Shown here: in pieces, positions 1 through 64,000 of the stretch
How positions within the stretch are numbered: the stretch's first letter is position 1
How the letters are laid out: every line of letters starts with the position of its first letter
Assembly: GCF_000007705.1 (NCBI RefSeq)
Contig: NC_005085.1
Span: 3,171,752 to 3,235,751, forward strand
Source of the DNA: Chromobacterium violaceum ATCC 12472
Lineage (GTDB): Bacteria; Pseudomonadota; Gammaproteobacteria; Burkholderiales; Chromobacteriaceae
DNA length: 64,000 bases
Direction: 5' to 3'
The notes under the pieces: model-generated
Told to the model about the DNA's origin: nothing
Seen by the model: only the letters and a program-made list of their open reading frames with translations
The model's database searches: none
Program-made: the position numbers and the translations under genes

Positions 1-166
1 CGTTCACGCCGCCCAGCGCGCGCAAGGGGACGCGCAAGACCACCTTGCCGGCGGCATCCAGCACCGCCGCGCCGTCCACCGCCGCGCCGGCCTCCCCCTG
101 CAGCAGCGCCGGCTTGGCCGCCGCGCTCTCGAAGCCCAGATGATTGAACAGGAACCGCATCGCCAT
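1..166 (-). CDS. GH9-like glycoside hydrolase, N-terminal fragment (cut by window edge)
   Basis: Only the first 55 codons are inside the window. The visible N-terminus (MAMRFLFNHLGF, then KPALLQGE, VLDAAGKVV) has the layout of the Ig-like domain that precedes the catalytic domain of family 9 glycosidases, where an N-x-x-G-[FY] motif is followed by a K-x-A-x-L strand. The ATG at 164-166 is preceded by GGAGGG at good spacing; a second in-frame ATG lies two codons on. In Vibrio a GH9 glucosaminidase sits in the chitobiose operon beside a BadF-type kinase and an ABC importer, which is the neighbourhood here, so an intracellular chitosugar hydrolase is the best guess. The catalytic part is not visible, so the family call rests on a short stretch plus context. 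Confidence 0.6.
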   Translation of the reverse strand, partial: MAMRFLFNHLGFESAAAKPALLQGEAGAAVDGAAVLDAAGKVVLRVPLRALGGVN

Positions 167-201
167 CGTCGCCCTCCAGTCTGATCACGCGCGCCGAACG
201 C

Positions 202-1413
202 TCAGCGCCGGCCGTTCTTCAACAACACCTCGTATTGCGGGTTGAATTCATCGAATACCAGCAGGGCCGCCGCGCCCAGCGCCACCACGTCGCGCCCGGC
301 GCTGCCCAGCCTCAGCCTGTCGCCGCTGCTGCTGCGCACCGACAGCGGCAGCGGGTGCAAGCGCGCCAGCAGCGCCTCCTGCCAGGCCGGAGGCAGCAAC
401 CCGCCCAACACCACGGCGTCGATGTCCAGCAAAGACTCCAGGATATTGATCGCCTGCCTCAGCGGCCCCGCGGCGGCATCCAGCCAGCGCTGGCCGGCGG
501 CATCGATGCCGCGGCCCGCCAGGTGCTCTGGCGTGGCGAGCGGCCCGCCGGCGATGCCCAGCGCCTCGTACAGCGCCTGCAGCGACACATAGCGCTCCAG
601 GCAGCCGCGGTTGCCGCAATCGCAAGGCCGCCCGTCCGGCACCACCATCATGTGTCCCACCTCGCCGGCGTTGCGCCGGCCGCCGGTGTACAAGCGGCCG
701 TCCAGAAACAGGCCTGCGCCCAAACCCGCGCCGACGAACAGATAGACGAAATTGCGCAGCGTGCTGGCCGTGCCGTACAGCCGCTCGCCTATCGCCGCGG
801 CGGTGGCATCCTTCTCCAGCAGCACCGGCAAGCCCAGCGCGCGCGTCAACGAAGCCGAATCCACGCCCTCCCATCCCGGCAGCGTGGTCGGCCCGACCGA
901 GGTCATGCCCTCCACCCCGAACGGCCCCGGCATCACCAGCCCCAGCCCCAGCAAGCGCCCCCAATCCAAGCCTGACTCCTGCCTCAAGCGCTGCAGCAGG
1001 CCGGCGATCAGCGGCAAGGCCTCATCCGGCGTCGGGCGGTCCACCGCCAGCTCCAGCCGGAACCGCGCCTGGCCCGACAGATCCAGCGCCAGCGCCACCA
1101 GCATCTGGTGATCCAGTTGCATCCCGACCGCGTAGGCACCATCCGGATTCAGGCTGAGCGGAATCGCCGGCTGGCCGCGGCCGCCCTCGCGCAGCGGCTC
1201 GCCCGCCAGCAGCATGCCGGCGTCCAACAGTTCCGCGGCGATATTGGACACCGTCTGCGGCGTCAGCGCGGTCAAGCGCGCCAGATCGGCCCGGGTCAGC
1301 TGGCCGTTCAAACGCACGGTTTCCAGCACCGCGCGGCGGTTGTGCGAGCGGGCGTGCTCGAGATTGGTACCGGACACCATGTTCGGCCCGGCGCTGGAGG
1401 GGGCTTTTCTCAT
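202..1413 (-). CDS. ROK-family (NagC/Mlc-type) transcriptional repressor
   Basis: Sugar-responsive repressor of about 403 residues. The first 80 residues hold a winged helix-turn-helix (RADLARLTALTPQTVSN); the rest is a ROK sugar-kinase-like fold with the zinc signature CDCGNRGCLE and a glycine-rich VGAGLGAGLF segment. ROK repressors of this length (NagC about 406 residues) bind a sugar or sugar phosphate and release operators in transport and catabolic operons. It lies 35 bp downstream of the GH9-like gene start on the same strand and is divergent from the kinase-transporter operon, so both are likely targets. The start is uncertain: an upstream ATG at 1461 has its AGGA too close; ATGs at 1413 and 1380 lack a strong Shine-Dalgarno. 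The HTH is complete from either. Confidence 0.85.
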   Translation of the reverse strand: MRKAPSSAGPNMVSGTNLEHARSHNRRAVLETVRLNGQLTRADLARLTALTPQTVSNIAAELLDAGMLLAGEPLREGGRGQPAIPLSLNPDGAYAVGMQLDHQMLVALALDLSGQARFRLELAVDRPTPDEALPLIAGLLQRLRQESGLDWGRLLGLGLVMPGPFGVEGMTSVGPTTLPGWEGVDSASLTRALGLPVLLEKDATAAAIGERLYGTASTLRNFVYLFVGAGLGAGLFLDGRLYTGGRRNAGEVGHMMVVPDGRPCDCGNRGCLERYVSLQALYEALGIAGGPLATPEHLAGRGIDAAGQRWLDAAAGPLRQAINILESLLDIDAVVLGGLLPPAWQEALLARLHPLPLSVRSSSGDRLRLGSAGRDVVALGAAALLVFDEFNPQYEVLLKNGRR

Positions 1414-1469
1414 GAGACGGGAGTATGACTTCGCGCCCCGCCACACACAAGCCGTTGTCATTTCCTTGC

Positions 1470-1503
1470 ATTTAAATAAATCAAGTTGACGAAATAAATT
1501 TCG
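1470..1503. promoter_or_regulatory. AT-rich divergent operator region with inverted repeat
   Basis: Between the ROK repressor and the divergent sugar kinase lies an AT-rich block in otherwise GC-rich DNA. It contains a perfect inverted repeat CGAAAT-AA-ATTTCG at 1490-1503 and, just to the left, TTTAAATAAATCAAG. NagC/Mlc-type operators are AT-rich imperfect palindromes with TTATTT-like arms separated by about 9 bp, so the site is a plausible autoregulatory and operon operator. The repeat is seen directly; the role is inferred. Confidence 0.4.
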
Positions 1504-1555
1504 AATGCTTTACTGCATGAAATCCAAACGTCATCATTCGAGCGAGGCGGGCCGG

Positions 1556-2449
1556 ATGGCCCGGCAGACGATGAATCCAAGCATCCGATACCTGATAGGC
1601 GTGGATGGCGGCGGCACCGGCACCCGCATCCGGCTGCACGCGTCCGACGGCACCCCTCTGGCCATGGCCGAAGGCGGCGCCTCGGCGCTGTCCCAGGGCA
1701 TCGCCAAATCGTGGCAAGCCGTGCTCTCGACGCTGGAGGCCGCGTTCCAACAGGCAGGACTGCCCGCCGCCCCGGCCAGCGCATGCGCGATAGGCCTCGG
1801 ACTATCCGGCGTGCACAACCGGCAATGGGCTGGCGAATTCGAATCGCAGGCGCCAGGCTTCGCCCGCCTCAGCCTGGCCACCGACGGCTACACCACCCTG
1901 CTCGGCGCGCACGGCGGCCAACCCGGCATCATCGTCGCGCTGGGCACCGGCAGCATAGGCGAGGCGCTCTACCCCGACGGCAGCCACCGCGAAGCCGGCG
2001 GCTGGGGCTATCCCAGCGGCGACGAAGCCAGCGGCGCTTGGCTGGGACAGCGCGCCGCCCAGCTCACCCAGATGGCGCTGGACGGCCGGCACAGCCACAG
2101 CCCGCTGACCCGCGCGGTGCTGGACTTCGTCGGCGGCGACTGGCAGGCGATGATGGCCTGGAACGGCCGCGCCACGCCGGCGCAGTTCGCGCGGCTGGCG
2201 CCGCTGGTGCTGAGCGCCGCCCGCGTCGACCCCGAGGCCGACGCCTTGCTGCGCCAGGCCGGCGAGGACGCCTGGGCCATCGCCCGCGCGCTGGACCCGC
2301 AAGACGAACTGCCGGTGGCGCTGTGCGGCGGCCTGGGCCAGGCGCTGCGCGACTGGCTGCCGCCGGGCTTCCGCCAGCGGCTGGTCGCGCCGCAAGGCGA
2401 CTCCGCCCAGGGCGCGCTGCTGCTGTTGCAGCGGCCGAGCACACGATAA
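1556..2449 (+). CDS. BadF/BadG-type N-acetylglucosamine or glucosamine kinase
   Basis: ATP-dependent amino-sugar kinase of the ASKHA superfamily, about 297 residues. Visible motifs are the phosphate-1 loop GVDGGGTGTR near the N-terminus, a second phosphate loop VALGTGSIGEAL, the family segment GGWGYPSGDEAS, and the adenosine-side LCGGLGQAL near the C-terminus. Such kinases phosphorylate GlcNAc or GlcN at C6 after uptake. The ATG at 1556 follows GAGGCGG; ATGs at 1505 and 1517 upstream and 1571 downstream are also in frame. It is first in an operon with a periplasmic binding protein and two permeases, matching chitobiose/GlcNAc uptake loci of chitinolytic bacteria. GlcNAc versus GlcN cannot be decided from sequence. 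Confidence 0.85.
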   Translation: MARQTMNPSIRYLIGVDGGGTGTRIRLHASDGTPLAMAEGGASALSQGIAKSWQAVLSTLEAAFQQAGLPAAPASACAIGLGLSGVHNRQWAGEFESQAPGFARLSLATDGYTTLLGAHGGQPGIIVALGTGSIGEALYPDGSHREAGGWGYPSGDEASGAWLGQRAAQLTQMALDGRHSHSPLTRAVLDFVGGDWQAMMAWNGRATPAQFARLAPLVLSAARVDPEADALLRQAGEDAWAIARALDPQDELPVALCGGLGQALRDWLPPGFRQRLVAPQGDSAQGALLLLQRPSTR

Positions 2450-2461
2450 CAGGAGAAGACA

Positions 2462-3718
2462 ATGAAACCGTTCCGCCCCGCGCTGGCCGCGCTCGCGCTG
2501 CTGGCCTGCAGCCTGTCCGCCCATGCCGAAAAAGTCCGGCTGGAATTCTGGACCGATTCGCTGAAGCCCACCTTCGACGGCTACTTCGCCAACGTCAAGA
2601 AAACCTACGAGGCGCAGCATCCTGATGTGGAAGTGCAATGGGTGGACGTGTTCAACGACAACTTCGAAACCAAGCTCAACGCCGCCATCGCCGCCGGCCG
2701 GCCGCCGGCCCTGGTCAACCACGACGTGCCGCGTCTGTTCAAATACGCGCAGAAAGGCACGCTGATCCCGCTGGACGCGGCGCTGGGCGCGGACCAGGCC
2801 GCTTATCTGCCCAACGCGCTGGCCGACCTCAGCTTCGGCGGCAAGCTGTACGGCCTGCCCTGGTACAACAACATCAACGTGCTGGTGATCAACGGCGAGC
2901 TGTTCAAGAAAGCCGGCCTGGACCCGAAACAACCGGTCGCAAGCCTGGACGAGGAGCTGCGCCTGGCCAAGATCGTCAAGGCCAGGACCGGCGTGCCCGG
3001 CCTGCTGCCGCAACTGGGCCAGATAGACGGCATCATGCTGGGCCAGGGCCTGCCGCTGATCCAGAACGGCAAAGCCGTATTCAACAGCCCCAGGCATGCC
3101 GCGCTGATCCGCAAGTTCGCCGACGCCTACAAGGCCGGCGCGCTGGCCAGAGACAGTCTGTTCGCCGACGACAACTACCAGGCCAGCATCAAGCTGTACA
3201 ACAGCGGCCGGCTGGCGATGATGGAAACCGCGCCGACCTCCGCCCAGCGCACCCAGAGCGACGCGCGCAACATCTATGCCGCCACCGTGGTGCAGCCGGC
3301 GCCGCTGGGACCGACCAAGATCGCCCAGGGCGGCTATCTGTTCAGCTGGTCGGTATCCAAGGGCCTGCCGGCGCGCACCCAGCAGGAGGCCGTCAAGTTC
3401 GCCAGATTCCTCACCGGCGACGCCCAGCAGCTGGCCTTCGCCAAGGTGACCGGGGCCACCTTCCCCTCCACCCGGCAGGCGCTGGCCGACAGCTACTTCG
3501 TCAAGACATCGGCCGGCGGCGGCGCGGTAGAAAGCTCGCGCATCGAGGGCGCCAAGGTGGCGCGCAGCATCCGCACCCTGGTGCTGACCGGCGTGCCCAA
3601 TGTCGGCGACCTGAAAAAGAACCTGGTCGACAACGTGGAGGCCGCCGTCACCGGCAAGAAGGACGCGCAGAAGGCGCTGGACGACGCCGCCGCCTTCTGG
3701 AACCGCCAGTTGAAGTAA
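2462..3718 (+). CDS. ABC transporter sugar-binding protein (family 1)
   Basis: Periplasmic extracellular solute-binding protein, 418 residues, of the MalE/UgpB class. A Sec signal peptide (MKPFRPALAALALLACSLSA, cleavage after HA) is followed by VRLEFWTDSL, typical of the first strand of this class. AGGAGA sits 7 bases before the ATG and the gene begins 12 bp after the kinase. It should deliver a mono- or oligosaccharide, probably amino-sugar-derived given the kinase and glycosidase, to the two permeases downstream. A hairpin after it may lower permease expression relative to the binding protein. Confidence 0.9.
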   Translation: MKPFRPALAALALLACSLSAHAEKVRLEFWTDSLKPTFDGYFANVKKTYEAQHPDVEVQWVDVFNDNFETKLNAAIAAGRPPALVNHDVPRLFKYAQKGTLIPLDAALGADQAAYLPNALADLSFGGKLYGLPWYNNINVLVINGELFKKAGLDPKQPVASLDEELRLAKIVKARTGVPGLLPQLGQIDGIMLGQGLPLIQNGKAVFNSPRHAALIRKFADAYKAGALARDSLFADDNYQASIKLYNSGRLAMMETAPTSAQRTQSDARNIYAATVVQPAPLGPTKIAQGGYLFSWSVSKGLPARTQQEAVKFARFLTGDAQQLAFAKVTGATFPSTRQALADSYFVKTSAGGGAVESSRIEGAKVARSIRTLVLTGVPNVGDLKKNLVDNVEAAVTGKKDAQKALDDAAAFWNRQLK

Positions 3719-3734
3719 GCCGCTTCCCTCCTCA

Positions 3735-3772
3735 GCCCCTCGCCGCGTCTCCCGGCAGGGGCGCTTTTTCTT
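3735..3772 (+). terminator. Intra-operon hairpin and T-run after the binding protein
   Basis: GCCCCT at 3735-3740 pairs with AGGGGC at 3757-3762 and is followed by GCTTTTTC. The loop contains a further GCCG/CGGC pairing. The position between a binding-protein gene and permease genes is the usual place for a partial terminator that sets excess binding protein over membrane components. Confidence 0.55.
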
Positions 3773-3785
3773 TCGCAGGCCAAGC

Positions 3786-4655
3786 ATGACGCCGACCTCC
3801 ACCCGCAACGCCTGGCTGTTCCTGTCACCCGCCCTGCTGCTGATGGGCGCGTTCACCTTCTGGCCGCTGCTGTTCGGCGGCTACGTCGCCTTCACCCGCT
3901 ACGACCTGGTCTCGCCGCCGCAATGGGTGGGCCTGGACAACTTCCGCTACCTGCTGGACGACCCGGTGTTCATCCAGGCGCTCGGCAATTCGCTGCGCTA
4001 CCTGCTGGTGGTGCCTGCCATCCAGCTGGCCGGCATCGCGCTGGCGGTGCTGGCGAACCGGGCGCTGCCCGGCATCAAGTGGTTCCGCGCCGCCGTCTAT
4101 CTGCCGGTGATCACCACGGTGTCGGTGGTGGGCATCATGTGGAACTGGATGTACGCCGACTACGGCGTGCTCAACGGCGCGCTGCACTGGCTGGGATGGG
4201 TGGCGCGGGAGCATGATGTCGGTTTTCTCAGCGACGAGAACCTGGCGCTGTATTCGGTGATGTTCGTCACCTTCTGGCGCGGCATCGGCTATTACATGGT
4301 GCTGTATCTCGCCGGGCTGCAGTCGATTCCGGCCGAGATGCAGGAGGCCGCGCGGCTGGACGGCGCCAGTGCCTGGCAGCGCTTCTGGCGCATCACCCTG
4401 CCCATGCTCAAGCCCACCATCCTGTTCTGCAGCCTGATCTCCACGCTGGACGCGATCAAGGCGTTCGAGGAGGTGCTGGTGATGACGCGCGGCGCGCCGA
4501 TGAACTCCACCTACACCGCGCTCTACTACGCCTTCCATCAAGGCTTCAACCAGCTGGACTTCGGCCGCGGCAGCGCCGCCGGCCTGGTGCTGACCCTGGT
4601 CTGCCTGCTGCTGGCCTGGCTGAATTTCAAGCTGATCCGCGCCGACCACCGCTGA
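3786..4655 (+). CDS. ABC sugar transporter permease (MalF/UgpA type)
   Basis: Inner-membrane permease of 289 residues with six hydrophobic segments, the first at about residues 10-30. The cytoplasmic coupling loop is clear: EAARLDGASAWQRFWRI, the EAA motif that docks with the ATPase. Length is normal for UgpA-like permeases (about 290). The start ATG lies 67 bp after the binding-protein stop. It pairs with the following permease. Confidence 0.9.
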   Translation: MTPTSTRNAWLFLSPALLLMGAFTFWPLLFGGYVAFTRYDLVSPPQWVGLDNFRYLLDDPVFIQALGNSLRYLLVVPAIQLAGIALAVLANRALPGIKWFRAAVYLPVITTVSVVGIMWNWMYADYGVLNGALHWLGWVAREHDVGFLSDENLALYSVMFVTFWRGIGYYMVLYLAGLQSIPAEMQEAARLDGASAWQRFWRITLPMLKPTILFCSLISTLDAIKAFEEVLVMTRGAPMNSTYTALYYAFHQGFNQLDFGRGSAAGLVLTLVCLLLAWLNFKLIRADHR

Positions 4656-4662
4656 GGACGAC

Positions 4663-5508
4663 ATGACCGCCATCGCCCTGAACCGCGCCGCGCCGCGCAA
4701 GCTGCTGCGCCGCCTGCCCGACTACCTGCTGCTGCTCGCGCTGTCCTTCGCCTGCGTCTATCCCTTCCTGTGGACACTGGGCATCGCCGTCGGCGACGGC
4801 GAGCAGGTGTTCGATTTCCCGCCGCCGCTGTGGCCGAAGGACGCCGGCTGGCGGCACTTCGCCGCGGTGTGGGACGCCATCCCGCTGGGACGCTTCTTCT
4901 GGAATTCGCTGTGGATTTCCGGCCTGACCACGCTGGGCACGCTGGTGGTTTCCAGCCTGGCGGCGTTTCCGCTGGCCAAGCTGCGCTTCCGCGGCCGGCA
5001 GACGGTGTTCTACGCCATCATCGCCACCCTGCTCCTGCCCAGCGAGATCAATTTCATCAGCAACTACGTCACCATCAGCCGGCTGGGCCTGGACGACAGC
5101 CGGCTGGGCGTGGTGCTGCCGTCGCTCGCCGGCGCCTTCGGCATCTACCTGATGAAGCACGCGTTCGAGGAAATACCGGACGAGATCGTCGACGCCGCGC
5201 GGATGGACGGCGCCGGCGACTGGCAGGTGTTCCTGCGCATCTGCCTGCCGCTGTCCCTGCCCTATCTCGCCACGCTGGGCATCTTCACGCTGGTATGGTC
5301 GTGGAACGTCTACGTCTGGCCCAGCGTGGTGCTGAAGACGCCGGAGCTGTATCCGCTGTCGGTCGGCGTGCTCTACCTGAAGGGCGCGTTCGCCACCTCC
5401 ACCCGCATGGTCGCCGCCGGCGCGGTGATCGCCATCCTGCCGGTGCTGGCGGTATTCGTGTTCTGCCAGCGCTATTTCATGCGCGGGATGGACGGGGCGG
5501 TGAAGTGA
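4663..5508 (+). CDS. ABC sugar transporter permease (MalG/UgpE type)
   Basis: Second inner-membrane permease, 281 residues, seven bases after the first permease stop. It has the EAA loop DAARMDGAGDWQVFLRI and the MalG-type hydrophobic pattern. No ATP-binding subunit gene follows: the next gene is on the other strand and unrelated. Importers of this class in several chitin users borrow a shared MsiK/UgpC-like ATPase encoded elsewhere, which is the likely arrangement here. Confidence 0.9.
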   Translation: MTAIALNRAAPRKLLRRLPDYLLLLALSFACVYPFLWTLGIAVGDGEQVFDFPPPLWPKDAGWRHFAAVWDAIPLGRFFWNSLWISGLTTLGTLVVSSLAAFPLAKLRFRGRQTVFYAIIATLLLPSEINFISNYVTISRLGLDDSRLGVVLPSLAGAFGIYLMKHAFEEIPDEIVDAARMDGAGDWQVFLRICLPLSLPYLATLGIFTLVWSWNVYVWPSVVLKTPELYPLSVGVLYLKGAFATSTRMVAAGAVIAILPVLAVFVFCQRYFMRGMDGAVK

Positions 5509-5511
5509 GCG

Positions 5512-5805
5512 TTAAAGGTCCATGCGCTTGAAAAACTGCCTGATCGAATAAACCAGCATCGCCAGGCCGGGTATCGCGATGCACAGGAACAAGGGAATGC
5601 CCGCCGCGTACATCAGGAAACCGGCCAGGAACGCCGCCAGCGCGCAGACGGGAAGAATCACCCACTCCCATGCCGCCAGATTGGCGGCGTCCTCCGCCAG
5701 CGGGCGCGGCGGGCGGCCTCTCCTTTCCCGGATCACGCGGACCAGGTAAAGGTCCAGAATGAAATCCAGCACGCCCAGCAGCACCCTGCCGATGAATTCC
5801 AGCAT
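5512..5805 (-). CDS. Small membrane protein of unknown function
   Basis: 97 residues with a short N-terminal hydrophobic stretch (FIGRVLLGVLDFILDLYLV), a basic RERRGRPPRP linker and two long hydrophobic segments in the C-terminal half. No family was recognised. The ATG at 5805 was chosen because GGAGG precedes it by five bases; an ATG four codons upstream has no such site. It converges on the permease gene and is separated from it by three bases. Inner-membrane location is the only inference offered. Confidence 0.6.
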   Translation of the reverse strand: MLEFIGRVLLGVLDFILDLYLVRVIRERRGRPPRPLAEDAANLAAWEWVILPVCALAAFLAGFLMYAAGIPLFLCIAIPGLAMLVYSIRQFFKRMDL

Positions 5806-6000
5806 GGAGGCCTCCATGATTCGATGCGCGACAGTGCGAGTCTAGCACCGTCGGCATGCGGCATCCGCGCGCCCGGCCCCGCGGCGCGAACGCGTCTTAT
5901 TGTCAGACGCCGCCGCCGTCATTTAATCTGATTGGCACGACCTGACATTCCTCCACCATACGGTCGATAGATAACTACCAAAGACAAAGGAAATCGCCGC

Positions 6001-7314
6001 ATGGGCACCCGCTCCCTAGAACCGCACCGTCCATTGAACCGCCAGGACTGCAAGACGCTGTTCCTCGCCGCGCTGGGCGGCGCGCTGGAGTTCTACGACT
6101 TCATCATCTTCGTGTTTTTCGCCGTGGTGCTGGGCAAGCTGTTCTTCCCGCCCTCGATGCCCGACTGGCTGAGCCAGCTGCAGACTTTCGGCATCTTCGC
6201 CGCCGGCTATCTGGCGCGGCCGCTGGGCGGCATCGTGATGGCGCATTTCGGCGATCTGATGGGCCGCAAGCGCATGTTCACGCTCAGCATCGTGCTGATG
6301 GCGCTGCCGACGCTGGCCATGGGCATGCTGCCCACCTACCACGACATCGGCATCGCCGCCCCGCTGCTGCTGTTGGCGATGCGCATCCTGCAGGGCGCGG
6401 CGATAGGCGGCGAGGTGCCCGGCGCCTGGGTGTTCGTCGCCGAGCACGCGCCCGCCCGCCACACCGGCTTCGCCTGCAGCGTGATCACGTCCGGCCTGAC
6501 CATAGGCATCCTGCTGGGCTCGCTGATCGCCACCGCGATCAACCTGGCCTTCAGCCCGCAGCAGATCGCCGACTGGGCGTGGCGCGTGCCCTTCCTGGTG
6601 GGCGGCGTGTTCGGCCTGGTGGCGATGCAGCTGCGCCAATGGCTGCATGAGACGCCGGTGTTCGCGGAGATGCAGGCGCGCAAGGCCCTGTCCGAGGAGC
6701 TGCCGCTGAAAACGGTGCTGAAGAAGCACAAGGCCGCCGTCGCGCTGTCGATGTTCGTCACCTGGTTCCTGGCCATCTCCATCGTCGTCGCCATCCTGAT
6801 GGCGCCGGCTTATCTGCAAAAACAGTTCGGCCTGCCGGCGGTGGACACGCTGCGCGCCAACAGCCTGGCCATCGTCGCGCTGACGCTGGGCTGCCTGGTG
6901 GCGGGCGTGTCCAGCGACCGTCTGGGCAGCGGCCCCACTTTCATCGCCGGCAGCCTGCTGCTGGGCGCCAGCAGCTACGCCTTCTATTCGTCGATGGCCG
7001 CGCACGGCGGCCAGCTGTACACGCTTTACCCGCTGCTGGGCTTCAGCGTCGGCATCGTCGGCGCGGTGCCGCTGGTGATGGTGCGCGCCTTCCCGGCCCA
7101 GGTGCGCTTTTCCGGCCTGTCCTTCTCCTACAACGTCGCCTACGCCTTCGCCGGCGGCCTGACGCCCATCCTGCTGTCGATCTGGCTGAAATACGACGCG
7201 CTGGCGCCGGCCTACTACCTGATGCTGCAATGCCTGATCGGCCTGCTGGTGGGCTGCTACCTGCTGCTCGCCGGAAAGAAAACCGGCTCGGCTGCGCTGG
7301 CTCAGGAAGGCTGA
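6001..7314 (+). CDS. MFS transporter, metabolite:H+ symporter type
   Basis: 437-residue secondary carrier with about 12 membrane segments. The N-terminus LEFYDFIIFVFFAVVLGKLF followed by GYLARPLGGIVMAHFGDLMGRKR is the pattern of the MHS (ProP/ShiA/KgtP) branch, including the D-x-x-GR-[KR] loop between helices 2 and 3. Substrates in this branch are organic acids, betaines or aromatic acids; the actual substrate cannot be read from sequence. AAGGA lies about 11 bases before the ATG. Its 3' end overlaps the convergent mtfA gene by 13 bp. Confidence 0.85.
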   Translation: MGTRSLEPHRPLNRQDCKTLFLAALGGALEFYDFIIFVFFAVVLGKLFFPPSMPDWLSQLQTFGIFAAGYLARPLGGIVMAHFGDLMGRKRMFTLSIVLMALPTLAMGMLPTYHDIGIAAPLLLLAMRILQGAAIGGEVPGAWVFVAEHAPARHTGFACSVITSGLTIGILLGSLIATAINLAFSPQQIADWAWRVPFLVGGVFGLVAMQLRQWLHETPVFAEMQARKALSEELPLKTVLKKHKAAVALSMFVTWFLAISIVVAILMAPAYLQKQFGLPAVDTLRANSLAIVALTLGCLVAGVSSDRLGSGPTFIAGSLLLGASSYAFYSSMAAHGGQLYTLYPLLGFSVGIVGAVPLVMVRAFPAQVRFSGLSFSYNVAYAFAGGLTPILLSIWLKYDALAPAYYLMLQCLIGLLVGCYLLLAGKKTGSAALAQEG

Positions 7315-8132
7315 ACCGGCATCACGCTCTCTTCGTCCACCGGCGGCAGCCTGGCCGCCGGGTCCTGGCGATAGAACTGGCTGAGCAGCCGGTACAGCTC
7401 GGGATAATCCCGCCGCGCCAGGTGCGGTATCTCGAAGAAAGCTTCGCTGAGCACGGCGAAAAACTCCCCGGGGTTCTCGCTGGCGTACGGGTCCAGCCAG
7501 CCCTCCACCCCGTGGTCCACTTCGCGGCAGAACTGGCGGTAAGCCTGGTTCCAGGCCCGGCTCCAAGCGGCGCGGTCCATGCCCTTGTGCAGGGGCGGCG
7601 CGCCGTTGGCCGGGCCGTCCAGCATGTCGAACTGGTGGGCGGCCTCGTGGATCACCACGTTCCAGCCGTCCAGCAACGGCGATTCGTTGACGTCCGGCCA
7701 GGAAAACACCAGCGGGCCTTGGTAGTGAGCTTGCCCGATCAGCACCTGCTCGCCTTCGTGCGTCAGGCCTATCCCGTCCTGCCAGCGGTTGCGCACCACG
7801 AACGGCGCCGGGTACAGTATGGCCTCGCGCCAGTTTTCATAGGCGCGCATGCCCAGGTTCATGCCCGGCAGCGCCAGTTGCAGCGCCAGCCGGCAGCGCA
7901 TGGCGTCGTCCACCTCCATGTCCTCCAGGCCCGTGACGGCCTTGGCCAGCAGCAGCTCGCCGGCCAGCCTGACCAGACGATCGGTTTCTTCGGTCGACAA
8001 ACCTTCCAGCAACGGCATGCCGGCAGCCTCGTCCCGCAGCCGCGACAGCAAGGCGGCCGGTATCCGTTTGCCGCCCAGGCGGCGCATCCAGTCTAATAGC
8101 ATGAACTCTTGGCTCGGAATCGCGTCAGTCAT
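7302..8132 (-). CDS. mtfA: MtfA-type zinc metallopeptidase (M90)
   Basis: 276-residue cytosolic peptidase. The zinc motif HEAAHQFDML (HExxH) is present with a downstream glutamate region (ENPGEFFAVLSEAFFE) as in E. coli MtfA. In E. coli MtfA binds and inactivates the glucose repressor Mlc, a ROK protein, so a ROK regulator 6 kb away is noteworthy though not proof of interaction. The ATG at 8132 follows TAAGGT; longer upstream frames to 8213 lack support. It is divergent from the antiporter gene. Confidence 0.88.
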   Translation of the reverse strand: MTDAIPSQEFMLLDWMRRLGGKRIPAALLSRLRDEAAGMPLLEGLSTEETDRLVRLAGELLLAKAVTGLEDMEVDDAMRCRLALQLALPGMNLGMRAYENWREAILYPAPFVVRNRWQDGIGLTHEGEQVLIGQAHYQGPLVFSWPDVNESPLLDGWNVVIHEAAHQFDMLDGPANGAPPLHKGMDRAAWSRAWNQAYRQFCREVDHGVEGWLDPYASENPGEFFAVLSEAFFEIPHLARRDYPELYRLLSQFYRQDPAARLPPVDEESVMPVQPS

Positions 8133-8195
8133 TGATACCTTAGGGCGGGCATGCGGCAATTCAATGCCCGCCCCCGCAATAGAGGAGAAACCATC

Positions 8196-9398
8196 ATGAC
8201 CCCCATCTGGCACAATCTGATGCTGAATCCGCTGGCCGCGTTCGGCATCCTGCTGGCGCTGGGCGTGATAGGCGGCCAGATCGCGGTGCGCGTCGCGCGC
8301 CTGCCCGCCATCACCGGCTACATCGTCACCGGCCTGATCATCGGCCCCTACAGCCTCAACCTGCTCAATCAGGAATTATTGAACGAGGCCTCGCTGTTCG
8401 TGCAGCTGGCCCTGGGCATCGCGCTGTTCGAAGCCGGCCGCCGCGTGGACCTGCGCTGGCTGCGGGTGGAGAAGACGCTGCTCACCACCACCCTGTTCTA
8501 CTGTCTGCTGCTGTTCGCCGCGCTGTTCGCGCTGCTGAACGCCAGCGGCTTCGGCGCGCCGGCCAGCCTGATGCTGGCGGCGCTAGGCATCGCCACCTCG
8601 CCCATCGTGGTGCTGGAGATCGTGCGCGAGTCCCGCGCCGACGGCCAGGTGAGCGAACGGCTGCTGACCGCCACCGCGCTGTCCAGCCTGCTGGCGATGG
8701 CGGGCTTCGCGCTGGCGCTGTCCTACACCCATCTTTCCGCCGACCACAGCGTGGAAGACGGCATCCTGATGCCGGGCTGGCTGATCCTGGGCTCGGTGGC
8801 GCTGGGCCTGGTCGCCGGCCTGGTCACCACCCAGCTCAACCGCTGGCTGGGCGGCCATCAGCGCGAGGCGCAGCGCGTGCTGCTGTTCGGCTTGATCGCG
8901 CTCCTGGTCGGCGCCGCCGACATGCTGCAGCTGCTGGCGCTGATGGCGCTGCTGGTGGCGGGCATGAGCACCCGCAACCTGCGCCACGGCTACACCGTCA
9001 GCGAACCGGGCATCCTGTCGCTGAGCCATGTGTTCACCGTCGCCTTCTTCGTCTCCGCCGGCGCCCACCTGTCGCCGCAGGCGCTGGCCTCGCACTGGCC
9101 GCTGGCGCTGCTGTGCCTGATCCTGCGCGGCGGCATCGGCATGCTGGTATGGTGGCTGGCGGCGCGCGGCAACGGCCTGTCGCGCAGGCAGGGGGCCTGG
9201 CTGGGGCTGGCGCTCAGCCCGATGAACAGCGGCTCCGCGCTGCTGCTGGGCCTGGGCATGGTGTCGCTGGGCGAAGCCGCCGCCAGCTTCAGCGCGGCGC
9301 TGATGGCCGCGCTGCTGATCAACGAGATCGCCGCCCCCATCCTCACCCGGCTAGCCCTGCGCCTGGCCGGCGAAACCGCAGGAGCCAGCCATGCTTGA
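8196..9398 (+). CDS. CPA2-family cation:proton antiporter, membrane domain only
   Basis: 400-residue integral membrane protein with about 12 hydrophobic segments. The N-terminus has LGVIGGQIAVRVARLPAITG followed by LIIGPYSLNLL, as in KefB/NapA-like antiporters, and the family-typical LFEAGRRVDLRWL. It lacks the C-terminal TrkA-N/RCK domain of KefB/KefC. The ATG at 8196 follows GAGGAG; an upstream ATG at 8151 is less likely. The stop overlaps ybdK by 8 bp, implying translational coupling. Ion specificity (Na+ or K+) is not determined. Confidence 0.8.
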   Translation: MTPIWHNLMLNPLAAFGILLALGVIGGQIAVRVARLPAITGYIVTGLIIGPYSLNLLNQELLNEASLFVQLALGIALFEAGRRVDLRWLRVEKTLLTTTLFYCLLLFAALFALLNASGFGAPASLMLAALGIATSPIVVLEIVRESRADGQVSERLLTATALSSLLAMAGFALALSYTHLSADHSVEDGILMPGWLILGSVALGLVAGLVTTQLNRWLGGHQREAQRVLLFGLIALLVGAADMLQLLALMALLVAGMSTRNLRHGYTVSEPGILSLSHVFTVAFFVSAGAHLSPQALASHWPLALLCLILRGGIGMLVWWLAARGNGLSRRQGAWLGLALSPMNSGSALLLGLGMVSLGEAAASFSAALMAALLINEIAAPILTRLALRLAGETAGASHA

Positions 9399-10524
9399 AT
9401 TCAACCAAAGCCAGCCGCTCACCCTGGGCGTGGAGCTGGAACTGATGATACTGAACCGCCGCGACTACAACCTCACCCGCGGCTCCGACGACCTGCTGCT
9501 GCAGATCAACCGCAAGCCGCACGGCTATGACATCAAGCCCGAGATCACCCAGGGCATGATAGAGATCGGCACCGCCGTCCACAGCGACGTCAACGCGATG
9601 CTGGACGAGCTGCTGGCCATCCGCACATTGCTGGTGGACAGCGCGCACAAGCTGAACCTGGGCCTGGCGGGCGGCGGCGCCCACCCGTTCCAGCACTGGG
9701 AGGACCAGCGCATCTATCCCAAGGAGCGCTACAAGCTGGTATCCGAGCTTTACGGCTATCTGGCCAAGCAATTCACCGTCTACGGCCAGCACATCCACAT
9801 CGGCTGTCCGGACGGCGACGCGGCGGTGCGGCTTACCCACTACCTGGCCCGCTACATCCCGCACTTCATCGCGCTGTCGGCGTCCTCGCCCTTCTACCAG
9901 GGTGTGGACACCTCGTTCCAGACCTCCCGCCTCACCAGCGTCAACGCCTTCCCGCTGTCGGGCTGCATGCCGGTGGTGGACAGCTGGGACGCGTTCAACG
10001 CCTATTTCGAGCGCATGGAAGCGCTGGGCATCGTCGCCAGCATGAAGGACTTTTACTGGGACATCCGCCCCAAGCCGGAATACGGCACCGTGGAGATCCG
10101 CATCTGCGACACGCCGCTATCGGTCGAAACGCCGGTGCTGCTGGCCGCCTACGCCCAGATGCTGGCGCGACGCTGCTTCGAGGAAAGCTGGAACGACATC
10201 TGCCCCGAGCCCTACCTCACCTACAGCTACAACCGCTTCCAGGCCTGCCGCTTCGGCTTCGACGGCGTGATGGTGGATGCCCGCAGCAAGAGCCAGCTGG
10301 GTCTGCAGGAAGACCTGCTGGACACGCTGCGCGCGCTGGAGCCGCACGCCGAGGCGCTGGGCAGCCAGCACCAGCTGGCCGCGCTGCGACAGCGGGCGCT
10401 GAAATGCCACAGCGACAGCCGCTGGCTGCGCCAGATATTCGAGCAGAGCGGCTCGCTGAGCGAGGTGGTGCGCCGCCAGAGCGAGCACTGGATGTACGCC
10501 GAGCCGGGAGTCGGCGTAAACTGA
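9391..10524 (+). CDS. ybdK: YbdK-type carboxylate-amine ligase (GCS2 family)
   Basis: 377 residues of the glutamate-cysteine ligase 2 family. The N-terminus TLGVELELMILNRRDYNL carries the metal-binding ExE-type motif, and IHIGCPD and YWDIRPKPEYGTVEIRICD are diagnostic of YbdK. The E. coli protein shows weak glutamate-cysteine ligase activity and its physiological role is unclear; the same caution applies here. The start overlaps the antiporter gene by 8 bp, so the two are co-translated. Confidence 0.88.
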   Translation: MLEFNQSQPLTLGVELELMILNRRDYNLTRGSDDLLLQINRKPHGYDIKPEITQGMIEIGTAVHSDVNAMLDELLAIRTLLVDSAHKLNLGLAGGGAHPFQHWEDQRIYPKERYKLVSELYGYLAKQFTVYGQHIHIGCPDGDAAVRLTHYLARYIPHFIALSASSPFYQGVDTSFQTSRLTSVNAFPLSGCMPVVDSWDAFNAYFERMEALGIVASMKDFYWDIRPKPEYGTVEIRICDTPLSVETPVLLAAYAQMLARRCFEESWNDICPEPYLTYSYNRFQACRFGFDGVMVDARSKSQLGLQEDLLDTLRALEPHAEALGSQHQLAALRQRALKCHSDSRWLRQIFEQSGSLSEVVRRQSEHWMYAEPGVGVN

Positions 10525-10549
10525 GCGATTGCAATCGGATCGCCCCTTT

Positions 10550-11347
10550 ATGCCTTTCGAACTCCCGCAACAACCGGCGCCGGAACTGCCCGAGCGCTGG
10601 TGCGTATTCAACGGCAGCCTGCTGTGGCTGCAGGACAATCAGCTGCCGGCGCAGCCGCCGGCCGGCTGCGCGTTGACCGGCCAGCGCTTTCTCGGCATTC
10701 ACGAAGGCAGCAACCTGTTCCTGGCGGACCTGGTCGGCGACATGCCGGCGCAGGCCGGAGAATGGCTGCCGCTGCGCCCGGCGCTGCTGGCCATGCCCAT
10801 GGCCCAGGTCCAAGCGGCCGCCCGCGCCGCCCAGCTGCGCCAGTTCTTCCACAGCCACCGCTTCTGCGGCCATTGCGCCACGCCGCTGGCCGTCAGCGCC
10901 GACCAGCTCGGCCGGCACTGCCCCAGCTGCGGCCAGGTGTACTACCCGCGCATCTCCCCCGCCATGATGGTGCTGGTCCGCCGCGGCCGCGAACTGCTGC
11001 TGGCCCGCAGCCCACACTTCGCGCCCGGCATGTACAGCGCGCTGGCCGGCTTCGTCGAGCCCGGCGAAACGCTGGAAGAATGCGTGCACCGCGAAACCTG
11101 GGAGGAAGTGGGCGTGAAAGTGAAGAACCTGCGTTACGCCTTCTCCCAGTCCTGGCCCTTTCCGCACTCGCTGATGCTGGCCTTCATCGCCGAATACGAC
11201 GGCGGCGACATCCGCCCGCAGGAGGGAGAGATCGAGGACGCGGGCTGGTTCGACATCGACGCGCTGCCGGGGCTGCCGATGCCCATCTCCATCGCCCATC
11301 GCCTGATCCGGCATGCCTGCGACAGAATCCGCGACCTAGAAGCGTAA
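10550..11347 (+). CDS. nudC: NADH pyrophosphatase / NAD-cap hydrolase NudC
   Basis: 265-residue Nudix hydrolase that cleaves NADH and NAD-capped RNA. Visible: a four-cysteine zinc ribbon (FCGHC then CPSCGQVYYPR) in the middle and a complete Nudix box beginning GFVEPGETLEECVHRE and ending TWEEVG, followed by the SQPWPFPxS-type motif here as SQSWPFPHSLM. A TTG at 10529 is an alternative start; the ATG at 10550 has no strong Shine-Dalgarno, so the start is uncertain. It follows ybdK by 25 bp. Confidence 0.93.
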   Translation: MPFELPQQPAPELPERWCVFNGSLLWLQDNQLPAQPPAGCALTGQRFLGIHEGSNLFLADLVGDMPAQAGEWLPLRPALLAMPMAQVQAAARAAQLRQFFHSHRFCGHCATPLAVSADQLGRHCPSCGQVYYPRISPAMMVLVRRGRELLLARSPHFAPGMYSALAGFVEPGETLEECVHRETWEEVGVKVKNLRYAFSQSWPFPHSLMLAFIAEYDGGDIRPQEGEIEDAGWFDIDALPGLPMPISIAHRLIRHACDRIRDLEA

Positions 11348-11614
11348 GCCCATGCTCACAGCCCGGAGAGGCGGGATGCCCCATCCTGCCCATCCGGCGC
11401 TCCCCATCAGGCTTCAGCGCGCCGTCTCAAGAACAGCGACCGGCCTCGGCGACAGCCAGCGCCGACATCGACCAGCGCGTTGCCTTTCCCGGTCTTTCAT
11501 GCGCCAGGCCAAACCCGTCGCCCGCCATGCCGGAAATTCAAATAGAATATTTACTCGAGGAAAGCATTGCAAAACGCTGCTCGCCTTTTCCATTTCCGGA
11601 TGAAAGAGTCAATC

Positions 11615-12856
11615 ATGAGACAGATGGCCCTGCTGCGCCCCGCCTTGATGCTGAGCCTGTCGCTTGCCTGCGCGGACGCGCGGGCGGCCGCCATGACCGT
11701 GGACAGCCTGGACGGCCCCGTCACCCGCAACGAGATCCAGTCCTTCGTCGATTTCGCTCAGGAACTGCAACCGGGCGCCTCCAACGTCGGCAACGAATGG
11801 GCGCAAGGCCACAGCGGCGAAAACCTGAAAGCCATGGCCCTGGTTTACGACATCGCGCCGAGCCAGCCCCTGCTGGACAAGATGGTGTCCTTCTGCGACG
11901 CGCTGCTGTCGGAACGCAACGACATCCTGCCGGCGCCAGCTGGCCAGCGAGTGATCTGGACCGACCGCATCGATCCGATATGGCTGAACAAGCCGGACGT
12001 CAGCCCGATCCAGACCGGCGGCGAACAAGGCGACCCGGTGGGCCACCTGGGCAGCTGCGCCCGGCAGATACTGAAAACCACCGCGGTATACAACCAGAAA
12101 GTGGCCGGCGGCGACCCCTTCCATTTCGGCGCCACCTATCTGCAGCGCGCCAAGACCTATCTGAGCGAAGCCGACAAGACGGTTGACCAGCACATCCTGA
12201 AATCGCTGCTCAAGCTGACCGACGGCAACCGCATGTACTTCGCCGCTAACGCCCCTTACAAGGGCGGCGAGCCGGTGCCGTGGAACCAGCAGATGATGTT
12301 CGGCTACGGCTTCCTCAACCTGGCCCAGGCGCATGAGCTGCTGAAAGACGACCCGGCCCGCGTCAAGCGTTACGACCAGATCCTGCAAGCCAATCTGGAC
12401 TGGTTCCTCCAGTCCGGCCTCACCCGCTACACCGACAAAGCCGGCCGTCCCGCTTACGACTGGGGCTACGCCATGCCCGACACCGCCGGCGAGGACAACA
12501 GCCACGGCAGCCTGGACAGCGCAGGCCTGTACCGGCTGTATCAAAGCGGACGCTACGGCCTGAAAGCCGCGCAGCGGGCGCCCATCGCCAACACCATCCT
12601 CGATGTGATGCGCCTGGGCGACCGCCACTACGCCGGCCGCCTCAACGGCACCACCGGCGCCGGCAACAGCAAGGACACCAACTACCTGCGCAGCGGCTAC
12701 CTGTTCACCGCCCTGTTCCAGCCCAGCGCCTACTACGCCATGATGAGCGACGCCGGCATCCGGGACGGCAGCAACGCCTCCCGCATCGACGCCTTCTCGC
12801 GCTTCCTGGCGGTGAAGGCAGCGCGCGCGGCCGGCGGCGCCAAGCAGAAACAATAG
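11615..12856 (+). CDS. Secreted protein of unknown function, probable alpha/alpha-toroid fold
   Basis: 413 residues beginning with a signal peptide (MRQMALLRPALMLSLSLACA, cleavage near ARAAA). The mature part is rich in aromatic residues and repeats of helical pairs, with conserved-looking motifs VIWTDRIDPIWLNKPD, HFGATYLQRAKTYL, PWNQQMMFGYG and EDNSHGSLDSAGLYRLY. The pattern recalls alpha/alpha-toroid polysaccharide lyases and glycosidases and some fungal secreted proteins, but no family can be named with confidence. It stands alone, 267 bp after nudC, with its own AT-rich upstream region. ATG at 11615 is preferred over 11600 because the signal peptide then starts correctly. Confidence 0.72.
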   Translation: MRQMALLRPALMLSLSLACADARAAAMTVDSLDGPVTRNEIQSFVDFAQELQPGASNVGNEWAQGHSGENLKAMALVYDIAPSQPLLDKMVSFCDALLSERNDILPAPAGQRVIWTDRIDPIWLNKPDVSPIQTGGEQGDPVGHLGSCARQILKTTAVYNQKVAGGDPFHFGATYLQRAKTYLSEADKTVDQHILKSLLKLTDGNRMYFAANAPYKGGEPVPWNQQMMFGYGFLNLAQAHELLKDDPARVKRYDQILQANLDWFLQSGLTRYTDKAGRPAYDWGYAMPDTAGEDNSHGSLDSAGLYRLYQSGRYGLKAAQRAPIANTILDVMRLGDRHYAGRLNGTTGAGNSKDTNYLRSGYLFTALFQPSAYYAMMSDAGIRDGSNASRIDAFSRFLAVKAARAAGGAKQKQ

Positions 12857-13081
12857 CGCTGACAAGGCTCACCCAGCTGCCGGGCTTGGCATCCGGCGCA
12901 TCGGCCATGCCGGCCGGGCCTCCTGGCGGGGCTGTCGGTTCCCAGAGAGGGCGTCAATCTGTTTGGGGCAAGGGGGGAAGTCGTCTTGTCCAGGATTTAT
13001 GCAACAGCGCTCCCCCATGACCCATGCAATGACCGCCAGGAAACCCAAGGCTCCCACGCTCATGAACAAGGCGGCTTGCGG

Positions 13082-14689
13082 CTACAAGCGGAACTTGGCC
13101 ACCGAATCCTTGAGCTGATGGGCCAGCGCCGACAAGGCCTCGACGTTGCCGCTCACTTCGGTGACTGAGGCCTGCGACGCGTCCACCATCCGCGTGATGG
13201 ACGCCACGTTGGACGCGACGCTATGCCCGGCCTCGGCCTGTTCCGTCGCCACCTTCGCCATCGAGCGTATCTGCTCCAGCGTGTGCTCGGCGCCTTGATT
13301 GATCTCGCGCAGCGCCTGCGCCGCTTCCTGCGCCCTTTCCACCCCGCGCGTCACCAGCGGCCTCACCTCGCTCATGCTGTCCGCCACGGAGCCGGTGTCC
13401 TCCTGGATGCGCTTGACCATGCCGGCGATTCTTTCCGTAGCCTGGGCGCTGCGTTCCGCCAGCTTGCGCACCTCGTCCGCCACCACGGCGAAGCCGCGGC
13501 CGCTTTCGCCGGCCCGGGCCGCCTCAATCGCCGCGTTCAGGGCCAGCAGATTGGTCTGGTCGGCGATTTCCTTGATCTCGCCGGCGATGCCGTCTATTTC
13601 CCGGGAACGGTCGGCCAGGCCGCCTATCAGGGTCGAGGCGCTGGCGATCTGTCCGGATACCAGCTGGATCTCGTCCGCCGCCTGCATCACCAGTTTTTCT
13701 CCCTGTCCCGCCAGGCGGCAGGAGCGCAGGGAATCGCTCTCCGTCTCCCCCGCGCAAACGCTCACCTGGTCGCTGCAGGCCGCCATGGATTCGATCTCGC
13801 GGGACGTGCCCTGGGTCGCCAGCAGCGATTGGTGCGCCGCGTCGTTGATGCGCTCCACCTGGCCGCTCAGGCCGCCCACCGCGCGCTCCAGGTCCGTCGC
13901 GCCGCGCTGCAGGCTTTGTATCATGCCGCGCAGGCTCTCCTGCATCGTCGCGATCGCCTCCATCAGGCTGCCGCGGCCTTCGCTCTTCACGCTCAGGGTC
14001 AAATCGCCGGCCGCGATGTCCAGCGCCGTGCGCGATGCGTCGTATGGCTCCCCGCCTATCACCGCGTAGATCGAACGGGCCACCAGCCAGGTCATGGCGA
14101 TCACCACCGCCAGCACCGCCGCGCCGATCAGCAGCAGCCGCAGCGCCAGCCTGTTGAACACCTGGTCGACATCATCCAGGAACACGCCGGTGCCTATGGT
14201 CCAGTTCCAGCCATGGATGCGCATCACCGCGTTGAGCTTGGGCAGCGGCACGTCGCCATTGGGGCGGCGGGTGCGGATTTGCACAAAGCCGAAATCGGCG
14301 TCGCGCAGCACGTCGTCGTAAGCCTGCACCAGCGTGCGTCCGTCCGGCAGTTTTTCGCCGGGGTCGTTCTTGCCCAGCTTGCGTTTGTCCGGGTGAACCA
14401 GCACCAGGTTGTCGCTGCCCCGGGCGAAAACGTAGCTGCCCTTGTCGCGCAGGCTGCTCATCGCCTCTATCGCGCGCCGTTGCGCCTCCGGCCGGGACAG
14501 CTTGCCGGACTGCTCCAGCTTCTGGAAATGCGAAACCTGCTGTCCAGCAAGCGTCAGCAGGATGCGGATCTGCGAGCGGCGGTCCTCCAACTGCGAATCA
14601 TGCAGGCTGTACAAGGCGACGCCCGCCAATACGACCAGGCCCAGGCCCGCGTTCAATACCAGAATGCCCAGGCGGGTGGAAAGCTTCAT
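13082..14689 (-). CDS. Methyl-accepting chemotaxis protein with single Cache domain
   Basis: 535-residue inner-membrane chemoreceptor. Order: TM1 at about 5-27, periplasmic sCache_2-type domain at about 28-185 ([22 protein letters not shown]), TM2 around 190-210, HAMP ([11 protein letters not shown]), and a long cytoplasmic signalling coil with the conserved tip [20 protein letters not shown] and [15 protein letters not shown]. sCache_2 receptors often sense small organic acids, but the ligand is unknown. ATG at 14689 is nine bases from AGGAG; an ATG two codons upstream is too close to it. Monocistronic. Confidence 0.93.
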
Positions 14690-14834
14690 GGCCATCACTC
14701 CTGATCCAGTACATCCTTGATCAAGCGGTTTTGATCGCGGCCGGTTCCTGGCCGCGCCCCGCACTCATGCTAATATAGGCAAATACCGCCACGATTCCGA
14801 TCAGCGGTTCCCCTCCAACGAATCAGATAAAACA

Positions 14835-15284
14835 ATGAACCTGATCAAGCTGATAAGCCCGTTCATCGCCATCGGCCTGGCCATCGCCAGCCCCCTGAGC
14901 CACGCAGAGCCGGAAGACCAGCCGCTGCCCGGCGACTTCCAGCCCGCGCCGGCCGCCAAGCCGCTGCACCAGCCCCGCGCCAAAGCCGCGCCCAGCCACG
15001 CTTCCAAGCCTGCCGCCCATGCGGAGGGCAAAGCCAAGGCCCCGCACGCCAAATCCGGCAAGGCCCACGCCAAAAAACATGCCGCCAAACCGCATCACGC
15101 GAAATCCAAGCATGCTTCCAAAAACAAGCGCGCGCAGGCCGGCGGCAAGCATCTGAAAAAAGGCCAGGCCAAGCATCACGCCAAGAAGAAAGCCCACAAA
15201 CCGGCCAAGGCCCACAAGCACAAGGCCCATAAAAATAAGAAGACAACCGCCAAGCCGCATCACAAGCACAAGAAAAAGCATTAG
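14835..15284 (+). CDS. Lys/His/Ala-rich exported basic protein
   Basis: 149 residues. A signal peptide (MNLIKLISPFIAIGLAIASP, cleavage after SHA) leads into EPEDQPLPGDFQPAP and then roughly 100 residues composed almost wholly of Lys, His and Ala with patterns such as KAHKHKAHKNKK, ending KKKH. Such tails resemble histone H1-like repeats but an export signal argues against a nucleoid role. Possible roles are binding of metal, polyanions or the cell envelope; none is shown. The coding assignment rests on the intact frame and the signal peptide; no strong Shine-Dalgarno is visible. Confidence 0.6.
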   Translation: MNLIKLISPFIAIGLAIASPLSHAEPEDQPLPGDFQPAPAAKPLHQPRAKAAPSHASKPAAHAEGKAKAPHAKSGKAHAKKHAAKPHHAKSKHASKNKRAQAGGKHLKKGQAKHHAKKKAHKPAKAHKHKAHKNKKTTAKPHHKHKKKH

Positions 15285-15289
15285 GCCTC

Positions 15290-15318
15290 TTGCCAAGCAA
15301 TAAACAGCCGGGCATAAT
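15290..15318 (+). promoter_or_regulatory. Sigma-70 promoter of tRNA-Thr
   Basis: TTGCCA at 15290-15295 and CATAAT at 15313-15318 are separated by exactly 17 bases and lie 12 bases before the tRNA gene. The -35 box overlaps the region just after the stop of the Lys/His-rich gene. Confidence 0.75.
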
Positions 15319-15330
15319 GCGTCTCTCTTC

Positions 15331-15406
15331 GCCGGTGTAGCTCAGTTGGTAGAGCACCTGACTTGTAATCAGGGGGTCGCGAGTTCGATTCCTGCCGCCG
15401 GCACCA
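15331..15406 (+). tRNA. tRNA-Thr (anticodon UGU)
   Basis: 76-nt cloverleaf with encoded CCA. Acceptor GCCGGTG pairs with CGCCGGC (one T-G pair), D arm AGCTCAGTTGGTAGAGC, anticodon stem CCTGA/TCAGG enclosing loop CTTGTAA (anticodon TGT), and T loop GTTCGATTC. It reads ACA and, by wobble, ACG codons. Confidence 0.97.
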
Positions 15407-15411
15407 ATTCC

Positions 15412-15446
15412 AAGGGCCTTGTAGCGATACAAGGCCCTTAGTCTTT
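15412..15446 (+). terminator. Rho-independent terminator of tRNA-Thr
   Basis: A perfect 12-bp stem (AAGGGCCTTGTA at 15412-15423 with TACAAGGCCCTT at 15428-15439, loop GCGA) is followed by AGTCTTTTCC. It ends the tRNA transcript a few bases after the CCA. Confidence 0.88.
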
Positions 15447-15817
15447 TCCTGATCTCCATTTCATTCATCCTTGCTTTTGATCTGGCTATTCGCCCCCTCG
15501 CGCGCCGCATATCAATTGCCGTCATCGCCAACAGCCAGGCGAGGCATTTTTTTCCTGTGCGATAGGCCAAGCTTAGCGTACAAAACCGAAATGGCGGCGA
15601 TATCAACGTGCCAAGCGCGCCGCCCACTGCCTGCAATCAGCCCTAAATCGACCCTCTCCCCCTCACTACCAGTTGTCAGACGCCGGAAACAGCTAGCCTG
15701 ACAGCTCATCAAGCTCCACACCAGGCATAAGATAATTCGGATTAAATTAAAATCCTCAATTGACCTTTTATGGCTTAAATAAGAATCGGCATACTCATTT
15801 TGATCGGATTTCGCGAT
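15447..15817. other. Gene-free interval after tRNA-Thr
   Basis: About 370 bases with no supportable gene. Base composition becomes steadily more AT-rich towards 15720-15817, the upstream region of the orphan gene. No integrase, direct repeat of the tRNA 3' end or transposase remnant was found by eye. Confidence 0.6.
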
Positions 15818-16570
15818 ATGCCAACAATCGACACTGGAATGCACCCTATCTGGACAAAGGATACTCGTGCCATGGCACTTGGCGGAACAACGGAGATTAA
15901 TACAGGAGAAAGCCTAACAATACACTGGGGCGTCCCGGATTACTGCGCCAGCGGCATAAAAGCCGACGTATGGATAGAAAAAATAGTAGACCACGATTGG
16001 GTGCTCGAATCCACATGGGTCAAAGGATATAAAATGACGGAATGCGCCGACCCGGAAACCGTGCATGGGAAAATGAACTACGCAGGCTCTCTGACTATAG
16101 CAGACCTACCACGCAAACCCGGACTTTATCGAATAAAAGTCAAAACTTTCAGCCTATGCGGAGGAGGACAGATCAAAACCCCTTGTTATGTAAACCTGTT
16201 GCAACCTCCAAGCCTAGCCGCACCCAAGATACTGAAAACGAAAGGTATTTCGAAAAATGCAGCAGAGCAATTGGAACTTAGCGTGCACTCGACACCGGAC
16301 TTATTCATTACCATCGCCAACGGTGAAATAAAATCAGGGACGCCGGTACAGCTAGTCTTAACCAGCCCCGGCTCGCAGTGGGAATCTGAAATCCACGCCC
16401 TGAAAACCGAGCCCATGCCCGAATCAAATTCTTTGAAATTATCCATACCCAATGCCTGCCTGAGACAGCTTCAAGCAGAACGATGCATCCATATCAAGTA
16501 TTTTATAAATTGCAACAATCCAGAACTATGGCAACAATCGCATAGCGCAAGCATTTTATTGAAACCATGA
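15818..16570 (+). CDS. Orphan protein of unknown function in AT-richer DNA
   Basis: About 250 residues from the ATG at 15818 (an ATG six codons upstream is also possible). No signal peptide or membrane segment. The sequence looks like two beta-rich modules: an N-terminal one (INTGESLTIHWGVPDYCAS ... GLYRIKVKTFSLCGGG) and a C-terminal one (LFITIANGEIKSGTPVQLVL), with seven cysteines. Codon use is visibly less GC-rich than the neighbours (many AAA, ATA, AAT codons), consistent with transfer. No family was recognised. It sits just downstream of a tRNA gene, a common site of insertion. Confidence 0.65.
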   Translation: MPTIDTGMHPIWTKDTRAMALGGTTEINTGESLTIHWGVPDYCASGIKADVWIEKIVDHDWVLESTWVKGYKMTECADPETVHGKMNYAGSLTIADLPRKPGLYRIKVKTFSLCGGGQIKTPCYVNLLQPPSLAAPKILKTKGISKNAAEQLELSVHSTPDLFITIANGEIKSGTPVQLVLTSPGSQWESEIHALKTEPMPESNSLKLSIPNACLRQLQAERCIHIKYFINCNNPELWQQSHSASILLKP

Positions 16571-17190
16571 AGGAATTCATCCAGGCCAGGCCACGGCGCA
16601 ATTCGCTGGCAAAAATACCGCACGACCTCCAGCGCTCAATTCAGGCTCTACAACTGGCTTGATTCAAAGCCAAACATCGATACCAAGCCCATCACAGACA
16701 AGATGGGTCCGAGGTCGGCCACAAAAACACCGAGAGCAGCCATGACGCATCAAGTTCGCGCCATACTCGCGAAATACCGCCGCAGCATGGCAGCAGATGC
16801 GCTCAAACTTCTCGTCATTGGGAATCTTCCGAAAAAAGGCCCGGCCTCAAGGCCGGGCCGATCAAAAGGGCAAACACCGATAAAGAACAGGCACGGAAAA
16901 GACTCGCATCGCCAAAAAGGCTGCAACAGTCCATCCGGATCAATCGCATATTCAGACCATTCCCATTCAGCGCCCCAAAACACGCAGCCGGCCAATATGT
17001 AGGATCTGGGCGGCCTCGGCCATAGCAAATGGCAGCCGGACACTGAACTGGCGAAGCGGCCGGCCAAGGGCTCGAAACTGGAATGCCAGCCGCAGCAAGG
17101 GCGCCCGCTGGACCCGGCGAGCGGCCTGGCGGCCCATGCGTTCCGCAAGCAGGCGGAAAGAGGAGTCCGCCTCGCGTTCGGCGGCGCGAG
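16571..17190. other. Gene-free interval with possible decayed sequence
   Basis: About 620 bases without a convincing gene. A 31-codon frame starts at 16567 inside the orphan gene's stop (ATGA overlap) but has no recognisable product. Short frames on both strands lack Shine-Dalgarno sites and family resemblance. The interval holds a strong minus-strand terminator at 16832-16859. It could be decayed acquired DNA or contain a small RNA. Confidence 0.5.
16832..16859 (-). terminator. Strong hairpin with U-run, minus strand, no obvious gene upstream
   Basis: GGCCCGGCCT at 16838-16847 and AGGCCGGGCC at 16850-16859 form a perfect 10-bp stem with loop CA. Read on the minus strand it is followed by six T residues (A6 at 16832-16837). 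The nearest minus-strand gene is already terminated at 17191-17213, so the transcript ended here is unidentified. Confidence 0.75.
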
Positions 17191-17213
17191 AAAAAGGGCG
17201 GCTCACGCCGCCC
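17191..17213 (-). terminator. Terminator of the pepA-holC-adenosyltransferase operon
   Basis: On the minus strand GGGCGGC-GTGA-GCCGCCC is followed by TTTTTCTC. It begins 22 bases after the stop of the adenosyltransferase gene. Confidence 0.9.
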
Positions 17214-17235
17214 CGCTGCGCGCCAGGCCCTGCGC

Positions 17236-17784
17236 TCAGCGCCGCCTAGCCTGCCACAACACGTCCGGCACGCCGCCTTCGCGGTTCAGATAGCGGGCCA
17301 GCACGAACAGGAAATCCGACAGGCGGTTCAGGTAGCGGCGCAGGGCCGGAGACACATTCTCTTCGCGCGCGAGCGCCACCACCGCCCGCTCGGCGCGGCG
17401 GCAGACGGAGCGGGCCTGGTGGGCCAGCGCCGCCGTGCGCAGCCCGCCCGGCAGAATGAACTCCTTCAGCGGCCCCAGCTCTTCGTTCATGAAGGACACC
17501 AGGGCCTCCAGCGCCTGAACGTGGCCATCCGCGATGGCCTGGTAGCCCGGCACCGCCAGTTCGGACCCCAAGTCGAACAGGTCATGCTGCACTTCCGCCA
17601 GCCATTCCGCGATCGGCGGCGGCAGCGTTTCCGCCAGCAACACGCCAATCACCGAATTGAGCTCGTCGACATCCCCCAGCGCCTGGATGCGGACGCTGTC
17701 CTTGGCGACGCGGCTGCCGTCGCCCAGTCCGGTGGCGCCGTCGTCTCCGGTGCGGGTGACGATGGAGGACAAGCGATCACTCAT
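17236..17784 (-). CDS. Cob(I)alamin adenosyltransferase, PduO type
   Basis: 182 residues. Makes adenosylcobalamin from ATP and cob(I)alamin. PduO-family signatures are present: TRTGDDGATGLGDGSRV at the N-terminus (ATP site), GDVDELNS, LPGGLRTAALAHQARSVCRRAER and YLNRLSDFLFVLARYLN near the C-terminus. The ATG at 17784 is preceded by GGGAGGGCGGG and overlaps the end of the 900-residue upstream gene by 8 bp, so it is translationally coupled. Last gene of the pepA-holC operon. The CobA/BtuR-type fold is excluded by the motifs. Confidence 0.92.
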   Translation of the reverse strand: MSDRLSSIVTRTGDDGATGLGDGSRVAKDSVRIQALGDVDELNSVIGVLLAETLPPPIAEWLAEVQHDLFDLGSELAVPGYQAIADGHVQALEALVSFMNEELGPLKEFILPGGLRTAALAHQARSVCRRAERAVVALAREENVSPALRRYLNRLSDFLFVLARYLNREGGVPDVLWQARRR

Positions 17785-20479
17785 GCCCGCCCTCCCCATC
17801 CCTGCGCCCGGCATCGCTCAGCGCCTGGCGCAGGCTCTCCTTCAGCGCGTCGCCGAACAACATTTCATAGTCCTCTTTCAACTGGTGCATCATCCCGGAC
17901 AACATCTGCTTGGCCTGCACCTCGATCGCATCCTGCAGCCACAGCGACAACTCCACCTTCATCCTGGGCAGCATCTGCTCGTACAGAGAATCGAACAGCG
18001 CCTGCTCGTCCAGCCCTTGGGGCGACTGCCTGGAGGCTCCCGCGGCCGCGGCTGAGGTCATGGCCGCCACCTTGAGCACCGACACTTCGGCGGCGGAATC
18101 GACTGACGCCGACGGCTCCGCGACCGGCTCAGCCAACGGAGTCGACACCGCGGGCGCGGCCAGGCCCCGGCCCAGCAGACCGGACAAAGCCGGCATGTCC
18201 TCGTCCTCCAGCGGCGCCGGCTGCGGCACCGCCTCGTACAAGGTGGATACCGCATCCTCCTCGACCAGAGGCTTGGCCTCGGGCTCAGGCTGAATGTCCG
18301 GCACAGCCGCTTCCGCCACCGGCAGAACCGGGATGGACGCAGAAAGCGCCTCCGCAGGCAACGCTTCGCCAGCCTGCGGTTCCTCGGCCTGATGGCCCTC
18401 GAACGCCGCATCGAAGTCCGGCTCCGGCGGCGCGAATGCCGCCTCGGGCCTTTCCTCGACGGACTCGTCCGGCTGATCATGTTCCGGCAAGGCATCGAAC
18501 GGCTCGATTTCGGCCGCATGCGGCTCCGCCGCCAATCCGGCCAGCGCCTCCGGCGCCATTGCGGGCTCGCGTTCAGAATCGAACGCCGCATCTGGCAATG
18601 CCGCCGCGTCTTCCTCTCCTTCGAGGAGCGCGTCCGCCTGCCCGAATGCCGGCGCCGCGTCCTCCCCGGCCGCCGGCTCCGCCTCTTCTTCCAGCGACGG
18701 CAATTCGTCGCCTTGCGGCGCCGCCGCCGGATCCGGTTCCCGCGTCTCTGCCGGCGCGGCCTCATCCAACAGCAAAGCCTGCTCTTGCGCTCCGCACGCC
18801 GACGGCTCAGGCTGCAGCGGTTCAAGCCGCTCCGGCAAGCGCGCAGGCGCAGACTCCGCAGCATCCTCCAATACCGATGGCTCGCCATTCATGGCGCCAT
18901 CAGCCTCAACTGCGCCGCCATCGATCGAGTCGAACGCGGCAACCGGTTCCGATTCACAGGCAGGCGCGCTGGCGTCCTCTGCCGACTCCGGCAGCGATGC
19001 ATCCCCCGCTTCAGGCGGGAATGGCGGAGGCGCGCCGTCCTGCCTCTCCGGCTCGGCAGCGGGCGCGGCTTCCGTCAGCGAAGCCGGCTGCGCCTCCACA
19101 TCCCGCTCGATCAACGCAGGCCAGTCCAGGACAATCGCCGGTTCCGCCTCTTCCGCCATCGGACCGGTCTCGGCCTCCGGCTCTCGCGGCCCTGTCTCGG
19201 GCGCTGTCTCCGACATGGCCTCCATTCGTTCGGCTGGCGCTTCGCCATGCCCATCCGGCAGCTCGATCTCGGCAGAGTCGATGCTGGCCGGCGCTTCCAG
19301 CTCCGCCGCAGCGGCGAAATCCGGCAACGATTCCGGCTCAGGAACCTGCGCCGTCTCCGCTGCCGGTCCGACAGGCGCCTCTGCAACCGGGGAAGCTTCG
19401 TCAAAACCGCTGACCGCGGTCTCGGCAAGCGGCTGGATTTCTTCCGACGCCGGCGCAGCCGCCGGCTCTGGAGCGGCAGGAGGCGGCTCTGCCGGACGCG
19501 TGCCAAACGCTTCCACAGCGGCCAGATTGGCGGCTGCCTGCTTGGCGCGCTCCTCGGCCAGCACGCGCTCCGCCTCGGCTATCATGTCCTTGATGGAGGG
19601 CTTGGGAGGCTCGGCCTGCTGCGAAGGCAGTTCGGACAGCCACTCCAGGCCGCTGGGCGGGGCCGGCTCGCGGCCTACGCCGCCGCCCAGCACGCCGCTC
19701 GGCAAGCTGTCTATGGAAATGGAAGTGAACGGCGCCGCCTCTTCCCGCTCCGACTCCGCTCCGGCAGCGCCGCTCGCCTGGGCAGCCGAAACGGGCGGTT
19801 CGGGGGGCAGGTCAGCGCCGCCGGGCTCGGCGGGTGACAAGGCGGGTCCCATCTCGACCGGGGGCGGCGCGGCCTCGGACACGCCCTCCGGCTCGGGCAA
19901 TCCGGCAGGCGCCGCCGCCTGCGCATCGCTGTCCAGGGCCGGAAGCGAATCGGCCTGCAGTTCGCTGGCCGCGGCCACGACATCGTTCCAGCTGACCGCC
20001 TCTGGCATCTCCGGCTCGGACGGCGTTTCCGCCGCCGGCTCAAGCGGCTCCGACTCGGAAACGGCCGGATGCAGGTCGGCCCGGGCCATCAAGGCGGCCA
20101 AACCGTCCGCATCCTGGACAGCCGCCTCTGCCTTGGGCTCCAATACGAAATCCAGCCCCTCGCCGTCCACCGATCCATCCGCGTCTGCCAGCTCGAGCGA
20201 GGGCAGATTGCTGAAATCCAGGCCGCCGGCGGGCTCCGCGGGCGTAGGCGCCTCCAGCAACTCGTCCAGTGTCAGCTCGGGAATTTCCAGCTCGGTCTCG
20301 CCCTCGTCCAGCTCGGCCGCCAGCAAGTCCAGTTCGGAGGAAAAGTCGAACTCGGGCACCTCTGCCGGCGGCGCTTCCTCGGCCAATGTCGGAACGGCCT
20401 GCTCGTCCACCACTTCGGTCAGGACCGGCAGGTTGAGGCCGCTCCAGTCGGGCTCGTTGGCTTTCGGCGACTCAGTCAT
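17777..20479 (-). CDS. 900-residue acidic Ala/Glu/Pro-rich protein of unknown function
   Basis: About 900 residues, very poor in Lys and Arg until the end. The N-terminal 830 residues are a low-complexity mix of Ala, Glu, Pro, Asp and Ser with scattered short hydrophobic clusters (LDLLAAELDE, LEIPELTLDELLEAP), expected to be disordered. The last 70 residues are different: an amphipathic helical region (LYEQMLPRMKVELSLWLQDA, QMLSGMMHQLKEDYEMLFGD) that looks like a conserved coiled-coil or interaction module. No signal peptide or membrane segment. The start codon overlaps holC (ATGA) and the stop overlaps the adenosyltransferase, so it is fixed in a tightly coupled operon. No function can be assigned. 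The long Ser-rich frames on the opposite strand are mirror images of its biased codons. Confidence 0.82.
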   Translation of the reverse strand: MTESPKANEPDWSGLNLPVLTEVVDEQAVPTLAEEAPPAEVPEFDFSSELDLLAAELDEGETELEIPELTLDELLEAPTPAEPAGGLDFSNLPSLELADADGSVDGEGLDFVLEPKAEAAVQDADGLAALMARADLHPAVSESEPLEPAAETPSEPEMPEAVSWNDVVAAASELQADSLPALDSDAQAAAPAGLPEPEGVSEAAPPPVEMGPALSPAEPGGADLPPEPPVSAAQASGAAGAESEREEAAPFTSISIDSLPSGVLGGGVGREPAPPSGLEWLSELPSQQAEPPKPSIKDMIAEAERVLAEERAKQAAANLAAVEAFGTRPAEPPPAAPEPAAAPASEEIQPLAETAVSGFDEASPVAEAPVGPAAETAQVPEPESLPDFAAAAELEAPASIDSAEIELPDGHGEAPAERMEAMSETAPETGPREPEAETGPMAEEAEPAIVLDWPALIERDVEAQPASLTEAAPAAEPERQDGAPPPFPPEAGDASLPESAEDASAPACESEPVAAFDSIDGGAVEADGAMNGEPSVLEDAAESAPARLPERLEPLQPEPSACGAQEQALLLDEAAPAETREPDPAAAPQGDELPSLEEEAEPAAGEDAAPAFGQADALLEGEEDAAALPDAAFDSEREPAMAPEALAGLAAEPHAAEIEPFDALPEHDQPDESVEERPEAAFAPPEPDFDAAFEGHQAEEPQAGEALPAEALSASIPVLPVAEAAVPDIQPEPEAKPLVEEDAVSTLYEAVPQPAPLEDEDMPALSGLLGRGLAAPAVSTPLAEPVAEPSASVDSAAEVSVLKVAAMTSAAAAGASRQSPQGLDEQALFDSLYEQMLPRMKVELSLWLQDAIEVQAKQMLSGMMHQLKEDYEMLFGDALKESLRQALSDAGRRDGEGGHE

Positions 20480-20901
20480 GGCGTTTGACTCATGTCGTGA
20501 TGTTCGATTTCGCAGCCGTGCTCACGGTAGGCACGGAAGCGCTCGCGGGCGGTGGCCAGCGACTCGGGGTCGCGTCCCACTATTTCAAGAATGCGCTCAA
20601 ACCTGCCGAATTCAAAGGGCAACTGCGGCCCCAGATTCAGCAATACCGGATGGGACAGATCGTCGGGCAGGCTGGCGGCCAGCCAAACCGGCGTCTCGGC
20701 CGCCTCCGGGGCGCCAAGCCGGCAATGCGGCACGAAGCGGGTATCGCCGAAACTCCACAAGCGGTTGCTGAACACCTCGACGCTGCGCTCACTGTCCAGC
20801 CAGATCAGCAACCTTTCCTTCTTGCGCTGCACGGTATCGGCCAACCTGCAGGCAAAAGCCTGCGGGTCGGCGACATTGGTATAAAAATCAATCCTGCTCA
20901 T
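20476..20901 (-). CDS. holC: DNA polymerase III chi subunit
   Basis: 141 residues. Chi links the clamp loader (through psi) to single-stranded DNA-binding protein. The family N-terminus IDFYTNVADPQAFACRL, central KKERLLIWLDSE and LWSFGDTRFVPH are characteristic. It overlaps the 3' end of pepA by 14 bp, and pepA-holC is a widespread order in beta- and gammaproteobacteria. Its stop overlaps the next start by 4 bp. Confidence 0.95.
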   Translation of the reverse strand: MSRIDFYTNVADPQAFACRLADTVQRKKERLLIWLDSERSVEVFSNRLWSFGDTRFVPHCRLGAPEAAETPVWLAASLPDDLSHPVLLNLGPQLPFEFGRFERILEIVGRDPESLATARERFRAYREHGCEIEHHDMSQTP

Positions 20902-22453
20902 CGTCTGCCACTTCGGGCGCCTCGCGGCGCGGACGGCCGCGGCGCACCACGTTGCCCAGCGCGATGTCGGCGCGGTCTTGCAGGAACTGCACCAGGAGCG
21001 GCACCGGACGCGCGGTGGCGCCCTTGTCCTTGCCGCCCTTCCAGGCGGTGCCGGCGATGTCCAGGTGCGCCCAGTCGTAGGCCTTGGCGAAGCGGGACAG
21101 GAAGCAGGCCGCGGTGACGCTGCCGCCCGGACGGCCGCCGATATTGGCCATGTCGGCGAACGGGCTCTTCAGCATCTCCTGGTACTCGTCCCACATCGGC
21201 ATGTGCCAGGCGCGGTCGGCCACTTCTTCCCCGGCGGCCAGCAGCTCGCGCGCCAGGCTGTCCTGGTTGCTGTACAGGCCGGTGGCGATATGGCCCAGCG
21301 CGATCACGCAGGCGCCGGTCAGCGTGGCGACATCGATCACGGTGGCCGGGCTGAAGCGCTCGGCATAGGTCAGCGCATCGCACAGTATCAGGCGGCCCTC
21401 GGCGTCGGTGTTGAGGATTTCGATGGTCTGCCCGGACATGGAGGTGACGATGTCGCCCGGCTTCACCGCGTTGCCGTTCGGCATGTTTTCGCAGGTCGGC
21501 ACGATGGCGATCACGTTCAGCGGCAGATTCATCTCCACCGCGGCGCGGAACGCGCCCAGCACGGTGGCGGCGCCGCACATGTCGTACTTCATCTCGTCCA
21601 TGCCTTCGCCGGGCTTCAGCGAAATGCCGCCGGAATCAAAAGTGATGCCCTTGCCCACCAGCACGATGGGCTTGTCGTTCTTGTCCTTGGCGCCGTGGTG
21701 CTTGAGCACGATCAGGCGGGCCTCTTCCGCGCTGCCCTTGGCCACCGACAGGAAGGAATGCATGCCCAGCTCGGCGATTTCGCGCGGGCCCAGGATCTCG
21801 GCTTCTGCGCCGAAGGTTTCGGCGACCTTGCGCGCCTCCTCGCCCAGGTAGCTCGGCGTGCAGACATTGCCTGGCAGGTTGCCCAGATCCTTGGCCAGCT
21901 TCATGCCGTTGCCGATGGCCAGGCCGCGTTGCAGCCCCTTCTCCCCATCGGCCAGATCGCTGCGGCGCGGCACCGCCAGCGTGAGCTTGCGCGGCTCGCG
22001 CACGGACTCGTCCTGTTTGCTCTTGAAGCGGTCGAAGCGGTACAACGCGTCCAGCGTCACTACGGTGGCCTGCTCGATCATCCATTCCACGTCATGCTTC
22101 TTGACGGTCAGTTCGGACAGGTAGCTGACGGCCTCGCTGGCCGAGGTCTGGGTCAGCGCCTTGACCGAGGCGCGCACGGCTTCCCGGTATTCCTTGGCGC
22201 GGAAATCCCGCTCCTTGCCCAGGCCGACCAGCATCACCCGGTCGCACAGCGTGTGCGGCACCGAATGCAGCACCAGCGTGCTGCCCAGCTTGCCCTCCAT
22301 GTCGCCGTGGCGGATCACGTCGCTGATGAAGCCGTTGGAGATGCGATCGAGCAGATCCGCGGCGAAGGTAAGCTTGCGCGATTCATAAACGCCGACGATC
22401 ACGCAGGCGACGCGCTGCTTCTCCGGGCTGCCGCTTTTTATGTTAAATTCCAT
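20888..22453 (-). CDS. pepA: Leucyl aminopeptidase PepA
   Basis: 521-residue M17 dizinc aminopeptidase. The signature NTDAEGRLIL is present, with VGKGITFDSGGISLKPGEGM carrying the lysine and aspartate metal ligands and GGRPGGSVTAACFLSRF near the C-terminus. The ATG at 22453 follows GGAG and fits the family N-terminus; an upstream ATG at 22489 is unlikely. First gene of the minus-strand operon and divergent from lptF, a conserved arrangement. PepA can also act as a DNA-binding protein in E. coli, which is not testable here. Confidence 0.96.
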   Translation of the reverse strand: MEFNIKSGSPEKQRVACVIVGVYESRKLTFAADLLDRISNGFISDVIRHGDMEGKLGSTLVLHSVPHTLCDRVMLVGLGKERDFRAKEYREAVRASVKALTQTSASEAVSYLSELTVKKHDVEWMIEQATVVTLDALYRFDRFKSKQDESVREPRKLTLAVPRRSDLADGEKGLQRGLAIGNGMKLAKDLGNLPGNVCTPSYLGEEARKVAETFGAEAEILGPREIAELGMHSFLSVAKGSAEEARLIVLKHHGAKDKNDKPIVLVGKGITFDSGGISLKPGEGMDEMKYDMCGAATVLGAFRAAVEMNLPLNVIAIVPTCENMPNGNAVKPGDIVTSMSGQTIEILNTDAEGRLILCDALTYAERFSPATVIDVATLTGACVIALGHIATGLYSNQDSLARELLAAGEEVADRAWHMPMWDEYQEMLKSPFADMANIGGRPGGSVTAACFLSRFAKAYDWAHLDIAGTAWKGGKDKGATARPVPLLVQFLQDRADIALGNVVRRGRPRREAPEVADDEQD

Positions 22454-22648
22454 AGGTACTCCGCTGTAGAACGAGTGTCGTTGCTCCACCTCATGACGGC
22501 CGTCTAAGCTCGGGGAAGACGGACGGCTAGGCCGCCGGTGAACGCAGGATTGTTGTATTAGTCCAAATTTGCCGGAATTGGCGATTCAGAATTGTCTCAT
22601 CGAATTATCACAATGCTTTTCACAAAAAGTCAAAAAGGCACTGAATAA

Positions 22649-23755
22649 ATGGTTTTTCAAAAAAGCCTGACACGGGAATTGACTTTAACCGCGCTGGGCG
22701 TATTCGTCGTGCTTCTCGCCATCATTGTTTCCACGCAGGCGATCAATCTGCTGGGACGCGCGGCCGAGGGGCAGATCGCCAACGAGGCGGTCACCGCTCT
22801 GATCGGTTTCTGGACATTGGGATTTTTCCCGGTACTGATGATCCTGACCGTGTTCGTCAGCGTGCTGGTGGTGCTCACCCGCACCTGGCGCGACCACGAG
22901 ATGGTGGTCTGGCTGTCGGCCGGCCTGTCGCTGCGCGACTGGGTCTGGCCCATCATGCGCTTCACGTTGCCGCTGGCCATCCTGATCGCGGGCGTGACTT
23001 TGTTCGTGGGCCCCTGGGCGGACCAGCGCAGCCAGGATTACGCCGAAATCATCAAGCGCCGCGAAGAGATCTCCGCGATATCGCCTGGCGTGTTCAAAGA
23101 ATCGGCGTCATCCAGCAAAGTGTATTTCATTGAAAATTATTCGGGCTTGCACAGCGCCGCCACCAATATCTTCATGCAGGACATGACCGACGGCAAAGTG
23201 AGCACCATTTTCGCCAAGCACGGTTATATTTCGATCAAGCCGGACGGCGAGCGCGTGCTGGTGCTGGAGGACGGCAAACGTTACGTCGGCGAGCCTGGCC
23301 AGGCCGATTACCAGATCGGCGAATTCAAGCGTTATACCGCCAGCCTCGGCGACAGCCAGGCCGTCACCGGACCGGCCAGCAACCGCCAGTCGATTCCCAC
23401 CAGCGTGCTGCTCGCCGGCAGCGGCAACCCGGAATACCGCGCGGAACTGGCCTGGCGGCTGTCCATGCCCATCAGCTGCATCCTGCTGGCCCTGCTCGCC
23501 CTGCCCCTGTCCTATTACAACCCCCGCAGCGGCCATACCTACAATCTGCTGTTCGCGCTGCTGGCCTTCTTCGTCTACCAGAATGGCCTGACCTTGACCC
23601 GCAACTGGGTCGGCCAGGACAAGGTGGGGGTATGGGCGGTGGCGCTGGTTCACGTTCTGCTGCTGCTGGCGGCGCTGCTGCTGCTCAAGCACCGCGATCA
23701 CCCGCAGGCGCCGTTCTCCCAATCGCTGCGTCTGATGTTCGGCAAGAAAAGCTAA
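22649..23755 (+). CDS. lptF: LPS export permease LptF
   Basis: 368-residue inner-membrane subunit of the LptB2FG extractor that moves lipopolysaccharide to the LptC-A-D bridge. The N-terminal helix region (ALGVFVVLLAIIVSTQAINL), five more membrane segments and a periplasmic beta-jellyroll between about 110 and 250 fit YjgP/YjgQ proteins. The coupling helix region LVVLTRTWRDHEMVVWLSAG is family-typical. It is followed by lptG after 12 bases. Confidence 0.95.
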   Translation: MVFQKSLTRELTLTALGVFVVLLAIIVSTQAINLLGRAAEGQIANEAVTALIGFWTLGFFPVLMILTVFVSVLVVLTRTWRDHEMVVWLSAGLSLRDWVWPIMRFTLPLAILIAGVTLFVGPWADQRSQDYAEIIKRREEISAISPGVFKESASSSKVYFIENYSGLHSAATNIFMQDMTDGKVSTIFAKHGYISIKPDGERVLVLEDGKRYVGEPGQADYQIGEFKRYTASLGDSQAVTGPASNRQSIPTSVLLAGSGNPEYRAELAWRLSMPISCILLALLALPLSYYNPRSGHTYNLLFALLAFFVYQNGLTLTRNWVGQDKVGVWAVALVHVLLLLAALLLLKHRDHPQAPFSQSLRLMFGKKS

Positions 23756-23767
23756 GCGCCCACTCCG

Positions 23768-24844
23768 ATGAAACTCATACACCGCTATATCGTCAGCACG
23801 CTGACCCAATCCACGTTGTTCACGCTGCTGGCGCTGCTGGGCCTGTACGGCTTTTTCGACTTGCTGGGCGAAGTGCCCGCCCTCGGCACCGGCAACTACA
23901 CCGCCGGCGTGATGGCCACCTACGTGGCGCTGCTGATTCCCGGCCACGCGTATGAGCTGATGCCGCTGGCCGTGCTGATCGGCGGCATGGTGGCGATGAC
24001 CCAGCTGGCCAGCTCCAGCGAATACACGGTGATCCGCACCTCCGGCGTCACGCTCAAGCAAATCGCCGCCACCCTGCTCAAGTTCGGCCTGGGCTTCGCC
24101 GTGCTGACCATCCTGCTGGGTGAGTTCGCGGCGCCCTGGGCGATGCAGGAGGCCGAGCGCACCAGGCTGACCGCCACCCATTCCATCGTCGCCAAAGAAT
24201 TCCGTTCCGGCACCTGGGTGAAAGACAACCAGAACTTCATCAACGTGCACGAAATGCTGCCGGACAACACCCTGCTGGGCATCCGCATCTATACCTACGA
24301 CCAGGATTTCAAGCTGGAGCGCACCCGCATCGCCGAGCGCGGCACCTTCTCCAAGCAAGACCGCAGCTGGCAGCTGGAAAACGTCAAGGAAACCGTGCTG
24401 GCCCCCAACCGCACCATCAGCGCCGTTTATCCGACGCTGAAGTGGAAGTCCATCGTCGAGCCGGAAATCCTGTCGGTGCTGCTGGTGGTGCCGGAACAGA
24501 TGTCGGCGCACAACCTGCTCACCTACATCGAGCATCTGAAGAAGAACAAGCAGCAGACCCAGCGCTACGAAATCGCGTTGTGGAGCAAGCTGTTCTATCC
24601 GCTGGCCTGCATTTCGATGGCGCTGGTGGCGCTGGCCTTCACCCCTCAGCAGCGCCGCCACGGCCAGCTGGGCATCAAGCTGTTCGCCGGCATCTGCCTG
24701 GGGGTGACCTTCCACTTCGTGAACCGCCTGTTCGGCCACCTGGGCCTGCTGTACGACTGGAACGCCATCCTGTCGGCCACGCTGCCCACGCTGATCTTCC
24801 TGTTGGGCGGCATCGCCATCATCGCCAAACAGGAAAGGCGCTGA
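23768..24844 (+). CDS. lptG: LPS export permease LptG
   Basis: 358-residue partner of LptF. It starts MKLIHRYIVSTLTQSTLFTL and keeps LAVLIGGMVAMTQLASSSEY, the conserved cytoplasmic loop contacting LptB, and six membrane segments in the 3+3 arrangement around a periplasmic domain. The stop is one base from the glnD start. Confidence 0.95.
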   Translation: MKLIHRYIVSTLTQSTLFTLLALLGLYGFFDLLGEVPALGTGNYTAGVMATYVALLIPGHAYELMPLAVLIGGMVAMTQLASSSEYTVIRTSGVTLKQIAATLLKFGLGFAVLTILLGEFAAPWAMQEAERTRLTATHSIVAKEFRSGTWVKDNQNFINVHEMLPDNTLLGIRIYTYDQDFKLERTRIAERGTFSKQDRSWQLENVKETVLAPNRTISAVYPTLKWKSIVEPEILSVLLVVPEQMSAHNLLTYIEHLKKNKQQTQRYEIALWSKLFYPLACISMALVALAFTPQQRRHGQLGIKLFAGICLGVTFHFVNRLFGHLGLLYDWNAILSATLPTLIFLLGGIAIIAKQERR

Positions 24845-24845
24845 C

Positions 24846-27416
24846 ATGACGCTTTCGGCCGCTCCCCTGCAACACTGGCGGCAGACGCTGGCCGAAAAGC
24901 GGCAACAACTGGCCGACGCCTACCGCGCCGACCGCGACGCGCCGGCCTTCCTGCGCCGCTACAGCCAGGCGGTGGACCAGACGCTGGCCGCGCTGTGGCG
25001 CGAACAGGGGCTCGACGGACAAGCCGCCCTGGCCGCGGTGGGCGGCTATGGCCGCGGCCAGCTCTTCCCCTGCTCCGATGTCGACATCCTGATCCTGCTG
25101 CCCGATCCGACGCCGGCCGAGATCAATGACAAGGTCAGCCACTTCATCGGCCTGATGTGGGACATCGGCCTGGAGATCGGCCACAGCGTGCGCACGCTGG
25201 ACGAATGCCTGCGCGAGGCGGCCGGCGACATCACCATCGAAACCAATCTGCTGGAAAACCGCCTGGTGGCCGGTCCGGCCGAGCCCTGGCGCGAACTGAT
25301 GCGGCGGCTGGAGGCCCAGCGCGATCCGCTCGCCTTCTTCGAAGGCAAGACGCTGGAGCAGCAGCAGCGCCACACCCGCCACTTCGGCGTCAGCAACAAC
25401 CTCGAGCCCAATCTGAAGGAAAGCCCGGGCGGGCTGCGCGACCTGCACACCATCCTGTGGATCAGCAAGGCCGCAGGCCTGGGCGACAACTGGGATTCCC
25501 TGGTCCGGCGCGGCATCCTGACCCTGGCCGAGGCGCGGCTGATCAAGCACAGCGAGGAGCAGCTGCAGAAACTGCGCGTCGACCTGCACCTGCTGGCCCG
25601 CCGCCGCGAGGACAGGCTGATCTTCGACCTGCAGCAGCAAGTGGCGCAGGCCTGGGGCCTGGCCGACACGCCGGCCAAGCGCGCCAGCGAGCAGCTGATG
25701 CAGCTGTATTTCCGCGCCGCCAAGACGGTGAACCAGCTCAACGGCATCCTGCTGCCCAATCTGCGCGGCCGCATCTATTGCCAGGTGCCGCGCGTCACCC
25801 AGCACATCAGCGAATACTTCCACGCGGTCAACGGCATGCTGGGCATACGCGAGGTCAACGTCTTCGACAAGCACCCGCATGCGATACTGGAAGCCTTCCT
25901 CACCCTGCAGCGCCACCCGGAACTGTCCGGCTTCGCGCCGCGCATGCTGCGCGCGCTGTGGCACGGCCGCAGCCAGATCAACGACCGCTTCCGCAGCGAC
26001 CCGCGCAACCGCGCCACCTTCATGCAGATTTTCCGCGAACCGTCCGGCCTCACCCGCACGCTCAGGCGGATGAACCTGTACGGCATCCTCGGCCAATACC
26101 TGCCCAATTTCGGCCAGATCGTCGGCCAGATGCAGCATGACCTGTTCCACGTCTACACCGTCGACGAGCACATCCTGATGGTGGTACGCAATCTGCGCCG
26201 CTTCGCCATCAGCGCGTACAACCACGAATATCCGTTCCTGTCGCGGCTGATCAACGATTTCGAACGGCCCGAAGTGCTGTACCTGGCCGGCCTGTTCCAT
26301 GACATCGCTAAGGGCCGCGGCGGCGACCACTCCCAGCTGGGCATCGCCGACGCCGACGCCTTCTGCCGCGACCACGGCCTGGCGGAAGAAGATTGCCAAC
26401 TGGTCGCCTGGCTGGTGGGTCAGCACCTGACCATGTCCAGCATCGCGCAGAAGCAGGACATCTACGATCCGGAAACGGTGCAGCGCTTCGCCGAACTGGT
26501 GCGCACCCCGCGCCGGCTGGCCGCACTCTACCTGCTGACCGTGGCCGACATCCGCGGCACCAGCCCCAAGGTGTGGAACACCTGGAAGGCCAAGCTACTG
26601 GAAGACCTGTACCACGCGACGCTGCGCGTGCTGTCGCGCGGCGGCGAAATCGACCTCGCCTCCGAGCTGGAAGCCCGCAAGAACCAGGCCCGCGCCCAGC
26701 TGCGGCTGCACGCGATACCGGACGCCGCCGAGGCTGGCCTGTGGGCCCAGCTGGACACCGTCTACTTCCTGCGCCACGAGGCCAAGGAAATCGCCTGGCA
26801 CGCCCGCGTGCTCAACCGCCAGCTGTCGCCGGACACGCCGCAGGTGCGCGCGCGCCTGGCCGACGACCACGAAGGCCTGCAGGTGCTGATCTACTCGCCG
26901 GACAAGCCGGAGCTGTTCGCCCGCGCCTGCGCCTTTTTCGGCCGCACCAATTACAGCATCGCCGACGCCAAGGTCTACACCACCCGCCACGGCTACGCGC
27001 TGGACACTTTCCACGTCTTCGTGCCCGAGCACCACGACGGCGATTACCGCGACATGATCAACTTCATCGAGTTCGAGCTCGCCGCGGCGCTGGCAACCGA
27101 CCAGCCCTTGCAGCTGCCGCCGCAAGGACGGATCAGCCGCCACCTGAAGCACTTTCCAATCACGCCGCAGGTGTCGATCCGCCCGGACGACAAGGACAGC
27201 GACTTCATCCTGTCCATCGTCGCCGGCGACCGTCCCGGCCTGCTCGCCCGCATCGCCAAGGTGCTGGCCGATTACCGTCTGAACGTGCGCTCGGCCAAGA
27301 TCATGACGCTGGGCGGCCGGGCCGAGGACTCGTTCCAGGTCTCCGGCGCGGCGCTGAAGGACGACAAGACCGCGCTGGCGCTGGAGGCCGCGCTGATCAC
27401 CGCGCTGCGGATCTGA
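24846..27416 (+). CDS. glnD: Bifunctional PII uridylyltransferase/uridylyl-removing enzyme
   Basis: 856 residues, normal for GlnD. Order: nucleotidyltransferase domain (GGYGRGQLFPCSDVDILIL near residue 60), helical linker with the ESPGGLRDLHTILW motif, HD domain (LAGLFHDIAKGRGGDHSQLG, around 480) and two ACT domains at the C-terminus (about 690-760 and 790-856). It senses glutamine and sets uridylylation of PII, and so nitrogen regulation. It follows lptG by one base; grouping with lptFG rather than map/rpsB is a local arrangement. Confidence 0.97.
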   Translation: MTLSAAPLQHWRQTLAEKRQQLADAYRADRDAPAFLRRYSQAVDQTLAALWREQGLDGQAALAAVGGYGRGQLFPCSDVDILILLPDPTPAEINDKVSHFIGLMWDIGLEIGHSVRTLDECLREAAGDITIETNLLENRLVAGPAEPWRELMRRLEAQRDPLAFFEGKTLEQQQRHTRHFGVSNNLEPNLKESPGGLRDLHTILWISKAAGLGDNWDSLVRRGILTLAEARLIKHSEEQLQKLRVDLHLLARRREDRLIFDLQQQVAQAWGLADTPAKRASEQLMQLYFRAAKTVNQLNGILLPNLRGRIYCQVPRVTQHISEYFHAVNGMLGIREVNVFDKHPHAILEAFLTLQRHPELSGFAPRMLRALWHGRSQINDRFRSDPRNRATFMQIFREPSGLTRTLRRMNLYGILGQYLPNFGQIVGQMQHDLFHVYTVDEHILMVVRNLRRFAISAYNHEYPFLSRLINDFERPEVLYLAGLFHDIAKGRGGDHSQLGIADADAFCRDHGLAEEDCQLVAWLVGQHLTMSSIAQKQDIYDPETVQRFAELVRTPRRLAALYLLTVADIRGTSPKVWNTWKAKLLEDLYHATLRVLSRGGEIDLASELEARKNQARAQLRLHAIPDAAEAGLWAQLDTVYFLRHEAKEIAWHARVLNRQLSPDTPQVRARLADDHEGLQVLIYSPDKPELFARACAFFGRTNYSIADAKVYTTRHGYALDTFHVFVPEHHDGDYRDMINFIEFELAAALATDQPLQLPPQGRISRHLKHFPITPQVSIRPDDKDSDFILSIVAGDRPGLLARIAKVLADYRLNVRSAKIMTLGGRAEDSFQVSGAALKDDKTALALEAALITALRI

Positions 27417-27453
27417 AATTCCATTTGGAATATTTCATGTTATGACGTTAATA

Positions 27454-27471
27454 TTGCATTGCACAATGCAA
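27454..27471. repeat. 18-bp palindrome before the GNAT gene
   Basis: TTGCATTG-CA-CAATGCAA is a perfect inverted repeat lying three to four bases before the AGGAG of the following gene. It could be an operator, or an RNA hairpin next to the ribosome site. It also lies after glnD but has no T-run, so it is a poor terminator. Confidence 0.6.
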
Positions 27472-27481
27472 GGAGCATGAC

Positions 27482-28048
27482 ATGACGGATATTCTGCGCG
27501 ACATCCCCGACCAGATAGAAAGCGAACGCCTGATTCTGCGCAGCCCGATGCCGGGCGACGGCGCGGCCCTATATGCCGCCGTCTGCGCCTCGCTGGAACC
27601 GCTGCGCGCCTTTCCCGCCTCCATGCTCTGGGCGATGCAGGAACCCTCGGTCGATATCTCGGAAACCTTCTGCCGCCAGAGCCGGGTCGATTATCTGGCT
27701 CGCAAGGGGCTGCCCATGCTGCTGCTCCTGAAGGACGGCGGCTGCCTCGTCGGCGCCAGCGGCCTGCATCAGCTCGACTGGAAACACCGGCAGGCGCACA
27801 TAGGCTATTGGGTGCATCGCGACTGGCAGGGCCAGGGACTGATCAGCGAAGCCGTGCGCGCCATCTGCGACTTCGCCCAGGCTCAGCTGGGTCTGCGCCG
27901 CATCGCCTGCCTGGCCGACGAGCAAAACCTGGCCAGCCGCCGCGTCGCCGAGCGCGCCGGCTTCCGGCTGGAAGGCATCCTGCGCAACGAGCGCATCGCG
28001 CCGGACGGCAGCCTGCGCGACACCGCGCTGTACGCGCTGGCCAACTAG
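27482..28048 (+). CDS. GNAT N-acetyltransferase, RimJ/RimL-like
   Basis: 188 residues. The acetyl-CoA fold is recognisable: ESERLILRSPMPGDGAALYAA at the N-terminus, IGYWVHRDWQGQGLISEAV (motif A, Q-x-x-G-x-[IL]) and RIACLADEQNLASRRVAERA with FRLEGILRNER, as in ribosomal-protein alanine acetyltransferases and relatives that confer resistance or modify small amines. Substrate unknown. AGGAG precedes the ATG. A palindrome just upstream may control it. Confidence 0.88.
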   Translation: MTDILRDIPDQIESERLILRSPMPGDGAALYAAVCASLEPLRAFPASMLWAMQEPSVDISETFCRQSRVDYLARKGLPMLLLLKDGGCLVGASGLHQLDWKHRQAHIGYWVHRDWQGQGLISEAVRAICDFAQAQLGLRRIACLADEQNLASRRVAERAGFRLEGILRNERIAPDGSLRDTALYALAN

Positions 28049-28057
28049 GCAGAGCCC

Positions 28058-28937
28058 ATGGATTTGCTGATGCCCTATCTGCAACGCCTGGCCGCCGACG
28101 GCAATTTCAGCGGCGTCATCCTGGCTGCCGAGGGCGACAGGCAATGGCTGCGCAGCTATGGCTGGGCCGATGCCGCTTCCGGCAGAGCGATGGCAAACGA
28201 CACGCCGCTGCGCATAGGCTCGCTCAGCAAAAGCTTTACCGTCGCGCTGGTCTTGCGGCTGGTGGACGATGGCCTGCTGGCGCTGGATCAGCCCCTTCAG
28301 CCGCTGTTGCCGCAATTCAAGCTGCCGGACGCCCTCACCGCCGGCCACTTGCTGCGCCACCGCTCCGGGCTGGGCAATCACACCGCCCTGCCCGACTACT
28401 GGCCGACGCGGATGCAACAATACTGGACGCCGGACCAATGCCGCCGGCTGGTATCGCGAACACGCGCCCGACGGCCCCGTCTTCTCCCATCTTGGCGACA
28501 TCAACGGCTTTGTTTCGGTCTTGCTGGCCCAGCCAGCCAAGAACCGTTGCGTGATCGCGCTCAGCCATCTGGCTCAAACCGATGCCTGGGCGCTGGCGGA
28601 AACGGTTTGCCAGCTCCTTGACGGTAACCCTGTCGATACCGGCCCCGCCGCAACCGGCTTCGCCACCCTGCCCGATTGGCTCGATGGGCGCTACCTGGCC
28701 GGCGACGGCGATGAAATCATCATGAATGGCGGCATCGCCACGCTCACGCGCCGCTACGGCGCGCGCTGCGACTGCGCCGTCATCGCCAGCCGCAGCGGGC
28801 CTGAGCATTGCGAGGCCAGACTGGAGCGGCTGCCCGAGCGGCTGATCTTCAGCCGCCAGGCCGCCGGAACCCGGCTGACCCACATCAGCGGCCTGAAGCG
28901 ACATGAATACCGGAAAATTTCAAACTCCTCACGCTGA
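28058..28937 (+). pseudogene. Serine beta-lactamase/DD-peptidase-family gene, frameshifted with internal deletion
   Basis: The first frame (from the ATG at 28058) encodes a normal family N-terminus: an active-site SxxK in IGSLSKSFTVAL and then LLRHRSGLGNHTALPDYW. At about 28445-28455 the reading frame must shift to continue into AGWYREHAPDGPVFSHLGDINGFVSVLL, which matches the C-terminal half of the same family (the HxG-x-x-x-GF motif). The YxN motif region that normally lies between, with roughly 100 residues, is absent. So there has been a deletion and a frameshift; the gene cannot make a working enzyme. The remaining 3' part is intact to the stop at 28937. Confidence 0.85.
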
Positions 28938-28944
28938 ATCCATC

Positions 28945-29706
28945 ATGCAATATTTCGCGCTTTCCCAGCCGCAAGCCATGCTGCGCTATCACGACATTCC
29001 CGGCCACGGCGCGCCGCTCATCATGCTGCACGGCCTGGGCTGCGCCTCCTCGTTCGATTATCCCCGCCTGCTGGCCGAACCGGGTCTCGCCAGGCGCCGC
29101 GCGCTATTGGTGGATTTGCTGGGCCACGGCTTCAGCGACAAGCCGGAAGATTTCAGCTACGCCCCCGGCGCCCAGGCTGAAGCGCTGGGGCAATGGATCG
29201 AACAACTGGGCTTGCGCGAATTCGATCTGTACGGCCACAGCATGGGCGGCAGCGTCGCCATCGAACTGGCCACGCTATTGCCTGACCGAATCCGGCGCCT
29301 GGTATTGGCCGAGCCGAATCTGGACAGCGGCGGCGGCGCCTACAGCCGCGCGCTGGCAAGCTGGAGCGAGCCCGACTACGTCGCCCGCGGCCATCGGGAA
29401 ATCATTCGGACCTTCGGCGCGGACAATCCCAACTGGGCCGGCAGCATGGCCGTCGCCTCGCCGCTAGCCGTGCACAGGGCGGCCAAGGGCCTGATCGCGG
29501 GCAGCGCAGTCAGCTGGCGCGAGCAGCTGCGGGCCTTGTCCATGCCGCGCCGCATCATCTTCGGCGAAAAATCGCTGCCCGATCCCGACCTCGAATGGCT
29601 GCCCCGGCATGGCATCGCCGCCAGCATCGTGGCCGACGCCGGCCACTCGCTGGCCTGGGACAATCCCGCCGGCCTTGCCGAGGCGATTGCCGCCGCGCTG
29701 GATTGA
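28945..29706 (+). CDS. Alpha/beta-fold hydrolase
   Basis: 253 residues. Oxyanion-hole region MLHGLGCASS, nucleophile elbow YGHSMGGSVA, and a catalytic His in DAGHSLAWDNP identify the family; the acid is likely in the segment before it. Substrate unknown. ATG at 28945 is chosen because the family start follows it; an ATG at 28903 overlaps the broken upstream gene. It starts eight bases after that gene's stop and may have shared its transcript. Confidence 0.85.
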   Translation: MQYFALSQPQAMLRYHDIPGHGAPLIMLHGLGCASSFDYPRLLAEPGLARRRALLVDLLGHGFSDKPEDFSYAPGAQAEALGQWIEQLGLREFDLYGHSMGGSVAIELATLLPDRIRRLVLAEPNLDSGGGAYSRALASWSEPDYVARGHREIIRTFGADNPNWAGSMAVASPLAVHRAAKGLIAGSAVSWREQLRALSMPRRIIFGEKSLPDPDLEWLPRHGIAASIVADAGHSLAWDNPAGLAEAIAAALD

Positions 29707-29757
29707 GAATGATGCTTTGACCAATTTCAACGCCGAGGCTATGCTGCAAGCCTGATG

Positions 29758-29771
29758 TTACGTTAACGTAA
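29758..29771. promoter_or_regulatory. Perfect 14-bp palindrome TTACGTTAACGTAA, probable operator
   Basis: TTACGTTAACGTAA is its own reverse complement and lies 8 bases before the MaoC-like gene start. Palindromes with ACGTTAACGT cores are reported for regulators of branched-chain amino-acid and fatty-acid breakdown in proteobacteria (LiuR/PsrA-like), which would suit an enoyl-CoA hydratase-fold product. The sequence is seen; the regulator is a guess from memory. Confidence 0.5.
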
Positions 29772-29779
29772 GATGAATC

Positions 29780-30262
29780 ATGCTCTACTTCGAAGACCTT
29801 AGGCCCGGCCAGCTTTTTTTAAGCGCCGAACACACGCTGAGCGAGCAGGAAATCATCGCTTTCGCCCGCCAGTTCGACCCCCAGCCGTTTCATACCGATC
29901 CGGAGGCCGCCCGCCAGACCTTCTTCAACGGCCTGGCCGCCAGCGGCTGGCATACCAGCAGCCTGTCGATGCGGCTGGTGGCGGAGTCTGAACTGGGCCG
30001 CGCCGCCAATGGCCTGATCGGCATGCAGATCGACAAGATGCGCTGGCCGCAGCCTAGCCGCCCCGGCGACACGCTGCAGGTGGAAGTGGAAGTGCTGGAC
30101 AAGCGCCGCTCAAGCAGCCAACCCGGCTTCGGCGTGGTCAAGGTGAGCTGGACCACCCGCAACCAGCGCGGCGAGACGGCGATGCAGCTGGAGTGCGCGA
30201 TCTGGCTGCAATGCCGCAGCAAGGCCGAGGCCGCCGCGCCGGAATTGGCCGGCGCCAAGTAA
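29780..30262 (+). CDS. MaoC-like hot-dog dehydratase
   Basis: 160 residues with a single MaoC/hydratase-2 hot-dog domain. The hydratase motif is visible as DPQPFHTDPEAARQTFFNGL with GLAASGWHTSS following, giving the Asp/His pair of R-specific enoyl-CoA hydratases. Proteins of this kind act in fatty acid or branched-chain acyl-CoA pathways. It stands alone between a hydrolase gene and convergent guaC, with a palindrome just ahead of it. Confidence 0.88.
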   Translation: MLYFEDLRPGQLFLSAEHTLSEQEIIAFARQFDPQPFHTDPEAARQTFFNGLAASGWHTSSLSMRLVAESELGRAANGLIGMQIDKMRWPQPSRPGDTLQVEVEVLDKRRSSSQPGFGVVKVSWTTRNQRGETAMQLECAIWLQCRSKAEAAAPELAGAK

Positions 30263-30274
30263 CAGCAGGCATGA

Positions 30275-30312
30275 AAACGGCCGCGCAGCGCAAGCCCGCG
30301 GCCGTTTGTCGT
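30275..30312. terminator. Bidirectional terminator between MaoC-like gene and guaC
   Basis: AAACGGCCGCG at 30275-30285 pairs over 11 bp with CGCGGCCGTTT at 30297-30307. TTTGTCGTTT follows on the plus strand and an A-rich tract precedes it, giving T's on the minus strand, so it can serve both converging genes. Confidence 0.75.
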
Positions 30313-30325
30313 TTCAGATGTCGGC

Positions 30326-31276
30326 TCAGCGATAGACCTGGATCATCTCCACCTCGCGCAGCGCGGCCAGCGTGGTGCCGCCGGCGTAGCTGACCGAAGA
30401 CTGCAGGTCCTCCTGCAGTTCACGCAGCAGCTTGCCCATGCTGCCCTTGTACTCGACCAGGATCTTCTTGCCCTCGACGTTGACGTAGGCGCCCTTGTTG
30501 AACTGCGAGGCGCTGCCGAAGTATTCCTTGTAGTGCTTGCCCGCGATCTCGACGATGTCGCCCGCCGACTCGTCATAGCCGGCGAACAGCGAACCGGCCA
30601 TCACCATGGTCGCGCCGCAGACCAGCGCCTTGGCGATGTCGCCGTGCTCGACGATGCCGCCGTCGGCGATCACCGGGATCGTCACCGCGGCCACGCAGTC
30701 GCGCACGGTGGAGACCATCGGGCGATGGAAGCCGGTCTTGTTCTTGGTGATGCAGACGCGGCCGCCGGCGATGCCGGCCTTGATCGCGTCGCAGCCCCAG
30801 GCCTCGAGGTCGCGCGCGGCTTCGGCGGTGGCGACGTTGCCGCCGATCAGGAAGGTGTTGGGGAAATGCTGCTTGATGTGCTTGATCATGCGCTCCGCCT
30901 TCACGCACCAGGCGTTAGCGATGTCGAGCGTCATGTATTCGGGGCTCAGGCCGGCGGCTTTCAGCGCGTCCAGCTGCTCGTAGGTGTCGTCGTTGACGCC
31001 GACGCTGATCGACGCGAACAGGCCCTGCTCCTGCATGTAGCGGGTGAAGGCCACCGCGTCGACATTGAAGCGGTGCAGGGTGTAGAACCAGCCTTCGCGG
31101 GCGAACAGCTCGCAGGTTTCGGCCGAAACCACCGACTTCATATTGGACGGGTAGACCGGCATCGCGAAGCGGCGCGGGCCGAACTGCACGGAGGTGTCGC
31201 ACTCCTTGCGGCTGTCCACCACGGTTTTCTTCGGCACCAGGTATACGTCGCCGTAGTTGAGTTCGGTCTTGATCAT
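30326..31276 (-). CDS. guaC: GMP reductase
   Basis: 316 residues. Converts GMP to IMP with NADPH. TIM-barrel family motifs: IPVIADGGIVEHGDIAKALV with VCGATMVMAGSLFAG, and the catalytic-loop segment AGGRVCITKNKTGFHRP carrying the active cysteine. IKTELNYGDVYLVPKKT at the N-terminus matches the shorter GuaC type. ATG at 31276 follows GGGAG; the upstream ATG at 31354 lies in the structured leader. Convergent with the MaoC-like gene and served by a shared terminator. Confidence 0.94.
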   Translation of the reverse strand: MIKTELNYGDVYLVPKKTVVDSRKECDTSVQFGPRRFAMPVYPSNMKSVVSAETCELFAREGWFYTLHRFNVDAVAFTRYMQEQGLFASISVGVNDDTYEQLDALKAAGLSPEYMTLDIANAWCVKAERMIKHIKQHFPNTFLIGGNVATAEAARDLEAWGCDAIKAGIAGGRVCITKNKTGFHRPMVSTVRDCVAAVTIPVIADGGIVEHGDIAKALVCGATMVMAGSLFAGYDESAGDIVEIAGKHYKEYFGSASQFNKGAYVNVEGKKILVEYKGSMGKLLRELQEDLQSSVSYAGGTTLAALREVEMIQVYR

Positions 31277-31400
31277 GCGTGTGCTCCCACAAAAACAGGT
31301 TTGGATGAAAAAACAGGGGCCCCAAACAAAGACGGGAGCCGTATAGGCTCCCATTTGCAGCTACCCCTGCGACGCCTGTCTTCGGCTCGCACGCAGTTAC
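31277..31400 (-). promoter_or_regulatory. Structured 5' leader of guaC
   Basis: On the minus strand, before the guaC start, a 7-bp hairpin (GGGAGCC-TATAC-GGCTCCC, 31334-31352) is followed by GTCTTTGTTT, then GGGGCCCC and TGTTTTTTC, and GTTTGG can pair with CCAAAC across that segment. The arrangement suggests alternative structures, as in attenuation or a ligand-responsive leader. No known riboswitch class was matched by eye. Confidence 0.35.
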
Positions 31401-31406
31401 GACACA

Positions 31407-31435
31407 AAGCTACGCGCATTGATTCTCGACGTCAA
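31407..31435 (-). promoter_or_regulatory. Putative guaC promoter
   Basis: On the minus strand TTGACG (31435-31430) is followed after 17 bases by TAGCTT (31412-31407). The -35 box is good and the -10 box poor. Transcription from it would give a leader of about 125 bases before guaC. Confidence 0.4.
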
Positions 31436-31458
31436 GAGTCTGCACGTAAAAATTTTCG

Positions 31459-32106
31459 CTACTTGTCGCACCAGGCCGCCGGATCCTCTCCCAGCCAGCG
31501 CAGTATCGGCAGCCACGCTTCGCGGTCCCGCGCGGTGCGCGAAGCCGGCAGGTCGAACAGCGACATCCCGGCCGACGCCGCCTGCACGTAGAGCTGGGTA
31601 TCGCGCAGCCAGCTGAGCACCGGCACCTCGTGCCGCGCCAGGAACTGCTCCAGCTCCCTGGCCGAACGGGTGCGCGGATCCACCCGCATGCCCACCACCG
31701 CCATATAGGCCTTGTTCTTGCGGATGGCCTTTTCCTCCAGCATCTGCTCGAAAAAGGCTTCGCTGGCCCACATGTCGAACGGCGACGGCTGGATGGGCAC
31801 GATCACGTGCTCCACCTGTGACAGCAGCGCGGTCAGCTTCTTGCCGTGCAGGCTGGCCGGGCTGTCCAGCACCACCACCTCGGTGCCGCGCGGCGGGCGC
31901 CTGGGCTCGTTGGCGGCGACCTCCCAGCCGGAGATGCCCGGCAGCGCGTGATCGCGCCTGGCCAGCCAGTGCAAGGAGGTCTGCTGGCGGTCCACGTCCC
32001 CCAACATCACCTTCTTGCCACTGGCTGCGTAATAGGCCGCCAGATTGGTGGCCAGCGTCGACTTGCCGCTGCCGCCCTTGGGATTCGCTATCAGTACCGA
32101 CCTCAC
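31459..32106 (-). CDS. ParA/MinD-like ATPase (orphan)
   Basis: About 215 residues. The deviant Walker A motif NPKGGSGKSTLATNLAAYYA lies at the N-terminus, followed by MLGDVDRQQTSLHWLARR and VVLDSPASLHGKKL (Walker B), and a MinD/ParA-type segment VIVPIQPSPFDMWAS. A GTG start at 32106 is chosen: GGGAGG precedes it by six bases and it places Walker A at the normal distance from the start. There is no parB-like partner nearby, so it may position a non-chromosomal cargo. Confidence 0.86.
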   Translation of the reverse strand: MRSVLIANPKGGSGKSTLATNLAAYYAASGKKVMLGDVDRQQTSLHWLARRDHALPGISGWEVAANEPRRPPRGTEVVVLDSPASLHGKKLTALLSQVEHVIVPIQPSPFDMWASEAFFEQMLEEKAIRKNKAYMAVVGMRVDPRTRSARELEQFLARHEVPVLSWLRDTQLYVQAASAGMSLFDLPASRTARDREAWLPILRWLGEDPAAWCDK

Positions 32107-32209
32107 CCTCGCCTCCCTCGCCCTGTGCTTGACCGGGATCACTATACCAGAGTCATCGCCCTTGCCGGCAGCCCGGGAAACCGATAGTTTCGGGTGGAAA
32201 GGAGAAGGA

Positions 32210-32869
32210 ATGAACCGTAGTTTCGACGCCCTGCTGTTCGACATGGACGGCCTGATGCTGGATACCGAGACGCTGTCCTGCGCGGCTACCCGCCGCGCCG
32301 GAGCGGAATTGGGCATCCGGATAGACGAGGCGATGCTGATGGGCATGGTGGGCCTGTCCGAAGCCCGCTGCACCCGCTACATCGCGGAATACCTGGCCGA
32401 CGAGGAGCAGGCCGCCCTGCTGCAGCGGACCAGCCGCGCCTGCTACCGCCGCATGCTGGAACAGGAGGAGATTCCGCTCAAACCGGGCATCGTCGAGCTG
32501 CTGGACTGGGCCCAAAGCCAAGACATCCCGCGCGCGGTGGCCACCTCCACCCGCCGCGCGATCGCCGACGTCAAGCTGGCGCGCAGCGGACTGGCCCGCT
32601 ATTTCCGGCACACCATCGCCGGAGACGAAGTGGCCCGCACCAAGCCGGAGCCCGACATCTACCTGGCGGCCGCCGCGCTGCTGGGCGCCGCGCCGGAGCG
32701 CTGCATCGTGCTGGAGGATTCGCCCTACGGCATGCAGGCCGGCGTCGCCGCCGGCGCCAGGGTCATCCTGGTGCCGGACCTGATCGCACCGTCCCAACAA
32801 CAGCGCGAGCAGGCGCTGGCCACCTGCCCGGATCTGCTGCAGGCGCTGGCGCTGCTGCGCGAGCTGTAA
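32210..32869 (+). CDS. HAD-superfamily phosphatase/phosphoglucomutase-like
   Basis: 219 residues. Motif I LLFDMDGLMLDTE, motif II VATSTRR, and motif III/IV KPEPDIYLAAAALLG with VLEDSPYGMQAG are complete, and the helical cap between I and II is of the beta-phosphoglucomutase type. Likely acts on a small phosphorylated sugar or metabolite. ATG at 32210 follows AGGAGAAGGA; earlier in-frame codons overlap the divergent ParA promoter. Confidence 0.9.
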   Translation: MNRSFDALLFDMDGLMLDTETLSCAATRRAGAELGIRIDEAMLMGMVGLSEARCTRYIAEYLADEEQAALLQRTSRACYRRMLEQEEIPLKPGIVELLDWAQSQDIPRAVATSTRRAIADVKLARSGLARYFRHTIAGDEVARTKPEPDIYLAAAALLGAAPERCIVLEDSPYGMQAGVAAGARVILVPDLIAPSQQQREQALATCPDLLQALALLREL

Positions 32870-32881
32870 GCGAAGCCACAG

Positions 32882-32909
32882 GGCCGGCGGCATCAGACCG
32901 TCGCCGGCC
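32882..32909. terminator. Hairpin between convergent genes
   Basis: GGCCGGCG at 32882-32889 pairs with CGCCGGCC at 32902-32909 (loop of 12). It lies between convergent HAD and DHH genes but has no T-run, so terminator function is weak. Confidence 0.35.
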
Positions 32910-32918
32910 ACGCCCGCC

Positions 32919-33854
32919 CTAGCCGTGCCCGCGGATGCGGGCGATCAGCTCGTCCAGCACATCCTCGGACTGGTCATGCCCCACCTGGCAGGTGCCGGCC
33001 GCCTCGTGGCCGCCGCCGCCGTATTGCAGCATCAGCGCGCCGACATTGGTGCGCGAGGTGCGGTTGACGATGGACTTGCCCACCGCGAACACGGTGTTCT
33101 GCTTGTTCAGCCCCCACATCTGGTGGATGGAGATGTTGCAGTCGGGAAACAGCGCGTAGATCATGAAGCGGTTGGTCGGATAGATGGTTTCCTCGTGCAG
33201 CAGGTTCAGCACCACCACGTTGCCGTGCACGCGCGAACAGCGGCGGATCTGCTCCTTGGCCAGCGTCTCGTACTGGCGATACAGCGCCACCCGCTCCTGC
33301 ACGTCCGGCAGCTGCAGGATTTCGTCGATGCCGTGATTGCGGCAGTAGCCGATCAAATCCATCATCAGCTGGAAGTTGCTGACCTTGAACTCGCGGAAGC
33401 GGCCGAGCCCGGTGCGCGCGTCCATCAGGTAGTTCAGCAGCACCCAGTCCTTGGGATTCAGGATTTCGTCGATGGAGAACTGGGCGGAGTCCGCCTTGTC
33501 CACCGCCGCCATCATCTCGTCGCTGATGCCGGGAAACGCCTTCTTGCCGCCATAATGGTTGTACACCACCCGCGCCGCCGACGGCGCGCGCGGGTCGATC
33601 ACGTAATTGTCGACATCGGTGGCGTTGCGCAGGGTTTCCGACAGATGATGGTCGAACACCAAGTGCGCCTTGGCGACGTAAGGCAGGTTGGTGGTGATGT
33701 CGTCGCCGGTGATTTCCACCTTGCCGTCCTGCATGTCCTTGGGGTGAGCGAACATCACCTCGCGGATCAGCTTGAGCTCGTTGAGCAACACCGCGCACAC
33801 CAGTCCGTCGAAATCGCTGCGCGTCACCAGGCGGTACTGTTTCTGCTGCGTCAT
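32919..33854 (-). CDS. DHH-family phosphoesterase
   Basis: 311 residues. DHH motifs are visible: TRSDFDGLVCAVLL (motif I), LVFDHHLSETL (motif III) and the DHHA1 glycine motif QYGGGGHEAAGTCQV near the C-terminus. The family includes exopolyphosphatases and nanoRNA/cyclic dinucleotide phosphodiesterases (NrnA/GdpP-type). No membrane or CBS part, so a soluble phosphodiesterase. GGGAGG precedes the ATG. Substrate not determined. Confidence 0.88.
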   Translation of the reverse strand: MTQQKQYRLVTRSDFDGLVCAVLLNELKLIREVMFAHPKDMQDGKVEITGDDITTNLPYVAKAHLVFDHHLSETLRNATDVDNYVIDPRAPSAARVVYNHYGGKKAFPGISDEMMAAVDKADSAQFSIDEILNPKDWVLLNYLMDARTGLGRFREFKVSNFQLMMDLIGYCRNHGIDEILQLPDVQERVALYRQYETLAKEQIRRCSRVHGNVVVLNLLHEETIYPTNRFMIYALFPDCNISIHQMWGLNKQNTVFAVGKSIVNRTSRTNVGALMLQYGGGGHEAAGTCQVGHDQSEDVLDELIARIRGHG

Positions 33855-33878
33855 CTGCGCCTCCCGTTCATTGCGTTC

Positions 33879-34469
33879 TCAGCCGTCCGGCGCCGCCACC
33901 TCCAGCGCGCCGGCCATCCGGTCGGCCAGGCGGGCCAACCGCTCGTCGATCTCCGCCTCGGGCAGCTCCACCGTGAGCCAGACCCTGTCGGCGTATTGCT
34001 GATCCACCACCGCCAGCCCCATCTCCTGGCACGCGTGCCGCAGGCGGGCCTCGCCGGCGAAGTCCACCGCCAGCCGCCGCAGGCAGGTCCGGCTCAGCTC
34101 CATGAGCGTGGCCTCGGCCAGCGCGGCGTTGACAGCTTGAGTGTAGGCCCTGACCAGGCCGCCCGCACCCAGTTTGATGCCGCCGAAATAGCGCACCACC
34201 ACCGCCAGCACATTGGTGATGTCCTTGTGCCGCAACACGTTGTACATCGGCCTGGCCGCGGTGCCCGATGGCTCACCGTCGTCGTCCAGCATGGAGTCGC
34301 CGGCGCACAGCAGCACCGCGCAGTAATGGCGGGCATCCGGCCAGCGCGCGCGGATGGCCGCCAGCTCGCGCAACGCCTCGTCGCGGCTGGCCGCAGGCGA
34401 CACGATGCCGATGAAGCGGCTCTTGCGGATTTCCACCTCGGCGCGGGCCTCGGCTTGCAACTGGAACAT
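33879..34469 (-). CDS. yigZ: YigZ/IMPACT-family protein
   Basis: 196 residues. Family motifs: KSRFIGIVSPAASRDEAL, DDDGEPSGTAARPMYNVL and VVVRYFGGIKLGAGGLVRAY, followed by a smaller DUF1949-like ferredoxin fold. IMPACT relatives in eukaryotes regulate GCN2; the bacterial function is uncertain. ATG at 34469 has AGGA eight bases before it; upstream ATGs at 34478 and 34541 are less likely. Confidence 0.92.
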   Translation of the reverse strand: MFQLQAEARAEVEIRKSRFIGIVSPAASRDEALRELAAIRARWPDARHYCAVLLCAGDSMLDDDGEPSGTAARPMYNVLRHKDITNVLAVVVRYFGGIKLGAGGLVRAYTQAVNAALAEATLMELSRTCLRRLAVDFAGEARLRHACQEMGLAVVDQQYADRVWLTVELPEAEIDERLARLADRMAGALEVAAPDG

Positions 34470-34590
34470 TCGGCGCATCCTGCAGTCTGAAACGGGCGGG
34501 CATTGTAAACCCGGAGGCCGCGATTCCGGTACCGCAGACACCGCGCCGGCGGTCTAGACTGAAAGCGGGAACCTTCCGGAGGGAACGGCC

Positions 34591-34719
34591 ATGACCACCC
34601 TGCTCCTGCTTTCGCCGCTGATCGTCGCCGGCCTGTGGCTGTACGTCAGGAAATTCTGGCTGGACAGCGAGGACGCCATCCACCTGTCCCATTTCCTGCC
34701 AGATCGCGACCACGTATAA
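34591..34719 (+). CDS. 42-residue single-span membrane peptide
   Basis: ATG at 34591 is preceded by CCGGAGGGAACGGCC (a strong Shine-Dalgarno). The product has one hydrophobic helix (LLLLSPLIVAGLWLYV), then a basic and acidic tail ending DRDHV. It is too short for standard gene callers and no family was recognised. It lies between yigZ (divergent) and the NfeD/SPFH pair, about 160 bases upstream of the latter. Coding status is supported by the ribosome site and helix only. Confidence 0.55.
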   Translation: MTTLLLLSPLIVAGLWLYVRKFWLDSEDAIHLSHFLPDRDHV

Positions 34720-34880
34720 AGATCTGCTCGCGATTTTCCTCCGCGGCCCGCCCAGAAGCCCGCCGCCGGAACATGATCGAGAACAGGCCCAGCCCGCGCA
34801 GCCGGCTCCGCCGGCGACCCCGTTGTCATTCGCAAGAAATGGCCGGACAATAACCGTGATGACCGTCCGCTGAGGATTTC

Positions 34881-35303
34881 ATGTCGCAACTCACCTTCTG
34901 GTTCGGCTGCGCGCTGGTCGCGCTGATCGCCGAATTCGTATCGGGCACCTTCTACCTGTTGATGGTGGCATTGGCGCTCGCCTGCGGCGGATTCGCCGCC
35001 TGGCTGGGCGCGCCGGAACCGTGGCAGTGGCTGATCGCCAGCGTCAGCGGCGCCGTCGGCCTGCTCGCGATCCATCGCCGCCGGCGCAGCTTGATGCCTC
35101 CTCCTCCGCCGCAGGACGACCCCGACTGGGGCCAGCAGGTGGAAATCCGCGCGCTGACCACGCCGGGCCATGCCCGCATCCATTACCGCGGCGCCGAATG
35201 GGACGCCCTGTTGATGGACAGCCGGCTGGACGCGGGAAGCACCGGCTACATTTCCGGCCGCGAAGGCAATCTGTTCAAGATCTCGTCACAACAACCGCAA
35301 TAA
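34881..35303 (+). CDS. NfeD-family membrane protein
   Basis: 140 residues: two to three N-terminal membrane segments (about 6-65), a basic/proline linker and a C-terminal OB-fold (RALTTPGHARIHYRGAEWDA). Short NfeD proteins without the serine protease domain are encoded next to SPFH proteins and are thought to assist their oligomers. The downstream neighbour 12 bp away is exactly such a protein. Confidence 0.88.
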   Translation: MSQLTFWFGCALVALIAEFVSGTFYLLMVALALACGGFAAWLGAPEPWQWLIASVSGAVGLLAIHRRRRSLMPPPPPQDDPDWGQQVEIRALTTPGHARIHYRGAEWDALLMDSRLDAGSTGYISGREGNLFKISSQQPQ

Positions 35304-35315
35304 AGAGAAAAACCC

Positions 35316-36257
35316 ATGGAAATCGCCCTGATCCTGTTCGTGGCCGTCGTCATCTTCATTTTCAAATCGCTGGCGGTGGTGCCGCAGCAGCACGCCTACA
35401 TCGTCGAGCGCCTGGGCCGCTACCACGCCACGCTGACGCCGGGCCTCAACATCATCACCCCCTTCATCGACCGCATCGCCTACAAGCACAGCCTGAAGGA
35501 AATCCCGCTGGACGTGCCCAGCCAGATCTGCATCACCCGCGACAACACCCAGCTGAAGGTGGACGGCATCCTCTACTTCCAGGTGACCGACGCCAAGCTA
35601 GCCTCCTACGGCACCAGCAACTACATCGTCGCCATCACCCAGCTGTCGCAGACCACGCTGCGCTCGGTCATCGGCAAGCTGGAGCTGGACAAAACGTTTG
35701 AAGAGCGCGACGACATCAACCGCAGCGTGGTGGCCTCGCTGGACGAAGCCGCGATCAACTGGGGCGTCAAGGTGCTGCGCTACGAGATCAAGGACCTGGT
35801 GCCGCCGCAGGACATCCTGCACGCGATGCAGGCGCAGATCACCGCCGAGCGCGAGAAACGCGCCCGCATCGCCCAGTCCGAAGGCGTGAAGGTGGAGCAG
35901 ATCAACCTGGCTACCGGTGCCCGCGAGGCGGCGATCCAGAAGTCCCAGGGCGAGATGCAGGCCACCATCAACAACTCCGAGGGCGGCAAGCAGGCCGCGA
36001 TCAACCAGGCGATGGGCGAAGCCGAGGCGATCCGGCTGGTGGCGGACGCCACCGCCGACGCGATCAACCGCATCGCCGGCGCCGTCCGCACCGAAGGCGG
36101 CCTGGAGGCGGTCAACCTGAAAGTCGCCGAGCAATACATCGCCGCCTTCGGCAAATTGGCCAAGGAAAACAATACCATCATCATGCCGAGCAACGTCGCA
36201 GACGTCGGCGGGCTGGTGGCCAGCGCGCTCAGCGTGGTCAAACAAACTAACCGTTAA
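35316..36257 (+). CDS. SPFH/Band 7 membrane protein, QmcA/paraslipin type
   Basis: 313 residues. One N-terminal membrane helix, then an SPFH domain (VPQQHAYIVERLGRYHATLT, NIITPFIDRIAYKHSL, DINRSVVASLDEAAINWGVK) and a long Glu/Ala/Gln coiled coil (about 180-270). Forms large membrane-associated rings affecting lipid domains or proteases. Operon with NfeD. Confidence 0.92.
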   Translation: MEIALILFVAVVIFIFKSLAVVPQQHAYIVERLGRYHATLTPGLNIITPFIDRIAYKHSLKEIPLDVPSQICITRDNTQLKVDGILYFQVTDAKLASYGTSNYIVAITQLSQTTLRSVIGKLELDKTFEERDDINRSVVASLDEAAINWGVKVLRYEIKDLVPPQDILHAMQAQITAEREKRARIAQSEGVKVEQINLATGAREAAIQKSQGEMQATINNSEGGKQAAINQAMGEAEAIRLVADATADAINRIAGAVRTEGGLEAVNLKVAEQYIAAFGKLAKENNTIIMPSNVADVGGLVASALSVVKQTNR

Positions 36258-36317
36258 TCCCTTTGAAAGCCCCGGCGCGGCTTGAATCTGGCCGCGCCAG
36301 CCCCCATAATCACCCGC

Positions 36318-36851
36318 ATGAAATTTTTTACCGATCTCCTTCCCGTCCTGCTGTTCTTCGGCGCCTACTGGCTGACGCGCGACATGTTCGTCGCGACCGG
36401 CGTGGCCATCGCCGCCACCGCGGTGATGGTGGCCTGGGCCTGGTTCAAGCACCGCAAGGTCGACACCATGCAATGGATCAGCCTCGGGCTGATCGTCGTG
36501 CTGGGCGGCGCCACGCTGCTGCTGCACGACAAGCACTTCATCATGTGGAAGCCCACTGTGCTGTACTGGGTGATGGGCGCCGGTCTGCTGATCAGCGAAT
36601 TCGCCGGCAAGAACGGCTTGCGCCTGATGATGGGCAAGCAGATCGAAATGCCCGATCCGGTCTGGCGCAAGCTCACCTGGGCCTGGAGCGGCTTCTTCGC
36701 CTTCATGGGCGCGCTCAACCTGTTCGTCGCCTACCACTTCAGCGAGGACGTCTGGGTCAACTTCAAGCTGTTCGGCGGCATGGGCCTGATGCTGCTGTTC
36801 GTGATCGCCCAGAGCCTGTTCCTGGCCAAGTACATCGAGGAAAAGAAATAA
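36318..36851 (+). CDS. yciB: Inner membrane-spanning protein YciB (IspZ-type septation protein A)
   Basis: 177 residues, about five membrane segments. Begins MKFFTDLLPVLLFFGAYW and contains KHRKVDTMQWIS, LHDKHFIMWKPTVLYW and WRKLTWAWSGFF, all family-typical. In E. coli YciB affects envelope synthesis. The upstream in-frame ATG at 36282 is rejected because the family start is at 36318. Its stop overlaps the next start (TAATG). Confidence 0.93.
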   Translation: MKFFTDLLPVLLFFGAYWLTRDMFVATGVAIAATAVMVAWAWFKHRKVDTMQWISLGLIVVLGGATLLLHDKHFIMWKPTVLYWVMGAGLLISEFAGKNGLRLMMGKQIEMPDPVWRKLTWAWSGFFAFMGALNLFVAYHFSEDVWVNFKLFGGMGLMLLFVIAQSLFLAKYIEEKK

Positions 36852-37153
36852 TGCTGTACGCCATCATCGCGCGCGACCATCCCGGCAGCCTCGAGCGCCG
36901 CATCGCGCTGCGCGCCGAACACCGCGCGCGGCTGGCCGCGCTGCAGGACCAGGGCCGGATGAAGCTGTCCGGCCCGCTGCCCGCCATCGACAGCGCCGAT
37001 CCCGGCCCGGCCGGCTACTGCGGCAGCCTGGTGGTGGCCGAGTTCGCGTCGCTGGAAGACGCGCGCGCCTGGGCCGCGGCCGATCCGTACCAGGCAGGCG
37101 GCGTCTACGCCAGCGTCGACGTCCAGCCCTTCGTGCAGGTTTTCCCCGCATGA
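36851..37153 (+). CDS. yciI: YciI-family protein
   Basis: 100 residues with the ferredoxin-like YCII domain: MLYAIIARDHPGSLERR at the start, a conserved region with GPLPAIDS, and AWAAADPYQAGGVY near the end, which in this family holds the His/Asp pair (here D in DPY). Function of the domain is uncertain, possibly enzymatic. Coupled to yciB through a TAATG overlap and to bolA by 4 bp. Confidence 0.9.
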   Translation: MLYAIIARDHPGSLERRIALRAEHRARLAALQDQGRMKLSGPLPAIDSADPGPAGYCGSLVVAEFASLEDARAWAAADPYQAGGVYASVDVQPFVQVFPA

Positions 37154-37416
37154 GCGATACCGTGCAACTGCTGGAAACCGCGCTACGCGCCCTGGAGCCC
37201 GAGCATCTGGACATCCAGGACGACAGCGCGCTGCACGCCGGCCACGCCGGCGCCAAGAGCGGCGGCGGCCACTACACGCTGACCATCGTCAGCGCGCGTT
37301 TTGCCGGCCTTAACCGCGTGGCGCGTCACCGGCTGATCTACCAGACCCTGGGCGAGATGATGTCCGGCCGCGTCCACGCGCTGGCCATCCGCGCCCTGAC
37401 ACCAGAAGAACTCTGA
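37150..37416 (+). CDS. BolA-family protein
   Basis: 88 residues. BolA/IbaG fold with the conserved HAGHAGAKSGGGHYTLTIVS segment and RHRLIYQTLGEMM helix. BolA-like proteins bind [2Fe-2S] glutaredoxins and regulate morphology or iron homeostasis. The start overlaps the yciI stop by 4 bp. Confidence 0.92.
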   Translation: MSDTVQLLETALRALEPEHLDIQDDSALHAGHAGAKSGGGHYTLTIVSARFAGLNRVARHRLIYQTLGEMMSGRVHALAIRALTPEEL

Positions 37417-37436
37417 ATTTCTACCAAAGGGACAAT

Positions 37437-38225
37437 ATGAAACTCTCCCGTATCGCCGCCCTGACGCTGGCAGCCTCGATCAGCCTGCCGGTCGCCGCGG
37501 AGTCGATCGCCGTGGTCAACGGCGTCTCCATCGACAAGTCCGAACTGGACGCCGCCGTCACCAATGTCGTGCAAAGCAGCGGCGGCAAGATGCAGGACAG
37601 CCCCGAACTGCGCGAGCAGTTGAAGAACTCGCTGATCGGCCGCCAGCTGATCCTGCAGGAGTCCACCCGCCGCGGCCTGGACAAGCAGCCGGCCTTCGCG
37701 AAGCGGATGGATGAAGTCCGCGCCGAGCTGCTGCGCGACGCGCTGTTCGCCGACATCGCGGAGAAAGCCAACGTAGGCGACGCCCAGATCAAGGCCCGCT
37801 ACGACGAAATGGCCGCGCAGGTCGCCGGCAGCAAGGAAGTCCATGCCTACCAGATCACGCTCGGCAGCGAAGCCGACGCGCAGAAGGTGATCGCCCAGCT
37901 GAAGAAGGGCGCCAAGTTCGACGAACTGGTCAAGACCCGCTCCATCGACCCCAACGCCAAGCAAAGCGGCGGCGACATGAACTGGGGCAACCTGTCCCGC
38001 ATGGAGCCCAAGCTGGCCGAGGCGCTGAAAGCCATCCCCAAGGGCCAGGTCAGCAGCGCGCCTTACCAGTCCCAACTGGGCTGGCACGTATTCAAGGTAG
38101 CCGACATCCGCAACGCCCAGGTGCCGCCGCTGGACGCCGTCAAGCCGCAGATCGCCCGCCAGTTGCAGGAAGAAGCCATTGCCAAGGCCGTGGAAGACCT
38201 GCGCGCCAAGAGCAAGATCCAGTAA
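37437..38225 (+). CDS. Periplasmic parvulin-type peptidyl-prolyl isomerase (first of three)
   Basis: 262 residues with a signal peptide (MKLSRIAALTLAASISLPVA, cleavage after AAE), an N-terminal chaperone-like helical domain starting AVVNGVSIDKSELDAAV, and a C-terminal PpiC rotamase domain (about 120-240: VHAYQITLGSEADAQKV, QLGWHVFKVADIR). SurA/PrsA-like foldase acting on periplasmic or outer-membrane proteins. Tandem paralogue of the next gene. Confidence 0.9.
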   Translation: MKLSRIAALTLAASISLPVAAESIAVVNGVSIDKSELDAAVTNVVQSSGGKMQDSPELREQLKNSLIGRQLILQESTRRGLDKQPAFAKRMDEVRAELLRDALFADIAEKANVGDAQIKARYDEMAAQVAGSKEVHAYQITLGSEADAQKVIAQLKKGAKFDELVKTRSIDPNAKQSGGDMNWGNLSRMEPKLAEALKAIPKGQVSSAPYQSQLGWHVFKVADIRNAQVPPLDAVKPQIARQLQEEAIAKAVEDLRAKSKIQ

Positions 38226-38252
38226 ATCCACCTTATCCGGGAATAGAACAAC

Positions 38253-39035
38253 ATGCGTAAAATCCTGCTGCAAACCGCCCTGGTAGCCGCTTTCGCCGGC
38301 AGCGCGATCGCCGTGGCCGGCCCGTCCGTCAACGGCCAGCCCATCTCCGACGCCCGCGTCGACGCCGTGGTGAAAATGATGGAAGCCCAGGGTCAGAACG
38401 TGAACCCGCAGGCCCGCGACCAGATCAAGGACCAACTGGTGACCGCCGAAGTGCTGCGCCAGGAAGCCGTGAAGAAGGGCCTGGACAAGTCGCCGGAATT
38501 CAACGCCGAACTGCAGAACATGCAGGCGATGGCGCTGGCCAACCGCCTGATCAAGGACTACGAGAAGGCTAATCCGCTGAGCGAGGCCGATCTGAAGGCC
38601 GAATACGACAAGCTGGCGGCCTCGGTGCCGGAAACCAAGCAGTTCCACGCCCGCCACATCCTGGTTAAGAGCGAAGCCGAAGCCAAGTCCGTGATCGACG
38701 CGCTGAAGAAGGGCAAGTCCTTCGACAAGCTGGCCAAGGAAAAATCGCAGGATCCGGGCAGCAAGGCCAATGGCGGCGACCTGGGCTGGCAAGAAGCCGG
38801 CACTTTCGTCGCGCCGTTCTCCGAAGCGATGAGCAAGCTCGCCAAGGGCGAAGTGACCGCCAAGCCGGTGAAGACCGAATACGGCTGGCACGTGATCAAG
38901 CTGGACGACGTGCGCACCCAGCGCAACGTGCCGCAGCTCGAGGAAATCCGTCCGCAGCTGACCCAGCGCGTGATGGGCGCCCGCATCGAGAAATATGTCG
39001 CCGAGCTGAAGGCCAAGGCGCAGATCCAGCAGTAA
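38253..39035 (+). CDS. Periplasmic parvulin-type peptidyl-prolyl isomerase (second of three)
   Basis: 260 residues with a signal peptide (MRKILLQTALVAAFAGSAIA) and the same architecture as the upstream gene: N-domain (VNGQPISDARVDAVVKMMEA) and PpiC domain (FHARHILVKSEAEAKSVIDA, EYGWHVIKLDDVR). It is 27 bases after the first copy and is followed by a good terminator, so the pair end the yciB operon. Confidence 0.92.
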   Translation: MRKILLQTALVAAFAGSAIAVAGPSVNGQPISDARVDAVVKMMEAQGQNVNPQARDQIKDQLVTAEVLRQEAVKKGLDKSPEFNAELQNMQAMALANRLIKDYEKANPLSEADLKAEYDKLAASVPETKQFHARHILVKSEAEAKSVIDALKKGKSFDKLAKEKSQDPGSKANGGDLGWQEAGTFVAPFSEAMSKLAKGEVTAKPVKTEYGWHVIKLDDVRTQRNVPQLEEIRPQLTQRVMGARIEKYVAELKAKAQIQQ

Positions 39036-39053
39036 GCCCCCGCACCGCGCGCG

Positions 39054-39082
39054 ACGGGGACGGCTTGCCGTCCCCGTTTTGC
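39054..39082 (+). terminator. Rho-independent terminator after second parvulin
   Basis: ACGGGGACGGC (39054-39064) pairs with GCCGTCCCCGT (39067-39077) over 11 bp with loop TT, followed by TTTTGC. Confidence 0.9.
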
Positions 39083-39212
39083 TTGACAGCGCTCCCCGCC
39101 GCGCTTACCTTCCCGCTCATCCGCAGCAGGCCCGCCCTGCCCTTGTCAGCGCTGCCCAGGCAGCCTCATCTGGAAACGCCATGACCTGGCCGCTCCCCCA
39201 CAGGAAACTCAC

Positions 39213-39941
39213 ATGACCATCACCGTCAATGGCGTCGAAATCAGCGAAGACATGATCGCGTCCCAACTGGACCACTACGCCGACACCCCGAGCCCGCGCG
39301 ACACCGCCATCCAGCAACTGATCCTGCACACCCTGCTGATTCAGCAGGCCAAGAGCGAAGGCCTGGACGTGGCCGACGAGCAGCAGGCGATCCAGACGCT
39401 GCTGGACAGCAAGCTGCAGGTGCCCGCCATCGACGAGGCCAGCTGCCGCGAATTCTACGACCGCTATCCGGAGCGCTTCAGCGCCGGCGAAAGCGCCGTG
39501 GCCAGCCACATCCTGCTGCCGAAGGGCGAAGGCCTGGAAGCCAGCCTGATCAAGGCCAAGGCTGAAGGCATCCTGGAAGAGGCGCAAGCCAACCCGTCCC
39601 GCTTCGCCGCCCTGGCGCAGGAGCACTCCACCTGCCCGTCCGGCAAGCAAGGCGGCAGCCTCGGCCAGTTCGGCCGCGGCCAGATGGTGCCGGAATTCGA
39701 ACAGGCGGTGTTCAGCACCGAAGCCGGCCAGATCACCCCGCACCTGGTGGAAACCCAGTTCGGCTACCACATCATCCAGGTGGAGCAGCGCGCCGAAGGC
39801 GGCAAGATCGGCTTCGACGAAGTCAAGGAACGCCTGCAGCACTACCTGGCCGACCTGGCGGTCAACCAAGCCATGCACGAGTACCTGAACATGCTGGTTT
39901 CCGCCGCCCAGATCAGCGGCTACCAGATGACCGCCGCCTGA
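39213..39941 (+). CDS. Cytoplasmic parvulin, NifM-like
   Basis: 242 residues with no signal peptide. The N-terminus MTITVNGVEISEDMIASQLD, a helical domain and a PpiC rotamase domain (VASHILLPKGEGLEA, GGSLGQFGRGQMVPEFEQAV, TQFGYHIIQVEQRAEGG) with CPSGKQGG match NifM-type parvulins, which act on cytoplasmic targets such as nitrogenase Fe protein or nitrate reductase. No such target gene is near. It has its own ribosome site (ACAGGAAACTC) after the terminator at 39054-39082. Confidence 0.9.
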   Translation: MTITVNGVEISEDMIASQLDHYADTPSPRDTAIQQLILHTLLIQQAKSEGLDVADEQQAIQTLLDSKLQVPAIDEASCREFYDRYPERFSAGESAVASHILLPKGEGLEASLIKAKAEGILEEAQANPSRFAALAQEHSTCPSGKQGGSLGQFGRGQMVPEFEQAVFSTEAGQITPHLVETQFGYHIIQVEQRAEGGKIGFDEVKERLQHYLADLAVNQAMHEYLNMLVSAAQISGYQMTAA

Positions 39942-39964
39942 GCGACGATCATCCAGTCATCGCA

Positions 39965-41284
39965 TCACCAGGCCGTCCGCGTCGCGCGGGCGGCCTTTTT
40001 CTTGCCCGCCTGCGCGGCGACAGGCTGCTGGCGCAGGCTGGCGGCCACCGGCCGGGAGAAGGTGTAGCCGTCGCGGCGGTCCCAGTTGATCGACCACGTC
40101 ATCACGCCGCGGAAGGCCGGATAAGCCTGCGCCGGCTTGACCGAGCCGCAGCCTTGCAGCGTGGTCAGGCAGGTCAGCGCCTTGGCCACCGTGTCCGCGG
40201 TGACGAAGCCCGAATTGGCCGAACTGCGGCCGGACGGCACGCCGAAGGCCACCTGGTCCGGCCTCAGGCCCTTGAAGCTGCCCGACGCGCCGTTGGCGAT
40301 CGGGAAGCCCTCGATCAGCATCTTGCTGCCGCCGACAAGCATGTCGGCCGATCCCTCGGCCAGCACGCCGGTGGAATAAGGGGTGTATAGTCCGCCGTTG
40401 TTGTAGTACTGGACATGGATCACCGACAAATCGTCGCGCAGGCCGTCGATGATGGGCAGATAGGCGCCCCAGTTGCCGCCGTAGGCGACGAAGCCGCCCT
40501 GCACATACGGATGCTCCGGCGCCATCGACAGGTAGAAATTGGGCCCGATCTTGGCCTTCAGCTGCTTGACCGCGCTGACCAGATTACTGACCACCGGCGC
40601 GCCGACGACGATGCCGCTGCCGCTCTCCAGATCCAGGTCTATGCCGTCGAAGCCGTACTGGGTGAGGATGCCGTACAGACTGTTGACGAAGTTCTGCACC
40701 TGCGTGGCGTTGTTCAGCGTCACCGAACCGTTCTGGCCGCCCAGCGACAGCACCACCTTCTTGCCCTTGGCTTGCTGCGCGCGGATGTCCTGGATGAACT
40801 GCGCCGCGCTGCCCGCGGCCGGATCCAGCGTGAAGCTGACGTTGCCGTTGCCGGCGTCGTCGGCGAAGGCCACCACGATCACATCCCAGTCGGCGCTGAC
40901 CTGGGACAGCGGGAAGGCGCTGCCGCTCGGATTGGCGAAATTGTGCCAATAGCCTACCAGCGCATGCTTGGCGAAAGGCACGGTATTGCCCGGCGGCGGG
41001 CTGGGCGGGGTCGGTGGATTCGGCGGCGTCGGCGGAGTGGGATCGCCGCCGGCGCAGCTGCCGCCCGGCGTCCACAGCGTCGGCGAGGCGGCCGGGTTCC
41101 AGTTGGCGCCGACATAAGCCGTGTGCGCCACCAGCGCGGTATAGTTGGCATTGTTGTAGCTGACCACGTCGCCGACCTTGTAGGCCGTTCCCTCGGCCCA
41201 GCCCGGGCAAGCCGCCGCCCATGCGTGCTGGCCCAGGGCCAGCAGCATAGCCATTGCAATCGCCCTGCCTGTCGTTCTGCGCAT
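39965..41284 (-). CDS. Secreted GH18 chitinase with N-terminal CBM5/12-type module
   Basis: 439 residues. Signal peptide MRRTTGRAIAMAMLLALGQH (cleavage after AWA), a carbohydrate-binding module (WAEGTAYKVGDVVSYNNANY, NWNPAASPTLWTPGG), a Pro/Thr linker (TPPTPPNPPTPPSPP) and a GH18 catalytic TIM barrel with the acid motif YGFDGIDLDLESGSG (DxxDxDxE). It hydrolyses chitin outside the cell; products could feed the uptake locus at 1-5.5 kb. The basic tail KKKAARATRTAW is unusual. ATG at 41284 follows AGGAGAGGGC; upstream ATGs at 41299 and 41308 precede it. A doubled AAATACCAAT lies 24 bases upstream. Confidence 0.94.
   Translation of the reverse strand: MRRTTGRAIAMAMLLALGQHAWAAACPGWAEGTAYKVGDVVSYNNANYTALVAHTAYVGANWNPAASPTLWTPGGSCAGGDPTPPTPPNPPTPPSPPPGNTVPFAKHALVGYWHNFANPSGSAFPLSQVSADWDVIVVAFADDAGNGNVSFTLDPAAGSAAQFIQDIRAQQAKGKKVVLSLGGQNGSVTLNNATQVQNFVNSLYGILTQYGFDGIDLDLESGSGIVVGAPVVSNLVSAVKQLKAKIGPNFYLSMAPEHPYVQGGFVAYGGNWGAYLPIIDGLRDDLSVIHVQYYNNGGLYTPYSTGVLAEGSADMLVGGSKMLIEGFPIANGASGSFKGLRPDQVAFGVPSGRSSANSGFVTADTVAKALTCLTTLQGCGSVKPAQAYPAFRGVMTWSINWDRRDGYTFSRPVAASLRQQPVAAQAGKKKAARATRTAW
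39971..40002 (+). terminator. Terminator of the NifM-like gene, inside the chitinase 3' end
   Basis: GGCCGTCCGCG (39971-39981) pairs with CGCGGGCGGCC (39985-39995) over 11 bp with one G-T pair and a TCG loop, followed by TTTTTC. It is 30 bases after the NifM-like stop and lies within the last codons of the convergent chitinase gene. Confidence 0.85.
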
Positions 41285-41307
41285 CTGCCCTCTCCTCATG
41301 ACGTTCA

Positions 41308-41328
41308 ATTGGTATTTGATTGGTATTT
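41308..41328. promoter_or_regulatory. Tandem ATTGGTATTT repeat upstream of the chitinase gene
   Basis: ATTGGTATTT occurs twice with one base between (41308-41317 and 41319-41328), 24 to 44 bases before the chitinase start. An 11-bp spacing puts both on one DNA face, as for a dimeric regulator. The remaining interval to 41619, between the divergent chitinase and globin genes, is AT-richer and must hold both promoters; no further motif was resolved. Confidence 0.45.
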
Positions 41329-41619
41329 AAGAGTATGTCGCCAGCAGTAACTTTCAAGCATTGAATGTCAAATAAATATCAATGCCGCGAGAAAACCCAT
41401 TTACCCGCGCTATCGATATCGGCACCCGCTCTTGAAGGGGACGGATGAATTTCTTTCCGGTTCCCGCTCCCGGCCTGATAGCCGGGCCGTCCGTGCCGCT
41501 CATCTGATTGGTACAGGCAAAGCCGCGCCATGGCTTTCGTATTCCGGCTCCGGCCCCTGTCTTTTGTCAGCCGGTCGATTTGCTATCTTGAATGCATTAC
41601 CCGCCGCAAGGAGCGAGAC

Positions 41620-42066
41620 ATGCCCCTCACCCAGCAGCAAATCCGCCTGGTCCAGGAAAGCTTCGCCAAGGTGGAGCCGATCGCCGACGAGGCCGCCAAG
41701 CTGTTTTACGACAAGCTGTTCGAATACGCGCCGGATCTGCGCCCGTTGTTCAAGAAGGACATGGCCGCGCAGCGGCAAATGCTGATGTCCACGCTGAAGC
41801 TGGCGGTCAAAGGGCTGGACGATCTGGAGCAATTGACGCCCGTGTTGCGCAAGCTGGCGCAACGCCATGTCGACTACGGCGTCAAGCCTGGCGACTACAC
41901 CCCGGTGGGCAATGCCTTGCTGTGGACCTTGAAGCAGGGGCTGGGCGAGGCGTCGTGGACCCAGGAACTGCGCGCAGCCTGGGTAGACGCTTTCCGGCTG
42001 ATGGCCACGGTGATGAAGCAGGCCGCCTACCCCGAGATCCAGCCAATCCAGGACGCCGGGGAGTAG
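41620..42066 (+). CDS. Single-domain bacterial haemoglobin (Vgb type)
   Basis: 148 residues. Globin fold with the A-helix MPLTQQQIRLVQESFAKVEP, CD-corner Phe region LFYDKLFEYAPDLRPLF, and the proximal haem histidine in LAQRHVDYGVKPGDYTPVG. No FAD/NAD reductase domain, so it is a VHb-like oxygen/NO-binding protein rather than flavohaemoglobin. Start at 41620 follows AAGGAG; longer frames lack support. Confidence 0.93.
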   Translation: MPLTQQQIRLVQESFAKVEPIADEAAKLFYDKLFEYAPDLRPLFKKDMAAQRQMLMSTLKLAVKGLDDLEQLTPVLRKLAQRHVDYGVKPGDYTPVGNALLWTLKQGLGEASWTQELRAAWVDAFRLMATVMKQAAYPEIQPIQDAGE

Positions 42067-42080
42067 CCGCCGGCAGCACG

Positions 42081-42110
42081 AAAAAAACCGCCGCCCGGAG
42101 TGGGCGGCGG
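42081..42110 (-). terminator. Terminator of the DsbA-like/MBL operon
   Basis: CCGCCGCCC (42088-42096) and GGGCGGCGG (42102-42110) form a 9-bp stem, loop GGAGT; on the minus strand seven T residues follow (42087-42081). It starts 20 bases after the DsbA-like stop. Confidence 0.9.
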
Positions 42111-42129
42111 CCAGGATGCGGCAAGAAAA

Positions 42130-42813
42130 TCAGCGGCAGCTTTCCGGCGTGCAGAACAGCGCGTCGTCGCCGCCCGCGGCCGGCTTGGGCAGGCGTTCCG
42201 CCAAGGCCGCGGCCAGTTGCGCCGGCTTGCCGAACCAGCCCGACAACTCCAGGCGCTCCAGCCGGCCATCCTGCTCCAGCACCGCCGACGGGAAACCGCG
42301 CAGGCCCAGTTGGCCCATCCGGCGCCGCGTGTCGTCGATGTGCTTTTCGGCATCCTCGCGGGCCGGCTGCCAGGCGGCCTGGAAAGCGCCGGCATCCGCG
42401 CCCAGTTCGACCGCCAATTCGCTCAACACCGCGAACTCTGCGATGCGCCGGCCTTCCTGGTAGTGGGCGCGCTGGATGCGTGCCAGCATCGCCAGCGGCG
42501 CGATGCCCAGCGTGTCCGCCGCCAGCACCGCGGCGATGGCCGGATTGGAGGCCAGCGGCGCGCCGATATCGTTCAACAACCCATCGTAGTAAGCGTCGCC
42601 GAAAGGCTGACCGCTCATCTGGGCGATGCGCTTGTCGTGCGGCATCACGTAGGATCGCCAATCGGGGGTGATGGTGCGCCCTTCCGACTCGTCCAGCATG
42701 CCGCCGGCGTGCATTTCCACGCTGACGCCCGGCAATGCGGCCACCGCCTGCAGCAGCGGAGAGGCGCCGTAGCACCAGCCGCACAGCGGATCGTAGAAAT
42801 AATGCAGTTTCAT
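42130..42813 (-). CDS. DsbA-family thioredoxin-fold protein
   Basis: 227 residues with the active-site motif YFYDPLCGWCYGASP (CGWC) and a helical insertion as in DsbA/FrnE-like proteins; no signal peptide, so probably cytoplasmic. LRGFPSAVLEQDGRL provides the cis-Pro loop. Catalyses disulphide or related thiol chemistry. ATG at 42813 is five bases after the MBL-fold gene stop. Confidence 0.88.
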   Translation of the reverse strand: MKLHYFYDPLCGWCYGASPLLQAVAALPGVSVEMHAGGMLDESEGRTITPDWRSYVMPHDKRIAQMSGQPFGDAYYDGLLNDIGAPLASNPAIAAVLAADTLGIAPLAMLARIQRAHYQEGRRIAEFAVLSELAVELGADAGAFQAAWQPAREDAEKHIDDTRRRMGQLGLRGFPSAVLEQDGRLERLELSGWFGKPAQLAAALAERLPKPAAGGDDALFCTPESCR

Positions 42814-42818
42814 GCTTG

Positions 42819-43679
42819 TTACCACTTCATCTCGCCCTTGCGCACCTTGGCGCCCAGCTCCAGCGTGGAGACTTCGGCCGCATTCGGGTAGGCCTGCTTC
42901 ATCGCCTCGATCAGCTCGCCGCTGTTGCGGGTTTCGGCGTTCTTGGCCTCAAAGGTTTTCAGATAGTCGCGGGTGTAGCGGATGGCGGACACGTCCATCT
43001 TGTCGCCGGCGATCATGTGGCCCGGCACTACCACTTCCGGCTTCAGCGCCTCCATGTCGTCCAGCTGCTTGTACCAGCCCTTGCGTTCGGCGTCGTTCTG
43101 GGTGTCGGCGGTCCAGACATGCATGCCGGAGTAGATGCCGACATTGCCGACGATGGCGCGGATGGACGGAATCCACATATAGCCGCGGTGAGCCATCACG
43201 CCCTGGGTGTCGCGCAGTTCCAGCGCCTTGCCTTCCAGCATGATCTTGTCAGCCTTCAGCGCGGTCGGCAGCAACGGGTTGGCCTGCGGCGCGTTGGCGC
43301 CCATCTTCGGGCCCCAGAACGCCACCTTGCCCTTCACATTGCCCTTGATGTGGGCCAGCACTTCCGGCGCGGCCACCAGTTCGGCCTTGGGGAAGATCTG
43401 TTTCAGCACCGAGGCGCCGAAGTAGTAGTCCGGATCGGCCTGGCTGACGTAGATGGTCTTCAGGTTCTTGCCGCTGTCCAGCACCTTGGCGGCGATGCGG
43501 TAGGCGTCGGCGCGGGTGAAGCCGGTGTCGATCAGCACGGCGTCCTTGTCGCCGGTGACCAGCACGGAAGAAACGTTGAAGCTGTTGCCATCGGCGTTGT
43601 ACACCGACAGTTTCAGGTCGCCCGCATGGGCGAAACCGGCGGCGGCGAGAGCGGCGGCGATCAGAGTTTGACGGATCAT
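42819..43679 (-). CDS. Secreted metallo-beta-lactamase-fold protein with degenerate metal site
   Basis: 286 residues with a signal peptide (MIRQTLIAAALAAAGFAHA). The fold is clear (VLVTGDKDAVLIDTGFTRAD, AIVGNVGIYSGMHVW, VVVPGHMIAGDK), but the usual HxHxDH motif is replaced by VSQADPDYYFGAS: all three histidines are gone and only acidic residues remain. It is therefore unlikely to bind zinc in the standard way. AAGGAG precedes the ATG. Transcribed before the DsbA-like gene and divergent from a LysR regulator. Confidence 0.88.
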   Translation of the reverse strand: MIRQTLIAAALAAAGFAHAGDLKLSVYNADGNSFNVSSVLVTGDKDAVLIDTGFTRADAYRIAAKVLDSGKNLKTIYVSQADPDYYFGASVLKQIFPKAELVAAPEVLAHIKGNVKGKVAFWGPKMGANAPQANPLLPTALKADKIMLEGKALELRDTQGVMAHRGYMWIPSIRAIVGNVGIYSGMHVWTADTQNDAERKGWYKQLDDMEALKPEVVVPGHMIAGDKMDVSAIRYTRDYLKTFEAKNAETRNSGELIEAMKQAYPNAAEVSTLELGAKVRKGEMKW

Positions 43680-43821
43680 AAGGTGACTCCTTGGTCTAAA
43701 TGCCGGCGCCCGCCGGCGGGTTGCACTGCGTTTCAGTGAGGATGCGCACACTATAAGCGCAATAATCGATCCAATAAATCGGCTAAACTGCACATTATTG
43801 TTTCTTAAATCGTGCAAATAA

Positions 43822-44727
43822 ATGGACCGACTCACCGCCATGCAAGTCTTCGCCGAAGTTGCCCAGTTGGGCAGCTTCACCGCCGCCGGCGACAAGCTGG
43901 ACATGTCGCGCCCGATGGTCACCCGCTATGTCGAAGAGCTGGAGCAATGGCTGGGCGTGCGGCTGCTGCAGCGTTCCACCCGCAAGGTCACCCTCACCGA
44001 CGCCGGCCTCGCCTGCCTGGCCCGCTGCCGGCAGATGCTGGACCTGGCGGACGAAGTGCGGGCCGACGCCAGCCAGCGCGACGGCCAGGTGCGCGGCTTG
44101 CTCAGGGTGGCGGCCAGCACCTCTTTCGGCCTGGCGGTGCTGGGCGGCGCCGTGGCGGAGTTCGGCGAGCGCCACCCCCAGCTGCGGGTAGACCTGCAGC
44201 TGGGCGATCGCGCGGTGAACCTGATTGAAGAAAGAATAGACCTCGCCATCCGCATTACCAACGAACCGGACCCCGGCCTGGTGGGAAGGCGGCTATGCGA
44301 TTGCCGCTCGCTGCTGGTGGCCGCGCCCTCTTACCTTGCCCGCCACGGCACGCCGAAAGAGCCGGTGGATCTGGAGAGCCACCGCTGTCTCAGCTACAGC
44401 AATTTCGGCCGCAGCGAATGGCGGTTGCGGAAGGGCGAGGAAGAATCGAAAGTGCGGGTCGCCGGCAACATCAGCGCCAACGAAGCCAGCGCGCTCCTGA
44501 GCGCCACGCTGGCCGGCGCCGGCGTCAGCCTGCAGCCCAGCTACCTGGCCGCGCCATACGTGCGGCGGGGCGAGCTGGCGGCGCTGCTGCCGGCATGGCA
44601 GCCCGCCGTGCTGGGCATTCACGCGCTTTACCCATCGCGCCGGCTGCTGCCGCTGTCGCTGCGCAGCCTGCTGGACTTCCTGGTGGAAAAGCTGGGCGGG
44701 CCGGAAGCCCCCTGGGACCGCGGATAA
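43822..44727 (+). CDS. LysR-family transcriptional regulator
   Basis: 301 residues. N-terminal winged HTH (MDRLTAMQVFAEVAQLGSFT, AAGDKLDMSRPMVTRYVEEL) and a periplasmic-binding-type effector domain. Divergent from the MBL-DsbA pair across about 140 bases, the usual LysR layout, so that pair is the likely target. The intergenic region carries TGCAC...GTGCA (43788-43815), a possible but unproven half-site pair. Confidence 0.92.
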   Translation: MDRLTAMQVFAEVAQLGSFTAAGDKLDMSRPMVTRYVEELEQWLGVRLLQRSTRKVTLTDAGLACLARCRQMLDLADEVRADASQRDGQVRGLLRVAASTSFGLAVLGGAVAEFGERHPQLRVDLQLGDRAVNLIEERIDLAIRITNEPDPGLVGRRLCDCRSLLVAAPSYLARHGTPKEPVDLESHRCLSYSNFGRSEWRLRKGEEESKVRVAGNISANEASALLSATLAGAGVSLQPSYLAAPYVRRGELAALLPAWQPAVLGIHALYPSRRLLPLSLRSLLDFLVEKLGGPEAPWDRG

Positions 44728-44829
44728 CTCGGGCCCCGCCGGCGGGCTCAGCCTTGAAAAGCCTCGCGATGGGAAATCGCGGGGAAGCTGCGTTCGGCCG
44801 CGCGCGGCATCCGGCATCCCTGGCAGATT

Positions 44830-45351
44830 TTAGCCGACGCGCGGCGGCGGCTCGGGAACGGATGCCATCGGCGGAGGAAGCGGCTGAACCACCTCCACGG
44901 ACTCCAGCCAGCCGTCATCCTGATGGCGAGCGATGCAGACCTTGCTGCGCCTGCCGCGAGCTAGCTCGGTTTCCGCGATGCCCAGCGCCTGCGCCACCTC
45001 CCGTTCCGCCACCGCCGGAATCTGCCCGCGCCGGTTCACGCCGGCGAAGCGCCACAGATTGATGGCCGCCCACAACAGCAGCGCGCCGCCGATCAACGCC
45101 GCCGCCAAGGCGTACAGGATCAGCAGATGGCGGCTGTGCACCCAGCCTATGCCCCGCACCCAGCCGGGAACAGGGACGCGCATCCCGCCAAGCCTGGCCA
45201 GGGACACCAGCAGCGGCAACCACAGGTAAAACCACACGCACCAGAACGCCAGCGTCACCAGCCAACCGAGCAGGCGGCGCCACCACGGCACATTGTGCAC
45301 GGCGGAAATGATCAGATAGTCGTCTTCATGCTCATGCAAGGGGGTGGCCAT
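44830..45351 (-). CDS. pgaD: Poly-N-acetylglucosamine biosynthesis protein PgaD
   Basis: 173 residues with two membrane helices (about 26-50 and 75-105; LGWLVTLAFWCVWFYLWLPL and LILYALAAALIGGALLLW) and a cytoplasmic C-terminus (VAEREVAQALGIAETELARG). PgaD and PgaC form the c-di-GMP-responsive synthase in E. coli. The start overlaps the PgaC stop (TGATG). Confidence 0.88.
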   Translation of the reverse strand: MATPLHEHEDDYLIISAVHNVPWWRRLLGWLVTLAFWCVWFYLWLPLLVSLARLGGMRVPVPGWVRGIGWVHSRHLLILYALAAALIGGALLLWAAINLWRFAGVNRRGQIPAVAEREVAQALGIAETELARGRRSKVCIARHQDDGWLESVEVVQPLPPPMASVPEPPPRVG

Positions 45352-46586
45352 CAGCGTACTCCCCGGTCCGGACTCACCCAGCGCGCGCGCTTGCCGCTGC
45401 GTCGCAGCGCCGCCTGCGGAAACGCCACCACCGTGGTGGCGGTATTGACCAGCCAGTAGGCCAGCGGATACCACACCATCCAGAAATAATTGCGCCCCAG
45501 GCCCCGGTCGTACCGGCTGTCTATCGCCTTGCTGACGATGAATTGCAGCAGGCAGGTCAGGCCCAGCAGCAGCCCCTGCCAATTGGGCAGAAACGGCGAG
45601 TCCACCGGTGGGAGCGCACCGGGGATGAAGACGTCCACTATCCACCAGATGATGATGAAGGCCATCACATACGACCACACCACGCTGAAGAAATATTCGA
45701 CATACACCGGCCACATGCGGCGAAACCGCCATGAGCCGAAGATCTCGCTGTTGCGCAGCAAGGCCTGGGTGCCGCCCTTGGCCCAGCGCAGCCGCTGCTT
45801 CCACAGGCCCTTCAATGTTTCCGGCATCAGTATCCACACCAGCGCGCGCGGCTCGAAGCGCACGTCCCAATGTTGCAGCTGTATCTTCCAGCTGATATCG
45901 ATGTCTTCGGTCAGCATGTCGGGACTCCAGTAGCCGGCCTGGACGACGGCGGTCTTGCGAAAGGCCGCGATGACCCCGGACACGGTGAACAGACGGCCAT
46001 AAGTGCGCTGCGCGCGCTTGATCAGGCCGATGATGGAGGTGAACTCCCCTACCTGCAGCCGGCCCAGCAGCGTGGTGCGGTTGCGGATGCGGGGATTGCC
46101 GGTCACCGCGCCGACGCGCGAGCCCAGCTGGAAGTGGCGCATCAGCCACTTGGCCGCATGCGGATCGAGCAGCGCGTCGCCGTCGATGCAGATCAGGTGC
46201 TCGTAGCGCGACAACAGCAGCGCGGTATTGAGGCCCACCGCCTTGCCCTGGTTGTGCGCCTGATGGATCACCCGCAGTCTGGGATGCTCCTGGGCCATCT
46301 GGTTCAGGATGGCGGCGGTGCCGTCCCTGCTGCCGTCGTTGACCGCGATCACCTCGAACTCGGGATAGTCGAGCGCCAGCGCATGCGACAGCGTTTCGCG
46401 GACGTGGGCTTCTTCGTTGAAACACGGCACCACCACCGTCACAGGCGGATAGCTGACATCCGGAGGATGCTCCAGCGGCGGATCATGCCGCTCGTAGTGC
46501 AAGTAATACCCCACCGCGCCTATCATCCACAGATAGGACATGAACAGCGGGTAATAAAAGGCGAAATCCAGAACGTAGTGGTTCAT
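45351..46586 (-). CDS. pgaC: Poly-beta-1,6-N-acetylglucosamine synthase PgaC
   Basis: 411-residue processive GT2 glycosyltransferase in the inner membrane. Visible: N-terminal membrane helices, TVVVPCFNEEAHVRETL (UDP-GlcNAc site), DGDALLDPHAAKWL, TEDIDISWKIQLQH and the QxxRW motif in KQRLRWAKGG, then further C-terminal helices. GGAGGAG precedes the ATG at 46586. Polymerises GlcNAc for the biofilm polysaccharide PNAG with PgaD. Confidence 0.95.
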   Translation of the reverse strand: MNHYVLDFAFYYPLFMSYLWMIGAVGYYLHYERHDPPLEHPPDVSYPPVTVVVPCFNEEAHVRETLSHALALDYPEFEVIAVNDGSRDGTAAILNQMAQEHPRLRVIHQAHNQGKAVGLNTALLLSRYEHLICIDGDALLDPHAAKWLMRHFQLGSRVGAVTGNPRIRNRTTLLGRLQVGEFTSIIGLIKRAQRTYGRLFTVSGVIAAFRKTAVVQAGYWSPDMLTEDIDISWKIQLQHWDVRFEPRALVWILMPETLKGLWKQRLRWAKGGTQALLRNSEIFGSWRFRRMWPVYVEYFFSVVWSYVMAFIIIWWIVDVFIPGALPPVDSPFLPNWQGLLLGLTCLLQFIVSKAIDSRYDRGLGRNYFWMVWYPLAYWLVNTATTVVAFPQAALRRSGKRARWVSPDRGVR

Positions 46587-46626
46587 CGCCGCTCCTCCGA
46601 CGCATCGTTGCCGCAAGCCGCCCGCG

Positions 46627-48360
46627 TCATCGCGGCGTCTCGGCCAGGGAAAACGCCCGCCTCAGCGTCCGCCATCCGGCGGCGTCGCTGTCCGGCAGGC
46701 CCGGGTAATACGCCATCTGGCGCACGCCCCAGCCATTCAGCTCGCGCATCCAGCCGGCCAGCGTCTCCGCCGGCACCGGCTTGCCGCTGCGCGGGTCGAC
46801 GCTGGGCAACTCGAAAACCGTCTTCTCCAGCGCGCCCGGCGTCTCGGCCACCTTGCGCTGCAAACGGCGCAGCCAGTCGTCCGCATTGCCCCCCGCAGCC
46901 TGCCGCGGCGCCGCCGACACCTCCACTCGGTCGTATTCGGCCAGCATTCTGCGCCAGTCATCATCCGCGGCGCCGCTCAGCAAGGCGTCGCCGTCCAGCC
47001 CGCTGGCCGCCTTCAGCCTGGGGTTGGATTCGCGGACCGCCTCGGCCAGCCGCAGCTGAAGCGCGTCCCGGCCGCCCATTGCCGGCGCGCCGGCCGGTGG
47101 CAGCCCCTCGCCTCGGAACAGCAAGCCGCGGAAGCGGCCTGCGCGGCCGAGCTCCCGATAAACGTCGAATAGAGCGGGAGGCGGCAGCCGCAACCCATCC
47201 ACCGGCAGCCAGGCATAAACCTCCACGCCCACGCGGCTGTCCAGCTGCCATGCGGCCCGGTTAAACAGGTCGGCGCGCATCGGCAGATGGCTGTTGGGAA
47301 AGTACAGCTGGCGCGCGACGCCATCGCCGTCCTGATCGTGGAATGCCTTCAGATAGACTATGCTCGCCCCCATCTCCTTCACGCGATCCAGCGCCTTGCC
47401 CAGCTTCTCTTCCTGCTTCGCCGGATCCGGGTCGTAGATGTCGTCGAGCGACAGCGGCATCGCCCGCTCGGGCCTGGGCGCGATGCCCTGCGGCCAGCGC
47501 TGGCTGGCCTGCACCAGCCGGGCAAAATCCGCCAGGCTCATGTCCGCGCCCACCAGCACCCGCCGCAATGCGGACAGGGGCACGTCGGGGCCATTGACCC
47601 CGTCGTCCAAGGTCAGCATCGCCGGCATGCCGAGCTTGGCGGCGATGGCCCCCGCTTCCCGGGTGTAACTGTCATAGGGCCATACCATGGCGCGCGGCGC
47701 GCGTCCCAGCTTTTGACGCAGCAACGCGCTGTTCCGCGCCAGGTCCCGCTCCACCCGCGCCAGGAATTGGCCATGGCTCTCGTAACTGCCGCTAGCCGGG
47801 TCGTAGCGCGCCGACGAGGCGGCCGGCAGCAGATTGCCCTGAGGATTGGCCTGGATGCCGTAATGAAGATCGAATGTATGGTTGGCCACCTCCACCAGGC
47901 CGCTGGCCTGCATCTCGCGAATCTGCCCCCAGGAGAGGAAATCATCGCGCGGAACCTTCACGCCGGCGAAGTTGACGCTGCCGCCCTCGGGCGGGGACAG
48001 CCAGCTGCCAACCAGACCGATCAAGGCCGGCGCGCGGAAAGCCTTGAGCACCGGGTAGACCTGGGTATAGACGCTGCGGTAGCCGTCGTCGAAACTCAGC
48101 AAGACCGACTTGTCCGGCAAAGCCGGTCCGCCGGCCCTGGCCGCCATCGCGTCGTCGAGGCTGACGAAGCGGAATCCCGCGCCGCGCAACCATTCCAGCT
48201 GCCGGGCCAAGGCATCCACATCGACGCTTTCATCATCCTGCCGCGCCTGGGCCTGCGAAATCTCGTGATAACAGAGAATCAGCAGCCCCTGTGCCTGCGC
48301 CTGCCCTATCCAGCCGCACCCAAGCGCCAGCAACAGCCAAACCATCCTGAATCCGCTCAT
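46627..48360 (-). CDS. pgaB: PNAG deacetylase/hydrolase PgaB
   Basis: 577 residues with a signal peptide (about 1-24). N-terminal NodB-type deacetylase domain (LLILCYHEISQ, LSFDDGYRSVYTQVYPVL, VEVANHTFDLHYG carrying the Asp/His metal ligands) and a C-terminal GH153-type TIM barrel (from about residue 290). Partially de-N-acetylates PNAG during export. No lipobox cysteine is seen, unlike E. coli PgaB. The start ATG is one base after the PgaA stop. Confidence 0.94.
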   Translation of the reverse strand: MSGFRMVWLLLALGCGWIGQAQAQGLLILCYHEISQAQARQDDESVDVDALARQLEWLRGAGFRFVSLDDAMAARAGGPALPDKSVLLSFDDGYRSVYTQVYPVLKAFRAPALIGLVGSWLSPPEGGSVNFAGVKVPRDDFLSWGQIREMQASGLVEVANHTFDLHYGIQANPQGNLLPAASSARYDPASGSYESHGQFLARVERDLARNSALLRQKLGRAPRAMVWPYDSYTREAGAIAAKLGMPAMLTLDDGVNGPDVPLSALRRVLVGADMSLADFARLVQASQRWPQGIAPRPERAMPLSLDDIYDPDPAKQEEKLGKALDRVKEMGASIVYLKAFHDQDGDGVARQLYFPNSHLPMRADLFNRAAWQLDSRVGVEVYAWLPVDGLRLPPPALFDVYRELGRAGRFRGLLFRGEGLPPAGAPAMGGRDALQLRLAEAVRESNPRLKAASGLDGDALLSGAADDDWRRMLAEYDRVEVSAAPRQAAGGNADDWLRRLQRKVAETPGALEKTVFELPSVDPRSGKPVPAETLAGWMRELNGWGVRQMAYYPGLPDSDAAGWRTLRRAFSLAETPR

Positions 48361-48361
48361 G

Positions 48362-50788
48362 TCAGAACCGCCATTCAAGTCGCACGTAGATGCGGTTGCC
48401 GATATCCGCCGCGCCGTCATAAGGATGACGGTTTCTGGCGAAGCCGTAAGTCAGGCCGCCGCGGGGCGACCAGCGCCATTCCTGCTCGACGTAGAAGCCC
48501 CACACCGCGCCGGTGCCGAAGCCCTGCTGCCGGTACTGGCCGACGGTCAGCCCCAGCCGCTGGTGCAGGCTGTCGTCGTAGCGCCCCCACAGCCGCCATT
48601 CCTGCGCCACGGTCAGATCGGCCTCGAAATCGCTGCGCGGGTTGTAGTAGATCGCGGAAGGCGTGTCGCTGTTGCGGCCGGCGCTCAGCGCGAGAATGGT
48701 GTCCAGCTTGTACACCGGGCCGCTGTGCCAGCGCTCCTGCCAGTTGGCGCCGAGCCCGCCGCGCCGGTTGCCGTCGCTGAGGCTGGTATATGATGCCTGG
48801 CCGCCGAAGCTGCGGTAGTCGCTGACGCGGTAAGTTGCGCTCAGCTGGACGGCGTTGCCGCGCACGCCGTCAAACCGGCCCTTCAGCGGCGCGTCCGGCG
48901 TGTTGATCTCCGCATGCGCGCCCAGCGTCCAGTAGTCATCCGGCGTCCAGCCGAAGCCGGCGAAAGCGCCGCCGCCGCGCGCGCCGCCCAGTTGCGCGGT
49001 CAGGCCCGCCTCCGCGGTGCCGAAGGCCGAGCGGTACTGGATGCCGACGCCCCCGTCCTGCCGGCTGACCCGGCCGATATCGCGGTAATTGGCGGTGGCG
49101 TAGTCGTGCAGCGCGAACAGCCGCCAGTGCCCCCATGGCGACGAGTACAGCCGGGCATGCTCGTCCCAGCCGCCGAGTTCGTCGACGCCCGCTCCGCCGC
49201 CGCCGGGCAGATCCTTGCCCGCCTCCACCGTCAGCTCAGGCCGCCGTTCCCAATACCAACGACGCTCCAGCCGATCCAGCGTCGCCCACTCGGGCTGAGC
49301 CTGCCGCAGATAATCGATCTGACGCTTGGCCTCGTCCAGTTCCTTCAGATCCATCGCCGACTGGGCCAGGCCGGCGTAGGCGCTGTAATTGTCCGGATCG
49401 TCCGCGCGCAGCCTATCGTAGATGCCGGCCGCCATCCTCGGCCATCCTCGCGCCAGCGCCACTTCGGCTTGTCCGCCCCGCAAGCTGGCGTTGTGCGGCG
49501 CCTGCTCCAGCAAGGCATCCAGTTTCTGCCAGGCCTCGCGGGTGCGGTCGGAATAGGAATCCATCATCGCATCCAGCTGCGCCAGCTCGCGGTAATCCGG
49601 ATTGCTGGCCTTGCGTCCATAACTGAAGACATACGGCGGCACCGACATCAGCAGGGTGTCCAGCTCTCGCCGCGACTCGGCGATCCGTCCCGACTCGAAC
49701 AGCGCATACACCAGCCCGATATGCCATTCCACATGCTGGTTCGGATCGGGGCTGGCCGCGGCAAGCTCGCGGTACAGCGGCAAGGCCCGCTCCGGACGGC
49801 GCAAAGCCAGGTAGGCATCGGCCACCGCGGCCTTGGCGTAAAGTCCGGCGCCCAGCGGCGCGGCTTCGTATTCGCGCGCCGCGTCGGCGCTGAGGCCGCG
49901 CTGCTGCAGCATGATCAGCCTGTCGTCCAGCGCGCCACGCTTCATCCAGGCGGCGGGCGGAGGCAGTTGGCCGCCGGCCGCCTGGTTATCGCTCAAGGCC
50001 CGGTCGGTCAGAGAGAAACGCGCCAGGCCGGTCGCGGTCTGCTGACGGGCCTCGCCCCAATGGCTGAGCATCGCGGCCTGGTCCAGTTCGGCCCTGCTCT
50101 GCAGGACGGGATCCTTCAAGCGGTAGCGCGTCATCGCCGCCGCGGCCTCGAACGGCGCATGCAGGCGCAACAGCAGGCCAACATAGGTGCGCGCCAGATC
50201 CGGATCATCGGGAAAACGCGCCAGAGCCGATTGCGCGTAAGCGAGGGCGCGGGCGGACTCTGGACCGGCGGCCAGCACATAGGCCCGGGCGCGGGCGCGC
50301 TCCAGCGCAGAGCCGGCGCCGCCCTTGCCGTCCGCCGCGTCCAGCGTGGCCAATGCCTGGCTGTCGGCGCCAGCCTCAGCCTGCGCCATCGCCAGCGCCG
50401 CCAGCCAGGACGCGTCGCGCTGCTTCTCCGGCAAACGCCGGTACAGCTCGACCGCCGACGCGTAGTCATGCCGGTCGCGGGCGGCGCTCGCCAACAGCCG
50501 CAATGTCGGCGCGGATAGCGGAACATCGGAGAACCTGCGCGCCTCATCCACGGCTTCGCGGCCGCGGCCGGCCCACGCCAGCACAGTCAGATAATCATCC
50601 ACCACCTGGCTCTGGCGGTTGCCGCCGGCCACCTCGCGCTGCAGCAACTGCAAGGCCGGCCCGGTGTCGCCGTTGCGCGCCTTGACGATAGCCTCCGCGT
50701 AGCCAGGTTGCCGCCACAGCGGCAGCGCGTCCGCAACCGCCAGCATCGGCAAGAAACACAACGACAGCACGAACAAACTTTTCAACAT
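48362..50788 (-). CDS. pgaA: PNAG outer-membrane porin PgaA
   Basis: 808 residues. Signal peptide (MLKSLFVLSLCFLPMLAVA), a long periplasmic TPR superhelix (about 25-510) that binds deacetylated PNAG, and a C-terminal beta-barrel of about 16 strands ending IYVRLEWRF, with an aromatic C-terminal Phe. First gene of the minus-strand pgaABCD operon. The upstream 150 bases are strikingly AT-rich and should contain its promoter. Confidence 0.94.
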   Translation of the reverse strand: MLKSLFVLSLCFLPMLAVADALPLWRQPGYAEAIVKARNGDTGPALQLLQREVAGGNRQSQVVDDYLTVLAWAGRGREAVDEARRFSDVPLSAPTLRLLASAARDRHDYASAVELYRRLPEKQRDASWLAALAMAQAEAGADSQALATLDAADGKGGAGSALERARARAYVLAAGPESARALAYAQSALARFPDDPDLARTYVGLLLRLHAPFEAAAAMTRYRLKDPVLQSRAELDQAAMLSHWGEARQQTATGLARFSLTDRALSDNQAAGGQLPPPAAWMKRGALDDRLIMLQQRGLSADAAREYEAAPLGAGLYAKAAVADAYLALRRPERALPLYRELAAASPDPNQHVEWHIGLVYALFESGRIAESRRELDTLLMSVPPYVFSYGRKASNPDYRELAQLDAMMDSYSDRTREAWQKLDALLEQAPHNASLRGGQAEVALARGWPRMAAGIYDRLRADDPDNYSAYAGLAQSAMDLKELDEAKRQIDYLRQAQPEWATLDRLERRWYWERRPELTVEAGKDLPGGGGAGVDELGGWDEHARLYSSPWGHWRLFALHDYATANYRDIGRVSRQDGGVGIQYRSAFGTAEAGLTAQLGGARGGGAFAGFGWTPDDYWTLGAHAEINTPDAPLKGRFDGVRGNAVQLSATYRVSDYRSFGGQASYTSLSDGNRRGGLGANWQERWHSGPVYKLDTILALSAGRNSDTPSAIYYNPRSDFEADLTVAQEWRLWGRYDDSLHQRLGLTVGQYRQQGFGTGAVWGFYVEQEWRWSPRGGLTYGFARNRHPYDGAADIGNRIYVRLEWRF

Positions 50789-51075
50789 GATCGCACCTCT
50801 CCGTCGATGCCAGCCGCAGGAAAAGCGCTGCGATGCTAAGCCAACGCATTGGGCTCACCCGCACGGCATCCATCCAATTGATAATACATTATTATTTGTG
50901 AATTAAAATAAATATTAAAATAACCTTGCATGACGCCCCGCATGGACATACTCCGCAGCCGGTAGGGAAAAACCGCGATTGCCCGCCGCCGCCAGATCGC
51001 CTAAGCTCAGCTACAAGACCATCCCGGCAGCAGGCCGGAGCCGCGCAACCCGTTTCGAGAAGTGGAATCAAGCCG

Positions 51076-51858
51076 ATGTGCCAGCTGCTGGGCATGAATT
51101 GCAACACCCCTACCGACATTCTGTTTTCCTTCGAAGGCTTCCACCGCCGCGGAGGCCTCACCGACCACCATGCCGACGGCTGGGGCATCGCCTTCTTCGA
51201 AGACAAGGGTTGTCGCGTCTTCCTCGACGACAAGCCGTCGGTGGAGTCGCCGGTCGCCGACCTGGTGCGGCGCTACCCGATCAAGTCCGAGAACGTCATC
51301 GCCCACATCCGCAAGGCGACGCAGGGCGAGGTCAATCTGGCCAACACCCACCCGTTCATGCGCGAGATGTGGGGCCAGTACTGGATCTTCGCCCACAACG
51401 GCAATCTGGAGAGCTTCCATCCCGAAGCCGGCGAACACTACCGCGCGGTCGGCACCACCGATTCCGAGCGCGCGTTCTGCCACCTGCTGGAAAAGCTGCG
51501 CGCCAAATGGGCGGAGCCGCCGGAAGCGGAAGCGCTGTTCGAGGAGGTGGCCAGGCTGGCCGCCGAGATCAGCGCCCGCGGCGTGTTCAACTTCATGTTG
51601 AGCAACGGCGAGGCGCTGTTCGTCCATTGCTCGACCCATCTGCACTACATCATCCGCCGCGCGCCGTTCAACACCGCCCACTTGGTGGACGACGACGTCA
51701 GCGTGGACTTCTCCACCGTCACCACGCCGCGCGACCAGGTGGCGATGATCGCCACCCAGCCGCTGACCGACAACGAGGCCTGGACCGCGCTCTCCCCTGG
51801 CGAACTGATCCTGTTCCGCGACGGCGCGCCGCTGCTGTCGCGCAAGCCGGCAGCCTGA
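51076..51858 (+). CDS. Class II glutamine amidotransferase (YafJ/EgtC-like)
   Basis: 260 residues with the nucleophile Cys directly after the start Met (MCQLLGMNCNTPTD) and family motifs GLTDHHADGWGIAF, IAHIRKATQGEVNLANTHPF and WIFAHNGNLE. Hydrolyses glutamine to supply ammonia, or acts on gamma-glutamyl compounds. ATG at 51076 is fixed by the required Cys2; a longer upstream frame would destroy it. Divergent from pgaA. Confidence 0.9.
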   Translation: MCQLLGMNCNTPTDILFSFEGFHRRGGLTDHHADGWGIAFFEDKGCRVFLDDKPSVESPVADLVRRYPIKSENVIAHIRKATQGEVNLANTHPFMREMWGQYWIFAHNGNLESFHPEAGEHYRAVGTTDSERAFCHLLEKLRAKWAEPPEAEALFEEVARLAAEISARGVFNFMLSNGEALFVHCSTHLHYIIRRAPFNTAHLVDDDVSVDFSTVTTPRDQVAMIATQPLTDNEAWTALSPGELILFRDGAPLLSRKPAA

Positions 51859-51915
51859 CACCGGAACGGCGATAGGCGTTATGCTGACGGGAACCGCCTT
51901 CAGCACGGATACGCC

Positions 51916-53721
51916 ATGAGCCGTTTCGACCTCAGCCAGCCGCCGTTCGACAACCTCACGCCCGCCGAGCGCGACGCGCTGGAGGCCCGCGCCGACATCG
52001 TCTACTTTCCCGACGACGCGCAGATCATCGGGCCCGGCCAGCCGATCGACGCGCTTTACATGGTGATCAAGGGCGTGGTGCGCGAGCTTGCCGACGATGA
52101 AACGCTGGGCCGCTGCCACGTCCGCGACGTTTTCGACGCCCGCGCGCTGGTGGCCGGCCGCGCCTCCAGCCGCTTCGTCGCCGAAGAGGAGGCGCTGCTG
52201 CTGGCGCTGCCGCGCGAGGCGGTGCTGGCGCTGACCGGCAGCAATCCCCGCTTCGGCGCCTATTTCTACGCCGGCGTCGCCGAGAAGATGGGCCTGCTCG
52301 CCCAGCGCGCGGGCGCCCGGGAGCTGCAAACCCTGCTGTCCGCCACCGTCCGCGACGTCGGCTGCCGCCAGCCGGTTTTCGTCGACGCCTCCGACAGCAT
52401 CCGCGACGCGGCCCGCGCGATGAAGGAACAGCGCAGCAAGTCGGTGCTGGTGCGCGGAGACGGAAAGCTGGGCATCTTCACCACCACCGACTGCCGCGAC
52501 GTGATCCTGGACGGCGTGGACAGCGCGGAAGCGGTGGGCCGGCACTGCAGCTACCAATTGCTGTGCGTGGAGCGGGACGATTTCCTGTTCAACGCGCTGC
52601 TGCTGATGACCCAGCGCAATCTGCGCCGCCTGGTGGTGACCGAGAACGGCGAGGCGGTGGGCATCCTGGCCCAGGTGGACGTGCTGTCCTATTTTTCCAA
52701 CCACTCGCACCTGATCGCGCAGCGGCTGGATCGCGCCGCCGATCTGGACGAACTGGCCGCCGTGGCCGGCCAGATCGACCGGCTGGTCCGCATCCTGTCG
52801 GGCCACGGCGTGCGCCCGCAGCAGCTCGGCCGGCTGGTGCAAGCGCTGAATGCCCGGTTGTTCGCGCGCGCCTGGCGCATGATCGCGCCGTCTCGGCTGG
52901 CCGAAACCAGCTGCCTGCTGGTGATGGGATCGGAAGGCCGCGGCGAGCAGATACTGAAGACCGACCAGGACAACGCGTTGCTGCTGCCCGACGGGGAAGA
53001 CTTCCCCGAGGCCGCGGCCTGCTGCGAGGCTTTCTCCGCCGCCCTCTCCCGCTTCGGCTATCCGCCCTGCCCCGGCGGCGTGATGGTCAGCAACCCGCAT
53101 TGGCGCCTGACCCGCTCGGAAATGCGCGATCGCATCCACCACTGGCTGACCCGTCCCGACGGCGAGGGCATGATGCGGCTGGCGATTTTCTGCGACGCGG
53201 AGTCCGTCTGCGGCGACGCCTCCCTGCTGGCGGATTGCCGCGGCTACCTGCAGGCGAAGCTGCAGGACGACGCGGGCTTTTTCTCCCGCTTCGCCCGCGC
53301 CGTCGAGCAATTCGATACGCCGCTGGGGCCGTTCTCGCGCCTGCGGACCCGGGAGCGGGACGGACGGGAGCTGCTGGATCTGAAAAAAGGCGGCATTTTC
53401 CCGCTGGTGCACGGGCTGCGGGCGCTGGCGCTGGAAAACGGCATCGCCGCTCCGTCCAGCGCGGATCGCGCCCGGCTGCTCGCCGCCGCAGGCAAGCTGG
53501 AAGCCGGGCTCGCCGACGACATCCAGGAAGCGCTGGCCTTCCTGTCCCAGCTCCGGCTGGAGCATGGCCTGAGGCGGCTGGATGCCGGCCAGTCGCCCGA
53601 TAACCTGATCGAGCCGGAAGCGCTGTCCACGCTGGAGCGCGATCTGCTCAAGGACGCGCTGGCGGTGGCAAAGCGCTTCAAGACCCAGTTGCGCCATCAT
53701 TACCGGCTGGGGAGCTTCTGA
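51916..53721 (+). CDS. CNMP-binding/CBS/DUF294 nucleotidyltransferase-like protein
   Basis: 601 residues: cyclic-nucleotide-binding-like domain at about 10-125 (GQPIDALYMVIKGVVRELAD), a pair of CBS domains at about 145-275 (KSVLVRGDGKLGIFTTTDC, LRRLVVTENGEAVGILAQVD), a DUF294 nucleotidyltransferase-fold domain (LLVMGSEGRGEQILKTDQDN) and its C-terminal substrate-binding domain. Probably a regulatory protein-modifying enzyme. It overlaps the downstream exonuclease by one base (TGATG), and the pair is often found together. Confidence 0.9.
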   Translation: MSRFDLSQPPFDNLTPAERDALEARADIVYFPDDAQIIGPGQPIDALYMVIKGVVRELADDETLGRCHVRDVFDARALVAGRASSRFVAEEEALLLALPREAVLALTGSNPRFGAYFYAGVAEKMGLLAQRAGARELQTLLSATVRDVGCRQPVFVDASDSIRDAARAMKEQRSKSVLVRGDGKLGIFTTTDCRDVILDGVDSAEAVGRHCSYQLLCVERDDFLFNALLLMTQRNLRRLVVTENGEAVGILAQVDVLSYFSNHSHLIAQRLDRAADLDELAAVAGQIDRLVRILSGHGVRPQQLGRLVQALNARLFARAWRMIAPSRLAETSCLLVMGSEGRGEQILKTDQDNALLLPDGEDFPEAAACCEAFSAALSRFGYPPCPGGVMVSNPHWRLTRSEMRDRIHHWLTRPDGEGMMRLAIFCDAESVCGDASLLADCRGYLQAKLQDDAGFFSRFARAVEQFDTPLGPFSRLRTRERDGRELLDLKKGGIFPLVHGLRALALENGIAAPSSADRARLLAAAGKLEAGLADDIQEALAFLSQLRLEHGLRRLDAGQSPDNLIEPEALSTLERDLLKDALAVAKRFKTQLRHHYRLGSF

Positions 53722-54329
53722 TGCTGGCGCGGCTGCGGCGGCGCTGGCTGCTGGCGAGGCTGCGCGACCCGGCATGGGCCGGCCTGCTGGACGAGCACCC
53801 CGGCGAAGTGGTGAGCCTGGATTGCGAAACCACCAGCCTGAACGTCAGCGAAGCCGAGCTGCTGTCGGTAGGCGCGGTGAAGCTGCGCGGCGACCGCATC
53901 CTGCACAGCGAAGCGCTGTACCTGCTGGTCAAGCCGGACAGCGTCCCCAGCGCCGGCAACATCGCCGTGCACGGGCTGCGGCGCCGGGACCTGGCCGAGG
54001 GTCTGCCAGCCCGAGAGGCGGTCTCGCGGCTGCTGGCCTTCATCGGCGGCCGCCCGCTGCTGGGCTACTACCTGGAATACGACGTCGCCGTGCTGAACAA
54101 GTATGTGAAGCCCTGGCTAGGGATAGGCCTGCCGCAACGGCAGATCGAGCTCTCCGCCCGTTACTACGACTACCGCTTCCGCCAGCGCCCCGACTCCCAC
54201 ATCGACCTCAGCCTGGACGCGCTGCACCGGGAACTGGGCGTGCCCGCGCTGCCGCGCCATGACGCGCTCAACGATGCGCTGAGCGCGGCGATGTTGTACC
54301 AGGCGCTGCGCCGCCGCGGCTTCGGATAA
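53721..54329 (+). CDS. DnaQ-like 3'-5' exonuclease
   Basis: 202 residues of the DEDDh family: VSLDCETTSLNVSEAELLSV (Exo I, DxE), a middle LGYYLEYDVAVLNKYV (Exo II) and LPRHDALNDALSAAML (Exo III, HD). Resembles polymerase III epsilon-type exonucleases not attached to the polymerase core. Coupled to the DUF294 gene. Confidence 0.9.
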   Translation: MLARLRRRWLLARLRDPAWAGLLDEHPGEVVSLDCETTSLNVSEAELLSVGAVKLRGDRILHSEALYLLVKPDSVPSAGNIAVHGLRRRDLAEGLPAREAVSRLLAFIGGRPLLGYYLEYDVAVLNKYVKPWLGIGLPQRQIELSARYYDYRFRQRPDSHIDLSLDALHRELGVPALPRHDALNDALSAAMLYQALRRRGFG

Positions 54330-54374
54330 GGCCGCAACATCTGTAAACATCTTTCCCTTCAGGCTGCGCCGCCC

Positions 54375-54390
54375 TGGCATGCCGCTTGCT
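54375..54390 (+). promoter_or_regulatory. Sigma-54 (RpoN) promoter
   Basis: TGGCATGCCGCTTGCT has GG and GC doublets 10 bases apart in the -24/-12 arrangement and matches TGGCAC-N5-TTGCW with one mismatch (T for C). It lies about 200 bases before the Gln/Ala-rich gene. An activator site was not identified. Confidence 0.6.
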
Positions 54391-54591
54391 GAACCCGATG
54401 CCGGCAAGCCATTGTTTCTGATAAAAAAACCGGAAACCCCGCGATTCCGTCGACGACAACGGCAAGCATTGAACGGCAAGGCGGCAACAATTGCCGGCCG
54501 GATGGGAGCCTGGCTCCAGCCGGCTGCCGCCAAGGACCGCAGCGGATCCGTGAAACGCTGCCCGGCAACATCGTTTTCAAGGAGAGGCACC

Positions 54592-55223
54592 ATGTCCATC
54601 AGCAACACCGATACCTCGAACGCCTATTGGCAACAGCTGCATTCGATGCATCAGCAGCGCCGCCAGGAGTTCAGCAAGCTGACCCAGTCGGTCCAGCAGG
54701 GCGACATCGCCGGCGCGCAGCAGGCGCTGGCCGCTTTGCAGCAGCTGAAAGGAAGCGCCGGCTCCGGCAGCGACCCCGATTTCAGCGCCATGCTGAACCA
54801 TGCCGTCAACGCGGCCTCCGCCAGCTCGAGCGACCCCTACGCCGCGTTGAACGACGCCCAGACAACTTCCGGCTCCTCCAGCAGCGTGTCTTCTCTGCTG
54901 AATGCCTTGGGACAGGATTTGCAAGCCGGCAATCTGAGCCAGGCCCAGCAAGCTTTCCAGCAACTGCAGCAGGGCCTGCAGCAAGCCGACGCCAGCCAAG
55001 CGGCCGCCATCACCTCCATCATCACCATGGCGGCCAGCAGCAGAGCGGCCAGACCGACAGCCTGGCCAGCCTGCTGAACGCCGTCAACGGCAACGGCGCC
55101 GCCTCCGGCAGCAGCGCCCTCTCTTCCCTCAACCAACAGCAAACCCAGGCAGCGCTCAGCCTGTTCCAGGCCAATGCCAGCAACAACGACATCTCCAGCC
55201 TGCTGATGTCCTTGTCGGTGTGA
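54592..55223 (+). pseudogene. Gln/Ala/Ser-rich helical-repeat protein gene, frameshifted
   Basis: An intact product would be about 210 residues. The first frame runs MSISNTDTSNAYWQQLHSMH through two similar repeats (AGAQQALAALQQL, LSQAQQAFQQLQQGLQ) to IITMAAS, then ends in a few random codons. A one-base shift restores SGQTDSLASLLNAVNGNG and the natural end SLLMSLSV at 55223. The break lies in a CAGCAGCAG tract near 55030, where slippage or a sequencing error is easy. Repeats of the type LQAGNLSQAQQAFQQLQQ occur in uncharacterised proteobacterial proteins. GGAGAGG precedes the ATG at 54592. Confidence 0.65.
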
Positions 55224-55279
55224 GCCCACGCGCGGCGGGCGGCACGTCCCCGCCCGCCGCGACACGCCGATTCCGGCGC

Positions 55280-55993
55280 TCAATGATAGGGCGTCAGCAG
55301 ACGGCGCATTTCCAGCCGGCCTTCCGGCGACTCGCAAGCCTGCCGCAGCCTGCGCATCGCATCCGCGTCGCCGGCAAGCCGGCTGGACTTGGCGACATAA
55401 ATGCGCAGCGGCTGCTCATCCAGCCTCCACTCGCCCAGCGCATCCGCCGCCAGCCCCGTCTCATCCAGCACATTGCCGCAACCGGGCCGCACACAGACGG
55501 TGGCATCCAGCCTGCCCGCCGCCAGCATCCTCGCCCCCTGCTCCATGTCGCCCAGCAGCACCTTGTCGTGCCGCACCGTCCGGTCGAATGCGTCCAGCGT
55601 GTGGCTGCCTCTCAACTCGCCGATAGCAAGCCCGGAAAAGCTCTCGGCCGACGCATGCGTCCGCCCTTCCCGCTTCAGATAGACCAGCGAGACGCTAAGC
55701 GTCGCCACTTCGCAGATGGCAATGCCATAACGTTCCCGCGCCTCGGTGGGAATGCCGAGATTGATCGCGTTGACACCGCTGCGCATGCCGTCTATCACCC
55801 GCAGATACGGCCTCGCTTCGGCTTGCACCGGCACGCCGGACCACGCGGCGAGAAAACGGATGAAATCCGGGCCGACGCCCCTGTCGCTGTCGGCCACGCC
55901 CCACGGCTCCACCGCCAGCGTATAGGAATGGAAGGGCGCCGGCCCGGCAACAGCAGCCGACGCCCAAACCAGCCAAACCAACAGAGACCTCAT
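55280..55993 (-). CDS. Periplasmic solute-binding-like protein
   Basis: 237 residues with a signal peptide (MRSLLVWLVWASAAVAGP) and a layout of the family 3 (amino-acid-type) binding proteins: AVEPWGVADSDRGVGPDFIR, GIAICEVATLSVSLVYLK, and ARMLAAGRLDATVCVRPG. It is somewhat short and no transporter genes lie beside it. It may be a sensor-associated or stand-alone binding protein. GGGAGGG precedes the ATG. Confidence 0.75.
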   Translation of the reverse strand: MRSLLVWLVWASAAVAGPAPFHSYTLAVEPWGVADSDRGVGPDFIRFLAAWSGVPVQAEARPYLRVIDGMRSGVNAINLGIPTEARERYGIAICEVATLSVSLVYLKREGRTHASAESFSGLAIGELRGSHTLDAFDRTVRHDKVLLGDMEQGARMLAAGRLDATVCVRPGCGNVLDETGLAADALGEWRLDEQPLRIYVAKSSRLAGDADAMRRLRQACESPEGRLEMRRLLTPYH

Positions 55994-56264
55994 CTTTCCC
56001 TCCCGCTTTGACGGCGGCGAGCTTGCGGCGCCTTTTATCATGCCGGATGCCCTGGCCGTCCTACTTGCCTCGCTTCCGTCAGTGTAGATCAGCCGTCGCC
56101 CCCTTCTTCTCCGCGCCGGACAGGCCGGCGCGCGATGCATGCGCACTATTTTCATCAGGATATTCATTTGCGAAAACGCAGACCAGCTTCAGAAAATGTT
56201 GCTCGCATATAAAAGCGGCGTAAAATGCAAATGCGTTCACTCTCAACCACAAAGGCGTTCGATC

Positions 56265-56462
56265 ATGAAACCCGGTAATGCCGACAAGGACGGTCCCAGT
56301 CCGCGCAATCTATTGCAATACTGGCTGCGCAAGCGCAACGGCTCCCGCCTGAACACGCATGACAAACTGCATTTCGAACCGCTGCAGGAGGAACTGCTCC
56401 TCAACCTGATGGTGGTGGCCTGCATCCTGCTGCTGGCGCTGTACACCTACCTCAACCGTTGA
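56265..56462 (+). CDS. 65-residue tail-anchored membrane protein
   Basis: A charged N-terminal half (MKPGNADKDGPSPRNLLQYW, RKRNGSRLNTHDKLHFEP) is followed by one C-terminal membrane helix (LLLNLMVVACILLLALYTYL). No family recognised. AAAGGCG precedes the ATG. Upstream sequence is AT-rich. Confidence 0.6.
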   Translation: MKPGNADKDGPSPRNLLQYWLRKRNGSRLNTHDKLHFEPLQEELLLNLMVVACILLLALYTYLNR

Positions 56463-56578
56463 CCGCCGGGCCCGCCGCGCGGGCTCCCGCCCTTTGCGCG
56501 CGCCGCGCGACAAGTCTCCCGCGCCGAACTATCCTGTCAACAGCATGTCAGCGTACTGCATCCCAAACAGAGGAAACC

Positions 56579-57244
56579 ATGATGAGATTGTCCGTACTGA
56601 CGCTTTGCTGCGCCCTGGGATTGAGCCTGCCGGCCTGGGCCGACACCGCCGACAACCTGTTCACCGTGCCGCTGGACGCCTTCCAGCCCGGGAAGATGGT
56701 GCCGGGCCAGCGCGTGTACCAGAAGCCAGGGGTCGAGCTGAAGGCCTACCATTCGGTGCTGCTGGAGCCGCTGCTGTTTCTGCGCCAGTCGGAAGACGGC
56801 AGTTGGGAATTGCTGCAGGCGGGAGACGAGAACGCGATCGTCAACTATTTCCACGACCGCATGCAGGCGGAGCTGAAAGCCGCCGGCGTGCCGGAGGCGC
56901 TGCAGCCGGCGCCGGGCGTCGCCCGCATGCGAGTGGCCGTGACCGGTCTGAGCCAGGACAGGCCGGGCGTCAATGCCGCCGACCTGCTGCCGGTGAAGGC
57001 GGTGTTCAACCTGGCCCGCCTGGCCGCCGGCAAGGAGCCTTATCTGCTGAAGATAGCCAGCATGGCGCAGCTGGAGGACGCCCAGGACGGCAGCCTGCTG
57101 GCCGGCACCGTCAACCTGCGCCAGAGCGACAAGAACAAGACCAAGGAACAGCCGATGACGCTGGAGCTGGTCAAGCCGCTGATCGACGAGTGGTGCCGCC
57201 AGAGCGCGCGCCAGCTGGCCGCGCATCTAGGCAAGGCGCCGTGA
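56579..57244 (+). CDS. DUF3313-like exported protein
   Basis: 221 residues. Signal peptide MMRLSVLTLCCALGLSLPAW (cleavage after AWA), then a domain resembling DUF3313 outer-membrane lipoproteins (KAYHSVLLEPLLFL, VNYFHDRMQAELKAAG). It lacks a lipobox Cys after the signal, so it should be soluble in the periplasm. AGGAAACC lies before the ATG at 56579. Function unknown. Confidence 0.75.
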   Translation: MMRLSVLTLCCALGLSLPAWADTADNLFTVPLDAFQPGKMVPGQRVYQKPGVELKAYHSVLLEPLLFLRQSEDGSWELLQAGDENAIVNYFHDRMQAELKAAGVPEALQPAPGVARMRVAVTGLSQDRPGVNAADLLPVKAVFNLARLAAGKEPYLLKIASMAQLEDAQDGSLLAGTVNLRQSDKNKTKEQPMTLELVKPLIDEWCRQSARQLAAHLGKAP

Positions 57245-57245
57245 C

Positions 57246-57746
57246 TCAGAGCGCCTTGCGCATGAAGACGCTGTGCGGGTCGTCCGGGTAGTCGCCGAAC
57301 GGCGGGCAGAAATCGTAGCCGGCGCGCTGGTATAGCCGAATCGCCTCGTGCTGGTGGATGCCGGTTTCCAGCATCATCGTCTCGCAGCCCCTGGCGCGCG
57401 CCTGCTCTTCCAGAAAGGACAGCAGCGCGCGCGCCGCCCCCATGCCCCGGCTCTCCGGCTTGACGAATACCCGCTTCAGCTCGCCATATTCCGCTGCGCA
57501 GCACACCGCGCCGCACCCCAGCGCCGCGCCCTCCTCTCCTCGAATCACGGCGAAAGCCACATCCGGCTTCAACAACGCCGACACATCCACCCCGTAATGG
57601 CACTCCGGCGGATACAAGGGTTTCTGGTAGGCGTCCAGCTCGTCGATCAAAGCCATCACCTCAGGCTGGTCCGGTCTCTCCAGCCGGATCGACAGGCCGG
57701 AGACCGGCCGCGGCGGGGCCGCGATCGGCCTATCCTGCGTTTGCAT
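57246..57746 (-). CDS. GNAT N-acetyltransferase
   Basis: 166 residues. Motif A (VFVKPESRGMGAARALLSFL) and motif B (MLETGIHQHEAIRLYQRAGY) are clear; FCPPFGDYPDDPHSVFMRKA ends the fold. Substrate unknown. ATG at 57746 follows GAGGAAAG; an upstream ATG at 57776 is possible. It is 16 bases from the next gene upstream and converges on the DUF3313-like gene. Confidence 0.86.
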   Translation of the reverse strand: MQTQDRPIAAPPRPVSGLSIRLERPDQPEVMALIDELDAYQKPLYPPECHYGVDVSALLKPDVAFAVIRGEEGAALGCGAVCCAAEYGELKRVFVKPESRGMGAARALLSFLEEQARARGCETMMLETGIHQHEAIRLYQRAGYDFCPPFGDYPDDPHSVFMRKAL

Positions 57747-57762
57747 CTCTGCTTTCCTCGGT

Positions 57763-58248
57763 TCATTGATGTCCATCGCCGCCCATATCACGCCGGTATT
57801 TGACGAAGCCGCGCTTGGCGTCGCCGCGGAAACCCGCCCGCAAAAAGAAGCGATGCGCGTCTTCGCGTCCGGCGGAACTGAGCAGCATGATCTTGGAGCA
57901 GTCGCGCGCCAGGCTGCGCCGCTCGGCCTCGCGCAGCAATGCCGCGCCCAGCCCGCGGCCGCGCCAGCGCGCGTCCACCACCACATTCTCCAGCACGGCG
58001 AACGGCTGCGCGCCGTACATGACGTCTTCGCAAAAACCGAGCCAGGCGGTGCCGGCCAGCTCTGCGCCGCATGCGCATACCAGCACCTGCGCCCGCGCGC
58101 CGTCGGCCAGCGCGTCCAGGCGTTCCGGCAGCACGCGCGTGCGCGCATCGCCGGTCAGCTGGCGATACAGCGCCGTCAGCGCTTCGGCATCGGCGCCGGC
58201 AGCGAGCCGTATCTCGAGCGTATGCCCCGCATCGGTGCGCTCCATCAT
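57763..58248 (-). CDS. GNAT N-acetyltransferase
   Basis: 161 residues. VLENVVVDARWRGRGLGAAL is motif A (RGRGLG), with DCSKIMLLSSAGREDAHRFF and AGFRGDAKRGFVKYRRDM as motif B and the C-terminal strand. ATG at 58248 follows GGGAG. Forms an operon with the next GNAT gene. Unrelated to it beyond the fold. Confidence 0.87.
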   Translation of the reverse strand: MMERTDAGHTLEIRLAAGADAEALTALYRQLTGDARTRVLPERLDALADGARAQVLVCACGAELAGTAWLGFCEDVMYGAQPFAVLENVVVDARWRGRGLGAALLREAERRSLARDCSKIMLLSSAGREDAHRFFLRAGFRGDAKRGFVKYRRDMGGDGHQ

Positions 58249-58364
58249 TTCCAGCTCCCGAAACGACAAGGCCCGCCGTATGGCGGACCCGGGTGAGGCA
58301 AAGGCCACAATCTAGCAGGAAACGGTTGAGTCGGCAGCCCCGAAAATGACGGCGGCAAATCGGA

Positions 58365-61300
58365 TCAGGACATTTCGCCTTCCAGCTGTTGCCAGCCCTC
58401 GTCCTGCCGCCAGCGCTGGCACCAGTCCATCACCTTGTCGGCTTCCATAGGCCGGGCAATGCCGAAGCCCTGGGCATAGTGGCAGCCCAGGCTGCGCAGC
58501 AACGCGGCATGCTCCATCGTCTCCACGCCTTCGGCGATCGCCTTGCGCGCGAAAATGGAGGCCAGCTCGATCACGCCCTCGACGATGCGCCTGTCGTCCT
58601 GGCTGCCTATCATGTCGTGCACGAAACTGTTGTCTATCTTCAACGTATCCACCGGCAAGCGGCGCAGGTGGGTCAGGGACGCGTGGCCGGTGCCGAAATC
58701 GTCCAGCGCGAAATGCACGCCGAGCTCGCGGCAGCGCTGCAGCACCCGTATGGTCTGCTCGACGTCTCCGGACGCGCTCTCCACGATTTCCAGCTCCAGG
58801 TGCCAGGGCGGGACGTTCGGGTACCGCCCCAGCACGGTGGATAACTGCTGGCTGAAATCGGTGCGCAACAGGTAATTGGTGCTGACATTGGTGCTGATCT
58901 TGATGTGGAAGCCGGCCTCCGCCCAGCGCGAAACCTGGCTGAGCGCCGCATCCAGCACCCACAGCCCGAAAGCGGCCTCCAGCTCGTTGCCGGACAGGTG
59001 GGGCAGGAATTCCGCCGGCGCCAGCAGGCCGCGCCTGGGATGCCGCCAACGGATCAGCGCCTCCACGCTGATGATCTCGCCGCTCTGCAGGTCCACCACC
59101 GGCTGATAGAACAACGCGAACTCGTCATGGACCAGCGCCTGGCGCAACAACTCCAGAAATTGCCTGTGTTCCTGCGCCTTGCGGTCGTTTTCCGGGTCGA
59201 ACAGCTGGTAGCGGTTCTTGCCGGCATCCTTGGCCAGGTACATCGCCTGATCGGCATGGCGCAGCAGCGTGTCGGGATCCACATTGTCCTGCGGGTACAG
59301 GCTGACGCCGATGCTGGCCGTGACGCCGACCTCGGCGTCGCCGACCGGCATCGGCCGCGATGCGGTGGCCAGCACCCGGTCCAGCACCAGCATGCACTCC
59401 TCGGGGGATCCGACTTCCGACAGCAGCACTACGAACTCGTCGCCGCCCAGGCGCGCCAGCGTGTCGTCGCCGCGCAGGATGGACTTGAGATTGTTGCTCA
59501 CGGTCACCAGCAGTTGGTCGCCCACCGCATGGCCGTACTTGTCGTTGACGGCCTTGAAGCCGTCCAGGTCCAGGAAACAGACCGCGCAGGACCGGCCGCT
59601 GCGATTGGCCCGCACGATGGCCTGGCGCAGCCGGTCGGACAGCAGCCGGCGGTTGGGCACGCCCGTCAGCGGGTCATAGTGGGCGACGCGGTCGAGCTCC
59701 GCCTCGTGCTGCTTGAGCTGGGTGATGTCGGAGAAAATGCCGATGTAGTGCTGCACCTGTCCCTGCTCGTCGCGCACCACGGAAATCGACAACAGCTCGG
59801 CGTACAGCTCGCCGCTCTTGCGGCGGTTCCAGAGTTCGCCGCGCCAGAAATCATGGCCCTTGACCGAATTCCACAGCTCTTCGTAAAAACTGATGGGCTG
59901 CTTGCCGGACGCCAGCAGGCTGGGCTTCTGCCCTATCGCCTCTTCCGCGCTGTAGCCGGTGATGCGGGAGAAGGCGTTGTTGACCTTGGTGATCACGCCG
60001 TCCGGATTCACCATCAGGATGCCTTCGTAGCTGCTGTCGAACACCGCGGCGGCTTCCTTCTGCGTCTGCTCGAACACCTTGCGCTCGGTAATGTCGGTAT
60101 GGGTGCCCGACATCGACAGCGGCTCGCCCCTGTCGTTCCGCTCCACCACGCGCCCGCGCGACAGGATCCAGCGCCAGTCGCCGCCGCGGGTGCGGCAGCG
60201 TATCTCCACTTCGTGGCTTTTCATTTCGCCGCTCAGGTTGCGCTGGATGGAGTCGCGGGTGCGCTCCACGTCTTCGGGATGCACATGTTCGTACCAGCTG
60301 TCCGCCGTGATGTGCATCTCGCCGGGACCGTAGCCCAGCATGCTTTCCCAGCGCGGACTGACCTGGAAGCGGTTGGTTTCCAGGTTCCAGTCCCAGAAGC
60401 CCTGATCGGAGCCCGCGATCACCCGCGCCAGCTGGCGCTCGCGGTCGCGCAGCTCCTGTTCGGCGCGGTGCTGTTCGGTCAAATCGCGGCCGAAAGCGAT
60501 ATAGCGGCCGTCCTTCATTTTGCCGGAAGTCAGATCGACGCTGACGGTGCCGCTCTTTTTCAGCCTCAGCTTCCACTCGGACCGCAGGAAAGCGCCGTTG
60601 TTGATCTTGGCCAGATGTTCGGCCAAGAGCCCCAGGCATTCCGGCGCCACCAGGTCGTGGATGTGCATTTCGCGCAAATCGTCCAGGCTATGCCCGGTCA
60701 GACGGCAGGCTGCGGGATTGGCGAAAATGAAGTAGCCGTCCACGTCGGTGACCCAGATCGCGTCGCCCGCCTCGTTCAGCACCAGGCGCAGATCTTCGTC
60801 GGCTCGCTTGCGCTCGGTGATGTCGGACAGGTTGCCGACCAGCCTCACCGCGGCGCCGCGCTCGTCCCACTCCACCGCGCGGCCGCGCGCCTGCAGCCAG
60901 CGCACGCCTTCATCCTGCCGGGCCAGGCGGAAGTCGATCTCGATGCGCGGGGTCTTCCCGCGGCGGTGCGCCTCTATCGCCTGCAGCACATAAGGCAGGT
61001 CGGCCGGATGCACCATCTGGCGGAAAAAGCGAAAATCGCCGCTGTCATCTTCGGGCTGGGTGCCTGTCACCTCGTAATAGCGGGAAGAGCGGTACACCTT
61101 GCCGCTGCGCAAATCCCAATCCCAGAAACCGTCGCTGGTGGCTTCCGCCACCAGTTGCAGGCGGGATTCGCTGGCTTTGACCTGCATCGCCATCCGCTTG
61201 CGCTCGGTGATGTCCTGCATGGTGCCGTACAGGCTGACGATGGCTCCCTCCTCGTCTCGCCTGGCTTCGCCCCGCATCGTCAGCCAACGGCTTTCGCCGT

Positions 61301-62537
61301 CGGCCCGCAGCAGCTCCACGTCGCATTCGTACCCCATGCCCACCAGCTTGCAGCGCTCCACCGCCTCCGACAACTGCGCCCAGCCGTCCGCGTCGAAATA
61401 GCGCCGCATCGCCGGATAGCCGGGCGGCCCGGATTTCTCGGTCAGGCCGAACAGGCGGTAGGCTTCGGGAGACCAACTCTGGCGGTCGTCGACCAGATCC
61501 CAGCTCCAGCTGCCTATGCCGGCCAGCTGCTGCGCCTGCTGCAACATCGCTTCGCTGTCGCGCAGCTGGTTCTCGGCCTGCTTCTGGCGGGTAATGTCGC
61601 GGGAGATGCCGAACAGGCCGCCCAGCAGCCCTTCGTGGTTGTAGACTGGCCCCTTGGTCACCAGAAACACCATGCGCTCGCCGTTTTGCAGCGCCAGATG
61701 CTCCTCATGGGTCTGCACCCTGCCGCTCTGCATGATCAAGCGATCCTGGATGATCAGCTCGCGGGCGGTCTCTTCGTCGAATACGTCCCTGTCGTCCTTA
61801 CCGATCACCTCCCCGCTCGTCTTGCCGACAAAGGCCAGCGCCGCCTGGTTGACCAGCAGGTAGCGCCCCTGGACATCCTTGACGAACACCGCGTCCGAAG
61901 TGCTGGACACCACGGCGTCCAGCAGGGCGCGGTGCAAGGCGACCCGCTCCAGCGCCTGGCGCAGCATTTCGCATAACAGGCTCACCGCCAAGCCGTTCAA
62001 GGCCAGGAACAGCAACTGCACCTTGCTGTGCCACGGCGTCTGCGCGGCATGCAGGTGGGGCTCGACCATCAGGTCGACGGCCAGCACCGACAGCACGGTC
62101 GCCAGCAGGCCGGGGCCGATGCCCCCCATGCAGGCGCCGAGGATAATGGGGAGCATGAACAGGATCAGCATCGGATGCGCGCCCAGTTCCGGCCCCATCA
62201 GGAACTGCCGCAGCGCCAGGGCGCCGGCCACCAGCGCCAGCACCGCCGGATAGGCGAGCCAGTTGGTCCAGCGCTCGGACCGCATGCCATTGGCCAGATT
62301 GCCCAGCCAGGCCAGCTGGGCGCCGCCTTCGCGCGACGGCACCGCCCTCAGCGCCAGCAGCAGCAGGATGGAAGTGACAAGGACGAAGAAAACCCCCTTG
62401 GCGATGGAAAGGGGAACCACTCGGGATGCATCCAGCCCCGCCAGCAGCTGGTCGGAGAAAAAGATCCAGGCCAGCGCGAACAGCGCATAGCTCGACACCG
62501 CCAGCAGAATGAATCTGTTCCGCGGGTTGCTTGCCAT
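58365..62537 (-). CDS. Giant membrane-anchored PAS6-GGDEF-EAL c-di-GMP protein
   Basis: 1390 residues. N-terminal membrane region of about 210 residues with six to seven helices (DUF4118/MASE-like), then six PAS domains (starting near residues 215, 340, 460, 585, 710 and 840), GGDEF at about 960-1125 (RLGGDEFVVLLSEV) and EAL at about 1140-1390. EAL catalytic residues look complete: EALIRWRHP, NVSTNYL, LDDFGTGHASL, LKIDNSF, AEGVET and QGFGIARPM; the LTE motif is IVE. So it could make, break or do both to c-di-GMP under signals sensed by the PAS stack. Monocistronic. Confidence 0.95.
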   Translation of the reverse strand: MASNPRNRFILLAVSSYALFALAWIFFSDQLLAGLDASRVVPLSIAKGVFFVLVTSILLLLALRAVPSREGGAQLAWLGNLANGMRSERWTNWLAYPAVLALVAGALALRQFLMGPELGAHPMLILFMLPIILGACMGGIGPGLLATVLSVLAVDLMVEPHLHAAQTPWHSKVQLLFLALNGLAVSLLCEMLRQALERVALHRALLDAVVSSTSDAVFVKDVQGRYLLVNQAALAFVGKTSGEVIGKDDRDVFDEETARELIIQDRLIMQSGRVQTHEEHLALQNGERMVFLVTKGPVYNHEGLLGGLFGISRDITRQKQAENQLRDSEAMLQQAQQLAGIGSWSWDLVDDRQSWSPEAYRLFGLTEKSGPPGYPAMRRYFDADGWAQLSEAVERCKLVGMGYECDVELLRADGESRWLTMRGEARRDEEGAIVSLYGTMQDITERKRMAMQVKASESRLQLVAEATSDGFWDWDLRSGKVYRSSRYYEVTGTQPEDDSGDFRFFRQMVHPADLPYVLQAIEAHRRGKTPRIEIDFRLARQDEGVRWLQARGRAVEWDERGAAVRLVGNLSDITERKRADEDLRLVLNEAGDAIWVTDVDGYFIFANPAACRLTGHSLDDLREMHIHDLVAPECLGLLAEHLAKINNGAFLRSEWKLRLKKSGTVSVDLTSGKMKDGRYIAFGRDLTEQHRAEQELRDRERQLARVIAGSDQGFWDWNLETNRFQVSPRWESMLGYGPGEMHITADSWYEHVHPEDVERTRDSIQRNLSGEMKSHEVEIRCRTRGGDWRWILSRGRVVERNDRGEPLSMSGTHTDITERKVFEQTQKEAAAVFDSSYEGILMVNPDGVITKVNNAFSRITGYSAEEAIGQKPSLLASGKQPISFYEELWNSVKGHDFWRGELWNRRKSGELYAELLSISVVRDEQGQVQHYIGIFSDITQLKQHEAELDRVAHYDPLTGVPNRRLLSDRLRQAIVRANRSGRSCAVCFLDLDGFKAVNDKYGHAVGDQLLVTVSNNLKSILRGDDTLARLGGDEFVVLLSEVGSPEECMLVLDRVLATASRPMPVGDAEVGVTASIGVSLYPQDNVDPDTLLRHADQAMYLAKDAGKNRYQLFDPENDRKAQEHRQFLELLRQALVHDEFALFYQPVVDLQSGEIISVEALIRWRHPRRGLLAPAEFLPHLSGNELEAAFGLWVLDAALSQVSRWAEAGFHIKISTNVSTNYLLRTDFSQQLSTVLGRYPNVPPWHLELEIVESASGDVEQTIRVLQRCRELGVHFALDDFGTGHASLTHLRRLPVDTLKIDNSFVHDMIGSQDDRRIVEGVIELASIFARKAIAEGVETMEHAALLRSLGCHYAQGFGIARPMEADKVMDWCQRWRQDEGWQQLEGEMS

Positions 62538-62777
62538 AAATGCCCCCTGGGCCCGGCGATGGCCGGGTCTGTCGTCTTCCGCGCCGCGTTGTCGGCGGAG
62601 CCATGTCGCAAAACCGATTTCACGAGCGCCGATGCCGACCGTTTCATCTGGCCCTGCTCAATACAGGTATAGCACCCGTCCCGGCCCACGCCGTTGCCGG
62701 AAGGCAAACAGGCGCTCAAATTATCCTAGTCTGGACTATGCTGATCCAAGAATCGTTGTCTCGCGAGGAAAACGGGG

Positions 62778-63602
62778 ATGGAGTTTCTGTTCGATCTGGA
62801 TGATCCCCTGCAGTGTCTGGAACATATCTACCAGTATCTCAACCCGCTGGTGGTGTCCTTTCATCCGAAGAAAAGCGCGGGCCGGACCGGTCCCTGTTTC
62901 GGCAACGGCCTGCTGTTGGGCTATCGCGGCGAAAAATTCATCGTCACGACGGAGGCCATTCTATCCGCCATTTGCGTCAATCACGGCCAGAATGTGATGG
63001 CCTGCAGCGGCCAGTCGCAGCTCCCGCTGGCGCAGCTGCGTTGCGCCAGTCCCCAGCACCTGGACCTGGCTGCCTTCCACCTGCCGGCCGACTGGCTGGC
63101 GCGCCACCCGGTGGAGCGCTGCTTCGAACTGGATTACGGCGCGCTGCCGGATCCGATGGCCAGCGCATTCACGCTGCTCCTGGGGCATCCAATCAGCAAT
63201 GGTCGGCCGGCCGGCCAGCTCAACGCCCCCATAGGCGTGGTGTCGCGTCCCTATCAGAGCCATGTCCACCGCAACCAGGTGGTACAGCCGCTGTTCGTCG
63301 AATTCGACAGCCGCGACATCCTCAGCCGCAGCAGGCTGGACAAATCGACCTTGCAGGCCTTCTACCAATTGGGCGGCGCGCCGGCGATCAGCCTGTACCA
63401 TTCGTTCCAGCAGGACTGCAACCGCCTGACCGCCTATCTGCAAGGGCTGGTGGTGGAGTGGGATCACGCCCGCATCGGCGCCACCGCCACCTCGACCGAA
63501 CTGCTTCCCGGCTTTCTGGACAATTTTCTGCAGCGGCTGCGGCAGGACGGCGAGGATCAAGCGCCGGAATTGGCGGAGCTGCTCGCCCGCTTCCGGCACT
63601 AG
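62778..63602 (+). CDS. Protein of unknown function, possible inactive trypsin-like fold
   Basis: 274 residues, no signal peptide. GNGLLLGYRGEKFIVTTEAI resembles the start of trypsin-like proteases (GTGxLI...VTAAHVL) with the catalytic His lost, followed by a later DLAAFHLP like the Asp strand. The usual GMSGGP serine motif is absent, so if the fold is right the protein is inactive. GAGGAAAACGGG precedes the ATG. It is divergent from the GGDEF-EAL gene and its stop overlaps the PaiB-like gene by 4 bases. Confidence 0.6.
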   Translation: MEFLFDLDDPLQCLEHIYQYLNPLVVSFHPKKSAGRTGPCFGNGLLLGYRGEKFIVTTEAILSAICVNHGQNVMACSGQSQLPLAQLRCASPQHLDLAAFHLPADWLARHPVERCFELDYGALPDPMASAFTLLLGHPISNGRPAGQLNAPIGVVSRPYQSHVHRNQVVQPLFVEFDSRDILSRSRLDKSTLQAFYQLGGAPAISLYHSFQQDCNRLTAYLQGLVVEWDHARIGATATSTELLPGFLDNFLQRLRQDGEDQAPELAELLARFRH

Positions 63603-64000
63603 CGGCCGGCCATCTCGCCGGCCAGCCACACGGCGCGCGCATCGCCGCCTGCCAGACCGTTCCTCACGCTCTGCCGGGTCGCCTCATCCTGGTTCTGGCT
63701 GAGCTTGTATTTGCCCTCCAGCCGGCCGACCGTCAGCTCGACGCCGACGATGGCGCGCAGCATCTTGTCCAGGTAATCCGCCGGCGCGTCGGCCACGCGC
63801 CAGGGTTGCGGAAACGAGGCTTCGCGCTCGCCGGTCAGCGCGTCCAGCAGGGTCCGCAGCCAGGCCGGGTCGTCCACCGCCCGCAATGTCCCCCTGGCAT
63901 GCGCCACCATGTAGTTCCAAGTAGGCACCACCCGGCCGTGCTCTGCTTTGGCCGGGTACCAGGAGGGGCTGATGTAGGCGTCGTCGCCCTGAAACACGGC
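63599..64000 (-). CDS. PaiB-like FMN-binding regulator, 3' part (cut by window edge)
   Basis: The window holds the C-terminal 133 codons. QGDDAYISPSWYPAKAEHGR and VPTWNYMVAHARGTLR are the FMN-binding split-barrel motifs of PaiB, a negative regulator of sporulation and protease genes in Bacillus and common in proteobacteria as a small flavoprotein. The start lies beyond the window. Converges on the preceding gene. Confidence 0.88.
   Translation of the reverse strand, partial: AVFQGDDAYISPSWYPAKAEHGRVVPTWNYMVAHARGTLRAVDDPAWLRTLLDALTGEREASFPQPWRVADAPADYLDKMLRAIVGVELTVGRLEGKYKLSQNQDEATRQSVRNGLAGGDARAVWLAGEMAGR

Follow-up and report, generated by a model that had tools for sequence, protein, structure and literature searches.

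Gene X, encoded directly after holC in Chromobacterium violaceum, is a selected and conserved gene for a large acidic protein of scaffold-like build

Results and discussion

A 900-codon gene between holC and a cobalamin adenosyltransferase gene

The window, by which we mean the whole stretch of 64,000 nucleotides of Chromobacterium violaceum ATCC 12472 that was analysed, carries a gene, here named gene X, for a disordered acidic protein (Table 1). X is a real gene: its reading frame is intact and begins with an ATG that shares 4 nt with the holC stop (ATGA, 20476-20479), as noted in the preliminary description. The overlap of 8 nt described at its other end holds if 17784 is taken as the ATG start of the adenosyltransferase (MSDRLSSIVTRTGDDG); its longest reading frame would start at 17814 and overlap X by 38 nt. 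Upstream of holC lies pepA, and the identities of HolC, the cobalamin adenosyltransferase and the leucyl aminopeptidase were verified by Pfam. The host genome is a single contig of 4.75 Mb, in which valS is located about 306 kb from X, so that X is not beside valS there; no X motif was found in the 3.4 kb around this valS. Searches with the whole protein, its N-terminal end and its C-terminal end gave no Pfam match at E ≤ 1, searches with the whole protein and the C-terminal end gave no NCBIfam match at the same threshold, and no second copy of either end was found in the own genome at E ≤ 10. Elsewhere in the window (14835-15284, forward strand), a 149-aa ORF has a signal-peptide-like start and a body extremely rich in Lys, His and Ala, with a histone-H1-like composition.

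Table 1. Gene X, its neighbours and its parts, in window coordinates
Feature	Position	Strand	Basis
holC (DNA polymerase III chi), immediately upstream of X	20476..20901	-	PF04364, E=2.9e-37
Gene X, disordered acidic protein, 900 aa	17777..20479	-	Intact 900-codon ORF
N-terminal docking-type motif LPVLTEVV, residues 17-24	20408..20431	-	[LVI]P[VI]L[TDS][DE] in 55/55 complete family copies
Second N-terminal motif PEFDFSSELD, residues 42-51	20327..20356	-	10-sequence alignment
Acidic Ala/Glu/Pro-rich linker, length variable among relatives	18014..20305	-	Composition; dN/dS 0.18-0.48
Internal conserved segment SISIDSLPSGVLGGGVG, residues 253-269	19673..19723	-	Majority consensus, 28-sequence alignment
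Internal helix, residues 296-324	19508..19594	-	AlphaFold2, block pLDDT 77-88 over 291-320
C-terminal module, one predicted 72-residue helix, residues 825-896	17792..18007	-	AlphaFold2, conservation, dN/dS
Cobalamin adenosyltransferase, immediately downstream of X	17236..17784	-	PF01923, E=3.3e-58

The protein contains 20% Ala, 16% Glu, 13% Pro and 7% Asp, with 1% Lys and 2% Arg. The four first residues, said in the preliminary description to make up almost all of the protein, account for about 56% of it. More specifically, the linker between residues 61 and 820 is 22% acidic, 3% basic and 14.5% Pro. Within the second N-terminal motif, P42, D45 and E49 are invariant and F44, F46, S47 and L50 almost so in the alignment of 10 sequences. 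Prediction of the full-length protein by AlphaFold2 with 28 sequences gave a mean pLDDT of 47.8, and 680 of the 900 residues fell below 50, in agreement with the disorder that had been anticipated. Helices were predicted at residues 47-58, 71-75, 164-172, 296-324 and 825-896, the last two alone with confidence. The distinct helical C-terminus of about 70 residues noticed earlier thus corresponds to a single predicted helix of 72 residues, with ten-residue block means of 80-94 over 821-890. When the C-terminal fragment was modelled alone (35 sequences), it again formed a single helix (residues 40-111/115), with block means mostly above 90, and 14 of the 69 columns of the module are invariant among 16 sequences. 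The internal helix and several short conserved motifs were absent from the earlier description.

Both ends of X are conserved throughout the family

We read 61 family loci, of which 60 were fetched and one is that of the window, and HolC is present in all 61 genomes. Complete copies of X, including that of the window, were obtained from 55 loci; the six others were excluded for N runs (L039, L071, L074) or for a contig end or short ORF (L050, L057, L085). All 55 complete copies, from 10 genera of the family, lie directly after holC, in line with the fixed position that had been claimed for the gene, and all have an LPVLTEVV-type motif within the first 40 residues and a C-terminal module of about 70 residues. 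The start overlaps holC by 4 nt in 43 of them and lies at -8 to +4 nt in the others, and an adenosyltransferase motif is found downstream in 54, the exception being L069. The length of the protein ranges from 414 to 1017 aa across these copies, and from 470 to 1017 aa in Chromobacterium.

A public scan with a profile of the C-terminal end returned 46 loci, including Chromobacterium, Aquitalea, Pseudogulbenkiania, Paludibacterium, Craterilacuibacter, Gulbenkiania, Crenobacter and Vogesella; the remaining loci belong to two Neisseriaceae bacteria and two Neisseriaceae MAGs, to one beta proteobacterium and to a record that carries the label Xenophilus. The closest of the named loci are those of Chromobacterium vaccinii and C. 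piscinae, whose C-terminal ends are 97% identical to that of X over 67/69 residues. The linker aligns poorly between relatives, despite a constant composition: it is 20 ± 2.4% acidic, 2 ± 0.8% basic and 12.5 ± 1.5% Pro in 49 of the 55 complete copies, the six with another, LPRM-type variant having failed the C-terminal pattern.

A shorter gene occupies the same slot in other lineages

A shorter gene with a similar motif, often located before valS, fills the slot after holC in most loci of the order and in some of those of the class. The ORF that follows holC in the 60 order loci mostly codes for 70-320 aa, with a linker, an amphipathic C-terminal end and one to three IPVLTEVV motifs. For comparisons we kept 49 of these 60, leaving out five in which no X was recognised, five with X joined to ValS and one with an N run. 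By pattern, an N-terminal helix of the L..xDALL type was present in 24 of the 49 order X proteins and in none of 49 family copies.

An unbiased count of the motif covered all forward frames of the 560 nt that follow holC (one more order locus, L214, was excluded as too short). The strict motif occurred in 50/60 family, 47/60 order, 14/29 further order and 4/69 class loci, and the loose motif in 51/60, 41/60, 8/29 and 22/69, respectively. On the reverse strand, used as a control, the strict motif was found in no group and the loose one in a single class locus (0, 0, 0 and 1); upstream of holC, the strict motif was found in 0 family, 6 order, 1 further order and 0 class loci. Other motif counts in the class set, and partly in the order set, are circular, as those sets were picked by motif pattern.

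Comparison of profiles with profiles placed the family C-terminal end only moderately above controls against order C-terminal ends (87%; reversed 55 and 25) and at 82% against the pooled set (reversed 55). Amphipathic helices inflate such probabilities, since class against order X gave 89% with reversed controls of 75 and 83%. Longer forms, from 339 to at least 476 aa, were found in families f5, f14 and f22, and the length of X may rise stepwise towards the giant form. The giant X looks like an oversized form of a small uncharacterised protein that occupies the same slot in many other Proteobacteria.

The uncharacterised domain DUF2486 (PF10667) shares with X the slot after holC and an N-terminal IPxLTDV motif. 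Two members of family f31 match it strongly (L133, E=4.1e-44; L192, E=1.8e-40), and X itself lies directly after holC with an N-terminal IPVLTE/D-type motif, as expected of a DUF2486-type holC-linked family. DUF2486 members have 136-247 aa, in contrast to the 900 aa of the window X, which gave no PF10667 match at E ≤ 1 with the whole protein, the N-terminal end or the C-terminal end. A DUF2486 match was also absent from 33 of 34 order members scanned together, including L134 of f31, and eight further X proteins gave no Pfam match over the cut-off. In the literature searched we found no published study of gene X, a single paper that mentions DUF2486, and no mention of PA3833, which we take to be the Pseudomonas gene in the slot after holC. 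In L251 and L252, which share one gene, the slot contains a 598-aa protein whose N-terminal helix (HTLEEVLKSLQDLIRNDL) resembles that of PopZ; the protein also has a second, similar copy of this helix and an IPVLNEVV motif near its end.

HolC and ValS as candidate partners

X was not found after holC in several lineages. In family f44, which has small genomes and may belong to Neisseriaceae, no X was recognised by pattern in the three loci with enough sequence. A valS signature is found no further than 330 nt from the holC stop, which leaves scant room for X, in 0/60 family, 4/60 order, 2/29 further order and 17/69 class loci. In L206 (f51) the adenosyltransferase directly follows holC, which is the gene order of the window minus X.

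The position of X raises the question of whether it is a partner of chi (HolC), bound to it and serving as a tether for the clamp loader or SSB, thereby replacing or adding to an unrecognised psi. All 55 complete family copies, like most of the order loci, have X immediately after holC, and the EFDFSSELD segment, acidic and hydrophobic, may loosely resemble the SSB tail bound by chi. Consistent with such a role, none of the 61 family genomes has a recognisable psi (PF03603) above the cut-off; 8 weak matches were seen at E ≤ 1, none of them at X. A psi hit at E ≤ 0.01 was obtained in 4 of 69 class genomes, all among the 38 in which the pattern recognised no X, a number too small to test psi replacement by co-occurrence. 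However, HolC is never fused to X, its ORF ending at most 17 residues past its domain in 219 of 219 loci, and X was not found beside holC in several lineages. HolD (psi), the expected partner of chi, has a disordered and conserved N-terminus according to PMC3197488, which is a likeness to X, whereas X has neither a match to PF03603 nor a predicted alpha/beta domain; that source also expects a diverged psi where psi is not found. Taken together, a role as chi partner seems unlikely. In L190 and L191, a 158-166 aa ORF after an rpoH-like gene gives a weak psi-profile match (E 0.19 and 0.09) and is a possible cryptic psi.

In the wider set, the other frequent neighbour is valS. A scan for fusions covered 159 loci, 97 of which have the X motif, and valS is downstream of X in 72 of these 97, as a separate ORF in 62 and joined to X in a single ORF in 10, from nine families (L099, L129, L142, L143, L149, L150, L193, L199, L222 and L263); in the 25 others valS is not in the stretch covered. 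X could then be an accessory that positions ValS, either as its N-terminal tether or as a hub, with holC as a mere neighbour. The joined ORFs and the 62 separate valS genes are in keeping with this, as is the lack of a Met at the usual ValS start in L099 and L129, but the other 8 joined ORFs keep that Met, so ValS alone could still be made from them. Moreover, close co-directional genes can fuse neutrally, and in the window genome X has been kept and enlarged although valS is far away and has no X motif nearby. We consider this explanation improbable.

These observations bear on the replisome link that had been drawn from the joint expression of X with holC. Assigning X to the replisome from its proximity to holC alone is not justified, because valS is often equally close in the wider family and is sometimes joined to X. 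A specific replisome role found no support in the fusions (X-ValS in 10/97 X-motif loci, HolC-X in 0/219), and the link is weakened further by the lineages in which X was not found next to holC and by the frequent adjacency of valS.

Selection on the ends and on the linker

Among 11 close pairs, dN/dS was 0-0.16 for the last 85 codons of X, 0-0.31 for the first 60 codons and 0.18-0.48 for the linker. The C-terminal end was below the linker in 11/11 pairs and the N-terminal end in 10/11, the exception being the pair L305-L306 (0.31 against 0.26). The selected function suggested in the preliminary description is thus upheld, with both ends kept in 55/55 copies and dN/dS below 0.5 throughout. Loss of the C-terminal segment in other genomes, together with a length varying without pattern, had been set beforehand as the mark of a drifting gene. 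The segment was present in 55/55 copies with dN/dS of 0-0.16; proteins of very different lengths (414-1017 aa) all keep both ends. The linker, with a dN/dS below 0.5 and a maintained composition, is a constrained spacer and not the product of drift. That X is passively drifting low-complexity filler is hardly credible and is largely refuted by the selection and conservation data, as the more than twofold difference in linker length inside the family is outweighed by the two ends conserved in 55/55 copies, by dN/dS below 0.5 for all three regions in 11/11 pairs and by the maintained linker composition.

A putative tethering scaffold

X is selected, conserved and scaffold-like in build. It has conserved ends, a linker predicted to be disordered, synteny with holC, a motif shared with the shorter proteins and a record of purifying selection. 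We propose that X is a tethering scaffold of PopZ-like plan, with docking motifs, an acidic spacer and a C-terminal assembly helix, grown from a short ancestor, and we put the chances of this reading at about even. The conserved N-terminal segment (LPVLTEVV, then VPEFDFSSELD) would dock one or more partner proteins. The long, acidic, Pro/Ala-rich disordered chain would provide a flexible spacer that repels its neighbours and carries a few additional docking motifs. The long conserved C-terminal helix would bring X chains together in a multimer and so create a multivalent hub. The giant form may have arisen by expansion of the linker from a short ancestor, which many beta- and gammaproteobacteria carry between holC and valS. 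We infer the docking, the self-assembly and the function as a hub, and likewise the direction in which the length changed. An acidic linker would at least fit the nucleic-acid mimicry that had been suggested.

Several results count against a scaffold. In the C-terminal module, the strongest hydrophobic period is 3.9 residues and not 3.5 (permutation p=0.0015, range 3.3-3.9), so that the module is no textbook two-stranded coiled coil, and it has no PDB match at E ≤ 0.001 (best E=3.7). In the profile comparison, the family C-terminal end was only moderately above controls against order C-terminal ends, as given above, and scored 3.7% against class C-terminal ends, and the lineages in which X was not found after holC suggest that its role is dispensable or replaceable there.

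The X family is widespread and almost undescribed, in a fixed slot by a replication gene and often by an essential tRNA synthetase gene. In one of its branches the linker has been enlarged to give a protein of 400-1000 residues with both ends frozen, which offers a natural series on the length of a disordered linker.

Comparison with PopZ

The plan of PopZ, as given in PMC9512792, consists of an N-terminal helical region that binds clients, an acidic and proline-containing intrinsically disordered region and C-terminal oligomerising helices. X has this order of parts, with an N-terminal segment, an acidic Pro-rich linker predicted to be disordered and a C-terminal region predicted to be helical. 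The differences are that PopZ has several shorter C-terminal helices where X has one long predicted helix, and that the linker of X is up to several times longer.

We sought DUF2497 (PF10691), the domain of the alphaproteobacterial polar scaffold PopZ, in 150 genomes of the phylum and obtained 37 over the cut-off; 30 loci were fetched and 25 were recognised by pattern. In 19 of these 25, valS lies downstream of PopZ within 1.5 kb, a neighbourhood shared with X (72/97 X-motif loci), in contrast to the window X. The link between popZ and valS is also reported in PMC5686542. X itself has no DUF2497 match, and two matches in its own genome (E 0.022 and 0.093) fall outside X; the one at 2781254, within the 654-aa open frame of a different helical protein, was taken as chance. 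Weak C-terminal DUF2497 matches were seen in the genome families f73, f77 and f90 of the phylum, sometimes repeated in one frame (for example G551:C10 and G498:C29).

An early profile comparison of X with PopZ gave 64% (reversed 30%), a value that dropped when the alignments were rebuilt. The rebuilt C-terminal comparisons gave 23% for class X (reversed 3 and 3; 23 of 31 sequences, 8 long or doubtful ones being omitted), 31% for order X (27 and 41) and 38% for the pooled set (9 and 16), so that two of the three sets outscore their own reversed controls, with all scores low; the family C-terminal end gave 0.4%. The N-terminal similarity, at 2.6%, lay below its controls (3.6 and 5.3%). Sequence homology between PopZ and X is therefore not established, and we do not claim it. 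A degenerate motif chosen post hoc, [VI]xxLT[DE], occurs in 8/24 PopZ and 34/49 order X proteins (shuffle means 0.2 and 0.4), in 6/49 family copies (shuffle mean 2.6) and in 2/31 class X.

The association of longer linkers with lower charge, seen in the PopZ set (rho -0.56, n=24), did not extend to X. In the family the acidic fraction rises with length (rho 0.40, p 0.004, n=49), with no correlation among genus medians, and order X gave no clear trend (rho 0.24, n=36). The family trend is opposite to that reported for PopZ and counts against the scaffold reading.

PopZ is described in PMC9512792 as restricted to alphaproteobacteria. It is conceivable, although we regard it as doubtful, that the gene in the slot between holC and valS is the beta- and gammaproteobacterial counterpart of PopZ, descended from it or replacing it in an ancestral slot before valS, as a polar or replisome-associated hub, with an enlarged spacer in Chromobacteriaceae. 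If so, a hub would exist in lineages thought to be without PopZ, and X, as a PopZ-like hub, would be a candidate organiser of poles or replisomes in these beta- and gammaproteobacteria.
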